From Candidatus Gastranaerophilales bacterium (GTDB lineage: Bacteria > Cyanobacteriota > Vampirovibrionia > Gastranaerophilales > Gastranaerophilaceae), in contig CALUVP010000120.1 in assembly GCA_944324215.1 (NCBI GenBank), positions 1 through 64,000 on the forward strand: DNA of 64,000 nucleotides, written 5' to 3'. The stretch's first letter is position 1. Every line of letters starts with the position of its first letter. The position numbers were made by a program, and so were the translations under genes. The notes under the pieces are model-generated. The model searched no databases. It was not told where the DNA came from and saw only the letters and a list, made by a program, of their open reading frames with translations. This document shows positions 1-64,000 of the stretch, one piece after another.

Positions 1-134
1 CAAAATAGATGAATACATTTATTATTACAATAATAGAAGATATCAATGGGGGTTAAACAAAATGACACCTTGTGAATACAGAGAATACCTTGCAATGTCC
101 TACTGACCGATTACGTTTTTAGGGGGATAATTCA
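1..134 (+). mobile_element. Right end of an IS3-family insertion sequence (cut by the window edge)
   Basis: The first 106 bases encode the C-terminus of an IS3-type transposase. After its stop comes a short non-coding tail ending in a G-run followed by ATAATTCA, finishing near position 134. IS3-family right ends typically close the element in ...TCA a few dozen bases after the transposase stop, so 114-134 is the likely right inverted repeat. The left end is outside the window, so the boundary and any target duplication cannot be confirmed. Confidence 0.6.
2..106 (+). CDS. IS3-family transposase OrfB, C-terminal 34 residues (partial)
   Basis: Reading from base 2, an open frame of 34 codons ends at TGA 104-106. 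It contains YIYYYNNRRYQWGLNKMTP followed by CEYR. The pattern YYNN-x-R-x(5-6)-L-x-x-x-[TS]P-x-[EQ]YR is the well-known C-terminal signature of the integrase core (rve) of IS3/IS150-type transposases. The start and the DDE residues lie outside the window, so it cannot be told whether the element is intact. It is the only transposon gene seen in the window. Confidence 0.7.
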   Translation, partial: KIDEYIYYYNNRRYQWGLNKMTPCEYREYLAMSY

Positions 135-224
135 AGAAACCCCAACCTACATCTGGTCAGGGCAGATACATAAAATGAGCTTTGCTGTTTAATAAAACCT
201 AGTTATAAATCTTAGTAATCAAAC

Positions 225-935
225 CTAAACTGAATATTTTCTCTTTTTTGATCTTTTTGTCGGTAAAGTCTCAATCATTTCTGCAAGAATTTTTGCTTGT
301 TCACTATGTTCATAATTGTATGTACACTTTTTTTTAGGTAGAATTTTTTTTAGAAGCTCTTTTATATCTGTAATAATAGTCCATTCTCGTCTATAACCTC
401 CATCATTATATTCAGTTATACTAAAAATATCTGTTAAAAAATCACCTACCATATAATATAGGTCGAGCTTTGTTTTCTTGCAAAAAGTCCTTATCTTGTT
501 GTTCAATACATTCATTTTGTCCTTAGGTGACATACTATCATAGTTATCAATTATAGTATTAACTCTTGGAACAAACTCATCAGAATTTACAAATGAAGTA
601 TGAGCTTCAAAAGTTTCTAGCTCACTATCTTTTTTGAAGGGAAGAGGCCTTATTAAATGAAATTTTTTTGCAATACTAGATTGACGTTTAGCATAATAAT
701 CCAAGTGTGATAGCGTTTCAAACGGCTCATTACTAACAATTTTTAAGATTAAATTGTCATTACGTTTCCCAGTTTCTATAAGATTTGTTATCGCTTGTTT
801 AGCAACCTCAAAATTTTCGCCATAAACCATAGAAGGTATAAGATTCTTTAAAAGTTTTTTAGAACTTTTTGTGTATAAAGCTCCAAATGATGGTGAGTAA
901 TTTGATTTTTCGTTAAAATTATTAATAACAAGCAT
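225..935 (-). CDS. Unknown protein, 236 aa, with an N-terminal SPSFGAL motif
   Basis: I do not recognise the family. The start is supported by a strong ribosome binding site (AGGAGG four bases before the ATG). The protein is soluble, lysine-rich and has no signal peptide or membrane segment. Near the N-terminus (about residues 12-20) is NYSPSFGAL, which resembles NYPNFKAA at the same place in the calpain-like protein at 33457. The tail is very basic (KRSKKRKYSV). It sits between an IS end and the rpoB promoter region, transcribed away from rpoB, so it may be an accessory gene. Confidence 0.7.
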   Translation of the reverse strand: MLVINNFNEKSNYSPSFGALYTKSSKKLLKNLIPSMVYGENFEVAKQAITNLIETGKRNDNLILKIVSNEPFETLSHLDYYAKRQSSIAKKFHLIRPLPFKKDSELETFEAHTSFVNSDEFVPRVNTIIDNYDSMSPKDKMNVLNNKIRTFCKKTKLDLYYMVGDFLTDIFSITEYNDGGYRREWTIITDIKELLKKILPKKKCTYNYEHSEQAKILAEMIETLPTKRSKKRKYSV

Positions 936-1099
936 ATGTCCTCCTTATATACCGTCATTCTAGCATTGATATTTAAATTTTTGTTACAAAGCTTGTAGGT
1001 TAAATTTACGTGAACTGTTAAACAAATATGTAAAATTTGATTAATATATTTGTTTATGTGACTATAAAAAACGCAAAAGTATCATTTTAGGACAATTTT

Positions 1100-1330
1100 A
1101 TGCTAATATACAAATCAAATAATAAGGTTTTATTTAATGGGCGAGTATATTATGCAAACAAAGTTGCAGATAAAGTAAAAAAGATTAATTCTTGGAAAAG
1201 AACAATAAGCATGATTAATTCTCAAGAGAATAAAATTTCAAATTCACCAAAAACTTCAACTAGGGAAAAATCAGAAAGAGGCGGACTCTATCTTTTATAT
1301 GTAAGCAAACATAAATCACCTAGTAATTAA
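1100..1330 (+). CDS. Small basic unknown protein, 76 aa
   Basis: A 76-codon frame begins at ATG 1100 with only a weak ribosome binding site (AGGAC, 8 bases upstream). The product is basic and polar with no membrane segment, and I recognise no family. It lies in the accessory stretch between the IS end and the rpoB promoter. It could be a real small gene or a chance frame, because AT-rich DNA rarely keeps a 76-codon frame open but base composition alone does not settle it. Confidence 0.35.
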   Translation: MLIYKSNNKVLFNGRVYYANKVADKVKKINSWKRTISMINSQENKISNSPKTSTREKSERGGLYLLYVSKHKSPSN

Positions 1331-1453
1331 GAAATAGTTTTTCTTTTTATTATTGTGTTCCTTATTAGCTTTTTTGATAAATGAAGTCTGGTTAAAAATG
1401 TAAATTTTTGTAAACAAACCTCTTGAAAAATCTCACATTATACCCTTATAAAC

Positions 1454-1481
1454 TTGACGATAAATTTTGATGTTGTACGAT
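1454..1481 (+). promoter_or_regulatory. Candidate sigma70 promoter of rpoB
   Basis: TTGACG (1454-1459), a 16-base spacer and TACGAT (1476-1481) lie upstream of rpoB and predict a leader of about 105 bases. No ribosomal protein genes precede rpoB here, unlike the rplKAJL-rpoBC order of many bacteria, so a dedicated promoter is expected. The rest of 1331-1593 shows no gene or clear hairpin. Confidence 0.45.
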
Positions 1482-1593
1482 AGGATAACATGCTGTATAT
1501 GGGATAATTATGACCGAAATAAAAGTAGAACGATAAAAAGAAAAAATAAAAAAAATTTATATAGTACATCATTAGAATAGATGAGGTGAATTA

Positions 1594-4500
1594 ATGTCGA
1601 CAGAATATGCAAAAAGAGTAACTCCGATGGGTATACCAAATACTCGTTTGGATGATTTACCAGATTTAATTGACGTGCAAAAAAAATCATTTGAGTGGTT
1701 TTTAAAAGAAGGTTTAAAAGAAGAGTTGTTAGCTTTTTCTCCAGTAAAGGATTATACAGGCAGATTAGAACTTCACTTCCTTCCAAATTACACGTTTGAT
1801 AATGCAAAATACACAGTTGAAGAAGCTCGTATTCACGATGCAACATATGCTAAACAACTTCGTGTAATGGTAAGACTTGTAAACCGTGATAGCGGTGAAA
1901 TTAAGGAACAAGAGGTTTACATAGGTGATATTCCTACAATGACGGATAAAGGTACCTTTATTGTAAACGGTGCTGAGCGTGTTATAGTATCACAGATTGT
2001 AAGATCTCCAGGGGTGTATTTCAAAAGAGAAATTTCTCCAACAGGAAAGAGATTATATAATGCTACAATGATTCCTAATCGTGGTGCATGGTTGAAGATA
2101 GAAACTGATTCTAACGATATTATTTATGTAAAGATTGATAAGAATAGAAAAATCCTTGCTACAACATTGCTTAAAGCAATGGGTATTACAGTTTCTGAAA
2201 TGGAATCTTTATTCACTCACTTTGAATTTTTAAAGAAAACTCTTGATAAAGATACAACTGAAACAACAGATGATGCATTAATTGATTTGTATAAAAAATT
2301 GAGACCTGGAGATCCAGCGTCAGCTCAAGGTGGACGACAAATTCTTGAATCACGTTTTTTTGATGATAAGAAATATGATATAGGTCGTGTTGGTCGTTAT
2401 AAATTAAACAAAAAATTAAATTTAAATATTTCAAAAAACCAAAGAACACTTACTGTTCAAGATATTGTAGCCTCAATAGAGTACTTGATAAATTTAACAT
2501 ATGATGAAGGTTCGCTTGATGATATAGACCACTTAGGAAACAGAAGAATTCGTTCAGTTGGCGAACTTCTTCAAAATCAATTCAGAGTAGGTTTATCAAG
2601 AATAGAAAGAATAGTTAAAGAAAGAATGACATTACAAGATTCTGAAACTTTAACTCCATTAAACTTATTGAATACAAAGCCATTAGTGGCATCTTTAAAA
2701 GAATTCTTCGGATCTTCTCAGTTGTCACAGTTTATGGACCAAATTAATCCTCTTGCTGAATTAACTCACAAAAGACGTATTTCAGCTTTAGGACCTGGCG
2801 GTTTACAAAGAGAAAGAGCAGGGTTTGCAGTTCGTGATATTCACCCTTCTCACTATGGACGTATATGTCCTATTGAAACTCCGGAAGGACCAAATGCTGG
2901 TTTGATTGGTTCATTAGCAACTCATGCAAGAGTTAATGAATATGGATTTATTGAATCACCATTCTTTGTAGTTAAAGAAGGTAAGGTTACAGATGAAGTT
3001 GTTTACATGACAGCAGATGAAGACGAAAACTACAGATGTGCTCCAGCGGATGTTCAGTTAAATCCTGATAAAACATTTAAGGCAGCACAGATTCCAGTTC
3101 GTTATAGATCAGAGTTCATAATGTGTGAATCATCGAAAGTTGACTATATGGGTGTTTGCCCTATTCAGATTATATCTGTAGCAACTTCAATGATTCCGTT
3201 TATAGAGCATGATGATGCTAACCGTGCTTTGATGGGATCAAACATGCAACGTCAATCAGTACCTCTTCTAATTACTGAAAGACCTGTAGTAGGTACCGGT
3301 ATGGAAAGAAGAGTTGCAAAAGACTCTGGTATGGTTGTTTGCGCTAAAGTTGACGGTGTCGTTGAAAGAGTTGTCGGTGAAGAAATTGTTATCCGCGATG
3401 TAAACGGAAAACAACACTTACACACTTTAATGAAGTATGTACGTTCAAACCAAGATACTTGTATTAACCAAAAGCCGATTGTTCATGAAGGTGATAAGGT
3501 TCATGCAGGAGATGTAATTGCAGATGGTGCTTCAACAAGCTGCGGAGAACTTTCAATTGGTAAAAACATATTAGTTGCATATATGCCTTGGGAAGGATAT
3601 AACTTCGAAGATGCTATCTTACTTTCTGAAAGATGCGTACATGATGATATATTTACTTCTGTTCACATTGAGAAGTTAGAGATAGATGCTAGACAAACAA
3701 AGCTTGGACCTGAAGAAATAACAAGAGAAATCCCTAATGTTTCAGAAGAAGCTTTAAGACATTTGGATGAACGCGGTATTGTTCGTATAGGTGCAAGAGT
3801 TTACGCAGATGATATTCTTGTTGGTAAAGTAACTCCAAAAGGTGAATCAGAACATCCACCTGAAGAAAAACTTCTACGTGCAATATTTGCAGAAAAAGCA
3901 AGAGACGTAAAAGATAATTCATTACGTGTTCCTCACGGAGAAGGTGGTAGAGTACTTGATGTTAAGGTGTTTGATAGAGAAAAAGGTGATGAATTACCAC
4001 CTGGAGCAAATACAGTAATAAGAGTATATATTGCACAAAAACGTAAGGTTTCAGTAGGTGATAAGCTTTCTGGACGTCACGGAAACAAAGGTATCGTGTC
4101 AAGAATTCTTCCAAAAGAAGATATGCCTTTCTTACCTGATGGAACTCCGGTTGATATAGTTTTAAACCCACTTGGTGTACCTTCTCGTATGAACGTTGGT
4201 CAAACTTATGAATGCTTGTTAGGTTTGGCGGCATACTTAACTGGTGAACACTATGAAGCACCATCATTTGATGAAAGATACGGTGATAACCAGTCAGAGA
4301 TTGCTACTAAGGCTGAATTGCTAAGAGGTATAAAAGAATCAGGGTGTGATTGGGTAAGAGAAGATGGTAAAGTATACCTAATAGATGGTAGAACAGGTGA
4401 ACCGTTTGATGAACCAATTGCAGTAGGTTTGTCTTATATTCTGAAACTTGTTCACTTGGTAGATGATAAGATTCATGCTCGTTCTACTGGTCCTTACTCA

Positions 4501-4908
4501 TTAGTAACACAACAACCTTTAGGTGGTAAGGCTCAATTTGGTGGACAAAGATTCGGAGAAATGGAAGTTTGGGCACTTGAAGCTTACGGTGCTGCATATA
4601 CTCTTCAAGAAATGTTAACAATTAAATCAGACGATGTTAATGGACGTAATAGAGCTTATGAAGCGATAGTAAAAGGTGACAATATTCCTAGACCGGGTAT
4701 TCCAGAATCGTTCAAGGTACTTGTAAGAGAATTGCAAAGTATCGGTTTAGATATAACAGTTGCTAAGAAAAATGGTGTTGAAGTAGACTTGATGTCTGAT
4801 ATGGATGATTTAAGAAAATCAGCTCCAAAGAGGACTTTATCAGACATAGATTCAGAGTTGTTAAATATTAACTTCTTTGATACATCAGCAACACTAGGTG
4901 AAATATAA
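1594..4908 (+). CDS. rpoB: RNA polymerase beta subunit RpoB
   Basis: This is the beta subunit of DNA-directed RNA polymerase, 1104 aa, the short form usual in Cyanobacteria compared with about 1340 in E. coli. Visible signatures include the [16 protein letters not shown] block near residues 425-440 and [12 protein letters not shown] near 820-832, which belongs to the active-centre part of beta. GAGGTG precedes the ATG by six bases. It is followed 12 bases later by rpoC1, so rpoB-rpoC1-rpoC2 form one operon. The sequence looks complete and unremarkable. Confidence 0.98.
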
Positions 4909-4920
4909 GGAGATAGAAAA

Positions 4921-6630
4921 TTGTCTACAAGTATTGATTATTTTGATTATATACGCATAAGTATTGCTTCACCTGAAAGAATATTGAAGTGGTCTTATGG
5001 TGAGGTTACAAAACCGGAAACAATAAATTATAGAACCTTAAAACCTGAACGTGATGGTCTTTTCTGTGAAAGAATTTTTGGACCAACAAAGGACTGGGAA
5101 TGTTATTGCGGTAAATACAAAAGAGTCCGTCACAAAGGTATCATTTGTGAAAGGTGTGGTGTTGAAGTTACTGACTCAAAGGTAAGACGTCACAGAATGG
5201 GGCATATAAAATTAGCTGCTCCTGTATCTCACATATGGTTCTTGAAAGGTATTCCTTCTTATTTAGGATTACTTTTGGATATGACATTAAAGGATTTGGA
5301 ACAAGTTATTTATTTTAATAACTATGTTGTAATAGATCCTGCTGATAGCCCATTCAAGAAATTACAACTTTTATCAGAAGAAGAATATGAAGACTTTATA
5401 ATGGAAAATGAAGAGTCTAAATTAGAAGTTGGAATTGGTGCTGAAGCAATAAAAAAATTGTTAGGTGAAATCAATATTCATGAACTAGCTGATGAAATAA
5501 GAACAGAACTCGCAGGACATGTAACATCTGTTCAAAGAAAAGGAAAACTAATTAAGAGATTAAGATTACTTGATTCTTTGATTTCATCTGAGACTGATCC
5601 GACTTGGATGATTATGGATGTTCTTCCTGTAACACCTCCAGATTTAAGACCTATGGTACAGTTGGATGGTGGAAGATTTGCAACATCAGATTTGAATGAC
5701 TTATATAGAAGAGTTATAAACAGAAACAATCGTTTACAAAGACTTCTTGAGATGGGCGCACCTGAAATTATTGTAAGAAACGAAAAACGTATGTTACAAG
5801 AAGCTGTAGATGCTCTTATGGATAATGGAAGACGTGGAAGAACTGTTGTGGGACCAAATAACAGAGCATTAAAGTCATTATCAAACATTATTGAAGGTAA
5901 GCAAGGTCGTTTCCGTCAAAACTTGTTAGGTAAACGTGTTGACTATTCTGGTCGTTCAGTTATCGTTGTTGGTCCTTCATTGAAATTAAATCAATGTGGT
6001 TTACCAAAAGAAATGGCTATAGAATTGTTCAAACCTTTTGTTGTTAATAAGTTAATAGAACGTGGATATGTTCAAAATATTAAGTCAGCAAAGAAAATGA
6101 TAGAAAGATCTGATGCAAAAGTTTGGGATATCCTAGAGGAGATAATCGATGGACACCCTGTATTATTGAACCGTGCTCCGACTCTTCACCGATTAGGTAT
6201 TCAAGCATTCGAACCGAAACTAGTAGAAGGTCGTGCAATACAGCTACACCCGTTAGTATGTACAGCATTTAACGCAGACTTCGATGGTGACCAAATGGCA
6301 GTTCACGTTCCACTTTCAATTGAAGCTCAAACAGAAGCTAGAATGCTTATGTTAGCAACTAATAATATTTTGGCTCCTGCTAACGGAAAACCTATCATTA
6401 CTCACTCACAAGATATGGTTTTAGGTCTTTATTATTTAACAATATTAAAAGATCCAAACCAAGAAGTGAAAGGGTACTTCTACAGTTTTGAAGATGCAAT
6501 CGCAGCTTTAGAAGCTAAGGTTATATCTCTTCATGACAAGATTGTAGTACGTGATGAAAAAGGTAAGAGAATAGAAACTACCGTAGGTAGAATTATATTT
6601 AACGAAGCCGTTAGAAAAGCTTTGGCTTAA
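4921..6630 (+). CDS. rpoC1: RNA polymerase gamma subunit RpoC1 (N-terminal part of beta')
   Basis: This 569-aa protein corresponds to the N-terminal part of bacterial beta'. The zinc site CYCGKY...CERCGVE lies near residues 61-82. The catalytic [12 protein letters not shown] motif, whose three Asp residues bind the active-site magnesium, lies near 448-460. It starts with TTG, chosen because AAGGAG sits at the right distance and the protein begins in the expected place. A stop ends it where beta' would continue; the rest is encoded separately as rpoC2 38 bases downstream. A split rpoC of this kind is a hallmark of Cyanobacteria and their relatives. Confidence 0.97.
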
Positions 6631-6668
6631 ATTACGAGAAAAGTAAAGAAATTGAGGAATATATAAAA

Positions 6669-9600
6669 ATGGAAAATACTTATACACATGCAAAAGCTCA
6701 CACTCTTGAGTTCATTAATAAACAAATGGACAAAAAGGGCTTGAATAAGTTGCTTGCTCAAATCTATCTTGAATTCGGCGGTGCAAAAACAGCCGAACTT
6801 GCTGATACTTTGAAGAATTTGGGTTACAAATACGCAACAAAATCTGGTGTAACTATTTCTATTGCAGACCTTACAGTTCCTGAATCAAAGAAAGAACTTT
6901 TAAAAGAGGCTGAAGCAGAAATAGAAAAATCTACAAACAGATATTTAAAGGGTGAAATTACAGAAGTAGAAAGATATACAAAGGTTATTGATACTTGGTC
7001 TGAGACTACAGCAAGATTAACAGAACAAGTAGTTGAAAACTTCGACAAATTAAACCCTGTATATATGATGGCATTCTCAGGCGCAAGAGGTAATTTGTCA
7101 CAGGTATCACAATTGGTTGGTATGAGAGGTTTGATGGCTGACGCACAAGGTCAAATCGTTGACATGCCTATCACTTCAAATTTTAAAGAAGGTTTATCAG
7201 TAACTGAATACATCATTTCATCATATGGTGCAAGAAAAGGTCTTGTAGATACAGCTCTTAAAACAGCTGACTCAGGTTACTTAACAAGACGTTTGGTTGA
7301 TGTAGCTCAAGATGTTATTATAAGAGATACTGATTGCGGTACTGATAAATGTATTAACTTGAAGCCTATATGTGATGGTGACAATGTTATAGTTCCATTG
7401 ATTGATAGATTGTTAGGAAGAACTGTTGCTCAGGATATCTATGATGAAGATGGCACAACTCTTTTAGTTGCTAAAAATACAACAATGGATAGAAAAGATA
7501 TTAAGAAAATATCTCACTTAAATCTTCAAGAGTTAAAAGTTCGTTCAGGTTTAACATGTGGCTTAGAGTATGGCGTTTGTCAAAAATGTTATGGTTGGGC
7601 CATGACAACTCAAAAACTTGTAGATGTTGGTGAAGCAATTGGTATTATCGCAGCTCAATCAATAGGTGAACCTGGTACACAGTTGACAATGAGAACATTC
7701 CACACTGGCGGAGCTGTTGGTGTAAAAGAAGCTACTAAAGAAATTCATGCGACTGAAGCAGGTATTGTTGAAACTAAGCTCAAGACAAGAGAGCTTAGAA
7801 CTCGTCATGGTGATGTTGTAAGGGTTTCTATATATGAAGCTGATATAGAAGTAAAAGGAGATAAGAAATCTGTTTCATACCATATTCCAGCTGGTGCAAC
7901 TGTTTTCTTTGAAGATGGAATGAAAGTTGAGAAAAACTTCAAACTTGCTGAATTTAAGCCATCAATGAATGATTCCGGGCGTTTGACAGAAAAAGCTACT
8001 AAGGATATTAATGCTGATATGTCAGGTATGGTTCTTTTTGAAGACTTTGTGGCTGACGAAAAGAAAGATAGACAAGGTAATATTTCTAGAACAGCCAATA
8101 AAAACGGTATTGTTTGGATAATCGGTGGCGATGTCTATAACTTACCAGGTGGTTCAAAAGTTTTGGTATCAGATGAACAAAAAGTTAAAGCAGGCGATAA
8201 GTTGGCTGAAACGATTATGATATCTGAACACGGTGGAGAGGTTCGATATTCAGATGATTTAGTTGTAGAAGAAGTTAAATCAGGAAAGAATAAAATTAAT
8301 AAAATCGTTCAAGGTAAAGAAATTACAATAGTAATTGCCTCTTTGACTCCAGCAAATGCTTCTTTTGAACAAACTAAGAAAGAACAATTGTGGACTGTTA
8401 AGAAAACTGGTGAAAAATATATCGTTAAAGCACCTATTGATACTACCGTGGAAAACGGTATGATTATAGCTGAATTAATTGATGATGAGTGTTCTGTTTC
8501 TTCATCAGGTGAGATTAAATATCTGGATGTAGAAGTTGATGAAAATCAAATAGTTACAAAACCTGGTAACATAGTTTTTGTACCAGAGGAAGTTCATCAG
8601 ATTAATAAAGATTCTTCATTAAAGATGGTTGACAATGGAACATACGTAACTGCAGGTACTGAGGTTATTAAGGATGTATATTGTCATATTGATGGTATTG
8701 TCGAATTTAAAGAATTCAATGATGTGGTTCACGAGGTTACAATACGTCCAGGGGAAGTTCACACATTGTCAAGCGTTTCTGAATTAAAAGTAGAGGAAGG
8801 TTCTGTTGTTGAAGCTGGAACCACTATTGCAAAAGGAATAAACGCAAAAGAAACTTCAATTGTAACAATAATGGAAATGGATTTTGAAGACTTAGATATT
8901 GATGATTTAGATGAAGAAATTGATACAGCATCATTAGAGGAGGAGTCTCTAGAAGACAAGCCTATACAAATTCTGGTTCGTCCTGTACAACCAATGTTTA
9001 TAGAACAAAGAGATGTTTCAATACAGTTCAATACTACTGATGAATTGATTAATATAGTTCCTGTAACTCAGTTACAATATAAAGATGGTGCAAGAGTTAG
9101 GAATCTTGATGGTGCGACTTTAACTAGAACAAGCTTAGTTCTTCAAATGCAAGGTTATTTATCTCATTTAAAAGGTCTAGTGGAATTAGACGAAAAAGGG
9201 GAATTAAAGATTGTTGTACTTGAAACCTTAATTGTTAGAAGAGAATTGGAAGGTAATTCAAAATTAAACAGTTCTTTGCAAACAGAACTACTTGTGGAAA
9301 ATGGTCAGGTGATTGATTTTAAGACTCCAATAGCAAAAACAGAAGTTTTGGCATTAAATGATGGTGTTGCATCTATAAGAGGTGATGTAAGTGAATCGAG
9401 AAGATTGTTGTTAAATTCTCAAAATTTCGAAACAATTATTGATACAAAATCTAAACCATCAGTAAAAAAAGGTGATTTTGTAAAATTAGATACAGTAATT
9501 GCAGAATCTGGTGAAAAAGCAACAGTATCTGGTAAAATAATTGATGTAACTCCAAAATCTTTAACAATACGAATGGGTAGACCATATTTGATAAGCCCAG

Positions 9601-10529
9601 GTACAATGTTACAAGTAGAAGAAGGTTCGTTGGTTCTTCGAGGTGATATGTTAGCGACACTTGTTTTTGAAAGAGAAAAAACCGGTGATATTGTTCAAGG
9701 TTTGCCTCGTGTAGAAGAACTTTTGGAAGCAAGAAAACCAAAAGATTGTGCTATTTTAGCTGAATCAGATGGTGTTGCTGAAATTGAAATAGAGGATGAA
9801 GTCCCTAGATTATTCCTAGTTTCAGAAGGAGGAAGCAGAACGGAAATCAAATTTGCAATTGATGCAAGTATAGTTGTTCAAAATAAACAAAAGATTAAAA
9901 AGGGGCAACCTCTAACAAGTGGTCCTTTAAATCCGCATGATGTAATAAGATTATGCGGTCCAGAAGAAGCTCAACAATATCTTGTAGATGAAGTTCAAAG
10001 AGTATATCGTTCTCAAGGTGTTGAAATTGCAGATAAACATATAGAAATTATAGTACGTCAAATGACTAAAAAGGTAAGAGTTATAGAAGCTGGAGATACA
10101 AACTTATTGCCTGGTGAGTTAATAGAAGTACAAGCTTTTGAGAATGAAAATAAAGCAGTAAAAGAACACGGCGGTCAGGAAGCTACTTGCGAATATATGC
10201 TTTTAGGTATAACAAAGGCTTCTTTGAATACAGAAAGCTTTATATCAGCTGCATCATTCCAAGAAACTACCAGAATCTTGACTGAGGCAGCTGTAGAAGG
10301 TAAGAAAGATCTATTAAGAGGTTTGAAGGAAAACGTTATTATTGGTCGTTTAATACCTGCAGGTACAGGTTTCCATCACTTAACTTATGCTAGTGAAGAA
10401 CGTGATAGAGAAGCACAAAAACGTGCTGCTCAGAGAAATCAAGCAAGAAAACCTGCCGCAATTCTAGAAGAAATTGAAGGTATGTTTGGTGCACCAGAAT
10501 TAACTTCAGATGATAATAGTACCAAATAA
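6669..10529 (+). CDS. rpoC2: RNA polymerase beta' subunit RpoC2 with a giant trigger-loop insertion
   Basis: This 1286-aa protein corresponds to the C-terminal part of beta'. Conserved pieces are the four-cysteine zinc site (Cys in DTDCGTDKC near residue 223 and in CGLEYGVCQKCYG near 297-308), the bridge-helix region around MMAFSGARGN, and the first trigger-loop helix LTMRTFHTGG near 340-350. The conserved sequence resumes at GLPRVEELLEARKPKD near 1010. The roughly 650 residues between are the place of insertion SI3, which is about 190 residues in E. coli and about this large in Cyanobacteria. It includes an acidic stretch near residues 735-765. A terminator follows. Confidence 0.97.
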   Translation: MENTYTHAKAHTLEFINKQMDKKGLNKLLAQIYLEFGGAKTAELADTLKNLGYKYATKSGVTISIADLTVPESKKELLKEAEAEIEKSTNRYLKGEITEVERYTKVIDTWSETTARLTEQVVENFDKLNPVYMMAFSGARGNLSQVSQLVGMRGLMADAQGQIVDMPITSNFKEGLSVTEYIISSYGARKGLVDTALKTADSGYLTRRLVDVAQDVIIRDTDCGTDKCINLKPICDGDNVIVPLIDRLLGRTVAQDIYDEDGTTLLVAKNTTMDRKDIKKISHLNLQELKVRSGLTCGLEYGVCQKCYGWAMTTQKLVDVGEAIGIIAAQSIGEPGTQLTMRTFHTGGAVGVKEATKEIHATEAGIVETKLKTRELRTRHGDVVRVSIYEADIEVKGDKKSVSYHIPAGATVFFEDGMKVEKNFKLAEFKPSMNDSGRLTEKATKDINADMSGMVLFEDFVADEKKDRQGNISRTANKNGIVWIIGGDVYNLPGGSKVLVSDEQKVKAGDKLAETIMISEHGGEVRYSDDLVVEEVKSGKNKINKIVQGKEITIVIASLTPANASFEQTKKEQLWTVKKTGEKYIVKAPIDTTVENGMIIAELIDDECSVSSSGEIKYLDVEVDENQIVTKPGNIVFVPEEVHQINKDSSLKMVDNGTYVTAGTEVIKDVYCHIDGIVEFKEFNDVVHEVTIRPGEVHTLSSVSELKVEEGSVVEAGTTIAKGINAKETSIVTIMEMDFEDLDIDDLDEEIDTASLEEESLEDKPIQILVRPVQPMFIEQRDVSIQFNTTDELINIVPVTQLQYKDGARVRNLDGATLTRTSLVLQMQGYLSHLKGLVELDEKGELKIVVLETLIVRRELEGNSKLNSSLQTELLVENGQVIDFKTPIAKTEVLALNDGVASIRGDVSESRRLLLNSQNFETIIDTKSKPSVKKGDFVKLDTVIAESGEKATVSGKIIDVTPKSLTIRMGRPYLISPGTMLQVEEGSLVLRGDMLATLVFEREKTGDIVQGLPRVEELLEARKPKDCAILAESDGVAEIEIEDEVPRLFLVSEGGSRTEIKFAIDASIVVQNKQKIKKGQPLTSGPLNPHDVIRLCGPEEAQQYLVDEVQRVYRSQGVEIADKHIEIIVRQMTKKVRVIEAGDTNLLPGELIEVQAFENENKAVKEHGGQEATCEYMLLGITKASLNTESFISAASFQETTRILTEAAVEGKKDLLRGLKENVIIGRLIPAGTGFHHLTYASEERDREAQKRAAQRNQARKPAAILEEIEGMFGAPELTSDDNSTK

Positions 10530-10552
10530 ATTGTTAAGAGAGGTATAAATAA

Positions 10553-10582
10553 AGGCCGCTATTATTAAATGGCGGTCTTTTA
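10553..10582 (+). terminator. Intrinsic terminator of the rpoBC1C2 operon
   Basis: AGGCCGC (10553-10559) pairs with GCGGTCT (10572-10578), one G-T pair included, across a 12-base AT-rich loop. The stem runs into a short T-run. It lies 24 bases after the rpoC2 stop and before tig. Confidence 0.75.
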
Positions 10583-10656
10583 TCATGTTTACTTTACAAT
10601 ATCCTCTGTTTGTAGTAGCTTATATATGTGAAAGTATTGAAAAAGAGGGTAATTAA

Positions 10657-11949
10657 ATGAAAACAACAATTGAAAAACAACCGGAAAATATTGTAAAAGT
10701 AGATATAGAAATACCAGCAAAAGATGCTGTAAATTATTATAATAACGCAGCAAAAAGACTTGCTCAATATGTAAATATTCCAGGTTTCAGAAAGGGAAAA
10801 GCTCCTAGAAATATAGTAGAACAGAATATTGGTGAAGATAGAATTAAGCACGAAGCATTAGAAAATGCCTTACCGAGAATTTTTTCAGAAGTTATAAAAG
10901 ACAACAATTTTGATGTTGTAGCTCAACCATATGTTGAATCATATGATTACAAGATTGGTGAAGACTTAAAAATAGTTGCTAAAATAGAATTGAGACCAGA
11001 AGTTATATTGGGGCAATATAAAGGATTAAATATTGATATTGAAGGTCATAAAATTCCGGAAGATGCTTTACAAAAATCTATTGATGGTTTATTAGAACAG
11101 CACGCATCATCAATTATAATAACTGATAGAAAGACTATAGATACAGATACAATCGTTTTTGATTTTGAAGGTTTTTCAAATGGAGAGAAAATTGAGCATG
11201 GTGATGCTAAAAACTTTACATTAGATTTGGCACATTCAAGCTTTATTCCAGGCTTTGCAGAACAACTTGTAGATAGACCGTTAGGTGAAGAGTTCGAAAT
11301 TAATGTAACTTTTCCAGAAAATTATCATGAAAAGAAATTAGCTGGGCAGCCTGCTGTATTTAAGTGCAAGATAAATGAAATTAAATCAAAAGTTCTTCCA
11401 GAATTAACTGATGAATTTGTTCAGAAAATTGGTCCTTTCAAAACTGTTGAAGAGTTGAGGTCTGATATTCAAAAGTATTTGGATAATCAAAAGGCTGATA
11501 TTGATAGAATTAATACAGAAAAAGCTCTTTTTGAAAAAGTAAGTAGTGATGCAAAAGTTGAAATTCAGCAATCAATGATAGATAGAGAAGCTGATCAATT
11601 GCTCGAAGAATATAAACAAAAACTTTCAATGCAAGGTTTTACTTGGGAACAGGCTTTGGAAGCTCAAGGGTACGATGAAATTATGAAAAGTCTTAAGGAA
11701 GATGCTGCCGTTAGAGTAAAGAATTCTCTTGTTATTGATAAGATTGCCAAGGAAGAAAAAATAGAAGTTTCACAAGCAGAATTTGGTGCAAAATTATCAG
11801 AATTAAGTAAGATGTATCAAATTGATACGAATACTATGATAAAGCAACTTTCTCAAACTCCTGGTGTGTTTAACGCTATTTCACATCAAGCTTTAAATGA
11901 AAAAGTTACACAATTCTTAGCTGATAATAATACAGTTAATATAAAGTAA
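10657..11949 (+). CDS. tig: Trigger factor, ribosome-associated chaperone
   Basis: Trigger factor binds near the peptide exit tunnel of the ribosome and assists folding of new chains. At 430 aa the length is typical. The ribosome-binding signature GFRKGKAPRNIVEQ lies near residues 42-55. A central FKBP-type prolyl isomerase region follows (about 145-235, with SFIPGFAEQLVDRPLGEEF), then the helical C-terminal arms. GAGGG precedes the ATG. The gene stands alone between two terminators, so it is probably monocistronic; in many bacteria clpP and clpX follow it, but not here. Confidence 0.96.
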   Translation: MKTTIEKQPENIVKVDIEIPAKDAVNYYNNAAKRLAQYVNIPGFRKGKAPRNIVEQNIGEDRIKHEALENALPRIFSEVIKDNNFDVVAQPYVESYDYKIGEDLKIVAKIELRPEVILGQYKGLNIDIEGHKIPEDALQKSIDGLLEQHASSIIITDRKTIDTDTIVFDFEGFSNGEKIEHGDAKNFTLDLAHSSFIPGFAEQLVDRPLGEEFEINVTFPENYHEKKLAGQPAVFKCKINEIKSKVLPELTDEFVQKIGPFKTVEELRSDIQKYLDNQKADIDRINTEKALFEKVSSDAKVEIQQSMIDREADQLLEEYKQKLSMQGFTWEQALEAQGYDEIMKSLKEDAAVRVKNSLVIDKIAKEEKIEVSQAEFGAKLSELSKMYQIDTNTMIKQLSQTPGVFNAISHQALNEKVTQFLADNNTVNIK

Positions 11950-11967
11950 AAAATACCTGATAGAAAA

Positions 11968-12000
11968 AATAAGAGCTTTTATAAGCTCTTATTTTTTTTT
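11968..12000. terminator. Bidirectional terminator between tig and the DUF3326 gene
   Basis: AATAAGAGCTT and AAGCTCTTATT form a perfect stem around a short loop, followed by nine T on the plus strand and preceded by an A-run that gives a T-run on the minus strand. It overlaps the last codons (KNKSL) and stop of the minus-strand gene, so part of the hairpin is coding. Confidence 0.85.
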
Positions 12001-12953
12001 GCAAAAAGTTCCTCAAAAACTTCTAAGTACGTATTTCTAATTATACATTTTTTATAAAATTTTTCAGGTGTAATGTCCAATACTGTTTTATTTTCTTTTA
12101 TTGCAAAAACAGGTTTATTATGTTTAAGCATTTGTAAAACAGGAATATTCCCTATAGAGTTATATGGAACTACAAGATAATCCAACTCACTAATTTTATA
12201 TTTACCATAATTGACTGGAACTATTTTAGGGGCGTTACTTAGTCCAATCAATATACAAGGTAAAAATGTTGGAGTGATGTATTCTGCAGAACATCTTGAA
12301 TCCACAATATCAGTAGAAATTGTTATATCACTAAAAGCAGGCGCATGAGCACACGGAACTTTAAATTCCATCGATATAAAATGTGATATTATAGCTTCTA
12401 CTCCCCCTACAGGATCTACCCCAATTCCATTAGCATAATCAACTCCTTGTTCTTCTGGGAAATGGCAAACTATTGCTAGTGCTTCAGCCCCTCTATTTAA
12501 CAAGTTGCTCGCTGCCTTTCTTAGGGTATCCAGATTTTTAACGTTTCCCGTAGATGCGCCGGAGTTATCTATAAAAAATTCTATTCCAACATTTTCATTT
12601 GTTATTTCATAATCGCATACATCAATTCCATAAACAGTTTTTACGGCATTTATAGTATTTATATGTACGTTAAAAACATTTTTGGGAATTGATTTATCGA
12701 AAATAACTCCAATTTTGTTATTGATAGAAGGTTTTAATTCAATATTACCCTTAAAAAATTCATCAAGTGTATATCCCTCAACATAAAGCATATTATCAGT
12801 AATTCCTGAAAAACAGGCAGCATTAACAACGTTTGGATTCACTATAAGCCTGCTCTTTGAAGCAAATTTTCTTGCCCAAAAGCTAGCATCTCCTGCAAAA
12901 CCTCCTATTGATGCTCCTATTCCTGTAGGTATAATAAATGCTCCTGTAATCAT
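11979..12953 (-). CDS. DUF3326 family protein
   Basis: The 324-aa product begins ITGAFIIPTGIGASIGGFAGDA and continues with NPNVVNAACFS and MLYVEGYTLDEF. This is the N-terminal pattern of DUF3326, a family found mainly in Cyanobacteria and plastid-bearing eukaryotes. Its biochemical role is unknown to me. There are no membrane segments or signal peptide. The ATG has no ribosome binding site. Instead, a consensus -10 box (TATAAT) ends seven bases before the ATG with a TTGCAA -35 box at 17 bases, so the mRNA is probably leaderless. The promoter region is shared with the divergent CorC-type gene. Confidence 0.85.
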   Translation of the reverse strand: MITGAFIIPTGIGASIGGFAGDASFWARKFASKSRLIVNPNVVNAACFSGITDNMLYVEGYTLDEFFKGNIELKPSINNKIGVIFDKSIPKNVFNVHINTINAVKTVYGIDVCDYEITNENVGIEFFIDNSGASTGNVKNLDTLRKAASNLLNRGAEALAIVCHFPEEQGVDYANGIGVDPVGGVEAIISHFISMEFKVPCAHAPAFSDITISTDIVDSRCSAEYITPTFLPCILIGLSNAPKIVPVNYGKYKISELDYLVVPYNSIGNIPVLQMLKHNKPVFAIKENKTVLDITPEKFYKKCIIRNTYLEVFEELFAKKNKSL

Positions 12954-12960
12954 AGTCTTA

Positions 12961-13012
12961 ATTATAATATGGGTATACTATTATTGCAAAATAATCTACA
13001 GTATTGTAAAAT
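12961..13012. promoter_or_regulatory. Divergent promoter pair sharing one palindromic -35 hexamer
   Basis: TTGCAA at 12984-12989 is its own reverse complement. Leftwards, a 17-base spacer leads to TATAAT (ATTATA on the plus strand, 12961-12966), seven bases before the DUF3326 ATG. Rightwards, another 17-base spacer leads to TAAAAT (13007-13012), 32 bases before the CorC-type ATG. Both arms therefore have ideal spacing from the same hexamer. A second possible rightward -10 (TATAAT at 13019-13024) lacks a -35 box at the right distance. Confidence 0.5.
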
Positions 13013-13044
13013 TATATGTATAATTATAAGGCATAAGAGAGGAA

Positions 13045-14388
13045 ATGGGTTTAACAGATTTTTTTATAAATATATTTGTAATTTTATTTTTACTATTTGT
13101 AAACGCTTTTTTTGTAGCTGCAGAATTTTCACTTGTAAAAGTTAGAAAGACTCGATTAGAACAATTATCTAATGAGGGAAATGCAAATGCAAAAAAGGCT
13201 TTGAAGTTAGTGAATGATGTAAATAGAATGCTTGCAGCTGCGCAATTGGGTGTAACAATAGCAAGTATTGCGTTAGGTTGGGTTGCAGAATCTACTATCG
13301 TCCAAATTATTGAGCCGGTAATAGGATTTGTTGTTTCTTCATACAGTTCTCTCTCGGCTCATATAATAGCCGTACCTATATCTTTTGTTTTAGTTACTTA
13401 TTTTCACGTACTTTTAGGTGAGCAATTGCCGAAATGTATATCTTTGAGGCATCCTGAAACGTTATCATTGTTAATTGCTCCGCCTATGGATATGTTTATA
13501 ACTCTTTTAAAACCTTTTGTATTGTTATTAGAAGTTTCCGGTAATAAAATACTAGCAGCTTGTCATGCAAATTCCGAGGACGCTTCTTTAGTACATTCAA
13601 CTGAGGAATTGGATATGCTTGTTGATGCTAGTTATAATGAGGGAGTTTTAAATGAAACTGAAGCTGAGATGCTCCATAATATGTTTAAATTTTCAGATTT
13701 AATGGCTAAGCAAGTTATGATTCCTCGAACAGATATGGTTTGCATTCCGAATGATATCTCTTATGATGAGTTGAATAAGGCTGCAATGGATAATCAGTAT
13801 ACTAGATATCCAGTTTATGAAGATAATATTGATAAAATTTTAGGTTTTATTCATGTAAAAGATTTGTATTCAATGGCGATGACACATGAGAATTATTCTA
13901 TAAATAAACTTATAAGACCATTAATACTAGTTCCAGAAACCATGACTCTGGATAATTTGATTATAGAGTTTAAAAAACGTCACTGTCAGATAGCAGTTGT
14001 AATAGATGAATTCGGTGGAACATCCGGACTCATAACTTTAGAAGATGTGCTTGAAGAAATTATTGGTGATGTTCAGGATGAATTTGATGAAGATACAGAA
14101 GCAAATATAAAGGAAATAGGTGAAAACACATATATAGCAAATGCTATGATGCGAATTGATGAATTCGTAGAGTTTTTTAATCTGAAAGAATCTCAGTTTG
14201 ATGAAGATGATGTTGATACAATTGCAGGTCTTGTCGTAAAGCTATTGGGAAGAATTGCTGAAGTAGAGGATACAGTAACATTCAATGGCTTGACTTTCAC
14301 AGTAAAAGAAACTGATGGGGCAAGAATTACGAAATTACAGATTTACAGAGAACCTCAAATTGAGCAAGAAGATTCCGAAGAAGCGTAA
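13045..14388 (+). CDS. CNNM/CorC-type membrane protein (HlyC/CorC family)
   Basis: The 447-aa protein has the architecture DUF21/CNNM membrane domain (about residues 1-180, several hydrophobic segments, starting with NAFFVAAEFSLVKVRKTRLEQL), paired CBS domains (about 215-335, MIPRTDMVCIP and VVIDEFGGTSGLITLEDVLEEIIGDVQDE), and a C-terminal CorC/HlyC domain (about 350-435). Members are implicated in magnesium or cobalt export or homeostasis; the exact substrate cannot be read from sequence. The AGAGAGG ribosome binding site lies unusually close to the ATG (2-3 bases). It is divergent from the DUF3326 gene. Confidence 0.9.
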   Translation: MGLTDFFINIFVILFLLFVNAFFVAAEFSLVKVRKTRLEQLSNEGNANAKKALKLVNDVNRMLAAAQLGVTIASIALGWVAESTIVQIIEPVIGFVVSSYSSLSAHIIAVPISFVLVTYFHVLLGEQLPKCISLRHPETLSLLIAPPMDMFITLLKPFVLLLEVSGNKILAACHANSEDASLVHSTEELDMLVDASYNEGVLNETEAEMLHNMFKFSDLMAKQVMIPRTDMVCIPNDISYDELNKAAMDNQYTRYPVYEDNIDKILGFIHVKDLYSMAMTHENYSINKLIRPLILVPETMTLDNLIIEFKKRHCQIAVVIDEFGGTSGLITLEDVLEEIIGDVQDEFDEDTEANIKEIGENTYIANAMMRIDEFVEFFNLKESQFDEDDVDTIAGLVVKLLGRIAEVEDTVTFNGLTFTVKETDGARITKLQIYREPQIEQEDSEEA

Positions 14389-14491
14389 AGTGTTAAATTT
14401 TGTAAAAATTTTTCAGTAATATGAAATTTTGTTCTTACAGTTAACTTTATATAAATATAGTGTGTAATAGTTAGTATTGTAAGGATAATAT

Positions 14492-15184
14492 ATGTCATCA
14501 GGTATTGCAATAGCTTCATTTATGCCATCCATTGTCTCTAGCGGAATATTCTCTTCAAGAAGAGCTAATTCAGGGGCTGATGCTTTGTCTCAGAGTAATC
14601 CGTTTGTAGCTGCAATGAATATGGATATAGCTGGAGGTCAAGTGTTAAATGCTGCCAAAGGAATGTCTGCTATTGCAAAAGAGTCAAAAAGTTCTATAGC
14701 TACGGGTTTTACTAGTGCAGAAGAGTCTATAAAGGCTTTAACTAAAGGAGATAAATTATTAAATGGTTTAGGCAAAGTTCTAAATTTTACTTCCAATTAT
14801 ATAAACCCTTTAATTACTGCCACTGGTGCTGTAAAAGTTTTAACTGCTGATGACAAAAAAGAAGCTGCTATTAAGGAAGGTTTAGGACTGGGCACTATGT
14901 TTGCATTTGAAGCTGCTGCAAAAAGAATTTTAGGTATGCCTTCTATAAAACAAGTGGATGGAAAACGTATTGCTATAGAAAAAGAAGCTCTGTATAAAAA
15001 GAATCCTTTCATTGAAAAACAGGCTGATGCATTAAAAGAATTTTGCAACACCAGATCTTTTTGTAATAAATCATTAAAATTCTTGCCTGGAGTATTAAAA
15101 GGTTTAGGTTTTGTTTCTGCATCTATTATGGGTTACAAATTGGGTTCAGAGGTTGCTAACGTAATTGTAGATGAAAGACCATAA
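14492..15184 (+). CDS. Unknown protein, 230 aa, lineage-specific
   Basis: I recognise no domain. AAGGA lies 9 bases before the ATG. The protein is rich in Ala, Gly, Ser and Lys, has no cleavable signal peptide, and has moderately hydrophobic stretches near residues 75-90 and 200-220 (GVLKGLGFVSASIMGYKLG) that could associate with membranes. Its stop is one base from that of the convergent gene at 15186. Its make-up resembles the unknown proteins at 24509 and 40480, which also carry Gly/Ala-rich hydrophobic segments. Confidence 0.75.
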   Translation: MSSGIAIASFMPSIVSSGIFSSRRANSGADALSQSNPFVAAMNMDIAGGQVLNAAKGMSAIAKESKSSIATGFTSAEESIKALTKGDKLLNGLGKVLNFTSNYINPLITATGAVKVLTADDKKEAAIKEGLGLGTMFAFEAAAKRILGMPSIKQVDGKRIAIEKEALYKKNPFIEKQADALKEFCNTRSFCNKSLKFLPGVLKGLGFVSASIMGYKLGSEVANVIVDERP

Positions 15185-15185
15185 A

Positions 15186-16040
15186 CTATTTTATATTTGT
15201 AATCTTTCCATTTTCTCTGTATAAAGTTTGAAAAATAGACTGGGAACGTCTGTAATTATTTATTGTTGCTTCCAATGAGGCATTTATTGTCCAATATATA
15301 ACAGGAATCGAAACAGTAATAGTCAATACTGCTACAATTACATGCTTAATAACAGTATTTATTACTTTAAATCGATGTTTTGTAATAGCTATATCATCTT
15401 GTTCTTTTAATATTTTATTAATAAGATTTTTTCTTTCTTTTATTGTTAAACTATCAATAAATTCAACATTCTCAGGCGCTATGTAAATTACATATTTTGA
15501 ATATTTTATATTTCCGTCAAGTAGATCAAGGCTATCATTATAATTTTTTTGCGTTTGCGTTAACTTACGCTCAGAAATATTTCCCTCTGAAATTTTTTCT
15601 ATATTTTCATCATTACTAGACCCTTCTGAGCTTTCTGAAAAAGCTGCGTTACTTATTGTTTCTTCGGCTTCCGTATGTTGTTTGTTATCACCGCTTTCTT
15701 TTTGCTTATTAAGTTTTGCCTTATACTTTTTTATAAAATTGTCATCAAAATTTTTATCAATGTCCAGATCTTTTGGTGCGGAATTAATTTTTTCATTATC
15801 CGGTGTCTCACTTGCTTTGTTTAAAGAAGTATTTTCTTCTTTATTTTCAGGCTCTTCAAAAAGAGTAACATCGTCATTGAGGTCAAAATTTGTGCTTGTA
15901 CTTTTATTTAATGATATAGCTTCTTGTGACAATTTTTGTTGAAGCTGTTCTATCAATTCTGGAGAGATATCTTCATTAAGAGAAGCTAATTCGTTTATAT
16001 CAATTGAATCTTTATCATTAAATACGTTTTTATCAGCCAT
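15186..16040 (-). CDS. Unknown protein with acidic N-terminal region and one C-terminal membrane segment
   Basis: The 284-aa protein has a long, polar, low-complexity N-terminal region rich in Asp, Glu, Asn and Ser (about residues 1-170). A basic stretch follows, then a single strong membrane helix near residues 235-255 (VIVAVLTITVSIPVIYWTI) and a short tail. No family is recognised. The topology suggests a tail-anchored or single-pass protein with a large disordered cytoplasmic part. It is divergent from the sugar-kinase gene; both starts are preceded by the same 11-base leader element. Confidence 0.75.
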   Translation of the reverse strand: MADKNVFNDKDSIDINELASLNEDISPELIEQLQQKLSQEAISLNKSTSTNFDLNDDVTLFEEPENKEENTSLNKASETPDNEKINSAPKDLDIDKNFDDNFIKKYKAKLNKQKESGDNKQHTEAEETISNAAFSESSEGSSNDENIEKISEGNISERKLTQTQKNYNDSLDLLDGNIKYSKYVIYIAPENVEFIDSLTIKERKNLINKILKEQDDIAITKHRFKVINTVIKHVIVAVLTITVSIPVIYWTINASLEATINNYRRSQSIFQTLYRENGKITNIK

Positions 16041-16041
16041 G

Positions 16042-16120
16042 CATAACTCTCTATTTATTTTTATAGTATGATTATATTATATATGAGATTTTATAATAAG
16101 GCAATCAAAAGAGAGTTATG
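16042..16120. promoter_or_regulatory. Divergent intergenic region with mirrored AGAGAGTTATG leaders
   Basis: The 11-mer AGAGAGTTATG occurs at 16110-16120 on the plus strand and at 16042-16052 on the minus strand, just before the starts of the two divergent genes. In each case the ATG inside it opens a tiny frame (ATG plus two or three codons) that stops just after the ATG of the real gene, out of frame with it. The core between is AT-rich and must hold both promoters. The same 11-mer supplies the ribosome binding site and start of the glycosyltransferase gene at 42458, so it is also a favoured initiation sequence. Confidence 0.35.
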
Positions 16121-16122
16121 AA

Positions 16123-17154
16123 ATGCAGGTAGACAGAAATAAACTGATAAATACAATTAGAGATTTGCAAAAAGCAAAAATCCTGGTAATAGGTGATATG
16201 GCACTTGATGAAATGGTCTACGGAAATACAGAGCGTATTTCTAGGGAGGCGCCTGTTTTGATACTGCAGCATACTCATACAAAATATATTCTAGGTGGTG
16301 CTTCTAATGCAGCTCACAATGTTGCTGATATTAATAATGGAAAAGTAAAGGTAATAGGTATAGTTGGTGATGATTACCAAGCTCAGGATTTAAAGAATGC
16401 TTTTGAGAAAGCTCTCATCGACTGTTCTTCTCTTGTTGTTGACAAAGAAAGAAAAACCATTACAAAAACGAGAATTTCTGGCTCTTGTTCTCATTCAATA
16501 ACTCAGCAAATCGTAAGAATTGATAGACAAACTAATTCTCCTTTGTCTCTTGAAACTGAAAATAAACTAATTTCTGAGATAGAAAAGCTTATACCAGAGT
16601 GCGATGCTGTAATAATATCCGATTATCATGTTGGGACTTTATCTGAAAATATAATAAGGACTGTGATACACTGCGCGAATAAATGTAAAAAGAAAGTAGT
16701 TGTTGATGCTCAGAAGAATTTAGATAAATATTATGGTGTAACGTCTATGACTCCAAACTTGCCGGATACACAAAAGCATGTGGGCTTCAACTTAAAGACA
16801 AAAGATGATTTTAAGAAGGCTGGTAGTATTTTGCTGGAACAGTCGGGAGCAGAAGCTATCTTAATCACTTGTGGTTCTGATGGAATGGTAGTAATAGATA
16901 ATAATTCTCGTTATACGCATATTCCAGTGTTTAATAAAGCGGAAGTTTTTGATGTTACGGGTGCTGGCGATACAGTTACAGCTTTGTATACGTTGGCTCT
17001 AGCTTGTGGGGCAGAACCTGTTTTAGCTGCTATTATAGGTAATATTGCAGCTGGTATTGTCATTAAACAATTCGGTTGTGCAACAACATCTATTGATGAA
17101 ATTATAGATTCTATACCAGAAAGAATAGATTTAGATGAAGGAGAGTCATTGTGA
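16123..17154 (+). CDS. rfaE1: PfkB-family sugar kinase, heptose-7-phosphate kinase-like (RfaE1/HldE kinase domain)
   Basis: The 343-aa protein matches the kinase domain of RfaE/HldE, which phosphorylates D-glycero-D-manno-heptose 7-phosphate on the way to ADP-heptose for lipopolysaccharide. Family features are KILVIGDMALDEMVYG near residue 20, the ERISREAPVLIL block, GGASNAAHNVA near 65, and the PfkB signature DVTGAGDTVTAL near 278 with the catalytic Asp. The nucleotidyltransferase half of HldE is absent, so this is the split type. It overlaps the next gene by four bases (GTGA), and the operon continues to an O-antigen ligase. Confidence 0.85.
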   Translation: MQVDRNKLINTIRDLQKAKILVIGDMALDEMVYGNTERISREAPVLILQHTHTKYILGGASNAAHNVADINNGKVKVIGIVGDDYQAQDLKNAFEKALIDCSSLVVDKERKTITKTRISGSCSHSITQQIVRIDRQTNSPLSLETENKLISEIEKLIPECDAVIISDYHVGTLSENIIRTVIHCANKCKKKVVVDAQKNLDKYYGVTSMTPNLPDTQKHVGFNLKTKDDFKKAGSILLEQSGAEAILITCGSDGMVVIDNNSRYTHIPVFNKAEVFDVTGAGDTVTALYTLALACGAEPVLAAIIGNIAAGIVIKQFGCATTSIDEIIDSIPERIDLDEGESL

Positions 17155-17699
17155 AAAATTTATTTGGTAAATTCAACATTGTAGATATCATCATAATATT
17201 AGGTGTAATAATTGCATTGTTTGTTGGCGTAATAACTACAAAACATTTTAGACAAACTGCTGACAAACAAATCGAGGCAACATCACCAATAACCTTTCAG
17301 GTATTTCTAAGAGGTGTAACTGTAACAGGAAATGAATTTCCTATAAAATCAAATGGTTCTACTTTTATAACTATAAGGAATGTGCCATATACTGAATTAA
17401 AAGTTTTAGACGTAACTTCTAGTGAGCGACAGACAGCGATTCCAAGTTCAAAGGTTAAGGAACAATATATTCTAATAAAGGATCCTGCTCAACCTGCAAT
17501 ATATGATGCTATTATAACAATTACTGATGTTGCTAAGATAACAAAAGATGGTGCTGTTGTTGGTGGGAATAAAATAAAAATGGGATTACCGGTTACTTTA
17601 GAAGGAAACAACTATAAGTTTAACGGAACAATATCTGATGTTCGTGTAACAACAAAATCAGGCGTTAATGATTCCAGTGCAAATAATTTAGTTGGTTAA
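17151..17699 (+). CDS. DUF4330 family membrane-anchored protein
   Basis: The 182-aa protein has one N-terminal membrane segment (about residues 10-28, VDIIIILGVIIALFVGVI) followed by a beta-rich extracytoplasmic domain. The order and pattern match DUF4330, a family seen mostly in Cyanobacteria, of unknown function. GTG is the start, overlapping the stop of the kinase gene by four bases, so translation is coupled. Its place between a heptose kinase and an O-antigen ligase suggests a role in envelope polysaccharide, which is inference from context only. Confidence 0.75.
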   Translation: MKNLFGKFNIVDIIIILGVIIALFVGVITTKHFRQTADKQIEATSPITFQVFLRGVTVTGNEFPIKSNGSTFITIRNVPYTELKVLDVTSSERQTAIPSSKVKEQYILIKDPAQPAIYDAIITITDVAKITKDGAVVGGNKIKMGLPVTLEGNNYKFNGTISDVRVTTKSGVNDSSANNLVG

Positions 17700-17716
17700 T
17701 AATATCGGGGTGGAAA

Positions 17717-18985
17717 ATGTTGCTAAATAACCTTCTATTTGTTTTGCAAAATTTATTAAAGCCAATATATGACAAAAGTTTTTTTCTAAAAACGATAGAC
17801 TGGTTTATAGGTCTAAATATTTTTTTAGTAATATTTATGTCTGCTATAGCACAGTCAGATTTTATCGGTTATTTTGCAATATTTGCAATTCTTTTGACAG
17901 CAATAAAACTGGTTACGAAACCCGGTGAAAAGTTTGAATTAACTCTTTCAGATAAATTTATATTATTATATTTTATTTTTGTCATAATAAGTGTTGCAGG
18001 TTCGAGTTTATTTTATCTGAGTTTGAAAGGCTTTTTTAAGACCTTAACTTACCTGGGATTTTATGTATCACTTATTCATTATTTTAAGGATAACAAAGAT
18101 AAGATAAAGTATATTTTCATTGCATATGCTCTTTGTCTTTCATATGAAATTACAGTGGCTTTTTTGCAAAATTTTTCATCAGTAGGAGAAATTTCAGGTT
18201 GGCAAGATACTTCAAGATTAAATCCGGAAGAAGTTATGACACGCGTATACGGTACGTTAAAACCCTATAATCCTAACTTGTTTGGAGGTTATTTACTTGC
18301 ATTATTACCCTCTTTTATCGCTTTACCTAAAAAATTAAGAATTTGGTCAATAATAGGAGCTGTCGGTACAATAATTGCTATTGTGATGACTGCTTGCAGA
18401 GGCTCTTATATAGGATTATTTTTTGAATTAATTATTTTAGTGCTTGTTACGTATAAGAAGTTAAAACCAGCTTATAAAAAAGCCTTTTTAACATTTTCTG
18501 CAATTCTTTTTTCTGTAGCAACATTTATTGTGTTTTCGTTATCTGCTTTACGCTCTAGAATATTTTCTATTTTTGCTATGCGTGGAGATAGTTCTAATTC
18601 TTTTAGATTTAATGTCTATCATTCTTGTATTGATATGTTCAAAGATAATTGGTTATTGGGAATTGGGGTTGGAAACCAAAACTTTAGAGAAATTTACGGT
18701 TTATATATGAAAACCGGATTTGATGCATTGAGTGCTTATAATATTTATCTTGAAATTGCAGTCGAAAGTGGTATTTTTGCATTAATTTCATTTGTATGCT
18801 TCTTGGCCGTATTAATCAAAAATGCTATGAAAAACTTGAATTCAGTATATGTTTTAGCTGCCACTATTTCTATAATAGGAATACTAATTCACGGGATTGT
18901 TGATACTGTATTTTTCAGACCACAAATACAATTTGCTTTTTGGACAATGGTCGGAATTATAAGAGTCATTTGCTATACAGCTTAA
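17717..18985 (+). CDS. O-antigen ligase family membrane protein (WaaL/Wzy/IctB-like)
   Basis: The 422-aa protein is highly hydrophobic with about ten membrane segments. The larger periplasmic loop holds the family-typical region from LKPYNPNLFGGYL to TACRGSYIGLFFELI, and later FRFNVYHSCIDMFKDNWLLGIGVGNQNF. These match the Wzy_C/O-antigen ligase family, whose members join polysaccharide to lipid A core or polymerise O-units. The cyanobacterial protein IctB, once called a bicarbonate transporter, belongs to the same family. Its operon with a heptose kinase favours the ligase role. Confidence 0.85.
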   Translation: MLLNNLLFVLQNLLKPIYDKSFFLKTIDWFIGLNIFLVIFMSAIAQSDFIGYFAIFAILLTAIKLVTKPGEKFELTLSDKFILLYFIFVIISVAGSSLFYLSLKGFFKTLTYLGFYVSLIHYFKDNKDKIKYIFIAYALCLSYEITVAFLQNFSSVGEISGWQDTSRLNPEEVMTRVYGTLKPYNPNLFGGYLLALLPSFIALPKKLRIWSIIGAVGTIIAIVMTACRGSYIGLFFELIILVLVTYKKLKPAYKKAFLTFSAILFSVATFIVFSLSALRSRIFSIFAMRGDSSNSFRFNVYHSCIDMFKDNWLLGIGVGNQNFREIYGLYMKTGFDALSAYNIYLEIAVESGIFALISFVCFLAVLIKNAMKNLNSVYVLAATISIIGILIHGIVDTVFFRPQIQFAFWTMVGIIRVICYTA

Positions 18986-19032
18986 TCAATTGCATTTTTC
19001 ATGAACTATTCTTTTTCTTTCAATTTTGCAAT

Positions 19033-20040
19033 TTATATAGAATTTTGTTGTTCCTTTTTTATTGCATTAATTATTTTATTGTATAATTTTTTAGATTTTT
19101 CTTCAATTTTGTATGACGGTGTTATTCCTAGTTTTTGGAGTATCCATTTTATAAAAGCTCGTTTTTCTTCTTTCTTTAAAGTTTTAACCATTATTGTATA
19201 TAATTCCGAACGTAACTCACTATTTGATGTTAATCCAGCTGTTTCTCTACCTGTAATATTTAAAAACAATTTTTCAGCCTTTCCACCAACAAGGTATGCT
19301 CTTGCTTCATCTTTTAGGGTAGATTTTAATTCTGACGAAACTATAAGATTTTGTTTATTCTTTCCTTTTTCTAAAATTTTACTACCATATAATATACATT
19401 GAATAAATTCTTTTAAACTCTTAGTCGATTCAAATCCAGTATGTTCCATTATGTTTTTATGATATTTGTTTAAGCCAAAAACCTCTTTTTGATTAGTAAG
19501 GAATGACATCTTTTGCTGGAATTCAAGACTTTTCATATTCAGTATTTCACCGTATTTTTTTTGTAATCTTTCTTGCAAATTTTTAATAGGTTTGTATTTT
19601 AAAAAAGTTTTAAATAATTTACTATAAGCCGAAAATGCATCAAATAATGCGTGCTCCGATTCGTGAGCAGCTACATTTACAAGATTGCTACCTTGTAAAT
19701 CGTTTAGTCTTAAATTTAAAAGTGTCTTATCATTACCTCCTAAAGATGGGATTACTATTGATCCATTTGAATCATAAAAACACTTCGCATTATCTTCTGA
19801 AAGCATTAATTTTTCTTTAAGAGCTTTTATTGTTGCATTTCTATCTGTTACTAATTCAATTTTTTGAGCTTTTTTGCCCAGTGTGGAATTGAATATTTCT
19901 TGAAACTCTGTTTGTGAGATTTTATTTTTACTTTTCAAAATTTCAGCAGTTTTTAATCCAATTTCTTCACTTTTACGAAGAATTGTTTTTTTTGTCATTA
20001 TTCCTGTTGTTTTAAAAATAAAATTCCCTAAATTTACCAT
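19033..20040 (-). CDS. Putative zinc metallopeptidase, HESEH motif
   Basis: The 335-aa protein carries NVAAHESEHALFDAFSAY near residues 121-138, with the HExxH zincin motif (HESEH). Upstream is a region (VIPSLGGNDKTLLNLRL) like the edge strand of zincin folds. No third zinc ligand can be assigned with confidence. There is no clear signal peptide, and the rest is basic and helical. AGGGGA precedes the ATG by 5-6 bases. It is divergent from ligA. The peptidase call rests on one motif in a plausible context, so the function is tentative. Confidence 0.6.
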   Translation of the reverse strand: MVNLGNFIFKTTGIMTKKTILRKSEEIGLKTAEILKSKNKISQTEFQEIFNSTLGKKAQKIELVTDRNATIKALKEKLMLSEDNAKCFYDSNGSIVIPSLGGNDKTLLNLRLNDLQGSNLVNVAAHESEHALFDAFSAYSKLFKTFLKYKPIKNLQERLQKKYGEILNMKSLEFQQKMSFLTNQKEVFGLNKYHKNIMEHTGFESTKSLKEFIQCILYGSKILEKGKNKQNLIVSSELKSTLKDEARAYLVGGKAEKLFLNITGRETAGLTSNSELRSELYTIMVKTLKKEEKRAFIKWILQKLGITPSYKIEEKSKKLYNKIINAIKKEQQNSI

Positions 20041-20092
20041 TCTTAATCCCCTATATATTAATAAAGTTTATTTTTATTACAAATTTGCTTTT

Positions 20093-20103
20093 TATGTTAA
20101 AAT
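20093..20103 (+). promoter_or_regulatory. Candidate extended -10 promoter of ligA
   Basis: TATGTTAAAAT contains an extended -10 (TATG-n-TAAAAT) 21 bases before the ligA ATG. Nearly identical elements (TATGATAAAAT) precede lysS (24849) and rfbC (50132). No good -35 hexamer lies at 16-18 bases, as is common for extended -10 promoters. Confidence 0.4.
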
Positions 20104-20124
20104 ATGTAAAGAATAGGGGGATAA

Positions 20125-22104
<1,980 letters not shown>

Positions 22105-22143
22105 TGATTATCAAAGAATTATTTTAAATATAATGAGGTATGA

Positions 22144-22587
22144 ATGAAAAAGAATTTAAATGTTATACAAATTAAGGGAATAAGAGGTCTTGTGATATTT
22201 GGTTTAGTTTTGTGCTGTCTAACCGCTGGATTTATAGTCTTCCCAGGCTGGGTTGCTATGCATATATGGAATGCTTTAGCAAGTTTTTCAAGTGTTATAC
22301 CAAGTATAGGTATTATTCAAGGTGTTTTACTCTGGGGAATTATTATTGCTTCATACTTTACATTTAAAAAAGATAGAATTGTAGTTTGTGTAAAATCGCC
22401 AAAAGGGTTAAATGAAGAGGAACTAAAAGCAGTTTTTGCAGATTTAAAAAAGCAAAATGCTGAAGAAAAGTTTATTAACGCTATGATGAAAGCTAGAGAA
22501 GCAGAATTAAAAATTCAAGAAACTGATAAAAATTCTATAGAGTGTGAGAATAAAATGAATGATGAAATAAATTCTCACCAAAATTAA
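22144..22587 (+). CDS. Unknown two-helix membrane protein, 147 aa
   Basis: Two hydrophobic segments (about residues 14-36 and 52-76) are followed by a charged, probably coiled-coil cytoplasmic tail (EEELKAVFADLKKQNAEEKF and on). No family is recognised. A GAGG site lies a few bases before the ATG, and the gene is 39 bases behind ligA and ends at a shared terminator, so it is probably co-transcribed with ligA. A link to DNA repair is not implied by the sequence. Confidence 0.75.
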   Translation: MKKNLNVIQIKGIRGLVIFGLVLCCLTAGFIVFPGWVAMHIWNALASFSSVIPSIGIIQGVLLWGIIIASYFTFKKDRIVVCVKSPKGLNEEELKAVFADLKKQNAEEKFINAMMKAREAELKIQETDKNSIECENKMNDEINSHQN

Positions 22588-22590
22588 TTA

Positions 22591-22624
22591 AAAAAATACC
22601 GAGATTCAATCTCGGTATTTTTTT
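22591..22624. terminator. Bidirectional terminator between the ligA operon and nusA
   Basis: AATACCGAGATT and its perfect complement AATCTCGGTATT form a tight hairpin flanked by an A-run on the left and a T-run on the right, so it works for both convergent transcripts. Confidence 0.85.
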
Positions 22625-22637
22625 AATTATATCATTC

Positions 22638-23876
22638 CTATTCTTCTTCAGAAGCTTCATCTTCTTGAGTTTCGTCTTGGAAATCTTCCTCATCAATTTC
22701 TTGTTGATTCATTTCTTCTTCTATTTCTTCTTGAATTTCATCAGAATCTACCGGACGATCTTCCTCTTCAGAAGTATTTTCATCGTAATTGTAATTTTCT
22801 GCTCTTGAAGCTTCTTCACTCTCCATTTGAGAAATACTCTTTATGTCGATCTTCCAACCGGTTAACCTATGAGCAAGTCTTACATTCTGACCTTCTCTAC
22901 CGATAGCAAGAGATAGTTGATCATCAGGTACTACAACTAGAGCATCTTTGGTTTCTTCGTCATCTGTCATGATATCAACAGATACAACTCTTGCAGGAGA
23001 GATTGCATTAACTATATATTCAACAGGATCAGGAGACCATCTTACGATATCAATTTTTTCGTTCTTTAATTCTCCTACAATAGTTTGAATTCTTGAACCT
23101 CTAGGTCCGATACAAGCTCCTACTGAATCTACTTCAGGATCATTTGACCAAACTGCAATCTTTGTTCTAAATCCGGCTTCTCTTGCAATTGACTTAATTT
23201 CAACTATTCCATCCTCTATTTCCGGAACTTCAAGTTCGAATAATTCTCTAACAATTTCAGGATGTGCATGAGATACGATTACTTGTGGTAATCTGTTTGT
23301 TTCTTTTACATTTAGAACAAATACTCTGATTCTATTACCAGGTTTGTAGTATTCTCTTGGTATTTGCTCTTTTTGAGGCATTATAGCATCTGTTTTTCCA
23401 ATATTTACTATAACGTTTCTGTTTTCAACTCTCTGTATAATACCGGTGGTTAAAGTCCCTTTCTTTTCAAGGAATTCATTTAAAATATTATTTCTTTCAG
23501 CATCTCTAATTCTTTGTGTAATAACTTGTTTTGCAGATTGAGCTGCAATACGTCCGAATTGTTCCGGTGTAACTTCTATTTTAACTTCGTCATCAACTTC
23601 AACTTCGTCATCAATTTCTTTAGCGTCTTCCAATGAAATTTGTGTATCAGAATCTTCGACATTCTCTACAACAGTTTTTGTGCTGAATACACCAATTTCA
23701 CCTGTTTGCTCATCTAATATTGCTTCAATGTTTGCAGCTTCTTTAACGTGCATGTGCTTTTTGTAAGCTGCCACCATAGCATCACACAATGATGCTATCA
23801 ATACTTCTTTTGATATTCCACGTTCTCTTTCCAGCTCTTCACAAGCTTCAAATAATGCTGTTCCAATTTTAATCAT
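22638..23876 (-). CDS. nusA: Transcription termination/antitermination factor NusA
   Basis: NusA binds RNA polymerase and nascent RNA and modulates pausing, termination and antitermination. The 412-aa protein has the N-terminal polymerase-binding domain (1-130), an S1 domain (about 140-205), and two KH domains, with GACIGPRGSRIQTI near 260 and LSLAIGREGQNVRLAH near 320. The tail from about residue 355 is long and strongly acidic (many Glu/Asp). It lacks the C-terminal repeats of proteobacterial NusA. It follows rimP by 17 bases, the usual order, but infB does not follow; a terminator does. Confidence 0.95.
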   Translation of the reverse strand: MIKIGTALFEACEELERERGISKEVLIASLCDAMVAAYKKHMHVKEAANIEAILDEQTGEIGVFSTKTVVENVEDSDTQISLEDAKEIDDEVEVDDEVKIEVTPEQFGRIAAQSAKQVITQRIRDAERNNILNEFLEKKGTLTTGIIQRVENRNVIVNIGKTDAIMPQKEQIPREYYKPGNRIRVFVLNVKETNRLPQVIVSHAHPEIVRELFELEVPEIEDGIVEIKSIAREAGFRTKIAVWSNDPEVDSVGACIGPRGSRIQTIVGELKNEKIDIVRWSPDPVEYIVNAISPARVVSVDIMTDDEETKDALVVVPDDQLSLAIGREGQNVRLAHRLTGWKIDIKSISQMESEEASRAENYNYDENTSEEEDRPVDSDEIQEEIEEEMNQQEIDEEDFQDETQEDEASEEE

Positions 23877-23893
23877 TATTCTTCTCCTTTTTA

Positions 23894-24376
23894 TTAATCT
23901 ATGTATAATTTCGCAGATTGAATGTTTGACTTTGGTACTTGTATTTCTTTACCATCTTCAAATCTAAGAAATTTTAGTCCCAAATTATCATCCCAGTCCA
24001 AAATTTCTCCTTTAAAGATTTTTTCAGTCTCGCCATCAAAAGGTGTTTTAAGTTTTAAACTAATTCTACGACCTTTAAAAATTAAAAATTCTTTATCAGA
24101 CTTGAACTTTCTCTCTAAACCAGGGGATGAAACTTCTAAATAGTATTTTACAGGTATTAATTCATCAAGAAAATCATTTAAACTTCTTGTAACATTTTCA
24201 CAATCATCAAGTGTTATGTCTTTTTCGTAAGAATAAAGATATATTCTTAAAAACCACTTATGATTTTCTTTTATAAATTCAATTTCTATAGGAATAAGGT
24301 TAAATCTCATTGCAGTATTTTCAATGAGAGGCGTTATCTTTTCTAAGATTTCGTATCTGTTAATTTCCTGCTTCAT
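23894..24376 (-). CDS. rimP: Ribosome maturation factor RimP
   Basis: RimP assists assembly of the 30S ribosomal subunit. The 160-aa protein has the N-terminal alpha/beta domain with DITLDDCENVTRSLNDFLDE and YYLEVSSPGLERKF, the family signature, followed by an Sm-like C-terminal domain. AGGAAGGAG precedes the ATG. It forms an operon with nusA. A 16-base palindrome and the terminator of the upstream gene lie in the 130-base leader region. Confidence 0.95.
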   Translation of the reverse strand: MKQEINRYEILEKITPLIENTAMRFNLIPIEIEFIKENHKWFLRIYLYSYEKDITLDDCENVTRSLNDFLDELIPVKYYLEVSSPGLERKFKSDKEFLIFKGRRISLKLKTPFDGETEKIFKGEILDWDDNLGLKFLRFEDGKEIQVPKSNIQSAKLYID

Positions 24377-24399
24377 AAGACTCCTTCCTGTAATGATAT

Positions 24400-24415
24400 T
24401 TAGGTCAGTACCTAA
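24400..24415. promoter_or_regulatory. Perfect 16-base palindrome in the rimP leader
   Basis: TTAGGT-CAGT-ACCTAA is a perfect inverted repeat 24 bases upstream of the rimP start, just downstream of the terminator for the preceding minus-strand gene. It could be an operator or a small RNA hairpin affecting rimP-nusA expression. Only the symmetry is seen; no regulator is known. Confidence 0.3.
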
Positions 24416-24420
24416 TAAAA

Positions 24421-24450
24421 AAAGAACGGAATTTATTGACCGTTCTTTTT
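24421..24450 (-). terminator. Intrinsic terminator of the unknown gene at 24509
   Basis: AAAGAACGG (24421-24429) pairs with CCGTTCTTT (24440-24448); on the minus strand the hairpin ends in a run of T. It lies about 60 bases beyond the stop of the gene at 24509 and before rimP. A T-run also follows on the plus strand. Confidence 0.75.
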
Positions 24451-24508
24451 TAAGAAACTATTCACTCCTTAAGTATAACAAATTTTAAAGTATTTGTAAA
24501 TCATTTTA

Positions 24509-24823
24509 TTAAGGTTTATGAAGTCTTTTAATTATTATTTGAGCAATTTTTCCCAGTCCCATCATAATAGGGCTTGCAAGAGGAATAGGCGTCATAAATC
24601 CAATCGCACTTGCAATATATGGTAAATCCTCAACACTTGTCGCTTTTATAATCTCTTTGGTTACGCTCTTACTTATTCCGTAAGCTCTTTTTAGTTTACC
24701 ATGATTATGTTGTTTAGAGTAATTATTGGCATTATTGAAGCCTGTAGAATATGCCTTTTTAAATCTTTTAGAAGTATTTGCTATATTTTTGTTCGTATTT
24801 TGTATAATGGGTAAAATCTTCAT
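24509..24823 (-). CDS. Unknown small basic protein, about 104 aa
   Basis: The ATG at 24823 (MKILPIIQ) is chosen over an in-frame TTG at 24841, although neither has a clear ribosome binding site. The product is very basic in its first 60 residues. It ends with a hydrophobic Pro/Gly-rich segment (about 65-95, IASAIGFMTPIPLASPIMMGLG) that could insert in a membrane. A good terminator follows. No family is recognised; the make-up recalls other lineage-specific unknowns in this window. Confidence 0.6.
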   Translation of the reverse strand: MKILPIIQNTNKNIANTSKRFKKAYSTGFNNANNYSKQHNHGKLKRAYGISKSVTKEIIKATSVEDLPYIASAIGFMTPIPLASPIMMGLGKIAQIIIKRLHKP

Positions 24824-24848
24824 ATATATATTTTTGCACAAAAATATT

Positions 24849-24859
24849 TATGATAAAAT
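24849..24859 (+). promoter_or_regulatory. Candidate extended -10 promoter of lysS
   Basis: TATGATAAAAT, an extended -10 element, lies 39 bases before the lysS ATG. It is identical to the element in front of rfbC (50132) and one base different from that of ligA (20093). Confidence 0.4.
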
Positions 24860-24898
24860 ATTAATCAAGAGTGAAGTAAGATATGAGGATTTAATAAT

Positions 24899-26434
24899 AT
24901 GACACAACAAACAAGGGAGCCTATTTCAGCAAAAGAATCTATAAGACAAACAAGAATACAAAAATTAGCAGAACTTGCAGATAAAGGAATCAATCCGTAT
25001 CCATATTCATTTGACAAGGATGCCAATGCAATAGATTTACAGAATAAATATAAGGATCTTTCAGCAGGTGAAGAAACTGAGGATTTTTATTCTGTTGCAG
25101 GAAGGGTTATGGCTATAAGAAATTCAGGTATGTTCATAGACTTAATGGATGCTACAGGAAAGATTCAGATATTTTCTCATAAAGAAAATATGGATCCAGA
25201 AATGGTTAAAAACTTAAAATTAGTTGATATCGGTGATATTTTAGGTTTTTATGGCTCAATAAGAAGAACTCCACGTGGAGAACTATCAATAAAAGCTAAA
25301 AGTTTTAAAATGCTTTCAAAATCTCTTTTACCTCTTCCTAATAAACAAATTAGTGAAGAAAAGTTGGAACAATTGAAAATGTATCATACAATGTCTGACA
25401 CAGAAACTAAATATCGTCAAAGATACGTAGACTTAATCGTAAATGAAAAGACACGAGATACATTTAGAAAAAGAAGTCTTATAATTCAAAAAGTTAGAGA
25501 ATATCTAACAAAACAGGGATTTTTAGAAGTAGAAACGCCAATGCTTCATACTCAAGCATCTGGCGCAAATGCAAGACCTTTTATAACACACCATAACGCT
25601 TTGAATATGGATTTGACATTAAGAATTGCTCCAGAACTTCACTTGAAAAGACTTATGGTTGGTGGTTTAAGTGAAAAGATTTTTGAGCTTTCAAGATGTT
25701 TCAGAAACGAAGGTATTGATACGCGTCACAACCCAGAATTTACAATGATAGAGTTATATCAGTCATATCTGGATTATAATGAAATGATGGTTTTAACAGA
25801 AAATCTTGTAGCTTATGTAGCTCAGGAAGTTTTGGGTACAACTAAAATCAAGTATGGTGAAAATGAGATAGATTTAACACCACCTTGGGATAGAAAGACT
25901 ATGCTAGGTGCGATAAAGGAGTATACAGGTGTTGACTTTGGTGAGTTTTTTACAGCTAAAGAAGCATTTGATAAAGCTAAATCAATGCATATAGAGGTTG
26001 ATGAAGAAATGAACTGGGGACAGATAGTAGAAGCTGTTTTTGAGGCTAAAGTAGAACCGACTTTAATACAGCCGGTTCACATAATTGACTACCCAAGAGA
26101 AATATCTCCGTTAGCAAAGGTTCACCGTGATAACGACAGGTTAACAGAACGTTTTGAAACAAGGGTTAACGGTTGGGAAATCGCAAATGCGTTTTCTGAA
26201 TTAACAGATCCTATAGATCAAAGACATAGATTCGAAGCTCAGGCATTAGCTAAAGCAAATGGTGATGAAGAAGCAATGTCGATTGATGAAGATTATATTA
26301 ATGCTCTGGAATATGGTTTAGCTCCTACTGGCGGTATGGGAATGGGCATTGATAGATTGGTTATGTTGCTAACTAATTCTCCGACAATAAGGGATGTAAT
26401 AGCGTTCCCAACATTAAAGAAGGTAGAAAATTAA
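24899..26434 (+). CDS. lysS: Lysyl-tRNA synthetase, class II
   Basis: LysS charges tRNA-Lys. At 511 aa it is full length. It has the N-terminal OB-fold anticodon-binding domain (about residues 60-165), followed by the class II catalytic core. Motif 2 is seen as FRNEGIDTRHNPEFTMIE near residue 265, and motif 3 as GLAPTGGMGMGIDRLVMLL near 475-495. GAGG precedes the ATG by about nine bases. Its substrate tRNA-Lys(UUU) is encoded at 49779. A GC-rich palindrome rather than a typical terminator follows it. Confidence 0.97.
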   Translation: MTQQTREPISAKESIRQTRIQKLAELADKGINPYPYSFDKDANAIDLQNKYKDLSAGEETEDFYSVAGRVMAIRNSGMFIDLMDATGKIQIFSHKENMDPEMVKNLKLVDIGDILGFYGSIRRTPRGELSIKAKSFKMLSKSLLPLPNKQISEEKLEQLKMYHTMSDTETKYRQRYVDLIVNEKTRDTFRKRSLIIQKVREYLTKQGFLEVETPMLHTQASGANARPFITHHNALNMDLTLRIAPELHLKRLMVGGLSEKIFELSRCFRNEGIDTRHNPEFTMIELYQSYLDYNEMMVLTENLVAYVAQEVLGTTKIKYGENEIDLTPPWDRKTMLGAIKEYTGVDFGEFFTAKEAFDKAKSMHIEVDEEMNWGQIVEAVFEAKVEPTLIQPVHIIDYPREISPLAKVHRDNDRLTERFETRVNGWEIANAFSELTDPIDQRHRFEAQALAKANGDEEAMSIDEDYINALEYGLAPTGGMGMGIDRLVMLLTNSPTIRDVIAFPTLKKVEN

Positions 26435-26443
26435 AATTTATAT

Positions 26444-26471
26444 GGGGCGGAGCTTTTTAAAGCTCCGCCCC
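26444..26471. repeat. GC-rich perfect palindrome between lysS and thiL
   Basis: GGGGCGGAGCTTT and AAAGCTCCGCCCC form a 13-bp perfect inverted repeat with a two-base centre. Its GC content stands out sharply from the surroundings. No T-run follows on either strand, so it is not a standard intrinsic terminator. It may be a REP-like element, an RNA-stabilising hairpin, or a weak terminator. It ends 16 bases before the thiL start. Confidence 0.6.
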
Positions 26472-26487
26472 TCTAAAAATAATAATT

Positions 26488-27357
26488 ATGAAAGAACTTG
26501 ATTTTATAGAAATAATAAAAAAACAAATCGGTGGAGATTATATAGGAAGTGATTGTGCTTATTTAAAAGAGCTTGGGATTGTTGTTTCTCAAGATAATTT
26601 AGTAGAAGACATTCATTTTAAAAGAGCGTGGTGTAATCCTGAGCAACTAGGATATAAAGCAATTGCTGTAAATATAAGTGATATATTAGCTGCTGGTGCT
26701 AAGCCTGCTTATATAACTGTTGCTTTATCGTTACCGAGTGATATCTCAGATGTTTTCATTAATAATTTTTATATAGGTGCAAAAAAAGCTTTATATGGTG
26801 CAAAAATCGTTGGAGGAGATATTACTGGATCAAAAGATAAGATTTTTGTTTCTATTACTGCTATAGGTACTGTTAAGGATAGAAAAATTGCTTCAAGATG
26901 TAATGCAAAACCTGGTTACAAAATAATTACTCGTGGTGAATACGGAATAAGTTCAAAAGGCTTAGAGGAATTAATGAATAATGGTTCTAATTTTGAATTA
27001 ATTAGAGCACATTTGGAACCGAAATTAGACATTGAATTTTCGGAGTATATATCTACTCATATTGATACTGACTATGCAATGATGGACACTTCAGACGGCT
27101 TAGCAGATGCTTTATTTAAGATTGCGAAAGAAAGCTCAGTTTCAATTAATGCAAAATATATTTATGGCATGTTTGGTTCAGAAGATTACAAACTGGTAGC
27201 AGCTGTTCCTGAAGAATTTATGATGGATTTAGATAATTGCACTTTGGTAGGTGAAGTTGTAGAAAAACAAGATTATGTATTAAAAATTAAAGACAAAGAA
27301 TACAAAAATTATGATGAATTAAAACTATATAACCATTTTGGAGGAGATGATGAATAA
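26488..27357 (+). CDS. thiL: Thiamine-monophosphate kinase
   Basis: ThiL phosphorylates thiamine monophosphate to thiamine diphosphate. The 289-aa protein has the AIR-synthase-like fold pattern: IGSDCAYL near residue 18, SQDNLVEDIHF near 36, NISDILAAGAKPAYITVALSL near 60, and GGDITGSKD near 109, which carry the metal and ATP ligands, plus the C-terminal GSEDYKL. It is somewhat shorter than the usual 320-330 aa, with the loss at the C-terminal half. The ATG has no visible ribosome binding site and follows the palindrome closely. It overlaps ispD. Confidence 0.88.
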   Translation: MKELDFIEIIKKQIGGDYIGSDCAYLKELGIVVSQDNLVEDIHFKRAWCNPEQLGYKAIAVNISDILAAGAKPAYITVALSLPSDISDVFINNFYIGAKKALYGAKIVGGDITGSKDKIFVSITAIGTVKDRKIASRCNAKPGYKIITRGEYGISSKGLEELMNNGSNFELIRAHLEPKLDIEFSEYISTHIDTDYAMMDTSDGLADALFKIAKESSVSINAKYIYGMFGSEDYKLVAAVPEEFMMDLDNCTLVGEVVEKQDYVLKIKDKEYKNYDELKLYNHFGGDDE

Positions 27358-28000
27358 ATTTTCTGTAATTATACCTGCTGGAGGAACTTCTTCCAGATAT
27401 GGCAGTCAAAATAAATTGTTAGAAAAGATTAAAGATAAAACAGTTATTGAAGAAACGGTCTCAAAGTTCGTCGATTTTGAGGAGATTACTGAAATTATTA
27501 TACCTGCCAATGCTTCAATTAAGAGTGAATTACACGAATTATTAAATAATCCTAAAATAATAATTATTGATGGTGGTAGTTCAAGACAAAAATCCGTTTA
27601 TAATGCTTTACAAGTTGTAAAAAATGATTATGTCCTAATACATGATGGTGCACGTCCATTGATAAGAAAAGATACAATAGAATATGTATTAAAGGCTGTT
27701 GTAGATAAGGAAGCTGTGTCTGTTATGACAAAAACTACGGATACAATTAAAGAAGTTGATTCAGAAGGTAGAATTATAAGAACTATAGACAGATCAAAAC
27801 TTTATAACACTCAAACTCCACAAGCTTTCAGGACATCTATTATAAAAGAAGCACATGAAAAATTAAAAGATGGGAATTTTACGGATGACTCTTCTATGCT
27901 AGAATATTTGAATATTCCAGTTTATATAGTGAATGGAAGCTATACAAATATAAAAATAACAATAAAAAGTGATTTAGATTTTGCTAAACTTTATATTTAA
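27350..28000 (+). CDS. ispD: 2-C-methyl-D-erythritol 4-phosphate cytidylyltransferase IspD
   Basis: IspD makes CDP-methylerythritol in the MEP isoprenoid pathway. Family features are VIIPAGGTSSRYGSQNKLLE near residues 5-25 (nucleotide-binding, Lys for CTP), IIDGGSSRQKSVYNAL near 75, VLIHDGARPLI near 100, and TQTPQAFR near 150. The start at 27350 is favoured over an upstream in-frame TTG and ATG because GGAGG lies five bases before it. It overlaps the end of thiL by eight bases. dxr, the preceding step of the pathway, is in this window at 53368. Confidence 0.93.
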   Translation: MNKFSVIIPAGGTSSRYGSQNKLLEKIKDKTVIEETVSKFVDFEEITEIIIPANASIKSELHELLNNPKIIIIDGGSSRQKSVYNALQVVKNDYVLIHDGARPLIRKDTIEYVLKAVVDKEAVSVMTKTTDTIKEVDSEGRIIRTIDRSKLYNTQTPQAFRTSIIKEAHEKLKDGNFTDDSSMLEYLNIPVYIVNGSYTNIKITIKSDLDFAKLYI

Positions 28001-28155
28001 TCAAAAGACTTAGAAAAAAATATTAATGTTTTTTTAGTTATAATAGCCTTGTATTACTCAATATTATTGATTTTAATCCGTAAAATTTCTGATTACCGGT
28101 TCAATAGATAAGAATTGAATAAACTTTTATAGTGTTATCACAAGGTGGTGTCACT

Positions 28156-29061
28156 ATGAAAAAAATTTTATCAATAACTTTAATATTTATATACATATCT
28201 ATTTCACACCCAGCACTAGCTGCTATTTCAACACAGGCAAGCACTATTTCTAAAATAGAAAATAGTATATATGGATTTGATTATACAAAAGATTCAACAA
28301 AAAAACGTGTTGAGCGTTTAGAAAAAACTATATATGGCAAAGTTAATACAGGTGACATTAATAAGCGATTAACAAAGCTTTCTGGCGATATTTCTGCAGA
28401 CGTAATAGGACTGGAAATTCCACCAGTTGAAGATACTTTTGCGGAGCAGGAAGAAGTTGCTTCTGCTGATAGTTCAGTTAATTATCCGATTGTGGATGAA
28501 ATAGAAAAGAAATTGTTTAATGAAACATACAAAAATAGAGATTTTCATACTAGGATTGTTACTATTGAAAAGAAGCTTTTTGGTAAAGTCTATGATATAG
28601 ATGATTATGCTACAAGAATGGATAGAATAAAAGCAGAAATTATGCCGGAAACAGTAGATTATACAGATAGATTTGCACACGAATACAGGGATAATAGAGA
28701 TAATGACATGCTCACCTCTGATGATTTATCAGGCAGTTCATTAAGCAGATTCAGTATGCCATTTGGTCAAAGAAATTATACAAGACCATATGCAAATTAT
28801 GGTGATGAATTTACTGGTGCAGCTTCCTCAACACAAAACTATAATACTAATTTGAATGATGAATTAGCACAATTAGAATATGAGACTTTTGGTACAGAAT
28901 TTTCTAATGAAGATACAACAAGCAGGATTAAACGCTTAAATAGTGTAAATCAAGCAAAGAAATCTTCACAACGATATGATTCAAATAAATTTACCCAAAG
29001 AATGTCAACTGCAATGGAAATAGGAGCAATGATTTTAATGATTCTTGCTATGGTTTTGTAA
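28156..29061 (+). CDS. Secreted repeat protein with E-x3-[FY]-G motifs
   Basis: The start at ATG 28156 follows AAGGTGGTG. A cleavable signal peptide is clear (residues 1-23, basic start, hydrophobic core, ending HPALAA). The mature protein carries about five copies of a motif of roughly 25-30 residues: [IL]E-x3-[FY]-G-x3-[YF]-x6-R-[IL]-x2-[IL], for example LEKTIYGKVNTGDINKRLTKL and IEKKLFGKVYDIDDYATRM. A hydrophobic stretch (about 288-300) ends the protein. Similar repeats occur, as far as I recall, in other Melainabacteria and Cyanobacteria, but I know no function. Confidence 0.75.
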   Translation: MKKILSITLIFIYISISHPALAAISTQASTISKIENSIYGFDYTKDSTKKRVERLEKTIYGKVNTGDINKRLTKLSGDISADVIGLEIPPVEDTFAEQEEVASADSSVNYPIVDEIEKKLFNETYKNRDFHTRIVTIEKKLFGKVYDIDDYATRMDRIKAEIMPETVDYTDRFAHEYRDNRDNDMLTSDDLSGSSLSRFSMPFGQRNYTRPYANYGDEFTGAASSTQNYNTNLNDELAQLEYETFGTEFSNEDTTSRIKRLNSVNQAKKSSQRYDSNKFTQRMSTAMEIGAMILMILAMVL

Positions 29062-29164
29062 TGTACCAATATATTTGTAAATTTTGTATAGGTATATTGT
29101 ATAATTATTATATACGATATATAATAAGATATATAGGAAACAATTCCTAGGGATATGATATCTT

Positions 29165-29299
29165 ATGAATAATGGATTTATAGCAACTTATGTAAAACAT
29201 ATTGCTGCTGGATTTTGCAGTAGTTTTGTTGTGTTGTTTTGCATAAGTTGCTTTTCTTTAACTTTAATTGTTCTTGAAAAATGTGAGGTGCTGAAATGA
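29165..29299 (+). CDS. Possible 44-aa hydrophobic leader protein of the flagellin gene
   Basis: ATG 29165 opens a frame of 44 codons whose TGA (29297-29299) overlaps the flagellin ATG by the ATGA arrangement typical of translational coupling. The product has a central hydrophobic stretch of about 24 residues rich in Phe, Cys and Leu and ends in a charged tail (EKCEVLK), consistent with a single membrane helix. The ribosome binding site (AGGGA) is rather far from the ATG. The frame contains the whole hairpin described at 29183. It could be real, a regulatory leader ORF, or chance. Confidence 0.3.
   Translation: MNNGFIATYVKHIAAGFCSSFVVLFCISCFSLTLIVLEKCEVLK
29183..29251 (+). promoter_or_regulatory. 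Large hairpin in the flagellin leader
   Basis: GCAACTTATGTAAAACA (29183-29199) pairs with TGTTTTGCATAAGTTGC (29235-29251): 17 bp with a single mismatch around a 35-base loop. A T-rich stretch follows (TTTTCTTT). It could be an attenuator, an RNA-stabilising structure, or a recognition site, lying 44 bases before the flagellin start. No sigma28-type promoter was found by eye in 29062-29295. Confidence 0.55.
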
Positions 29300-31056
29300 G
29301 CCTTTCTATAAATACAAATCTATCAAGTAAAATTGTGCAGAGCTCATTAAAAACCTCTACAAATGCTCTTAATCGGGCAATAGAGCGCATGACAACGGGT
29401 TTTAAAATAAACAGTGCAAAGGATAATGCAGCAGGTTATTCAATAAATACAAACATGACAACCAAAATAGGAGCATATAAGGTAGCAGAGGATAACGCTT
29501 CTATGGGTTTGAATTTGTTGCTGACAGCCTCTGACAGCTTAAGTTTAATAAGCTCACATTTATCAAGAATAAGAGATTTAACAGAGCAGGCTTCTAATGG
29601 AACTTATGGATATGATTCAATGCGCACAATCCAATCGGAAGTAGATGCAAGAATGTCAGAAATAAGTAGAATAATCTCTACAACTGAATATAACGGTATA
29701 AAGCTGTTTGAAGGTGAAAGTTCCGGCTCAACTGGGTCAACAGGTGATTTTATAGAAGAAGTAACCCCGCTTACAGAAGAAGAGGCGATAAATCAAGGCT
29801 ACACAGTAATCAAGACTGCAGATGAATTGCAGGCAATGAAAGATAACTTGAGCGGTAAATATATCCTGATGAATGATATCGACCTTTCAGGTTATAATTG
29901 GGAGGCAGTGGGTGTAGATGATGTGAATCCTTTTACCGGCGAATTGAATGGTAACGGGTATGTTATAAGTAACCTGAAAATAAATAAACCGATAGAGGAT
30001 TATCAAGGTTTGTTTGGTGCGGTTATGGGTGGAACACTAAAGAATATCGCCTTAGAAAATGTTGATGTGACCGGGGTGGGATATGTTGGTGCTCTTGCGG
30101 GCGCGATACAAGGCGATATAACCAACAGCTATTCAACAGGTAGTGTGACAGGTGATACTGCTGTCGGCGGTCTTGTGGGGGTTATAGAAGGTGGTAATAT
30201 AACCAACAGCTATTCTACAAGTAGTGTGACAGGGGTTGGGTTTGTCGGCGGTCTTGTGGGGGTTATAGAAGGTGGTAATATAACCAACAGCTATTCTACA
30301 GGTAGTGTGACAGGTGATGCTGTTGTCGGCGGTCTTGCGGGGGGTATATTACAAGGTGATATAACCAACAGCTATTCTATGGGTAGTGTGTCTGGAGATG
30401 TTAGTGTCGGTGGTCTTGTGGGTCATATTGATACAGGTAGCATAAATGACAGCTATTCTGCAGGTAGTGTGGTCGGTAAAACTAATGTCGGAGGGTTTGT
30501 AGGTCAGAATACTAACAGCACCTTTGTCTCTTGTTATTACGATGCCCCAAAAAGCGGTCAGGCAATAGGAGTAGGTGATGGTGGTGGTACAGGAGTAAGT
30601 GGTGTAACAACATCCGAACTCAACGATTTGATATCAGCAGGTACGCTCCCGAGTTTTACAAAATCCAACGGCGTATCAGATATAACGCTACAGGTAGGTA
30701 TAGATTCTTCAGAGAGTTCAAAATTAACATTTAATACGGGGTTAGAGTTTACTCTTAATATATTTTTAACCTCGCAAGCAGGCGCAAGAGCTGCAATAGA
30801 AGCCATAGATAATGTATTATCTCAGATAAACAGTAAACAGACGGAATTAGGTTCCGCACAAAACAGGTTAGAAAGTGTATTGGAGTCGATATCAGTCCAG
30901 TATGAGAATTTGGTATCATCTCGTTCAACCTTGCGTGACGCTGATATATCGAAAGAGTCGAGTGATTATATAAGATACCAGATATTACAGCAAGCGAGTG
31001 CAACACTTCTTGAAACAGCAAACCAGAGTCCAAGTATAGCACAACACTTGCTATAA
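29296..31056 (+). CDS. Flagellin with a GLUG-repeat beta-helix insertion
   Basis: Residues 1-140 match the flagellin D0/D1 N-terminus (SINTNLSS, NRAIERMTTGFKINSAKDNAAGYSI, IRDLTEQASNGTY, ISRIISTTEYNGIKLF). Residues about 465-586 match the C-terminus (INSKQTELGSAQNRLESVL, RDADISKESSDYIRYQILQQ). Between lie about 300 residues unlike flagellin: a beta-helix entry (ILMNDIDLSGYNWEAVG, FTGELNGNGYVISNLKI, about 190-232) and six 27-residue GLUG-type repeats (248-409) with core NSYSTGSVTG...VGGLVG. GLUG repeats are known from adhesins and surface proteases. GAGGTG precedes the ATG. No other flagellar gene is nearby. Codon use looks richer in G and C than in neighbours. Confidence 0.93.
   Translation: MSLSINTNLSSKIVQSSLKTSTNALNRAIERMTTGFKINSAKDNAAGYSINTNMTTKIGAYKVAEDNASMGLNLLLTASDSLSLISSHLSRIRDLTEQASNGTYGYDSMRTIQSEVDARMSEISRIISTTEYNGIKLFEGESSGSTGSTGDFIEEVTPLTEEEAINQGYTVIKTADELQAMKDNLSGKYILMNDIDLSGYNWEAVGVDDVNPFTGELNGNGYVISNLKINKPIEDYQGLFGAVMGGTLKNIALENVDVTGVGYVGALAGAIQGDITNSYSTGSVTGDTAVGGLVGVIEGGNITNSYSTSSVTGVGFVGGLVGVIEGGNITNSYSTGSVTGDAVVGGLAGGILQGDITNSYSMGSVSGDVSVGGLVGHIDTGSINDSYSAGSVVGKTNVGGFVGQNTNSTFVSCYYDAPKSGQAIGVGDGGGTGVSGVTTSELNDLISAGTLPSFTKSNGVSDITLQVGIDSSESSKLTFNTGLEFTLNIFLTSQAGARAAIEAIDNVLSQINSKQTELGSAQNRLESVLESISVQYENLVSSRSTLRDADISKESSDYIRYQILQQASATLLETANQSPSIAQHLL
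30037..30522 (+). repeat. Six in-frame 81-bp repeats encoding the GLUG units
   Basis: Six units of exactly 81 bp (27 codons) run in tandem; the first is degenerate. Units 2 and 3, starting at 30118 and 30199, share long identical DNA stretches such as GTCGGCGGTCTTGTGGGGGT. Exact period and near identity suggest recent duplication and possible length variation between strains. Confidence 0.85.
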
Positions 31057-31071
31057 GTTATGTGAAATTAT

Positions 31072-31479
31072 TTATTTCCTTCCTGTATTTGTGTTTATTA
31101 TATCTGATACCCAAGGTATATAACTATATAATCCCATGCCAGCAGTTATAGCTAAATATAAAATAATTGTCGTAGTAAATACTTGGATGATAGAAAGTCC
31201 GTAAAACAAAGGAATTGGCATATTTACGAAATAAGGAATTGCATTAATTACAGGAATTCTATATAAAATTACGTAAATAAGTTCTGCAAAAGTTGCGATT
31301 AAAAAATATAAAATTGAAAGAAAAATTGATTGCAATATATGATATAGAAGAAATGGTGTAACATGCTTCTTTAAAATAGCAGCAATAATTAACCATACAA
31401 ACCCAGCACCACTAGCTGTCAAGTATGATGCGGCTGATATTATTCTTTCTATTGGGTATATTTTTCTAGAAGGCTGCAA
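31072..31479 (-). CDS. Tic20-like / DUF4870-type membrane protein
   Basis: The product (about 135 aa) has four predicted membrane segments. The order resembles the Tic20/Ycf60 and DUF4870 group: ERIISAASYLTASGAGFVWL, then a conserved-looking helix start LLYHILQSIFLSILYFL, a loop, and two more helices. The TTG at 31479 is preferred because AAAGGA lies eight bases upstream; an ATG at 31503 in the same frame has no ribosome binding site. It overlaps the end of the TPR gene and so belongs to the rpiB-rsfS-TPR operon. Cyanobacterial homologues of Tic20 have no settled role. Confidence 0.5.
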   Translation of the reverse strand: MQPSRKIYPIERIISAASYLTASGAGFVWLIIAAILKKHVTPFLLYHILQSIFLSILYFLIATFAELIYVILYRIPVINAIPYFVNMPIPLFYGLSIIQVFTTTIILYLAITAGMGLYSYIPWVSDIINTNTGRK

Positions 31480-32536
31480 TGATATCGTCCTTTCTGTATT
31501 CATCAATAAAATCATCTAAAACCTGGATGAATACTAATTTATACTCATCATTTTCAGGACGCATATTTACTGCGGCTCTATATGAATATATCGAACGTTC
31601 TACTTCATTATTCATATAATAAACGTTCGCTATTAGAACATATATACTCGGATCCAGTTTATTAATTTTCAAAGCTTCTTTATATTGAGCTTCTGCTTCA
31701 TTATATTTTTTCAAATTGGAATATAAATTACCTGTTAGAATATAAGCATTTGCTTCTTTTGGATTAATTTCTATTGCCTTTTTATACAATTCTACGGCGT
31801 CTTCATACTCTTTGAAATCTGATTTTGCAATAGCGTAGCAAATATATGCCTTATAGTTGTCTCCAGGTAGTGCAATTGCTTTTTCAAAATAATCGTAACA
31901 CTTTTCTTTGTCCTTATTTACAGCTAATGTATTTGCAATACAAAGTGCTACTGTTTTATTATCCGGAGCGAGCGCAAAAACTTTATAATAATATTCTAAG
32001 GCCTTATTATAATCAAATAATTTGAAACAAACATTTCCAAGATCAACAAGTGCAGTAAGATTTTCAGGTTCAAGAGATAATGCTTTTTCATAATAGGCTC
32101 TAGCTTCAACAAAATCCTCAAAATCATGATATAAAAGAGCAATTGCATTATATACTTCAGGATCTTGAGAGTTAAAATCAAGAGTTCTATTATAAAAATG
32201 CAATGCCTTTGGAAAATTTTTTAACTCTGCATATGTATTTGCTAAATTGTAATATACAAGGTAGTTACTTGGATTTACTAACATAGCTTGATTAAAGTAT
32301 TTTAAAGCTTTTTTGTAATCTTTTGAATAGAACCAAATACTACCCAAGTTCAAAAGTGTCTGCAAGTCCTTTGGATCAATTTCCAACAAACTTTCATAAA
32401 CAGAAATAACTTTTTCATACTGATTATCCATCGCGTAATACTTGGCTAATTCATGATAATGTTCTGTATTATTAGGTTCTAATGCCATTTTTAAAACAGT
32501 TTTCTCAATGGCTTTATTTAATTCTTTTTTATCCAT
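31466..32536 (-). CDS. Tetratricopeptide repeat (TPR) protein, 356 aa
   Basis: About nine TPR units of 34 residues fill the whole protein, with typical signatures such as YYNLANTYAELKNFPKALHFY and ALVDLGNVCFKLFDYNKALEYY. No signal peptide or membrane segment is visible, so it is likely a cytoplasmic scaffold for protein-protein contacts. It starts five bases after the stop of rsfS and overlaps the Tic20-like gene, within one operon. Partners cannot be told from sequence. Confidence 0.92.
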   Translation of the reverse strand: MDKKELNKAIEKTVLKMALEPNNTEHYHELAKYYAMDNQYEKVISVYESLLEIDPKDLQTLLNLGSIWFYSKDYKKALKYFNQAMLVNPSNYLVYYNLANTYAELKNFPKALHFYNRTLDFNSQDPEVYNAIALLYHDFEDFVEARAYYEKALSLEPENLTALVDLGNVCFKLFDYNKALEYYYKVFALAPDNKTVALCIANTLAVNKDKEKCYDYFEKAIALPGDNYKAYICYAIAKSDFKEYEDAVELYKKAIEINPKEANAYILTGNLYSNLKKYNEAEAQYKEALKINKLDPSIYVLIANVYYMNNEVERSIYSYRAAVNMRPENDEYKLVFIQVLDDFIDEYRKDDIIAAF

Positions 32537-32541
32537 AAAAC

Positions 32542-32949
32542 TTATCTCTCAATGTTATCATATTCTGAATATTCTTTAGATTCCTCCAACCAATCTTTCT
32601 CAGGAATGCTGAAAGCGTGATTCCAGAATTTTTCTATAGCATACGTCTCTCTTTCATTTTGATGGAGTATGTGAACAACAACATCTCCATAATCTATTAA
32701 GTTCCATCTGTTTTTGATATCATTCTCTCGACCGATTGGTAATTTTGAAAAAGTTTGCTTTATTTTGTCTGTTAGATTTTCTGTTAAAGCTTTAACTTGT
32801 GTATTAGTCTGCGCTGAACATATAACAAAGTAATCTGCAAAAGATGAAACGCTACTAATGTTCAAAATCGTAATATTAGAAGCTATTTTTTCATCTAGAA
32901 ACCTAGCTATAACACAAGCAAATTTATAAGACGTTATTTCGTTATTCAT
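32542..32949 (-). CDS. rsfS: Ribosomal silencing factor RsfS
   Basis: RsfS binds protein uL14 and keeps the 50S subunit from joining the 30S when nutrients are scarce. The 135-aa protein shows the family pattern: ITILNISSVSSFADYFVICSA (about 26-46), QVKALTENL, and WNLIDYGDVVVHILHQNERETYAIEKFW (about 81-108). Its ATG overlaps the stop of rpiB by four bases (ATGA), and the TPR gene follows at five bases. Confidence 0.93.
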   Translation of the reverse strand: MNNEITSYKFACVIARFLDEKIASNITILNISSVSSFADYFVICSAQTNTQVKALTENLTDKIKQTFSKLPIGRENDIKNRWNLIDYGDVVVHILHQNERETYAIEKFWNHAFSIPEKDWLEESKEYSEYDNIER

Positions 32950-33374
32950 TCTAACTCCAACATATTTATTCTTCTCTCGTGTCTTCCGCCTTCAAAGTCT
33001 GTAATAAGCCATTCATCAACGATGTCTAATGCCAGTCCAGAACCGATTACTCTCTCTCCTAAGCACAATATATTTGAATTATTGTGTTTTCTTGTCATTC
33101 TTGCAGAATATGTGTCTCCACAAAGGGATGCTCTTATTCCTTTAAACTTATTTGCTGCGATAGACATCCCAATACCTGTACCACATACAAGAATTCCTCT
33201 ATTATTTGTTAATAAAACTTGTTTTGCAACCTCTTTTGCTATAATAGGATAATCACATGAAGCTTCGCTATGACATCCCATATCCTGAATTTCTATACTT
33301 TGTTGTTCCAGATGAGCAATTATTAAATTTTTAAGGCTATATCCACCGTGGTCTGAGCCTATTATAATTTTCAT
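32946..33374 (-). CDS. rpiB: Ribose-5-phosphate isomerase B
   Basis: RpiB interconverts ribose 5-phosphate and ribulose 5-phosphate in the pentose phosphate pathway. The 142-aa protein has GSDHGGYSLK near residues 5-14, the phosphate and catalytic loop VCGTGIGMSIAANK near 64-77 with the catalytic Cys, and RKHNNSNILCLGERVIG near 95-115. AGAGGG precedes the ATG, and a good promoter lies 24 bases upstream. It is the first gene of a four-gene operon. Confidence 0.95.
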   Translation of the reverse strand: MKIIIGSDHGGYSLKNLIIAHLEQQSIEIQDMGCHSEASCDYPIIAKEVAKQVLLTNNRGILVCGTGIGMSIAANKFKGIRASLCGDTYSARMTRKHNNSNILCLGERVIGSGLALDIVDEWLITDFEGGRHERRINMLELE

Positions 33375-33397
33375 TTTTTATTCCCTCTTTTGTAAAG

Positions 33398-33426
33398 ATT
33401 GTAACATTTTTGAAATAATTTATCAA
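33398..33426 (-). promoter_or_regulatory. Sigma70-type promoter of the rpiB operon
   Basis: On the minus strand TTGATA (33421-33426), a 17-base spacer and TACAAT (33398-33403) form a near-consensus promoter 24 bases upstream of the rpiB start. Confidence 0.6.
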
Positions 33427-33456
33427 TAATGAACATTTTTTTTATTTAATATTTGT

Positions 33457-34227
33457 ATGCTAGGTTTTGTAAGTTCTAATTATCCGAATTTTAAAGCTGC
33501 AATATCTGACAAAGATATTGACGATTTTGAGCATGCTAAACAGAAGTTTAGTGATTGTTATCTTATGACAACTCTAGAAACCCTATCACATACAAAAAAT
33601 GGGCGAAAAATCTTAAAAAAACAAATTGAGTATGACGATAATAATCCGAAGTTAATAAATTGCTATTTCTACAATGATAGTGGTGTTAAAGAAAAGTATA
33701 CAGTGCCTACAAATGCTGTTGTTAATGGATATGATAAGCTTTACATGCAACAGCCAAATGAAATAATACGAAGCATGGATATTTCAGTTGCCGAATATGA
33801 AAAAAAACATAAATCTAAACCTTGGATTTGTCGTGTAACAAGCAAATTTAAAACATATCCATTTGAAAATAATTTGCCATCACATTTTATGAAAATATTT
33901 ACAGGAATTGAACCTAGAGCAATCGCGGAAACAGATTTTAATATAGACTTAGAAAACTATAGAGAGCAAGTGATGGATTTATTTAAACGTATGAATAAAG
34001 AAAAAGAACACAGCTTTGTAATAGGTACAGGGGTAAAGATGCTCGATGGAAGAACCTGGCATGTTTATGTTTTAGAAGATGTAGATTTAGATAGCAATAC
34101 TATTACCGTAAAAGAAAAACGAGGTAATAAACCAAGGACAATGAGTATCGATTCAGCATTAAGGACATTTAAATTTATAGTTGGATATTTTGATAGTGAC
34201 TTAGCTAAAACGGAATCTCAACAATAA
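33457..34227 (+). CDS. Calpain-like (C2 family) cysteine peptidase candidate
   Basis: The 256-aa protein has FSDCYLMTTLETLSH at residues 31-45, like the calpain active-site block GDCWLLAAL; Cys34 would be the nucleophile. A matching His block is RTWHVYVLEDVDL (His202), followed by a strand and N224 in KEKRGNKP, spaced much like the calpain His-Asn pair. The usual NPWG is not present. The N-terminus carries NYPNFKAA, similar to NYSPSFGAL in the protein at 225. There is no signal peptide and no ribosome binding site. Its 3' end overlaps the convergent kinase gene by 23 bases. The peptidase call is moderately supported. Confidence 0.6.
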   Translation: MLGFVSSNYPNFKAAISDKDIDDFEHAKQKFSDCYLMTTLETLSHTKNGRKILKKQIEYDDNNPKLINCYFYNDSGVKEKYTVPTNAVVNGYDKLYMQQPNEIIRSMDISVAEYEKKHKSKPWICRVTSKFKTYPFENNLPSHFMKIFTGIEPRAIAETDFNIDLENYREQVMDLFKRMNKEKEHSFVIGTGVKMLDGRTWHVYVLEDVDLDSNTITVKEKRGNKPRTMSIDSALRTFKFIVGYFDSDLAKTESQQ

Positions 34228-35446
34228 AAGTAGAACCGTTATTGATTTCACTTACCAGAGATATTTTACCCTCGTGCAATTCAACCAATTCTTTGGTTAT
34301 TGTTAAGCCTAAGCCTGTTGAACTTTCCTTTTTGGTGTAAGCACTATCAAGCTGCACAAATTTTGCAAAAATTTTACCGTGATATTTTTTGTCAATTCCA
34401 ATTCCGTTATCATGTATAGCAATCTTGTATGATTCATCGCTTGAACTAACTTTTATATCTATTATGTCGTTTTCCGGAGAATACTTAATTGCATTACTTA
34501 TCAAATTATATAAAATTTGCTGCATTTTCTGATAATCTGCAAAAACCTCAAAGTCCTCTGGTATATCTTTTTCTAAAATAATATTTTTTTTATTAGCAAG
34601 AGGCATTAAAATGTTGCAAGCTTCATTCACAGCCTGCGATATCCAAAATGTGCTCTTTACTATTTTCATAGCTTTAGCTTCTAATTTTGACATATCAAGA
34701 ATTTCATTTATCATTCCCAGAAGATGCGTTGCAGATACCTTAATATCATTTATATATTCTTCTTGCTTTGGATTTAAGTTTCCATATAATTGAGTACTCA
34801 ATATATCTGAAAAACCCAATATAGAGTTAAGCGGAGTTCTTAGTTCGTGTGAAACATTAGCTAAAAATTCATTCTTAACTTTATCAGCCTCTAAAATTTT
34901 TTCATTTTGCTCTTTTATCGTCTTATAAGCTTTATTTTTTTCTATAATTCCATCTTTAAGAGCTTTTAGCTGGAGTTTAAAAACTTTTGATAGTTCAGAA
35001 TCTTTTAAAACGTATGATAATATAGAAGACACAACATCTAACGCATTTAAATCTTCTTTCTTATAAAAATTTTTCTCTCTTTTTCCTAAAAGAATTAAGC
35101 CAAATATAGTCGATTTTATTGAGATTTTCGCCACAATATATGAGCTTAATGATAAACCAAGAAGATTAGTCAACTTATCATTATTTGTTAGTATGGCTCC
35201 ATTTTTAGAAAAAACAAATTCTTTCAAATCGTTTGGGAGTTTATAATTCTTCTCGCAGTCTTGTTTCTTATAAACATATTTTAACTGAAGACTGTCTGGA
35301 TTAGCGAAAAAAACATAACCTTCATCAAAGATAAAAACTTTTTCAAGCTTTCTAAATAAATTAACACCAGTCTTATCTTCATTAATATTTACTTCAAATA
35401 ATGACGGTAAAAGTTTTAATATTTTTTCAGGTGATAATAAAGCCAA
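34205..35446 (-). CDS. GAF-type sensor histidine kinase
   Basis: The product (413 aa from TTG 35446) has a GAF-like N-terminal domain (about 20-155), a short coiled coil (about 160-190), the H-box NVSHELRTPLNSILGFSD with the phosphorylated His near residue 200, and the HATPase domain with NLISNAIKYSPEN (N box), HDNGIGIDKKY (G1) and STGLGLTITKELVELHEG (G2). There is no membrane segment, so it is cytoplasmic. The TTG is chosen because AGGAGG lies four bases upstream and the frame then begins after the SNF2 stop. No response regulator is adjacent. Genes gpmI, SNF2 and this kinase lie in tandem. Confidence 0.92.
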   Translation of the reverse strand: MALLSPEKILKLLPSLFEVNINEDKTGVNLFRKLEKVFIFDEGYVFFANPDSLQLKYVYKKQDCEKNYKLPNDLKEFVFSKNGAILTNNDKLTNLLGLSLSSYIVAKISIKSTIFGLILLGKREKNFYKKEDLNALDVVSSILSYVLKDSELSKVFKLQLKALKDGIIEKNKAYKTIKEQNEKILEADKVKNEFLANVSHELRTPLNSILGFSDILSTQLYGNLNPKQEEYINDIKVSATHLLGMINEILDMSKLEAKAMKIVKSTFWISQAVNEACNILMPLANKKNIILEKDIPEDFEVFADYQKMQQILYNLISNAIKYSPENDIIDIKVSSSDESYKIAIHDNGIGIDKKYHGKIFAKFVQLDSAYTKKESSTGLGLTITKELVELHEGKISLVSEINNGSTFIVEIPF

Positions 35447-35465
35447 GATTCCTCCTAAAAATTTA

Positions 35466-38462
35466 TTAACCTGCTGAAAGTGAGAAGATATCGTAAATTT
35501 CTTGGTCAGAAAGCTCTGTAATGATTTTTTCACCTTCATAAACTGCAAGATCCGCAAGTTCTTTTTTAGATTTTAACATTTCGTCAATTTTTTCCTCAAA
35601 AGTTCCTAATGTAATCAAACGGTGCACCATAACATTTTTATCTTGACCAATACGATAAGTTCTGTCTGTAGCCTGTTCTTCTACAGCAGGATTCCACCAT
35701 AAATCGTAATGTATTACATTCGTAGCACTTGTCAAATTCAAACCCGTACCACCAGCTTTTAGAGAAAGTATCATAATTTTTCTCTCATCATTATTTTGAA
35801 AATCATCAATCAAGTTTTCTCTTTGAGGTACTGTTAAGGAACCGTGGAAAAATGATGGTTCAGAAGAACATTCTTCGGAAAGAATTTTTGTTAATAAATC
35901 TCCCATTTCTTTGTATTGAGTGAATATTAGAGTTTTTTCGTTATTATCTAATATACTTTGTACAAGAGATACACATTTTTCAGTTTTACCTGAAAGTTCT
36001 TTTGACATTTCTCCACTTTTCAAGAAATGGTAAGGGTGATTACAAATTTGCTTCAGGGCGGTAATTAATTTAAAAATATTCCCCCTTCTATTAACGCCTG
36101 TAAAACCGCTAATTTTTTCCATCATTTCATTAAGCGTTTTTTCATACAATATGGCTTGTGGTTTTGCTAAGTAGCAATAATCGTTCATGACCATTTTGTC
36201 AGGTAGGTCAGAGATTACATGCTTATCGGTTTTTAACCTTCTCAATACAAACGGCGAAATTGATAATTTAAGCTTCGAAGCTCTTGAAGTTTCTTTAAAA
36301 CGTTCGATAGGTACAGCGTAACTTTTTTGGAATTCTTTTAAAGAGCCTAAATATCCTTTATTTATAAAGTCAAAAATACTCCAAAGCTCGGTTAGTCTGT
36401 TTTCCACAGGGGTACCTGTCATAGCAATTTTTATATCTGATTTTAAAGATTTTATTGCAAGGGTCTGAGCAGTGTCAGGGTTCTTAATATTTTGTGCCTC
36501 ATCAACTATTACCATACCCCAAGTATGTTTTTTCATCTCTTCTACGTCAATTCTCATAATTGCATAAGTTGTGAGAATTACATCATAATTAGTATCAAGT
36601 TTTCTATCAATACCGTGATAAGTTGTAGCTTTGAGTGATGGAGCAAATAATTGTAATTCTTTCATCCAGTTACCCATAAGCGTTGTTGGGCAGATTACAA
36701 GAACAGGATTTTTAAGTTTCTTTTCTTCTTTGAGTTTTAATATGAGGCTTATAACCTGAATAGTTTTACCTAACCCCATATCATCAGCCATACAGCAGCC
36801 AAAACCCTTTGAAACATTCGTCCAAAGCCATTTTAAACCTGTCATTTGGTAAGCTCTAAGTTCTCCCTTGAGATTATCCGGTTGAGATACTTCCACAGGT
36901 TTGGCAAAATCTTTAATAACATTCGCATAAGCTTCATCATAATTAAAATCGTAATTTTGTAATTGACCTGACATTGATGCATGAATAAGTTCCAAGCGTG
37001 TCATTTTCTTGTGATTTGCATTCTTAATTTGATCTATCAGCTTTTGTCCTTCAGTCTTATCTATTAGGATATATTTGCCATTATATTGAATAAGACCGTT
37101 GCTTTCACTTACAAGTTTATTAAATTTATCTAATGATATCTTTTCATCTCCTAGTGATATTTCGTAAGAGAATTCTAAGATGTCATCCAGGGATATAGCG
37201 CTTGAAGAAACTGTATTAAATATATTCATTAAATCTGCTGAACGTGAAGCCTTTACTTTTGCGTTAATAGAAGCTCTTGGTATTATTATATTTGTAAGCT
37301 CTTCCGGCAAAATTACTTCAATTTGAGCTTTCTGTAAATAGTAAGCTGTCTGAGCAATTATTTTATAAACTTCATTTAGACTAAGAGTTAATGATAGTTT
37401 ATCTTCATCTTCAAATAAAGTTTCCAATTCAGGCATATACCTGACAGCATAATTAAGTTGTTTTTCTATGATTTTACCGATATCTTCCGTATCTAAATCC
37501 CAAATTTTATCCTTTTCATACAAATCATCCAAAAGAATACATTCACCAGTTTTTCTATTTTTAATGTGAATTTTGAGTTCGAATTTATCATCATTAATTT
37601 TATTGACTTTAAAAAATGGAATTAAATCATATTTGCCGAGATATAGTTCATCAAACCATTGAGCAATATTTTCAGCAACATCTTTCCCTTTTAAAAGGCA
37701 TCTTTGCTCCAAATCTTTTATCATATAATGACCGGATTTTATGTCTTTAAAACGGTATGCTTTTATTCCTAAAAATTTGTAGATAAGGTAATTTAAGTAT
37801 TCTCTAACAAACCTTTCAACAAAATTCTTAGGTTTCTCACCTTTTATGAAGATATTTTCAGGAAGGTTTTTCTCTAATTCATTAATAATCTTTGCTGATT
37901 CTTTATTAGAAATAATTGGTTCATAAACAATTCTAAAACATCCGCCAGATACGCCTTCTCTTTTGTGAACAGTAGGTATAAAGTACAATTTTTCAATAAG
38001 CTTCAGTACAAAATGAGTAAGCTTGTTAAAATAGGCAAAAGTTTGTGTTAGAGAAGAAAAGTCTACAACTTCTCCAAAACCGCCAAAATAATCTAAAACC
38101 AAATCAAGAGGCATTATATAGCCAATCTGTCCATTGACCTCTTTAGAAGAAAATCTGAACATTGAACCTTTTGATTTTAAATAGAATTGAAAGTTATTTG
38201 TAGGAGTTACAAAAAAGCTTAATTTAGGATTTTCAGCCGTTCCATCGTTTATAAGCAAAAAATCAGTATTTCTTACAGGAGAATTAGGTGACAGAAAAAT
38301 ACCTTCAAATTCATCCTCAACAAGTTGATATATAAGACTAAGAGTGTACCTGAAATCTTTATTTTTAAATCCTTCAGGATTCTCGCTCAAGTTGAAGAAA
38401 AATTCATCAACATTGTTTTTTTTGAGTGATAAATCAATATTTAAAGGTAAAGTTTCTGTCAT
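35466..38462 (-). CDS. SNF2/RapA-type helicase-like ATPase
   Basis: The 998-aa protein ends with a complete SNF2 motor. Walker A is seen in ADDMGLGKTIQVISLIL near residue 563, Walker B in VDEAQNIKN (DEAQ instead of DEAH) near 653, TGTPVENRLTELWSIFDF follows, then the helicase C-terminal domain with SLKAGGTGLNLTSA and WWNPAVEEQATDRTYRIGQ (about 900-950). The first 500 residues are not recognised apart from a weak resemblance to bacterial SNF2 accessory regions. Such proteins remodel protein-DNA or polymerase complexes. GAGAGGA precedes the ATG, and the gene is 37 bases behind gpmI. Confidence 0.92.
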   Translation of the reverse strand: MTETLPLNIDLSLKKNNVDEFFFNLSENPEGFKNKDFRYTLSLIYQLVEDEFEGIFLSPNSPVRNTDFLLINDGTAENPKLSFFVTPTNNFQFYLKSKGSMFRFSSKEVNGQIGYIMPLDLVLDYFGGFGEVVDFSSLTQTFAYFNKLTHFVLKLIEKLYFIPTVHKREGVSGGCFRIVYEPIISNKESAKIINELEKNLPENIFIKGEKPKNFVERFVREYLNYLIYKFLGIKAYRFKDIKSGHYMIKDLEQRCLLKGKDVAENIAQWFDELYLGKYDLIPFFKVNKINDDKFELKIHIKNRKTGECILLDDLYEKDKIWDLDTEDIGKIIEKQLNYAVRYMPELETLFEDEDKLSLTLSLNEVYKIIAQTAYYLQKAQIEVILPEELTNIIIPRASINAKVKASRSADLMNIFNTVSSSAISLDDILEFSYEISLGDEKISLDKFNKLVSESNGLIQYNGKYILIDKTEGQKLIDQIKNANHKKMTRLELIHASMSGQLQNYDFNYDEAYANVIKDFAKPVEVSQPDNLKGELRAYQMTGLKWLWTNVSKGFGCCMADDMGLGKTIQVISLILKLKEEKKLKNPVLVICPTTLMGNWMKELQLFAPSLKATTYHGIDRKLDTNYDVILTTYAIMRIDVEEMKKHTWGMVIVDEAQNIKNPDTAQTLAIKSLKSDIKIAMTGTPVENRLTELWSIFDFINKGYLGSLKEFQKSYAVPIERFKETSRASKLKLSISPFVLRRLKTDKHVISDLPDKMVMNDYCYLAKPQAILYEKTLNEMMEKISGFTGVNRRGNIFKLITALKQICNHPYHFLKSGEMSKELSGKTEKCVSLVQSILDNNEKTLIFTQYKEMGDLLTKILSEECSSEPSFFHGSLTVPQRENLIDDFQNNDERKIMILSLKAGGTGLNLTSATNVIHYDLWWNPAVEEQATDRTYRIGQDKNVMVHRLITLGTFEEKIDEMLKSKKELADLAVYEGEKIITELSDQEIYDIFSLSAG

Positions 38463-38499
38463 AAATCCTCTCTTAATAAGTATATTTTATAATATTAGC

Positions 38500-40026
38500 T
38501 TATTTAATTAAGCTATCACAGTCCATTTCTTCAGGTTTTTTAATCCCCATAAGTTGAAGAACAGTCGGTGCAACATTGCACAATGCTCCATCTTCTTTCA
38601 GTTCAACCTTTTCAGGAGCATTGATTATTACTAATGGCACTTCGTTTGTAGTATGAGCTGTTTGAGGTTTTCCTGTTTTTTCATCAACCATTACTTCAGC
38701 ATTACCGTGATCAGCCGTAAGTACCATTGTAACATTGCTTTCTTTACATTTTTGCGCAATTTTACCGACACACTCATCAACAACATGACAAGCCTTTGTC
38801 GCAGCATCAAGTACGCCAGTATGACCTACCATATCAGGGTTAGCAAAGTTTACCAGTATAAATCCGTAATCTTTATTGTCAATTGCTTTTAATACATTCT
38901 CACAAACCTGTGGAGCACTCATCTCCGGCTGCATATCATAAGTTGCAACTTTTGGAGATGGAACTAGAACTCTTGTTTCGTGAGGTTGCGGCTCATCAAT
39001 TCCACCATTAAAGAAGAATGTAACGTGTGCATATTTTTCTGTTTCTGCGGTTCTAAACTGCTTAATTCCGTTTGCTTCCAATACATCTCCAAGAATATTC
39101 TTCAAATGTGTTTTAGGGAAGGCAACAGGGAAATTGAATGATTCATCATAGCTTGTCATTGTACAGTAATAAATATTATTTAGAACCTTTTTACGATTGA
39201 AACCGTCAAAATCTTTAAAGTTAATAGCCTTAGTAATTTCTCTAGCTCTATCAGGTCTGTAGTTAAAGAATATTATAGAATCATTGTCATGAATTCTTGA
39301 TTCTTCACCTCCTACAACCATAGGAAGTACAAATTCGTCAGTAACTCCATTTTCATAAGATTTTTTTACACCTTCGATAGCTGAAGAAGCATGATCACCT
39401 TCTCCAAATAGCAAGCAATTATAACCTTTTTCGACTCTATCCCATCTGTTATCTCTATCCATTATGTAATATCTACCTATAACAGAAGCTACAGGTGGCA
39501 GGTTATATTTCTTTAATTCATCTTCAACAACTTGTAAATATTCGCAAGCACTTGCCGGAGGTGTATCACGTCCATCTAGGAATGCGTGTACATAAACTTT
39601 TGTCAAACCTTCATCAGCAGCAAGCTTTATTAAAGCAAGTACATGGTCTAACGAAGAGTGAACTCCACCTGTTGAAACCAAACCATATATGTGAAGTGAT
39701 GAATTATTTTTTTTAGCATGTTCAATAGCTTCTAAGAATTTTTCATTCTTAAAGAAAGAACCATCTTTGATAGCTTTATTAATTTTTGATAAATCCTGAT
39801 AAACAATTCTTCCCGCGCCCAAATTAAGGTGACCCACTTCACTATTACCCATTTGTCCATGCGGTAGTCCAACAAACTCTCCATCTGCATGAATCATAGT
39901 TGAAGGGTAATCCTTTATAAGTTCTTGAACATGTTCTGGATGTGCAAGTTTAGTAGCATCATATTTTTCAGAACCGGTAGAAATTCCCCATCCGTCCATA
40001 ATACATAATAAAACTCTGTTAGTCAT
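38500..40026 (-). CDS. gpmI: 2,3-bisphosphoglycerate-independent phosphoglycerate mutase
   Basis: GpmI interconverts 3- and 2-phosphoglycerate in glycolysis using two manganese ions. The 508-aa length is typical. MDGWG near residue 10 gives the first metal ligand and GQMGNSEVGHLNLGAGR near 57-73 the catalytic Ser. FLDGRDTPPASA near 150, NYRPDRAREI near 258, NFANPDMVGHTG near 400 and TADHGNAE near 440 supply further metal and substrate ligands. GAGGAG precedes the ATG. It is the first gene of a minus-strand run with the SNF2 and kinase genes. Confidence 0.96.
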   Translation of the reverse strand: MTNRVLLCIMDGWGISTGSEKYDATKLAHPEHVQELIKDYPSTMIHADGEFVGLPHGQMGNSEVGHLNLGAGRIVYQDLSKINKAIKDGSFFKNEKFLEAIEHAKKNNSSLHIYGLVSTGGVHSSLDHVLALIKLAADEGLTKVYVHAFLDGRDTPPASACEYLQVVEDELKKYNLPPVASVIGRYYIMDRDNRWDRVEKGYNCLLFGEGDHASSAIEGVKKSYENGVTDEFVLPMVVGGEESRIHDNDSIIFFNYRPDRAREITKAINFKDFDGFNRKKVLNNIYYCTMTSYDESFNFPVAFPKTHLKNILGDVLEANGIKQFRTAETEKYAHVTFFFNGGIDEPQPHETRVLVPSPKVATYDMQPEMSAPQVCENVLKAIDNKDYGFILVNFANPDMVGHTGVLDAATKACHVVDECVGKIAQKCKESNVTMVLTADHGNAEVMVDEKTGKPQTAHTTNEVPLVIINAPEKVELKEDGALCNVAPTVLQLMGIKKPEEMDCDSLIK

Positions 40027-40178
40027 ATTATAATCTCCTCAAATAGTCTTATTTAACCCTTCAAGTTTAAGACAAACAGTGGGAAATATCAAGAGCGGTT
40101 TTATAGCTCTTTAGCTCATAAAAGTTTGAAAGTTAAAAGTTTTAAAGTATTACTAATTTCTCCTTAGCACCCACCCTC

Positions 40179-40200
40179 CCCCTCCCTCACAAGGGAGGGG
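40179..40200. repeat. GC-rich hairpin in an intergenic region
   Basis: CCCCTCCCT and AGGGAGGGG form a 9-bp perfect stem around CACA, preceded by further C-runs (from about 40170). It is strikingly GC-rich for this AT-rich DNA and has no T-run. It resembles short dispersed REP-type hairpins, but only one copy is present in this window. Confidence 0.55.
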
Positions 40201-40297
40201 CATAACTTATTTGAGGAGTTTCTTGGTTGATAAGATTCAGAAATAAACTAATGAAGACAGCAAAATTTTTGTTATATTAACTTTTGTAAAGAAAAAT

Positions 40298-40325
40298 TTG
40301 CAAGCTAAAATTCAGTCAGTATAAT
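40298..40325 (+). promoter_or_regulatory. Candidate promoter of the coiled-coil protein gene
   Basis: TTGCAA (40298-40303), a 16-base spacer and a perfect TATAAT (40320-40325). The same TTGCAA -35 hexamer is seen at 12984 and 58498. The predicted leader is about 150 bases. Confidence 0.5.
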
Positions 40326-40479
40326 GGTTTTAGGTCGTTAGCTGAAATTTGGTAAAAATTTTATAGCGAGAATATAGCAATTTTTATTTCTTTCAGTTTT
40401 TTAGATATATAAGACCAAAGATGTAAAGATTTATGGGATTAAAAAAAGCGTAAGTTGTAAAATATAGGAGTAATTAGTT

Positions 40480-42339
40480 ATGTCAGACGAATTATCAATT
40501 CAAGCGGTAAATCAACAAGCTTATCAACCACAAAAAACATCCACTGTTCCATATGCATTAGGCGGTGCAGCTATAGGTGCTGTAGGAGCAGGTATTGGAA
40601 CTTCAATGGTAAAAAAAGGTGCTACAAAAACATTAGATGAATTAGTTGAAGAAGCTAATAAAAATGACAAGTTTGAGTACGCAAGCGAAATCAAGAGCAA
40701 AAAAGCTGCGTTAAACGATGCAGAAAACAAATTAGCAGAAGCAAGCAAAGCTGTTTATGAAGGAAACGAAAAAGAAGCATTAGAGACAGCTATTAAGAAA
40801 AGAGACGAAGAACTTGCTAGGTTAACAGAAACAAAATCAGGTTCTAAAAAATTTAAAGTAAAAGATTGGGATGATTTAAAATTTGACAGAAGTAAAGATT
40901 TGCCAGCATTCAATGAAAGAATAGGTAAATCATTTACCACTGATAAGGGTGCTAATGTTTGGGAAGATGAAGTAAAGGCAGAATATAGAAGACTACAAGG
41001 TGAGTACAATGCTGCTGTAAGTAAATTTGAATCTTCTACAAGCGGTAAAGAATTTCAAAAATTAACTGATGCAAAGAACAAAATCAAACAATTTTTAGAC
41101 GATGAATATAACACAAATAAAGGTGTAAAACCTAAAAAATTAGGAAAAATGTATACTGTAGAAGAAGGCTGGGGTAGTCATACTGCAGAATACAAGAGAG
41201 CTAAGAATGTTGTAAAATCATTATTACCTGATTTGAAAAAAGAGTCTCAACTTACAGATTCTCAAGTAGCAAGTTTTGCGGAAGTATTAGAAAAAGGAGA
41301 AAAGGCACCATCTGGATATCGTACAAGAACAATATATGAAGTTGTTGATGGAAAGAGAAAACCCGTAAAATACGCTTATAGCAAAGAAATGTTTAATGAG
41401 TTTAAGGATGCAGAAAATGCAAAATTTGTAGATCAAAGAAAAGAATTAATTGATTCTCTTTTAGACAAGGCTAAGGCCAATATAGAATTAAGAAACAGAC
41501 AGGCAAATTTTGAAAGAGAATTTATAGATTCAATTCCTGATTCAATGGCAGAAAAAACTGGTTTATATAATACTGTCGGTTCAAGAAAAGAAGTAAAAAT
41601 TGCTGATATTATAAATGAAGCAGTTAATGGTAAAGGTGAAAAGGGAAAACCTAGATTTTATAAAGCTGATTTAGCAACTGTAAATAAAGCTATTGAAAAG
41701 AATGGCGGAGCAAGTACAGCTTTACCTAAAGGCTTGAAGGGACACTATACTGCACCTGCAGGAACAACGTTAGATCTTCAAACATTGCGTGATATGATTA
41801 CTTCAAGAAAAGAAATCTTAGAGTCATATAACACAGAAGCTAAGACTTTAGCAGACGATATTAAAAATTGCTTAAAAGATCACAATGTAGTCAGAGATTT
41901 GGAAGATAAGATTGCAGAAATGAAAAATTCTGACGAAGGTATTGCAAAAGCAAAAGAAGCTTTGATAAAACAGTTCCCATTCTTGGCTGATGATGTTGAA
42001 AAGGCTGGTTTAACAGAAGCTCAGGCAATGGAAAAAGAAAGCTACAAGAGATTAGCACAAATTGTTGAAGACAAACAAGCTGCTTATGACAAGATAGTTG
42101 CAGAAAAAGGCAAAGTAAATGAAACTGCTAAAAAGACTGCACAAGAAGCTGTAGAAAAAGCTAAATCTGAACTTGATAATCTCGTAAATTCTATTAACAG
42201 TAAAGTTAAAGGTATGTCAGGTGGTGCTAAAACTCTTTGGATTGCAGGTATAGCAGCAGCTGGAGCTCTTATTGGAGCAGGTATCGCTAACAATAAAAAC
42301 AAAAAAGCAGAAGCTCAAGCAAGAGATATTATCGCTTAA
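40480..42339 (+). CDS. Large coiled-coil protein with glycine-rich hydrophobic segments at both ends
   Basis: I recognise no family. The 619-aa protein has a Gly/Ala hydrophobic segment near residues 27-43 (ALGGAAIGAVGAGIGTSMV) and another at the C-terminus near 584-606 (LWIAGIAAAGALIGAGIAN). Between them is a long, charged, mostly helical region rich in Lys, Glu and Ala with several coiled coils (about 50-110, 180-210, 320-350, 450-580). Such ends could be membrane-inserting glycine zippers. AGGAG lies 9 bases before the ATG. It has its own promoter and terminator. The codon choice is even and ordinary, suggesting it is well expressed (inference). Confidence 0.8.
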   Translation: MSDELSIQAVNQQAYQPQKTSTVPYALGGAAIGAVGAGIGTSMVKKGATKTLDELVEEANKNDKFEYASEIKSKKAALNDAENKLAEASKAVYEGNEKEALETAIKKRDEELARLTETKSGSKKFKVKDWDDLKFDRSKDLPAFNERIGKSFTTDKGANVWEDEVKAEYRRLQGEYNAAVSKFESSTSGKEFQKLTDAKNKIKQFLDDEYNTNKGVKPKKLGKMYTVEEGWGSHTAEYKRAKNVVKSLLPDLKKESQLTDSQVASFAEVLEKGEKAPSGYRTRTIYEVVDGKRKPVKYAYSKEMFNEFKDAENAKFVDQRKELIDSLLDKAKANIELRNRQANFEREFIDSIPDSMAEKTGLYNTVGSRKEVKIADIINEAVNGKGEKGKPRFYKADLATVNKAIEKNGGASTALPKGLKGHYTAPAGTTLDLQTLRDMITSRKEILESYNTEAKTLADDIKNCLKDHNVVRDLEDKIAEMKNSDEGIAKAKEALIKQFPFLADDVEKAGLTEAQAMEKESYKRLAQIVEDKQAAYDKIVAEKGKVNETAKKTAQEAVEKAKSELDNLVNSINSKVKGMSGGAKTLWIAGIAAAGALIGAGIANNKNKKAEAQARDIIA

Positions 42340-42383
42340 TTGATGATTAATAACTAACGAAACTTATTTTACAAACTGAAATA

Positions 42384-42418
42384 AAATATCCGATTGAAAT
42401 TCAGTCGGATATTTTTTT
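42384..42418 (+). terminator. Intrinsic terminator of the coiled-coil protein gene
   Basis: AAATATCCGA (42384-42393) and TCGGATATTT (42404-42413) form a perfect 10-bp stem followed by a T-run, 45 bases after the stop. Confidence 0.85.
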
Positions 42419-42457
42419 ATGATATTATAAAACAAGTAATACTGATGGGAGAGAGTT

Positions 42458-44104
42458 ATGACAAAATTAAAAAGTTTTGTGTTTAAATACCAGGAATTAT
42501 TTACAATTCTTGGGTTATGTATATTATTTTATTTCTTATTTTTTCATAACATATGGGCTTATGCGTTGATGGATGTAGATGAAACAAGATATGTTTCTAT
42601 GGCAGAGGATATGTTCAGATCAAAAAATTTCCTGACGCTTTATCTAAATCATCAGTATTTCTTCGAAAAACCTCCATTATATTTTTGGGGTGAATGTTTA
42701 TCATTTGCAGTTTTTGGGAAAATTAACGAATTTACAGCCCGATTTCCGGTTGCTTTGTATGGAACACTTTCTTGCTTTTTAACTTATTTTATGGGAAGAA
42801 AACTAGTGTCCAGAACTTATGGAGTTGTAGCAGCTTTAATTCAAGCAACATCTATGGAATTTTTAATCCTTGCAAAATACGCAATACTTGATATTGTTGT
42901 ATCGACTTGCGTATGGTTTTCACTTTGTTTTGGAATGTATACTAATTTTTGCCAAGATAAAAATAAAAAATACTTCTGGTGGTTATTTTATTTCTTTTCA
43001 GGTTTAGCTGTCATGTCTAAAGGTATTCCCGGATTTGTTGTACCTTTTGGGTCTATGTTCTTTATTTCGATTTTTTCTAAGAAATTTAAAGAAATCTTTA
43101 AACCGCAGTATTTTATTGTCGGTATGGTAATATTTTTACTAATAACGCTACCTTGGCATATTGCTATGTTAGAAATGCATGAACCTCTATTTTTTAATGA
43201 ATATATTATGAAACACCATATAGAAAGATTTTTAGGAGGTAATGATTTAGGTAGGGAACAGCCTTTCTATTTCTATTTAATTACACTTCTCTGGGGATTT
43301 TTCCCTTGGATTCTCTCTACAATTGTTGTATTAATAAGAAAAATTCAAAAGAGAGATTTTAAGTTTAAGAACCTAACAGTTCCACAGCAGTTTATGGTTT
43401 ATAACGGAATAATTGCTTTGTTCACTCTTTTATTCTTTTCTTCATCAGATACAAAGCTTATTACATATATTTTGCCAATTTATGGCTCTCTAGGTTGTCT
43501 TGGAGGATATATTTGGACAAATTACATAGAAAGAGGTGAATATAGTAGGTTTATTAATAAGACAGTATACGTTATAGGCGGAATTTTTATTATCTCATCA
43601 ATTATTGCATTGTTTACACACTTTTTCTTACCTGCGCAGCTTAACGCAGATATTTCGGCCGCTAAACCTTTGTGCATAATACTACTGTTTGTAACAGGTG
43701 TAGTTTCTATAATTTTTGCAAAAAAAGAAAAATACGGCAGGGTATTTTTTGCATATGTATTCTTAATGCTTATGTTATCTGCGTTTGGAACAAAAATATT
43801 TTATGAAATAGATTATAAGTTTGGCCAAAATGATTTAGTAAGATTTGCAAAATATGCTGACAAAACTAATAAATCTATAACTACATATAAATTTTCACAT
43901 AAATATTCGCTCAATTATTATGGTGATGATGGTAGAAAAGTCTTTTATGGTTTAAATTATACAAAAGACGATTTAAAAAAAGCTTTAGAAAAAGATGATA
44001 ATTTAGTAATTATAAAAAAGAAGCAAGCTGATGATATAAGAAAGCTCAACTATAAAATTATTGATAGTGGAAGAAGATATATTTTAATTGAAGGGCAAAA
44101 ATAA
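42458..44104 (+). CDS. GT39/ArnT-like membrane glycosyltransferase
   Basis: The 548-aa protein has about 11-12 membrane segments. The first periplasmic loop contains MDVDETRYVSMAEDMF (about 34-49), with the Asp-Glu pair typical of the ArnT/PMT family (GT39, GT-C fold), followed by YFFEKPPLYFW. These enzymes use polyprenyl-phosphate sugars to modify lipid A or proteins in the periplasm. The C-terminal 100 residues form a soluble domain. AGAGAG precedes the ATG. The sugar and acceptor cannot be told from sequence. Confidence 0.9.
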   Translation: MTKLKSFVFKYQELFTILGLCILFYFLFFHNIWAYALMDVDETRYVSMAEDMFRSKNFLTLYLNHQYFFEKPPLYFWGECLSFAVFGKINEFTARFPVALYGTLSCFLTYFMGRKLVSRTYGVVAALIQATSMEFLILAKYAILDIVVSTCVWFSLCFGMYTNFCQDKNKKYFWWLFYFFSGLAVMSKGIPGFVVPFGSMFFISIFSKKFKEIFKPQYFIVGMVIFLLITLPWHIAMLEMHEPLFFNEYIMKHHIERFLGGNDLGREQPFYFYLITLLWGFFPWILSTIVVLIRKIQKRDFKFKNLTVPQQFMVYNGIIALFTLLFFSSSDTKLITYILPIYGSLGCLGGYIWTNYIERGEYSRFINKTVYVIGGIFIISSIIALFTHFFLPAQLNADISAAKPLCIILLFVTGVVSIIFAKKEKYGRVFFAYVFLMLMLSAFGTKIFYEIDYKFGQNDLVRFAKYADKTNKSITTYKFSHKYSLNYYGDDGRKVFYGLNYTKDDLKKALEKDDNLVIIKKKQADDIRKLNYKIIDSGRRYILIEGQK

Positions 44105-44147
44105 ATATTTTACATTGCTTAATATGTTTATGTGATAGATTAAGACT

Positions 44148-47100
44148 ATGGCGAAATTTATACCTTTACATATACACTCGGAGTTTTCACTCCTTGATGG
44201 AACAATAAGAATTGGTGATTTAGTGAACTATGCTAAGGGAAATGATCTTCCTGCAATAGCTGTGACTGATCACGGGGTTATGTATTCAGCTATTGAATTT
44301 TATGAAAAAGCAAAAGAAGCTGGTATAAATCCTTTGATCGGATGTGAATTTTATGTTCACGATGGCGATATTACGGTTCATGATGCTGCAAATAATCCTT
44401 TATATCACTTAATTTTAATATGTAAGGATTCTACTGGATACAAAAATCTTATAAAACTAGTTTCTATAGCTTGGTGTGAAGGCTTCTATTATAAGCCTAG
44501 AATAAATTTTGAATTATTAAAAGAACATCATGAAGGTCTGATATGTGCCTCAGCATGTTTAGGTGGGGAAGTTCTTCAAAATCTGCTTAAAGGTGATTAT
44601 ATAAAAGCAAAGGAAACCGCTCAAAGATATAAAGAATTGTTTGGTGATGATTATTATATTGAATTGCAGGATCATAATTTAGAAGAGCAAAAAAGGACTA
44701 ACCCTGATTTGATAAAAATTGCGCGCGAATTAGACATAAAAATGATAATCACAAACGATTCTCACTACCTAAGACGTGAGGATGCAGATGCACAAGACAC
44801 TTTACTTTGTTTGCAAACAAATGCAGATAAGGATGATCCAAATAGATTTCATTTTCCTAACAACGAATTTTACATAAAATCAAAAGATGAAATGCGTCAG
44901 GCATTTTCTTGGATGGACGATTCAACATTTGAGGAGTGCGTAAGAAATACTGAAGATGTAGCTGCTAAATGCCATATAGAAATAGAATTAGGTAATGCAC
45001 CACTACCTCATTATGATGTTCCTGAAGGATATACAAATGAGAGTTACTTAGAACATATAGTATATGAAGGCATAAAAACAAGATACGGTGAAGTAACACC
45101 TGAGATGAAAAAACGTGTTGACTATGAGCTTGGTGTTATAAATAAAATGGGTTTTGCGGCATATTTCCTTATAACTTGGGATTTTATACATTATGCAAAA
45201 ACTCATAATATTCCAGTAGGCCCTGGACGTGGATCAGCAGCAGGAAGTGTTGTTGCTTATGCTCTTCAAATAACTGATTTGGATCCAATAAAGCACCATT
45301 TATTGTTTGAAAGATTCTTGAACGAAGAACGTTTTACAATGCCTGATATTGATATCGACTTTTGTATTGAAAAACGCCGTCAAGTAATTGATTATGTAAC
45401 TCAAAAATATGGTGAAGACAGGGTTTGTCAGATTATTACATTTTCGACTTATGCTCCAAAAGCCGCTTTTAAAGGAGTTGCTAGAATTCTTAAGGTTCCT
45501 TTTGCCGAAAGCAACAGGTTAACTGGTTTAATAGAGCCAGCAATAGAACTCGCGACAGCTACTAATCCTAAAGCAAAATGGATTAGAGATGCAATACAAG
45601 TTGAAGGGTCAGAACTTAGAAAGCTTTATGATGAGGATTATCAGATAGTTAATCCTGAAACGGGTAAAACAATAAGTTTTAAAAAATTGATAGACATGTC
45701 TATTGCTATAGAAGGGTTAAAGTGTGGTACAGGTACTCATGCTGCAGGGGTTATAATATCTCACGCTCCGCTGGATACAATTATACCAGTTCAGCCGTCA
45801 AAAGATGGTATTGTGCAGACAGGGTATCCGCCACATGAAGTAACAGAAGTTCTATCTCTATTAAAAATGGACTTTTTGGGCTTAAGAAACCTTACAATGA
45901 TATACAAAACCGTTGATATGGTAAAAAAGTATCGCGGAGTTGATATAAACATAAATAACATTCCACTGGATGATAAAGATACATACAAAATGCTTGTTAG
46001 AGGTGAAACTGTCGGGGTATTTCAGCTTGAATCTCAAGGTATGATAAATCTTGTAAAAAGGCTTAAGCCAGACGTTTTTGAAGATTTAGGCGCATTGGTT
46101 GCATTATTTAGACCGGGGCCTTTAGGTTCCGGAATGGTTGATGAGTTTGTTGCAAGAAAGCACGGATTAAAGCAAGTTACATACGCACATCCTCTATTAG
46201 AACCCATACTTAAGGATACATACGGAACTATCGTATATCAAGAGCAGATTATGCAAGTATTCCAGACTCTTGCGGATTATACTTTAGGAGAAGCCGATAT
46301 TGTTCGAAGAATGATGGGTAAGAAAAAAGTTGAAGAGATGCAAAAACAAAAAGGAAAATTTATCGAACTTGCTTCAACTCATCATGATATGAAAAATGAA
46401 GACGCTGCTACACTATTTGAACAAATAGAAGCATTTGCTTCATACTGCTTTAACAGGTCTCATTCAGCTGCATACGCATTTGTTGCATATCAGACAGCTT
46501 ATTTAAAATGTCATTATCCTGTGGAATATTTATCCGCATTACTTTCGAGTGTTTCAGATAATAAGGACCAAACTCAACTTTACATAGAAGAGGCTCAAAA
46601 ATACGGAATAAAGGTTTTACCACCGGACATAAACCATTCTTACCTAGAATATACACCAGATGGTGAGAATATAAGATTTGGTCTTGCAGCAATAAAACAA
46701 GTCGGCGAACCGGTTGTTGAAGCAATTATTAAAGAACGTGAAGAAAATGGCGAATTTAAGAGTATATTTGATTTTTGTAAGCGCGTAGATGCTAAATTTG
46801 TGAATAAAAAGTCTCTTGAAGGACTTATAAAAGCCGGTGCATTTGCTAATATTGAAAAAAGCAGAAAACAGCTTTTTGACAATATTGAGCATATTCTTGA
46901 TGTAACTTCAAAAGAAGCAAAAGACAGAGCTATGGGACAGGTAAGCTTATTTGCAGCTATGGGTGCTGAAGAAGATTTCTCTAATGCGCAATATCAGTTA
47001 GTAGGAAGTGATACTGAATATACAGATAAAGAGATTCAGCAGTTAGAAAAAGAATTCCTTGGCTTTTATGTAACATCACATCCTTTGTTTTCTCTAAGAG

Positions 47101-47675
47101 ATAAAATGCAATTTTTAATGACACACAGAATAAGTGAATTAAAAGATGTAAAAGAAGAGGATGAAGTTACTATTTGTGGTCTTGTAACAGCTACAAGACA
47201 GATTCCAACAAAAAAAGATCCTACAAAATTCTTAAGATTTGTAACGCTAGAAGATTTAACTGGAAAAGTTGATTGTGTATGTTTCCATAAAAAACTCTTA
47301 GAATTTGGGGATTTATTGCAACAAGATAATAAAGTTGTTATAACAGGAAAGGTTCAACATAGAGGCGAAGATCAAATTAGCGTTCTTATTGATAATGTAA
47401 AGTCAGTAGAAAATTCCAATATAGTTACATTAAGCTTAAAAAAAGAAATAAAGTATGAAGAATTATGCGGTATAAAAAACATTCTAGCTAAACATCATGG
47501 TGATGATCCAGTAATGATAAAATTATTACCTGTGGATGGCTATAGTGCTAAAATTTTGACATCACCTACATTCTGGGTGAATTCTACAAATGACCTAATA
47601 AATCATATGAATCAATTTTTCCCAAATGAGGTGGATATTTCTATTCGTTCATTAGATCAACCTTTAGAAGTTTAA
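44148..47675 (+). CDS. dnaE: DNA polymerase III alpha subunit DnaE
   Basis: DnaE is the replicative polymerase subunit. At 1175 aa it is full length. The N-terminal PHP domain begins HIHSEFSLLDGTIRI with its metal-binding His and Asp residues intact. The polymerase core has GPGRGSAAGSVVAYAL near 357-372 and the catalytic PDIDIDF near 401-407. A tandem HhH region (about 830-900) and an OB fold (about 1000-1080) follow. There is no embedded exonuclease domain, so it is of the DnaE type, not PolC. It ends at a bidirectional terminator. Confidence 0.97.
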   Translation: MAKFIPLHIHSEFSLLDGTIRIGDLVNYAKGNDLPAIAVTDHGVMYSAIEFYEKAKEAGINPLIGCEFYVHDGDITVHDAANNPLYHLILICKDSTGYKNLIKLVSIAWCEGFYYKPRINFELLKEHHEGLICASACLGGEVLQNLLKGDYIKAKETAQRYKELFGDDYYIELQDHNLEEQKRTNPDLIKIARELDIKMIITNDSHYLRREDADAQDTLLCLQTNADKDDPNRFHFPNNEFYIKSKDEMRQAFSWMDDSTFEECVRNTEDVAAKCHIEIELGNAPLPHYDVPEGYTNESYLEHIVYEGIKTRYGEVTPEMKKRVDYELGVINKMGFAAYFLITWDFIHYAKTHNIPVGPGRGSAAGSVVAYALQITDLDPIKHHLLFERFLNEERFTMPDIDIDFCIEKRRQVIDYVTQKYGEDRVCQIITFSTYAPKAAFKGVARILKVPFAESNRLTGLIEPAIELATATNPKAKWIRDAIQVEGSELRKLYDEDYQIVNPETGKTISFKKLIDMSIAIEGLKCGTGTHAAGVIISHAPLDTIIPVQPSKDGIVQTGYPPHEVTEVLSLLKMDFLGLRNLTMIYKTVDMVKKYRGVDININNIPLDDKDTYKMLVRGETVGVFQLESQGMINLVKRLKPDVFEDLGALVALFRPGPLGSGMVDEFVARKHGLKQVTYAHPLLEPILKDTYGTIVYQEQIMQVFQTLADYTLGEADIVRRMMGKKKVEEMQKQKGKFIELASTHHDMKNEDAATLFEQIEAFASYCFNRSHSAAYAFVAYQTAYLKCHYPVEYLSALLSSVSDNKDQTQLYIEEAQKYGIKVLPPDINHSYLEYTPDGENIRFGLAAIKQVGEPVVEAIIKEREENGEFKSIFDFCKRVDAKFVNKKSLEGLIKAGAFANIEKSRKQLFDNIEHILDVTSKEAKDRAMGQVSLFAAMGAEEDFSNAQYQLVGSDTEYTDKEIQQLEKEFLGFYVTSHPLFSLRDKMQFLMTHRISELKDVKEEDEVTICGLVTATRQIPTKKDPTKFLRFVTLEDLTGKVDCVCFHKKLLEFGDLLQQDNKVVITGKVQHRGEDQISVLIDNVKSVENSNIVTLSLKKEIKYEELCGIKNILAKHHGDDPVMIKLLPVDGYSAKILTSPTFWVNSTNDLINHMNQFFPNEVDISIRSLDQPLEV

Positions 47676-47681
47676 AGCAAT

Positions 47682-47712
47682 AAAAAAGCGGCTGTTATAT
47701 AGCCGCTTTCTA
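47682..47712. terminator. Bidirectional terminator between dnaE and the coiled-coil gene
   Basis: AAAGCGGCT (47685-47693) pairs with AGCCGCTTT (47701-47709) around a short loop. An A-run on the left gives a T-run on the minus strand; on the plus strand the T-run is short (TTTCTAT). Confidence 0.75.
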
Positions 47713-47727
47713 TATTTATAATTATTA

Positions 47728-48552
47728 TTAACCAAGTCCGAATTTCGGAGCTGCGTCTTTGATTTCTTCGCTGCAAGCCTGTTCGATAGCTTGAAGTCTT
47801 TCTTTTGCGTAAGCAAGTTGTGTTTCTACTGCCTCCTTGTCTAATTCCATATCCGTTTGCTCTGCTTCTAATGGAGCAAGAGCTGCATCTTGTTCCGCTT
47901 CTAATTGTGTCTTCGCAGCTTCTAGCCAAATTGAAACGTTGTTTTGGTACTGTGTGCTCATTTGTTGACACATAGACTGAGCTTGTGATTGATTCCATTG
48001 TGCCTGTTGCATTGCAGAGCTGAATGCATTAAATTCATCTTGGGTGTAGTTACCATTACCATAACCCTTTAAATTATCCTGATTTGTATTTTGAGGATTG
48101 CCATCTTTACCGTATTGTGGCTTTAATGTACCCTGCAGTTGCTCTTGCATCATTCCTTGAATTCTAGATTCAGCGATTGTAATTTCCCTATACTTAGGCT
48201 TACCATCAGAATCTGTTCCGTCAGGAACTTTTATAGGATTTTTCAGTAATCCCATCGTTTGTTGTACTACAAAACTTGTAACACCACCGCCAGCAGCATA
48301 ATTCCAAGGATTAAGTGCTTGATTTTGCATACCCAAGCCCATTGCGTTCTGGAAGAACACGCTTGCTTGGCTCTGCATCATCTGAGCCTGTTTTTCTAAT
48401 TGCGTCATTTTACTAGAGTACATTTTTTGTACTCTAGAAATATTTTTTTCCATACGGTCAAGACGGTTGCCGTATTTCAGCTGTTTTAACGTCAGTTTAT
48501 TGACCTGACGTCTCAGCCTCATTTTTTCATGTAGTAATAACAAGAAAGCCAT
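47728..48552 (-). CDS. Unknown Gln/Met-rich coiled-coil protein, 274 aa
   Basis: The protein begins with a short hydrophobic then very basic stretch (MAFLLLLHEKMRLRRQVNKL). It continues with coiled coils (about 20-70 and 200-265), a central Gln/Asn-rich region, and a short Gly-rich patch. No family is recognised. The C-terminal coiled coil (LEAEQDAALAPLEAEQTD and on) is regular. Its codons are noticeably richer in G and C than those of neighbours. It is convergent with dnaE and divergent from the TOPRIM gene. Its features would fit a structural or secretion-accessory protein, but that is speculation. Confidence 0.8.
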   Translation of the reverse strand: MAFLLLLHEKMRLRRQVNKLTLKQLKYGNRLDRMEKNISRVQKMYSSKMTQLEKQAQMMQSQASVFFQNAMGLGMQNQALNPWNYAAGGGVTSFVVQQTMGLLKNPIKVPDGTDSDGKPKYREITIAESRIQGMMQEQLQGTLKPQYGKDGNPQNTNQDNLKGYGNGNYTQDEFNAFSSAMQQAQWNQSQAQSMCQQMSTQYQNNVSIWLEAAKTQLEAEQDAALAPLEAEQTDMELDKEAVETQLAYAKERLQAIEQACSEEIKDAAPKFGLG

Positions 48553-48659
48553 TTTCTATACCGTCTCCGTATTTTTTTATTCTCTTATATATATAAAGTA
48601 TATTTATTCACTAAAATTTCTTTTAAATTGGAAAAAATTTACAATTCTTTACATAAAAA

Positions 48660-48689
48660 TTGTTACAAAAATTTACAAATTGATATAAT
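48660..48689 (+). promoter_or_regulatory. Promoter of the TOPRIM gene, predicting a near-leaderless mRNA
   Basis: TTGTTA (48660-48665), an 18-base spacer and TATAAT (48684-48689) lie only 12 bases before the ATG at 48702. The transcript would start about five bases before the ATG, and no ribosome binding site is present. Confidence 0.45.
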
Positions 48690-48701
48690 ATAATAATTTT
48701 G

Positions 48702-49700
48702 ATGAAGTATAAAAAATTAACACAAGAACAAATTATTATATCTTTAGATAGGCTGACTAGATTTAAAAATACAAAAGAAAAATATATAAGGGTATTTAGT
48801 GATATTATTTTATCAAATTTAATAGAGCCAAAGTATAAAAAAAATGATGTACTAAATTTATCTCCTCAAAATTTGAAAGATTTAGCAGAAGAAATTTTTA
48901 ATGGTTCACTAGAAATTAAGACGACTGATTTTTCTATTAATAAGACTCTATATGATTATGAGAATTCAATTTTTGTAAATGATGATTATACAAAAATACT
49001 TTTGGATAATAGATTGAATTATTTTGAAGCTTTAAATTTTTTAAAAAAAGAAATTCCTGTAAATTTAAAATGGTTACAAAGTTTAAAAAATAATGAAAAT
49101 AATCTTAAACAAATCAGGGAATCTCATTATCTTAAATATCCAATAGAAAAGGTTATTTTAGTGGAAGGTTTAACTGAGGAGATCTTACTTCCGGCATTTT
49201 CCAAGTTTTTAGGCTACGATTTCTACCAAAAAGGAATACAAGTAATAGGTGCAGGTGGAAAAAATCAGGTTGTAAAAATGTATTATAGGCTTATTAATGA
49301 ATTAAGAATACCGATATTTTTACTTCTTGATAAAGATGCAGAGGAAAATATTAGACAAGTTATGCCTAAATTGAGAAAGATAGATAAAATACATTTGGTA
49401 TCTTGCGGAGAATTTGAAGACTTACTTCCTAAGTCTCTGATAATAAAGACTTTAAATACTCATTTTGCTAATTTTAATACTGTCTGCAATAAGGATTTAG
49501 TTGATGGTGTGCCAGAAGTAGAAAATTTAGAAAATATTTTTAAAACAAAAGGATTACATGAATTTAAGAAAGCAGATTTTGCAAAAATGGTAAGAGATAA
49601 CATCTCAGAAAGAACTGATGTATCAACGGAAATAGCTGAAATTATAGAAGAAATTTCAGAAAACTATAAAACTCTTGACACTAAAATTTGTTCTTGTTAA
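48702..49700 (+). CDS. Stand-alone OLD-type TOPRIM domain protein
   Basis: The 332-aa product (ATG 48702; an in-frame TTG lies one codon earlier) has an unrecognised helical N-terminal region (1-145). A TOPRIM-like core follows: EKVILVEGLTEEILLPAFSKFLG near 150-172 gives the conserved Glu, VIGAGGKNQVVKMYYRL follows, and IPIFLLLDKDAEENI near 205-220 gives the Asp-x-Asp pair. The order matches the TOPRIM nuclease domain of OLD-family proteins. The ATPase domain normally attached in OLD is absent and no ATPase gene is adjacent. It could be a nuclease with a partner elsewhere or a defence or repair factor. It ends 78 bases before tRNA-Lys. Confidence 0.7.
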   Translation: MKYKKLTQEQIIISLDRLTRFKNTKEKYIRVFSDIILSNLIEPKYKKNDVLNLSPQNLKDLAEEIFNGSLEIKTTDFSINKTLYDYENSIFVNDDYTKILLDNRLNYFEALNFLKKEIPVNLKWLQSLKNNENNLKQIRESHYLKYPIEKVILVEGLTEEILLPAFSKFLGYDFYQKGIQVIGAGGKNQVVKMYYRLINELRIPIFLLLDKDAEENIRQVMPKLRKIDKIHLVSCGEFEDLLPKSLIIKTLNTHFANFNTVCNKDLVDGVPEVENLENIFKTKGLHEFKKADFAKMVRDNISERTDVSTEIAEIIEEISENYKTLDTKICSC

Positions 49701-49708
49701 CATAGAAC

Positions 49709-49737
49709 TTGTGGTTGGTCCACAGCCGAAGTATAAA
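49709..49737 (+). promoter_or_regulatory. Candidate promoter of tRNA-Lys
   Basis: TTGTGG (49709-49714), a 17-base spacer and TATAAA (49732-49737) lie about 40 bases upstream of the tRNA. AGTATAAAAGGTTTA occurs twice (49730-49744 and 49748-49762), so the -10 region is duplicated. Confidence 0.35.
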
Positions 49738-49778
49738 AGGTTTAGTTAGTATAAAAGGTTTAAAATTAAATATTATAT

Positions 49779-49851
49779 GCGCTTGTAGCTCAGCAGGTAG
49801 AGCACTCCCCTTTTAAGGGATAGGTCGCGCGTTCGAATCGCGCCAAGCGCA
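49779..49851 (+). tRNA. tRNA-Lys (anticodon UUU)
   Basis: All four arms fold: acceptor GCGCTTG/CAAGCGC, D stem GCTC/GAGC, anticodon arm with loop CTTTTAA (anticodon TTT), T stem GCGCG/CGCGC with loop TTCGAAT. The discriminator base is A at 49851 and the 3' CCA is not encoded. The anticodon stem has one C-T mismatch at its outer end. It is the only intact tRNA gene in the window, and two decayed relatives follow directly. Confidence 0.95.
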
Positions 49852-49860
49852 TATTTTTTC

Positions 49861-49963
49861 GTCTAAGTTAGCGCAGGCATTATTTTCTCTCACCAGCTAG
49901 AGAGTCTCCTTTTTAAGGTTAGGACGTGCGTTTTTCAGAATCGCGCCAAGCGCATATTTTTTC
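49861..49963 (+). pseudogene. Decayed tRNA-Lys copy 1 (103-bp tandem unit)
   Basis: From about 49891 this unit aligns with tRNA-Lys through the D arm, the anticodon loop (TTTTTAA), the T arm and the 3' acceptor strand, ending with the same CGCGCCAAGCGCATATTTTT tail. The 5' acceptor strand is lost, the T loop is enlarged, and several bases differ, so it cannot form a tRNA. The D stem has changed to CTCTC/GAGAG, still paired. Confidence 0.75.
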
Positions 49964-50065
49964 GTCTAAGCCAGCGCAAGCATTATTTTATCTCACCAGC
50001 TAGAGAGTCCCCTTTTTAAGGTTAGGGCGAACGTTTTTCAGAATCACGCCAAGCGCATATTTTTT
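49964..50065 (+). pseudogene. Decayed tRNA-Lys copy 2 (102-bp tandem unit)
   Basis: This unit is a close tandem copy of the preceding one, beginning with the same GTCTAAG and sharing its derived changes (CACCAGCTAGAGAGT and TTTTTCAGAATC). It therefore arose by duplication of an already decayed copy, not of the intact tRNA. It also ends in CCAAGCGCATATTTTTT. The rest of 50066-50131 holds no gene. Confidence 0.75.
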
Positions 50066-50131
50066 GTTTTTTAAAAATATTATCAGCCAAGTGCCTTATT
50101 TTGATTTGCGTGATTTTTTTTTATTCTTATC

Positions 50132-50142
50132 TATGATAAAAT
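50132..50142 (+). promoter_or_regulatory. Candidate extended -10 promoter of the rfbCBDA-dxr operon
   Basis: TATGATAAAAT lies 19 bases before the rfbC ATG, which is itself preceded by AAGGAG. The element is identical to that in front of lysS. A T-run rather than a -35 hexamer lies upstream. Confidence 0.45.
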
Positions 50143-50161
50143 ATACACAAGGAGTAAGAAT

Positions 50162-50704
50162 ATGCCGTTTGAATTTGAAAGACAAAAAATAGAAGATGTT
50201 ATACTTGTGAAGCCAAAAGTATTTGGTGACAATCGTGGATTTTTTATGGAAACTTATAAAAAATCAGATTTTTATGCTAATGGAATTGATGTTGAATTTA
50301 ATCAAGATAACCACTCTAAATCTGTAAAAGGGGTTTTAAGAGGACTTCATTATCAAAAGAGTCCTTATGGACAAGCAAAACTCGTTAGATGCGGAAGAGG
50401 ACGTATCTACGACGTTGCTGTTGATATTAGAAAAGGTTCAAAGACTTTTGGCGAATATGTTAAAGTTGAATTATCAGAAGAAAATAAACATATGCTTTAT
50501 ATTCCGGAAGGCTTTGCACACGGTTTTGTAGTTTTATCAGATGAAGCTGAGCTTTTGTATAAAGCAAGTGGAGAATATGCACCCCAAGCTGATAGTGGCG
50601 TCTTGTGGTGTGATAAAGATATTAACATAGATTGGGGTATTGATTTTACACCAATTCTTTCTGAAAAAGATATGAAACAGCCTACATTAAAGGAGATTAT
50701 ATGA
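50162..50704 (+). CDS. rfbC: dTDP-4-dehydrorhamnose 3,5-epimerase
   Basis: RfbC (RmlC) is the third enzyme of dTDP-L-rhamnose synthesis. The 180-aa protein has the cupin features of the family: FGDNRGFFMETYKKSDF near 21-37, FNQDNHSKSVKGVLRGLHYQ near 46-65 with the catalytic His, YDVAVDIRKGSKTFGE near 88, and YIPEGFAHGFVVLSDEAELLYK near 118-139. AAGGAG precedes the ATG. It heads the operon rfbC-rfbB-rfbD-rfbA-dxr, with its stop overlapping the next ATG. Confidence 0.96.
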   Translation: MPFEFERQKIEDVILVKPKVFGDNRGFFMETYKKSDFYANGIDVEFNQDNHSKSVKGVLRGLHYQKSPYGQAKLVRCGRGRIYDVAVDIRKGSKTFGEYVKVELSEENKHMLYIPEGFAHGFVVLSDEAELLYKASGEYAPQADSGVLWCDKDINIDWGIDFTPILSEKDMKQPTLKEII

Positions 50705-51678
50705 AGCTATTAGTAACTGGTGGAGCCGGATTTATCGGAAGTTGCTTTGTAAGACATATTTTAAACAAATATCCTGATTACAAAGTAATTAATATAGATG
50801 CGCTAACTTATTGCGGAAATCTTGAAAATTTAAAGGATGTTGAAAATAATCCCAACTACCAATTTGTACACGGAAATATTTGTGATAGAAAGTTAGTAAG
50901 GGAGTTGATCCCGCAAGTCGATTGTGTAGTAAATTTTGCAGCAGAATCACATGTTGACAATTCTATTAAGCATCCTGAAATCTTTATAGAAACAAATGTA
51001 CAAGGAACATTAAATCTTCTCCAAGCCTGTAAAGAAATTGGTATAGAACGCTATTTACAAGTTTCTACGGATGAAGTATACGGGACTCTTGGTAAGACTG
51101 GATATTTTTACGAAACAACTCCTCTTGCCCCAAACAGCCCGTATTCGGCAAGCAAAGCAAGTGCAGATATGCTTGTAAGAGCTTATTATGAAACATACAA
51201 ACTTCCCGTTTTAACGACAAGATGCTCAAATAATTACGGTCCTTATCAATATCCGGAAAAGCTTATTCCATTTTTCATTTCTAAACTTTTAAGAGGTGAG
51301 AAAGTCCCTGTATATGGTGACGGATTAAACGTAAGAGATTGGCTATACGTGTATGACCATTGTGCTGCTATCGATACAGTACTTCATAAGGGTAAAATTG
51401 GTGAAGTATATAATGTTGGCGGGCACAACGAAAAAACTAATATAGAAATTACGCGTCTGATTCTTGATGCTATGGGGAAAGATGAATCTTCTATAGAATA
51501 TGTACAGGATAGACTCGGTCATGATAGAAGATATGCAATATCAAATGATAAAATCACTTCTGAACTTGGTTGGAAACCTTCCGTAACATTTGAACAGGGT
51601 ATTAAAATGACGATAGAATGGTATTTAAACAACCAAGATTGGATTAAGAGTATTGAAGCGAAGAAAGCGGTGGTGTAA
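50701..51678 (+). CDS. rfbB: dTDP-glucose 4,6-dehydratase
   Basis: RfbB (RmlB) converts dTDP-glucose to dTDP-4-keto-6-deoxyglucose with bound NAD. The 325-aa protein has the Rossmann motif GGAGFIGSCFVRHIL at 7-21, the TDEVYG catalytic region near 122, and the YSASK motif (Tyr and Lys of the short-chain dehydrogenase class) near 148-152. Its ATG overlaps the rfbC stop (ATGA) and its stop overlaps the rfbD ATG (TAATG), so translation is coupled throughout. Confidence 0.96.
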   Translation: MKLLVTGGAGFIGSCFVRHILNKYPDYKVINIDALTYCGNLENLKDVENNPNYQFVHGNICDRKLVRELIPQVDCVVNFAAESHVDNSIKHPEIFIETNVQGTLNLLQACKEIGIERYLQVSTDEVYGTLGKTGYFYETTPLAPNSPYSASKASADMLVRAYYETYKLPVLTTRCSNNYGPYQYPEKLIPFFISKLLRGEKVPVYGDGLNVRDWLYVYDHCAAIDTVLHKGKIGEVYNVGGHNEKTNIEITRLILDAMGKDESSIEYVQDRLGHDRRYAISNDKITSELGWKPSVTFEQGIKMTIEWYLNNQDWIKSIEAKKAVV

Positions 51679-52499
51679 TGACTGTACTTGTAACTGGGGC
51701 AAAGGGAATGCTGGGGCAGGATTTATGTCCAATACTTGAAGATGCAGGGTATGAAGTTGTTGAAACTGACAGAGATGAACTTGATATTACAAATAAAGAA
51801 GCTGTAGACAAGTTCGTAACAGAATTAAAGCCTGAGTTGATTATTCATTGTGCAGCGTATACAAATGTTGATAAAGCTGAAGAGGATTTGGAAACAGCAC
51901 GTCTATTGAATAAAATTGGTGCGGAAAATGTTGCAATTGCTGCCGCAAAAAATGATGCCACAATGGTTTACATTTCTACAGATTATGTGTTTAACGGTAC
52001 AAAAACAAGTCCTTATGAACCTGAGGATTTGCCTGACCCTATTAATAATTACGGACTTACCAAGTATGAGGGTGAAGAAGCTGTAAGAAAGAATTGTACC
52101 AAGTATTATATTGCAAGAACAAGCTGGCTATATGGTCACCATGGTAAAAACTTCGTAGAAACAATGTTATCTTTAAAGGATAAAGAAGAATTGAAAGTCG
52201 TAGACGATCAAGTAGGTTGTCCGACTTGGACTGTAGAATTAGCTACAGGTATCTTAAAATTATTGGAAAAACCTTTTGGAACATATCATGTCTGCGGAAG
52301 CGGTTCTACAAGCTGGTATGGTTTTGCTAAGGAAATTTTTAAACAATCAGGAATAGTCGTAAACCTTAAACCGTGCACAACAGATGAGTTTCCACGGCCT
52401 GCAAAGCGCCCACATTACAGCATAATGGATAATGAAGGTATTTGTAGAGATTGGCGTCTAGCACTTAGAGATTACTTAAATTTGAGGGTCGAAGAATAA
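51678..52499 (+). CDS. rfbD: dTDP-4-dehydrorhamnose reductase
   Basis: RfbD (RmlD) makes dTDP-L-rhamnose by reducing the 4-keto group. The 273-aa protein starts with the nucleotide-binding [12 protein letters not shown], has the [13 protein letters not shown] block near 60-74, [12 protein letters not shown] near 98, the YGLTKYEGE catalytic motif near 123, and [17 protein letters not shown] near 143. It is coupled to both neighbours by TAATG overlaps. Confidence 0.95.
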
Positions 52500-53365
52500 T
52501 GAAAGGAATTGTTTTAGCAGGCGGAAGCGGCACAAGGCTTTATCCAAGTACAATGGTTGTATCTAAGCAGCTATTGCCAGTTTATGATAAGCCGATGATT
52601 TACTATCCAATATCGGTTTTGATGTTGGCGGGAATCAGAGATATTTTAATAATTTCAACACCACAAGATTTACCCAATTTTGAAAGGCTTCTTGGAGACG
52701 GGTCTCAGTTTGGAGTTAAATTCTCATATAAAGTGCAGCCGAGCCCTGATGGCTTAGCTCAGGCATTCATATTAGGTGAAGAATTTATAGAAAATGATTC
52801 TGTAGCTCTTGTATTGGGTGATAACATATTTTATGGTCAAAGTTTTTCAAAAATGCTGCATAATGCCGTACAATCGGCTAAAAACGGTTATGCAACAGTA
52901 TTTGGTTACCAAGTAAAGGATCCCGAGAGGTTTGGCGTAGTTGAATTTGATTCTAACGGTAAAGCTTTGTCTATAGAAGAAAAGCCATCTAAACCAAAAT
53001 CAAATTATGCAGTTACGGGCTTATACTTCTACAATAACGACGTTATTAAGTACGCAAAATCTCTTAAACCTTCTGCTAGAGGAGAGTTGGAAATTACAGA
53101 TCTAAATAGAATTTATTTAGAAAAAGGACTTTTGAACGTAGAACTATTTGGAAGAGGATTTGCATGGCTTGATACAGGAACTCATCGTTCTTTAATGCAG
53201 GCCGCACAATATATCCAAACAATAGAAGAGAATCAGGGTATAAAAATTGCTTGCCTTGAAGAAGTTGCTTTTAGAATGGGATTTATGAATAAAGAGGCAA
53301 TAAAATTGTCTGCGGAAAAATACAAAAAGAACGAGTATTTTTCGTATGTTAGGGAATTAGAATAG
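52499..53365 (+). CDS. rfbA: Glucose-1-phosphate thymidylyltransferase
   Basis: RfbA (RmlA) is the first enzyme of the rhamnose route, joining dTTP and glucose 1-phosphate. The 288-aa protein has the signature [20 protein letters not shown] at 3-22, [17 protein letters not shown] near 23-39, [11 protein letters not shown] near 103, [19 protein letters not shown] near 159, and [17 protein letters not shown] near 222. It follows rfbD with a TAATG overlap and is followed after two bases by dxr. Confidence 0.96.
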
Positions 53366-53367
53366 AT

Positions 53368-54483
53368 ATGAAAAGAAAAATAAGTATTTTAGGCTCAACT
53401 GGTTCTATTGGGCGTCAAGCGCTTGAAGTTATTGAAAAATTAAACGATAAATTTGAAATTATAGCGCTAACAGGTGGTAGTAATACTGAATTATTAAATG
53501 AACAGATAAAGAAATTTAGTCCAAAATACGCTTATGCAGCTAATTATAAAGATATAACCGGTGCAGAATATGCTACTTTAGAGGAAATCTGTTCTAATAA
53601 AGAAAACGATATTATACTTGTTGCAGTATCTGGAAGAATAGGTTTAAAACCGACTATAACAGCCATAAAAAATGGTATCAATATCGCTTTAGCTAACAAA
53701 GAAACTTTAGTAATGGCAGGTGATATTGTAATGCCTATGGCTAAAGAATATGGGGTTAAGATTATTCCTGTTGATAGTGAACATTGTGCAATACATCAGT
53801 GTATTAAGGATATAGCGCAAGTAGATAAGCTTATAATAACAGCTTCAGGTGGACCGTTTTTACATAAAACTATTGATGAAATGAAAAATGCAACTGTAGA
53901 CCAGGCTTTAGCACATCCAAGATGGAATATGGGGAAAAAAATTACAGTAGACAGTGCAACCCTTATGAATAAAGGTTTAGAGGTTATTGAAGCGCATCAC
54001 TTATTTAATATGCCTTACGATAAAATAGAAGTTGTTGTTCATCCACAAAGCATTGTTCATTCTGCTATAGAATATGTAGATGGAAGTGTAATTGCACAAC
54101 TGGGCTTACCTAGCATGCATATTCCGATTCAGTATGCCATAACTTACCCAGATAGGTTTGAGGGTATTAAATCAAAAAGTTTTAGCTTTTCACAAATAGC
54201 AAGATTAGATTTTGAAGAACCTGATTGGGATAAGTTTAAAGCTCTAAAATTAGCTTATGATGCAGGTAAAACCGAGGGGTCAGCAACTGTTTGTCTAAAT
54301 GCAGCAAATGAAGAGGCTGTGTTTGCGTTTCTAAAAGGGAAAATTAAATTATTTGATATTATAAATACTGTTGAAGCAATGATGGAAAAACATGATGTTG
54401 TAAAAAATCCTTCAATTGAAGAAATTTTCTGTATAGATGAAGAGATTAGAGCAAAAAGCAGAGAGTTGTTTTTAAAATTTTAG
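53368..54483 (+). CDS. dxr: 1-deoxy-D-xylulose 5-phosphate reductoisomerase
   Basis: Dxr (IspC) converts DXP to methylerythritol 4-phosphate with NADPH, the first committed MEP step. The 371-aa protein has the NADPH site ISILGSTGSIGRQALEVIE at residues 5-23, ALANKETLVMAG near 110-121, the metal-binding PVDSEHCAIHQC near 134-145, TASGGPF near 163, and ATLMNKGLEVIEAHHLF near 197. It lies two bases behind rfbA and so appears to belong to the rhamnose operon, which is an uncommon linkage. Confidence 0.96.
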   Translation: MKRKISILGSTGSIGRQALEVIEKLNDKFEIIALTGGSNTELLNEQIKKFSPKYAYAANYKDITGAEYATLEEICSNKENDIILVAVSGRIGLKPTITAIKNGINIALANKETLVMAGDIVMPMAKEYGVKIIPVDSEHCAIHQCIKDIAQVDKLIITASGGPFLHKTIDEMKNATVDQALAHPRWNMGKKITVDSATLMNKGLEVIEAHHLFNMPYDKIEVVVHPQSIVHSAIEYVDGSVIAQLGLPSMHIPIQYAITYPDRFEGIKSKSFSFSQIARLDFEEPDWDKFKALKLAYDAGKTEGSATVCLNAANEEAVFAFLKGKIKLFDIINTVEAMMEKHDVVKNPSIEEIFCIDEEIRAKSRELFLKF

Positions 54484-54530
54484 ATAATTCTGCCAAAAGC
54501 CGAAAATATAATAAATCTAAGTAAAATAAA

Positions 54531-55298
54531 TTATTTACATTTTATATGCTTTTTAAGTAGTTTTTTCCAACCTATAATATCTCCGCCGTCAGAAGTATTA
54601 GAATCCGCAGCAAAATAATTAACAACGCCCATTTCGACGTTTTTAGGCAAGTTATTTGATAATAACCTCGGGTTTGGATAGTTATTTTTGCTTATAACTA
54701 CCAGAAGTTTATATTTGGGATTTTTATACGTAAATTTTTTCTTTATAAGTTCATTTAGTTTAGAGATATAATCAATATCATTGTTTAAATTGGTATATTC
54801 CAATTTTATTACAAAAAGAACTTTCTTATCATTAGTAAAAATACATTCAAGCTTTTCCGCTAAATGTTTGACTCTGGATTTAAGCTCATCAATTGCAAGC
54901 GGAACAATAGGTGTTAAAGTTTTGTCATCATTTATAAGCTCATTTTTAGTATACCTTGAATGAAACCCAATCAAATATTTATTATTCTGAATCATTCCCC
55001 AAGGTAGTACAGAATAATCATTATTAGAGAAATTACCCAGCTCATTTAATGCGTTAAGAAACGAAGCTCTATCATACTCGTATGACCAAGTGAAAAGAAA
55101 ATGATTAAAATTATAACCAAAGATATCAACTAAACGTGCGCTTACTTCACAATTAAAGCCCAAACTAATAATTTCATCCCAATAAGAATCAAAATAATTT
55201 GCATTATACGGATATATCCGATTATAGATATATCTCCTTGTATATTTTTCTTTTAATAACTTATATTTCTTCTTTAAAAATTTGATAATAATACCCAT
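54531..55298 (-). CDS. DUF1796 family putative cysteine peptidase
   Basis: After a basic N-terminus the 255-aa protein reads DEIISLGFNCEVSARLVDIFG (Cys50) and FNHFLFTWSYEYDRASFLNAL, the pattern of DUF1796, annotated as a putative papain-like cysteine peptidase. A later HSRYTK and the C-terminal GGDIIGWKKLLKK region also fit. Members often occur in polysaccharide clusters, and this one faces the rfb-dxr operon. No signal peptide is present. The enzymatic activity has, to my knowledge, not been shown. Confidence 0.75.
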   Translation of the reverse strand: MGIIIKFLKKKYKLLKEKYTRRYIYNRIYPYNANYFDSYWDEIISLGFNCEVSARLVDIFGYNFNHFLFTWSYEYDRASFLNALNELGNFSNNDYSVLPWGMIQNNKYLIGFHSRYTKNELINDDKTLTPIVPLAIDELKSRVKHLAEKLECIFTNDKKVLFVIKLEYTNLNNDIDYISKLNELIKKKFTYKNPKYKLLVVISKNNYPNPRLLSNNLPKNVEMGVVNYFAADSNTSDGGDIIGWKKLLKKHIKCK

Positions 55299-55335
55299 CC
55301 TAACTTAGACCTTTAATCTGGTTGTTGTATAGATT

Positions 55336-56457
55336 TCAACTTATTAAATCTACTAATTGAGAAAAATCTTCAAACTTACAATCAGCAGTAAGTGATATTC
55401 TAAGTCTTGAAGTACCTTCAGGAACTGTAGGTGGACGAATTGCAGGGATATAATACCCTTCTGAGCGAAGCTTTTCTGAAATAGCAAGAGTAGCATCATT
55501 ACTGCCTATTATTATCGGAATAATTTGAGTGCCAGAAGGAGTCTTGATTCCTTTCCGATCAAGCAATTTATGAACTTCTGAAGTTAGTTCTTGTAATTTT
55601 TCCTTTTGAGCAATCACTATGTTTCTTTTTTCAGTTAAAATCCAATTTGACCAAGCAATGTTTAGTGGTGGAATTGAAGTTGAGAATATAAATGATCTGG
55701 CTTTGTTTATCAAATAAGAAATGATATCATTTGAAGACACACAAAATGCTCCAAATGAACCTACAGCCTTACCAAAAGTGGCTGTTATTATATCAACATC
55801 TTTTCCATATGAAACTCCCGCAAGAGTATCTCCTACGGCACAGAATGCGTGTGCTTCATCTATCATAAGCATACAGTTATACTTCTTTTTTAATTCTACT
55901 AGCCTATCTATATCAGCAATGTCTCCATCCATACTAAATACCGATTCTGAGACAATAAGCGCCCGCTTATACTGTCCTCTTTTGGATTCTAAAAGCTTTT
56001 CAAGGTTATCATAATCAAAATGTTTATACCTGTAAAAATCGCCTTGAGCAAGCTGCATCCCATCAATTATACTTGCATGGTTTAATTTGTCAGAAAAAAT
56101 AACATCTCCACGACCAATGAGAGCATATATAACACCTAAATTACATTGATATCCAGTATTAAATATTAATGCTGCTTCTTTATTAAAAATACCAGCAACT
56201 GTTCTTTCCAATTCCTTGTATTCTGGTGAACTACCTGTGAGAAGTCGTGCAGAAGCCGTTGATAAAAGACTGTTATTATTTTTCAAAAATTCTTTTCTTA
56301 AATCATCTTTAGTACTTAATCCTAAATAATCATTAGAGGCAAAATTAATATACTCTTTGCCATCAATAACTATTTTTCCATCAGATTTAGCTTCTATGTT
56401 AGGAATACTCCTTAATTGCCCCTTACTTTTTAACACTTCCAATTCTTGCTTTATCAT
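55336..56457 (-). CDS. bioF: PLP-dependent acyltransferase, BioF/Kbl type (8-amino-7-oxononanoate synthase-like)
   Basis: The 373-aa protein belongs to the alpha-oxoamine synthases, which join an amino acid and an acyl-CoA with loss of CO2. Typical blocks are INFASNDYLGLS near 37-48, FNTGYQCNLGVIYALIGRGD near 98, DKLNHASIIDGM near 122, MIDEAHAFCAVG near 197, and TATFGKAVGSFGAF near 224-237 with the PLP Lys. BioF is the likely role, but Kbl or another family member cannot be excluded, because no other biotin gene lies nearby. Its start overlaps the end of ctpA by 35 bases. Confidence 0.85.
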   Translation of the reverse strand: MIKQELEVLKSKGQLRSIPNIEAKSDGKIVIDGKEYINFASNDYLGLSTKDDLRKEFLKNNNSLLSTASARLLTGSSPEYKELERTVAGIFNKEAALIFNTGYQCNLGVIYALIGRGDVIFSDKLNHASIIDGMQLAQGDFYRYKHFDYDNLEKLLESKRGQYKRALIVSESVFSMDGDIADIDRLVELKKKYNCMLMIDEAHAFCAVGDTLAGVSYGKDVDIITATFGKAVGSFGAFCVSSNDIISYLINKARSFIFSTSIPPLNIAWSNWILTEKRNIVIAQKEKLQELTSEVHKLLDRKGIKTPSGTQIIPIIIGSNDATLAISEKLRSEGYYIPAIRPPTVPEGTSRLRISLTADCKFEDFSQLVDLIS

Positions 56458-57673
56458 TTAAAATATCCTTGGCTTTTTCTAGCTGAACATCATCTTTTGA
56501 ATCTATTAATATATCATAGTCATTACCGATTTCTATGTCAGGTTTAATACCTAATTTATTAATATCTGTACCGTTTGGCGTAAGATATCTGGCAATCGTT
56601 ATATTAACACCAGTTTTGTTAGGCAATGGTACAACTTTTTGAACCAAACCCTTTCCAAAAGTCTTTTTACCTACCAATGTTGCTCTGTGATAATCTTTTA
56701 GTGCTCCTGATAAAATTTCACTGGCACTAGCGCTGGCACCGTTTACCAATACCACAATGGGCTTGTTTATTGGCAACATTTCATCTTGAGCTTTAATAGT
56801 TTTTTTATAACCGTCTCTATATATTATATCTACTATAGTACCACTTTTTATAAATATATCTGCTATAAATACCGCATTATCCAAAAGACCACCTGTATTA
56901 CCACGTAAATCCAGTATTAGAGAATCTGTATTTTTTGTATTTTCTAAGGCTTCTACAAACTCATTCGGTGTAGAACCACTCATAAAACTAATTATTTGTA
57001 TATATCCGATGTGATTATCTAAAATAGAGCTCTTAACTGTTTTTATCTTAATTTCTTTACGTTTAAGAGTTTTTGTAATTTTTTTATTATCACGCAAAAT
57101 TGTGAGCTCAACAACACTGTTTTCAGGTCCTCTAACCAATGCTGCAACTTCTGATACATTCATTCCGCTGGTATCCTTGCCATTTACAGCTGTTATAATG
57201 TCGCCTTGCTTAAGTTGCGCAAAATCTGCAGGAGTTGCGGGCATTACGTTAAAAATCTCGATTTTTCCTGCATTTGAATAAATATTTACACCTATACCAT
57301 ATATTTTTGATGTAATTGAAGTTGTAAGCTCTTCATAATCTTTTTGAGGCATAAAACGAGTATAAGGCTCATTTAAGCTTGCTATCATAGTATCTATTGC
57401 GACTCTAGCATCTTCCTCTGTTTTTATTTTATCTTGGTAATGATACTTCCATCTTAACCAATCTTGATGATTTAAGGTTGGTTCATAATACTCTTTACTT
57501 ATTATTCTCCAAGTCTTATCAAACAACTTCTGCGGGGAAATTTCTTCACTATTTACTAGCGCCTGATTTGTAAAAAAAGCATTAGTCTTGGTAAAAGTTG
57601 ACAAAAAAACTTTGTTAAAAATCACCAAAATTAACACGGACAATAAAAATATTAATATTTGCTTTTTCTTCAT
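56423..57673 (-). CDS. ctpA: Carboxyl-terminal processing protease CtpA (S41 family)
   Basis: The 416-aa protein has an N-terminal signal anchor (about 5-22), a PDZ domain (about 115-200, with GIGVNIYSNAG and LKQGDIITAVNGKD), and the S41 catalytic domain: LILDLRGNTGGLLDNAV near 251, VNGASASASEILSGAL near 306-321 with the catalytic Ser, and GKKTFGKGLVQ near 333 with the catalytic Lys. It acts in the periplasm, trimming C-termini of exported proteins. The photosynthetic CtpA substrate D1 is not expected here. bioF overlaps it downstream. Confidence 0.94.
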   Translation of the reverse strand: MKKKQILIFLLSVLILVIFNKVFLSTFTKTNAFFTNQALVNSEEISPQKLFDKTWRIISKEYYEPTLNHQDWLRWKYHYQDKIKTEEDARVAIDTMIASLNEPYTRFMPQKDYEELTTSITSKIYGIGVNIYSNAGKIEIFNVMPATPADFAQLKQGDIITAVNGKDTSGMNVSEVAALVRGPENSVVELTILRDNKKITKTLKRKEIKIKTVKSSILDNHIGYIQIISFMSGSTPNEFVEALENTKNTDSLILDLRGNTGGLLDNAVFIADIFIKSGTIVDIIYRDGYKKTIKAQDEMLPINKPIVVLVNGASASASEILSGALKDYHRATLVGKKTFGKGLVQKVVPLPNKTGVNITIARYLTPNGTDINKLGIKPDIEIGNDYDILIDSKDDVQLEKAKDILNDKARIGSVKK

Positions 57674-57764
57674 AACTCAATTTAACATCAAGAATATTTC
57701 TTAATCAATATGCTGGTCGCATTGCATAAGGTTTATTATAAAGAATATTTAAATATTAATTATT

Positions 57765-58433
57765 TTATTGGTTCTTAAAACCAGGAGATGTTAATGGCAA
57801 ATTTTTGTACCCATTATTAGCAAATACAGTTTTTTTTATGTATTTATTAGTATAATTTCCTTTTTCTAAAAGCTGTTTTAAAATATTTTCTCTAGTAACA
57901 AGCGCTGATTCCAAATTATTAGATTCGGGATATTTTTTAAGAATTTCATTCCAAACAACAGCTTCCATAGTCCAAGCATAAGTTTCTTCACTTAATGAAT
58001 TATATTCATCCTGATGAATAGCTTCATGCGCTAAAAGGGCTGCTAAGGCACCAGGTGGAGCATATTCGTGCTTGGGATTTATGTATATGTACAATTTTCC
58101 TCTTTTTTTCCAGCCTATAGCGTCAAATGATGAATATGCTTCGTTAATCTCTGATAAATCTTTAAACATAACTTTTACAGGATATTGTGTTACATTATAT
58201 CCCAATATAGCCTTTCTCGAGAACTCACCAGATGTATCTTTTAGCATGTCTAGTGCAACATGGAAAATTTGTTCATCTGAAACATCCTTGTATTCGTCAG
58301 AAATACTGTTAATGTATTCCTGAGTATATTTAGACGGTAAGCTAACATTAGAAGGTACCGGCTCATAAGACTTTGTATATCCCATAGGTGTTGTCAACCC
58401 TAATAAAATCAATGTATATAACAACTTTTTCAT
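57765..58433 (-). CDS. Secreted putative zinc metallopeptidase, HEAIH motif
   Basis: ATG 58433 is chosen because AGAGGA lies eight bases upstream and a clean signal peptide begins there (MKKLLYTLILLGLTTPMGYT). The mature protein (about 200 aa) holds ALLAHEAIHQDEYNSLSEETYAW near residues 130-152: the HExxH zinc site, followed by a Glu-rich helix in which a downstream Glu could be the third ligand (gluzincin style). No named family is certain. A strong TTGACA/TATAAT promoter precedes it. It is divergent from the methyltransferase gene. Confidence 0.7.
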   Translation of the reverse strand: MKKLLYTLILLGLTTPMGYTKSYEPVPSNVSLPSKYTQEYINSISDEYKDVSDEQIFHVALDMLKDTSGEFSRKAILGYNVTQYPVKVMFKDLSEINEAYSSFDAIGWKKRGKLYIYINPKHEYAPPGALAALLAHEAIHQDEYNSLSEETYAWTMEAVVWNEILKKYPESNNLESALVTRENILKQLLEKGNYTNKYIKKTVFANNGYKNLPLTSPGFKNQ

Positions 58434-58458
58434 ACTTACATCCTCTATTAACAATATA

Positions 58459-58488
58459 ATTATATACTTTTTATAACTTAATTGTCAA
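58459..58488 (-). promoter_or_regulatory. Sigma70-type promoter of the secreted zincin gene
   Basis: On the minus strand a perfect TTGACA (58483-58488), an 18-base spacer and a perfect TATAAT (58459-58464) stand 25 bases before the ATG. Confidence 0.6.
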
Positions 58489-58497
58489 AAATCTATG

Positions 58498-58525
58498 TTG
58501 CAAATAGGCTATAACGCAGTATAAT
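58498..58525 (+). promoter_or_regulatory. Promoter of the methyltransferase gene, predicting a leaderless mRNA
   Basis: TTGCAA (58498-58503), a 16-base spacer and TATAAT (58520-58525) end seven bases before the ATG at 58533. Transcription would therefore begin at or next to the start codon. There is no ribosome binding site. Confidence 0.55.
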
Positions 58526-58532
58526 AGGTATT

Positions 58533-59897
58533 ATGAGGGATTATGAGGCATATTTTACAGAAGATGGGTCTATAGGGCTATATTCATATGCAGAAAAGGA
58601 CGTATTTCACTCCAAATTCGGTGCACTTACAGAAGCTTGGGAGAAATTCATACTTCCTGCAAATTTGGATGATTTTGAATTCGATAACCTAAAAGTTTTA
58701 GACGTTTGTTATGGAATTGGTTACAACACTAAAGCTCTCATGAGTTTTTTAATTAATAAAATAAATTTTAAAAAGAAAAATAATTTTCAAAAAATTCTTT
58801 ATATCGTTGCGATAGGTCTTAATAAACTATTAAGAAAGAAAACTTTATTATCATCATATATCGAGTCGATAAATAATAATAACAAATATTCGTTTTTAAT
58901 TGACTGTCTTGATATAAATGAAGAGCTTGTACAACTTTCTCCACTTTTTAGAACTGTCAAAACTCCAGAAGAAATCTTTGATAGATTTGTTCCTAAATTT
59001 CTTGATTGTTTTGATACTTACCATACAATCAAAAATTTATTTATTAATCTGTTGTCAAAGTTTTCTCCAAAAAACAGAAAAGAAATAAAAGAACTGTTGG
59101 ATTTAAAATTTAAAAATATGCACATTGACAAAGAATATAAAATAAATCCCTATGTAAATTATATATTAATAAACAGCTTAGCCGAATATTATGAAAAAGA
59201 GTTTCCGTCTAAAAAACTGCTTGAGATGATAAGAGAAAAACAAAATCGAAGATTTTTTGATAGGACCTTGATAAATTATGCCAAATTTAATCATAAATGG
59301 AGGTATAATAAGTCATCAAGACTCAGTTTATCAGCCTTCTTACATAATATATATTATGCCACTCTATCGAAGCGTTATAAAAAAATGGATTTTAAGACCG
59401 CTCAGAACCTCTTCAACATTAATTTCTTCGTAAATGATGCTCGAAAGACTATTTTGACCCTAAAAAACGAATATGACCTCATACTTCTAGACGCTTTTAC
59501 TTATACAAAGGCTCCTCAATTATGGACTGTGGAATTTATTGCTGAATTGTATAAGCGAATATCTCCTCATGGCCTATTAATGACATATTCTACATCTGCT
59601 CTTGTAAGAAATACACTTTTGGAAAATAAATTTTACGTAGGCAATATTTATAATAAAAAAACAAATAAGATTATAGGAACTATTGCTTCAAAAAACAAAA
59701 CGAAAATAGAATTTCCGTTAACTCCATATGAAATTGGTCTTTGCAATACAAAGGCTGGGATACCTTATCACGATCCTAACTTATCGTTTGATAAAAAGGA
59801 TATTATTGACTTGAGAGAATATGAATTTAAACATAGCGACCTTATGAGCTCGTCTAAGTACATGAAAATTAGGAGCATGAAAAATGAACAAGTATGA
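58533..59897 (+). CDS. MnmD/MnmC-like SAM-dependent methyltransferase with a large internal insertion
   Basis: The 454-aa protein starts TEDGSIGLYSYAEKDVFHSKFGALTEAWEKFI (residues about 9-40) and has LKVLDVCYGIGYNTKALM near 53-70, matching the start and SAM-binding motif I of MnmC/MnmD methyltransferases. The matching C-terminal part, DARKTILTLKNEYDLILLDAF followed by TYTKAPQLWTVEF and LLMTYSTSALVRNTLLENKF, comes only near 305-370. About 230 residues separate them, more than 100 above the usual spacing, and the extra part is basic and helical. MnmD acts on wobble U34 (mnm5s2U) of tRNAs such as Lys, Glu and Gln. The next gene overlaps by 14 bases. Confidence 0.75.
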   Translation: MRDYEAYFTEDGSIGLYSYAEKDVFHSKFGALTEAWEKFILPANLDDFEFDNLKVLDVCYGIGYNTKALMSFLINKINFKKKNNFQKILYIVAIGLNKLLRKKTLLSSYIESINNNNKYSFLIDCLDINEELVQLSPLFRTVKTPEEIFDRFVPKFLDCFDTYHTIKNLFINLLSKFSPKNRKEIKELLDLKFKNMHIDKEYKINPYVNYILINSLAEYYEKEFPSKKLLEMIREKQNRRFFDRTLINYAKFNHKWRYNKSSRLSLSAFLHNIYYATLSKRYKKMDFKTAQNLFNINFFVNDARKTILTLKNEYDLILLDAFTYTKAPQLWTVEFIAELYKRISPHGLLMTYSTSALVRNTLLENKFYVGNIYNKKTNKIIGTIASKNKTKIEFPLTPYEIGLCNTKAGIPYHDPNLSFDKKDIIDLREYEFKHSDLMSSSKYMKIRSMKNEQV

Positions 59898-61122
59898 TAT
59901 TATCATCGCAGGAGGTGGTACTGCCGGTTGTGCCTGCGCTTATACCGCAGCAAAACTTGGTTTAAAAGTCCTATTGATAGAAAAAAATTCGTTTTTAGGC
60001 GGTTCGATTACCTCTTCGCTTGTTGTTCCGGCGATGAAAACATCTAAAAATGCCATAAATACTGATTTCTTTAATATTTTATATGATAAATTATCCGAAA
60101 TTGGTGGTGCAATAACTTACATAGATGGTAATAAGGGATGGTTTAATCCAGAGCTTACAAAAATTGCTCTCGATTCACTTCTTTCAGAGGTCGGTGTAGA
60201 AATTATTTTCGAATCATATGTAAAAGAAATAAAAGAAAATTTATTATCATATATCGTAACGATAGAGAATAATAACCGCATTTCTTCTCAGCAAGTTTTA
60301 TTGCCATGTATCGAAACAAAGTATATAGTAGATGCAACAGGCGATGCAAAAATTTGTCAAAAATTAAATTGCGAATTTTTAGAAAAAAAATCTCAACCAA
60401 TTAATTTAAGATTTATAATGTCGGGAGTTAATGTTAACAAATTTTCTGAATGGATAATGGATTTAGACAAAGACAGAGATGTTACATCCAGTTGTATTAT
60501 TGATGGTAAAACATATCTATCTACAGCTTATACTTGGGATAAGAATAAGGATTGGGCGCTTAGACCTGTATTCAGGCAGGGTATAAAGGATGGAATTATT
60601 ACTGAAGAGGATTCTAACTATTTTCAGATATTTTCAGTTGCCGGAACCTATGATTCTATTGCCTTTAATTGTCCTCGAATAATAAAAAATACCAATAATC
60701 CTTATATAGAAGGGCGTGCAAGTATTCTACGACTATCTAAATTCTGTAATATATACCTTCCTGGGTTTGAAAACGCATATATATCATCTATAGCTAATTC
60801 ACTAGGCTTAAGAGTTACAAACAGAGTCAAAGGTAAGTATATATATACTTCTGACGATCTTAGAAAAGGAAAGAAATTTGAAAATCCTGTTGTAATTTCA
60901 AACTATCCTATAGATGTACATTCTGATAAAAAAGATGCTTCTACTTTAGAGAAGGTTTATCAAGAATATCAGCTTCCAATTGAATCTCTTATGGTTAATG
61001 ATAAGCTTTTTGTAATTGGGCGTTGTCTATCAGCAGATTTTGAAGCACAAGCAGCTTTAAGAATAATACCTTCTTGCTTTTCTATGGGAGAAGGATTGGC
61101 TAAATATCTTGCTAATCTATAA
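59884..61122 (+). CDS. FAD-dependent oxidoreductase coupled to the methyltransferase
   Basis: The 412-aa protein opens with the dinucleotide-binding motif DIIIAGGGTAGCACAYTAAK and LLIEKNSFLGGSITSSL (about 4-50), and has KYIVDATGDAKICQKL near 148-163, typical of the FAD_oxidored group (PF12831-like). The C-terminal LFVIGRCLSADFEAQAALRI near 377 is the usual second FAD contact. The start lies inside the methyltransferase gene (14-base overlap), so the two are almost certainly translated together. It does not look like the DAO-type FAD domain fused in E. coli MnmC. The substrate is unknown. Its stop touches the convergent kinase gene. Confidence 0.85.
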   Translation: MNKYDIIIAGGGTAGCACAYTAAKLGLKVLLIEKNSFLGGSITSSLVVPAMKTSKNAINTDFFNILYDKLSEIGGAITYIDGNKGWFNPELTKIALDSLLSEVGVEIIFESYVKEIKENLLSYIVTIENNNRISSQQVLLPCIETKYIVDATGDAKICQKLNCEFLEKKSQPINLRFIMSGVNVNKFSEWIMDLDKDRDVTSSCIIDGKTYLSTAYTWDKNKDWALRPVFRQGIKDGIITEEDSNYFQIFSVAGTYDSIAFNCPRIIKNTNNPYIEGRASILRLSKFCNIYLPGFENAYISSIANSLGLRVTNRVKGKYIYTSDDLRKGKKFENPVVISNYPIDVHSDKKDASTLEKVYQEYQLPIESLMVNDKLFVIGRCLSADFEAQAALRIIPSCFSMGEGLAKYLANL

Positions 61123-62007
61123 CTAACCTTCAAAATTATTTGTAATAGTGTGAATATATTCTAAAATTTGAGAAAAATACGCTAAATTAGTGTCACCATT
61201 AATAATAATGTCTGCCTCAGCTCTATATGGCTTTACATACTTTTCACCTGCACCAAGAATGTATTCCCAATGTTTTTTAGCATTCTCTAAGTCCTGATTA
61301 CGCTCAGTATAAGCTCTTGTTAAGAAACGTTCTTTTCGTATGTCCAAATCCGTTTCTACATATACTTTTATGTCGAAAATATCCTTATTATTTCCAAACA
61401 TAGATGCCATTCCTTCAACTACAACTATCTTATTTGAAGGTACATATTTTGCTTTAGGAACAGATACACCAGTACCGTTTAATAGATACTCCGGAGAATA
61501 TACATCTTCACCATGAGAAATTTTATCCAAATCATCTTTCAAAACATCTAACTGAAAACTGTTTGGAGAGTCTACATCATATCCATTATCTCTCAGATTA
61601 TCGAAAGTTCCGTATTCCTTAATTAACTCTGATATGTCATTAAAATAATTGTCAGTAGTTAAAATTGTTACAGGCATATTAAAGCGTTCAATTACATTTT
61701 CAATTTCTTTGCAAATGGTTGATTTCCCTGATGCAGATTCTCCTGTAATCCCAATCATAATACGCTTATCCGGATTTTGTATTAGTCTCTTTGAAAATCT
61801 TTGAATAAAATCATACCGAACCTCTATAAAAATAGGCTCGGCTGCTTTTTTATCATATGCAAGAACTTGTTTGAACTTTGACTGTAAATAAAATGCCAAC
61901 AACTCACGACCAGTTTTCTGATTGAAATCAGGTTTTAGTATTTTATCAGATGAGTGTAATTCTTTTTCTATTAAATGAGATATTCTCGTTTTATCTTCTT
62001 CAGTCAT
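61123..62007 (-). CDS. Uridine kinase/phosphoribulokinase-like P-loop kinase
   Basis: The 294-aa protein has an N-terminal extension of about 80 residues without a recognised fold, then the Walker A motif GITGESASGKSTICKEI near 83-99, ILTTDNYFND near 113, DSPNSFQLDVLKDDL near 146, VVVEGMASMF near 190 and the lid region RERFLTRAYTERNQD near 215. The order is that of the uridine kinase/PRK family. Whether the substrate is uridine or another nucleoside or sugar is open; the extension is not typical of E. coli Udk. It is back to back with the FAD oxidoreductase stop. Confidence 0.8.
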   Translation of the reverse strand: MTEEDKTRISHLIEKELHSSDKILKPDFNQKTGRELLAFYLQSKFKQVLAYDKKAAEPIFIEVRYDFIQRFSKRLIQNPDKRIMIGITGESASGKSTICKEIENVIERFNMPVTILTTDNYFNDISELIKEYGTFDNLRDNGYDVDSPNSFQLDVLKDDLDKISHGEDVYSPEYLLNGTGVSVPKAKYVPSNKIVVVEGMASMFGNNKDIFDIKVYVETDLDIRKERFLTRAYTERNQDLENAKKHWEYILGAGEKYVKPYRAEADIIINGDTNLAYFSQILEYIHTITNNFEG

Positions 62008-62068
62008 ATATTAATTCCGATATTTTTACATTATACATTTAAGAAATTTATAGGTAAAGTATTTTTTC

Positions 62069-63661
62069 TTAAGATTCAAATAATTCGCTTATTTTATCAG
62101 CAATATCTCTTGGATCAATTTCTTGTGTTATTTTATTTATATCTTGTGCTGTTTGATATAATTTTGCTGCTTCCACCTTATCTCCAACAATAGAAATTGC
62201 TCTTGCTAGATTAAAATGAGCTAATGCATAATTAGGATTGCACTCTACAGCTTTCTTAAATAGTTCAATAGCCTTATTTACACGACCCAAATCGTCTAAA
62301 AAAATTACACCTAAGTTATTATATGCAATATCATAATTTGCATTATACTTTATTGCCAATTCATAGGACTTAATAGCCTCTTCTGAATCACCTTTACCCC
62401 AGTATAAGAAACCCAAATTACAATGAATTTTTGCATTATGTGGTTGTAATTCTAACGCTTGTCTATATACGGCTAGGGCATTATTATAATCCTCTTTATC
62501 ATAAAAAGCACTACCTAAATTAACGTAAATGTCAATATCATCAGGAGTCAAAACATATGCCGTTTGGTAGGCAGATATTGCCGAATCTGGATCAGACTTG
62601 TTTTCCTGATATACAAAACCCATAGTCTGTGCAATAACGCTTGTCCATGATTTATTCGGATTTAATGTTATTGCAGTTTGATAATTAGAAATTGCTAAAT
62701 CAAAATCTCCTTTTATATAATAAATATTTGCTAAATTAGAGTATAAATCCGGCATGTTTGGTGCCATAGCTATCAATTTATTATAAATTTCTATAGCCTG
62801 ATTATAATCCCCTTGTTCTTCATAAGCCCTACACAAATGCCTATAAGCTGCAATATTAAAAGAATCTAGCCATATGGCCATTTTATATTCAGTTATAGAG
62901 TCCTCAAAGTAACCGGTTGATAAATAGATATCACCTAAAACGCAATATAAAGGTGCAAATCCTGGTGCAATTTCTATCGCATCTTTATATAGTTGTATAG
63001 CTTTTGAATAATCTTTTACCTGAATTGCATAAAAACCCCTAATAAATAAAATCAAAAAACGTAAATATGAAATGTTCTTGAGAATATTTTTCTGTGCTGT
63101 TCTATCAAAAGGAACAAGTAAGACTGAAATCATTTTTTCGTAAAAAGCTTTTAATTTTGTTCTGTTATTCTTAAAAGATGAGGCTTCATATAATTTTGAC
63201 AGTAAATAATGTGCACTAGAACTTTTAACTTTTGAACATTGTATAGCAGCTTCACAAGCATCAATAGCATCTGTAAAATGTGCCTTCTTTACAAAAGTTT
63301 CTGCCAACATATAATATGCATCATAATAGTTATTTTTCTTTTCCAATGCTATTGTCAAGTAGTTGATAGCTTTATCTAAATCTCCTTTATGATAGAATGC
63401 AACACCTATCTTATAATAAATTTCATAAGAATCTATTAGTGATTCCATTGCTAATTGATATTCAGTAATAGCTTCATCTACATACTGACAAGCGCTATAT
63501 ATATCTAAATGCCACTTCATGTATAAATCACCTAATCTAACGTGCAATGAAGGATTAGTAGGATCTTTCTGTAAGTCTAAACGACATCTTTCTATTTGAT
63601 CATACATTTTGTTCTTAGATTTCTTCTTTTCGTCAATATTTTTTTCTGTTAAATTTTTCAT
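62069..63661 (-). CDS. Large TPR protein, 530 aa
   Basis: After a short basic N-terminus about 12-13 TPR units of 34 residues fill the protein, for example YYKIGVAFYHKGDLDKAINYL, PLYCVLGDIYLSTGYFEDSITEY and KIHCNLGFLYWGKGDSEEAIKSY. There is a break near residues 180-210 with a hydrophobic stretch (ISYLRFLILFIRGFYAI) that interrupts the repeats. No signal peptide is seen. AGGAT precedes the ATG, nine bases after the stop of the upstream PilZ-like gene, so the two form an operon. Confidence 0.92.
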   Translation of the reverse strand: MKNLTEKNIDEKKKSKNKMYDQIERCRLDLQKDPTNPSLHVRLGDLYMKWHLDIYSACQYVDEAITEYQLAMESLIDSYEIYYKIGVAFYHKGDLDKAINYLTIALEKKNNYYDAYYMLAETFVKKAHFTDAIDACEAAIQCSKVKSSSAHYLLSKLYEASSFKNNRTKLKAFYEKMISVLLVPFDRTAQKNILKNISYLRFLILFIRGFYAIQVKDYSKAIQLYKDAIEIAPGFAPLYCVLGDIYLSTGYFEDSITEYKMAIWLDSFNIAAYRHLCRAYEEQGDYNQAIEIYNKLIAMAPNMPDLYSNLANIYYIKGDFDLAISNYQTAITLNPNKSWTSVIAQTMGFVYQENKSDPDSAISAYQTAYVLTPDDIDIYVNLGSAFYDKEDYNNALAVYRQALELQPHNAKIHCNLGFLYWGKGDSEEAIKSYELAIKYNANYDIAYNNLGVIFLDDLGRVNKAIELFKKAVECNPNYALAHFNLARAISIVGDKVEAAKLYQTAQDINKITQEIDPRDIADKISELFES

Positions 63662-63670
63662 ATTTTTATC

Positions 63671-64000
63671 CTAATTAGAATTGTTATTTGAATATAAATA
63701 CATATAATATAATAAATTTTGTCTATCTTCTTCTGTCATATTTGAATAACTGATTTTAAACTCATTGTCATACACTGGATCAACATATATAATTGTACCT
63801 CTAAATCTTATTATACCATAGTTTTTAGGTAAAATTAATTCACAGTCAAATGAATCATTTAATTTGAATTCATAATCACTGTAAAATTTTAGATATTCAG
63901 TGGATATTTCAAAAGTATTAGCCTTAAATATATTTTCATCCTTTAATTTAATACTAAGAACTTCTACGGCATTAACGACTGGAAGCTCTTCATTTGGAGT
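63671..64000 (-). CDS. PilZ-like domain protein, C-terminal 109 residues (partial)
   Basis: The minus-strand frame is open from the window edge to TAG at 63671-63673 and encodes 109 residues. The order of strands and turns resembles a PilZ domain: ANTFEISTEYLKFYSDYEF (compare D-x-S-x-x-G in PilZ), DSFDCELILPK, IIRFRGTIIYVDPVYDNEFKISYSNM, and a final helix. The RxxxR c-di-GMP motif would lie at or beyond the edge and is not seen, so binding cannot be judged. It is upstream of and probably co-transcribed with the TPR gene. Confidence 0.5.
   Translation of the reverse strand, partial: TPNEELPVVNAVEVLSIKLKDENIFKANTFEISTEYLKFYSDYEFKLNDSFDCELILPKNYGIIRFRGTIIYVDPVYDNEFKISYSNMTEEDRQNLLYYMYLYSNNNSN

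Follow-up and report, generated by a model that had tools for sequence, protein, structure and literature searches.

The window, as we call the whole 64,000-nt stretch of DNA analysed here, comes from a MAG of Candidatus Gastranaerophilales, a gut-type relative of the cyanobacteria, and carries on its forward strand a flagellin gene whose middle encodes GLUG repeats. The gene and its surroundings have the following features:

29062..31071, no strand assigned: added flagellin unit; the flanking genes P309 and M147 lie side by side in L323-L326
29182..29252, + strand: leader hairpin with an 18-pair outer stem, then a T-rich stretch (MFE -37.3, z -4.8 for segment 29160-29295)
29283..29289, + strand: likely ribosome-binding site GTGAGGT, 7 nt 5' of the ATG (sequence reading)
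29296..31056, + strand: GLUG flagellin gene, 586 aa (ORF list, Pfam, AlphaFold2 model)
29308..29718, + strand: Flagellin_N, D0/D1 N-terminal helices, residues 5-141 (Pfam PF00669, E 3.4e-28; model helices 9-129)
29719..29775, + strand: D1-to-insert linker, residues 142-160, low confidence (pLDDT <50 at 141-151)
29776..30606, + strand: beta-helix, residues 161-437 (pLDDT mostly 90-97; structure and profile matches)
29818..30123, + strand: entry domain of Peptidase_M26_N type without catalytic motif, residues 175-276 (Pfam PF05342, E 1.1e-8)
30035-30520, + strand: 81-nt DNA repeats of the GLUG region
30085..30567, + strand: six GLUG repeats of 27 aa each, residues 264-424 (Pfam PF07581, 6 stretches; lag-27 identity)
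30796..31041, + strand: Flagellin_C, D1/D0 C-terminal helix, residues 501-582 (Pfam PF00700, E 1.6e-16; model helix 494-577)

Both ends of the protein are those of a flagellin. Pfam finds complete Flagellin_N and Flagellin_C domains (98.9 and 60.8 bits, both well past the cut-offs) and D1 superposes on crystal structures, in agreement with the preliminary description, which had taken the D0/D1 ends to be intact. NCBIfam flagellin models also match both ends, and the full-length models all stay below their cut-offs, as expected because the middle of the protein is foreign. That middle had been read as a beta-helix entry domain followed by six 27-residue GLUG repeats, and the same arrangement is recovered in three ways: Pfam matches both Glug (6 stretches, 70.3 bits against a gathering score of 20.5, E 8e-20) and Peptidase_M26_N (above its gathering score), the 27-residue period gives a lag-27 identity of 0.49 against a maximum of 0.21 among 500 shuffles, and the structural model places a beta-helix at residues 161-437. 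The underlying 81-nt DNA units share up to 86% identity, which suggests that the GLUG copy number has been altered recently through tandem duplication.

Related identities can be set aside. No HExxH motif was found in the window protein, which has three His in all 586 aa, and this rules out a protease function. The lack of HExxH also rules out a flagellinolysin, for which the NF033876 score is 31 bits against a cut-off of 205, and FlgL/HAP3 is ruled out by a TIGR02550 score of 76 bits against a cut-off of 127.

An AlphaFold2 model of the protein, built with 22 homologues, mounts a beta-helix (residues 161-437) on flagellin helices 9-129 and 494-577. With a pTM of 0.56, the model leaves uncertain at what angle the beta-helix stands to D1. 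For D1 itself the best comparison is with 4nx9 (Z 20.2, rmsd 1.5 Å over 157 residues spanning 59..535), and the matches to 4nx9 and 1io1 cover both termini (59..535 and 57..543, rmsd 1.5-1.6 Å). Because the two ends superpose on D1 crystal structures across both termini, the insert leaves D1 unbroken in the model. The preliminary description had proposed asking whether the insert folds as a beta-helix on D1, and the predicted structure answers that it does, with D1 packing kept. Of the two results named there as speaking against the idea, a domain search empty of GLUG or beta-helix matches and a structure with broken D1 packing, neither was obtained. The closest structures to the insert are beta-helices of IgA1 metalloproteases, 7uvk and 3n6z (both Z 30.3) and 6xja (Z 29.1), and the alignment profile of the insert finds 3n6z (E 6.5e-28) and 6xjb (1e-14) by sequence. 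The model thus supports a GLUG beta-helix that replaces D2/D3, is predicted to be surface-exposed and is compatible with D1 packing.

Flagellins with inserted domains are an already known kind. Eckhard et al. (2017; PMC5595980) counted 61 domain types in flagellin variable regions, among them Peptidase_M26 in 17 sequences (their Table 1), and presented the Peptidase_M26 flagellins as putative enzymes. Since the M26 N-terminal model, which describes a non-catalytic beta-helix, recognises the window insert, their tally of 17 probably includes the GLUG-flagellin architecture under another name; likened in this way by domain name, the two are very probably the same or similar (PMC5595980). The claim that no GLUG flagellin had been described therefore holds in part: our literature search found no text that joins GLUG with flagellin, but the probable architecture was already tallied in 2017 under a protease name. 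What appears to be new is the recognition of a non-catalytic beta-helix, the dedicated lineages, the exchange of modules between flagellins and giant surface proteins, and a repertoire of genes that bear tracts, all described below. Flagellinolysin (NF033876; PMC5595980) offers a parallel in its intact flagellin ends, its foreign functional domain in place of D2/D3 and its scattering among paralogues, but its insert is a gluzincin metallopeptidase, whereas that of the window is a repeat beta-helix without HExxH. Similarly, NTD2 of the M26 IgA1 proteases (6xja, 7uvk; putative homologue 3n6z) resembles the insert in fold (Z 29-30) and in sequence profile, but the window protein has neither their MD/CTD catalytic region nor their HEMTH motif, and its beta-helix sits in a flagellin.

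GLUG flagellins are, by domain content, a recurring class in Gastranaerophilaceae. In a family sample of 288 genomes Flagellin_N is present in 119 and an insert homologue in 64, and at least 19 hold a verified, intact N-GLUG-C frame (G000, G005, G029, G040, G059, G092, G117, G137, G147, G154, G179, G188, G193, G206, G213, G238, G256, G274 and G280); these counts of GLUG flagellins are lower bounds, with only part of the matches fetched. Another family of the same order has one GLUG flagellin (L237), and one more (L103) lies in a MAG labelled Clostridia, a placement that is unsure, with neighbouring genes that leave its taxonomy unsettled. Most genomes have 6-11 flagellins, and once there are 23 (G092). 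The best identity to the window insert in the 288-genome sample is 53%, and whole-protein identity reached 62% in another search; the window gene has neither a close orthologue nor a tract of the kind described below, so function may differ between copies.

Of eight Flagellin_N matches in the window genome, six are plain flagellins, one is weaker and resembles FlgL, and one is the GLUG flagellin, which sits outside the flagellar gene clusters of the window; no GLUG was found in this genome beyond the window gene. Its flanking genes, a 309-aa ORF (28132-29061) and a 147-aa ORF (31072-31515), adjoin with nothing inserted in many relatives, among them G433, G400, G441 and G417 with a spacer of about 10 nt, and the same spacer in the window is 2.0 kb long and holds the flagellin unit. 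Judged by this gene order, the window gene has come to its site recently. In the closest relatives (G234, G409 and G446) the junction between the two ORFs is disrupted differently, by a rearrangement breakpoint. One of these, G234 (L328/L331/L335), has a 1,978-aa ORF near the junction, where a GLUG match falls. A binning error or contamination of the contig is unlikely, since housekeeping genes and the neighbours of the flagellin follow the gene order of genus relatives. The leader hairpin is stable relative to dinucleotide shuffles of segment 29160-29295, which gave the z of -4.8, but a conserved RNA leader is rejected because the upstream regions of relatives fold otherwise.

To follow the ends separately from the insert, the flagellin tree was built on D0/D1 only. 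On this tree the GLUG flagellins fall into a few lineages apart from plain flagellins. Well-supported branches impose a minimum of 5 changes, where shuffled labels need 30. Because their D0/D1 lineages lie apart, GLUG flagellins are, on the evidence of this tree, maintained subfamilies and not recent accidents, and the small number of changes suggests that the insert was gained or lost several times and mostly kept within dedicated paralogue lineages. The insert has other relatives in the same genomes, giant GLUG surface proteins in open frames of 3,000 to 11,061 codons. These share the entry domain and the GLUG repeats at about 50% identity, but carry tens of modules per protein and are without flagellin ends. 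In the entry-domain tree, a short alignment with weak support, they interleave with flagellins (23 changes on the best tree, 5 of them forced), which points to module exchange between the two classes. The longest of the giants occurs in G064 (G064:C5), and others on G112:C1, G092:C6 and G040:C1 complete a range of about 6,600 to 11,061 codons. For one orthologue pair of GLUG flagellins (L019/L020) dN/dS is about 0.71 in the insert against 0.27 and 0.08 in the flagellin ends, which as a single pair is weak evidence.

Many relatives of the window gene carry homopolymeric tracts, counted here as runs of 8 or more G or C between -200 and +600 nt relative to the start. Leaving out, against bias, the loci that had been retrieved by a G9 pattern (L146-L175), we find tracts at 23 of 55 GLUG flagellins and at none of the 38 plain flagellins (Fisher p = 7e-7), and the association persists without G092 (14/44 against 0/35, p = 1.5e-4). 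Tracts concentrate at flagellins, yet occur at other genes too. Upstream tracts of G9-G13 lie about 50-120 nt 5' of the start in several genera (L019-L022, L025, L077, L101, L203, L228, L231, L232). In genus g33 they fall inside the coding sequence, at +421 to +473, precisely at the passage from D1 to the insert; linker residues 142-160 of the window gene are the same spot. The window gene itself has no tract (no G/C run in the window exceeds G6, which lies at 30339), and with no unstable simple repeat in or 5' of the gene we reject phase variation of this copy. Elsewhere in the window genome five G9+ tracts occur at G000:C40, C41, C135 and C140, none of them at a flagellin.

The clearest case of tract-bearing paralogues is G092 (L207-L223), where 23 Flagellin_N matches include about 12 GLUG flagellins with a G8-G13 or C11 tract at the D1/insert junction. 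Four of these are in frame (L211, L215, L216, L218), and seven are split at the tract with the remainder open in another frame (L207, L210, L212, L213, L214, L219, L220). Tract length (G8-G13) by itself fails to predict the frame in all paralogues, because the sequence right after the tract differs among them. Between the orthologues L019 and L020 the flanking sequence hardly differs, and the tract is G9 against G13. As the data are metagenome assemblies, we infer from the tracts and out-of-frame alleles of the relatives a signature of slipped-strand switching, i.e., phase variation. This resembles the poly-G/C contingency loci of, for example, Campylobacter (PMC6321876, PMC3068675), where G/C homopolymers likewise lie in or just 5' of surface genes and some alleles are out of frame; the difference is that in these relatives the tract lies within the flagellin gene or ahead of it, at the D1/insert border, and that the window gene has none. 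In the L019 and L020 leaders the G9 or G13 tract falls between TTTACA and TATAAT, with spacers of 14 and 18 nt, like a phase-variable promoter spacer. Poly-G as a general promoter spacer is not claimed, as other leaders are without such hexamers.

The window gene would, on balance and with some reservation, be best explained as a minor flagellin that co-polymerises with plain ones and displays its beta-helix outward as a recognition module. The D0/D1 ends would direct export and polymerisation into the filament alongside the six GLUG-less flagellins of the genome, and the GLUG beta-helix would protrude from D1, a surface module built of repeats that duplicates in tandem and changes fast. The filament would then present a recognition or antigen module in many copies, and the benefit would be attachment to surfaces or mucus, antigenic variation, or both. 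A quite different fate of the protein, as a cell-surface or periplasmic one that borrows flagellin ends for export without polymerising, or as an unexpressed one, could be suspected from the position of the gene outside flagellar clusters and from reported flagellin homologues on the cell surface (3k8v and 2zbi, titled 'bacterial cell-surface flagellin'). However, the D0/D1 ends are both present in full, down to the conserved C-terminal motif, and several flagellins per genome are normal in this family (6-11 in most), which makes such a role improbable.

The preliminary description had supposed that the GLUG flagellin turns the flagellum into a binding fibre, possibly for gut mucus. We infer a binding fibre as well, and the module in giant surface proteins together with the tracts of relatives agrees with a role, in binding or as an antigen, that faces the host or a surface; mucus as the ligand does not follow from them. 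To our knowledge no ligand has been demonstrated for GLUG domains. The fold similarity raises the idea that the insert still interacts as its IgA1-protease relatives do, binding immunoglobulin A but leaving it uncut, given that the nearest solved folds are NTD2 of these enzymes, a non-catalytic gating beta-helix of which some strands touch IgA1-Fab (PMC9637739). However, high affinity of the enzymes requires further domains (PMC9637739), identity is just about 25%, and GLUG beta-helices occur in many proteins unconnected with IgA, so we give this idea very little credence. The insert could also have no ligand of its own and act as an antigenic or phage-receptor decoy, with repeat change and on/off switching serving to evade IgA, TLR-directed surveillance or flagellotropic phages. 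Flagellin variable regions are known to serve as antigens and phage receptors (PMC7018530), and the phase-variation tracts and OFF frames of relatives, the near-relaxed dN/dS of the insert in L019/L020 and the shuffling of modules with giant surface proteins all speak for a decoy. Escape by itself, however, leaves unexplained the repeated use of one fold, common to the giant surface proteins and the dedicated D0/D1 lineages, and we consider a pure decoy unlikely, if less so than the other two alternatives.

Taking the outward-displayed recognition module together with the features of its relatives, we tentatively suggest, at slightly less than even chances, that gut Gastranaerophilales maintain a phase-variable, module-shuffled repertoire of adhesin-flagellins. 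Dedicated lineages would bear repeat modules, of the GLUG type or others, that are traded with giant surface proteins. Strand slippage in poly-G/C tracts, placed in the leader or where D1 meets the insert, would choose which flagellins enter the filament, so that a cell could reprogram its filament surface. A tract at the D1/insert border predicts that single cells toggle individual flagellins by one-base changes. If filaments display the module, the flagellum of an abundant, little-studied gut lineage would also serve as a fibre of variable surface for binding or for antigen display. Flagellins with functional inserts would then extend from enzymes to repeat adhesins, there would be a reason for keeping 6-11 (once 23) flagellin genes per genome, and the architecture would provide a natural beta-helix display scaffold.

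Other flagellins in the data also have repetitive middles. L223, L226 and L235 (and the partial L234) are giant flagellins of about 1,440 aa (616 aa for L235) with a non-GLUG middle, whose repeats by eye resemble RTX-type GGxGxD beta-roll units; Pfam gives no RTX match for L226. Finally, a 1,450-aa flagellin without a Pfam match in its middle (L227, G086:C18) carries a different tandem repeat there.
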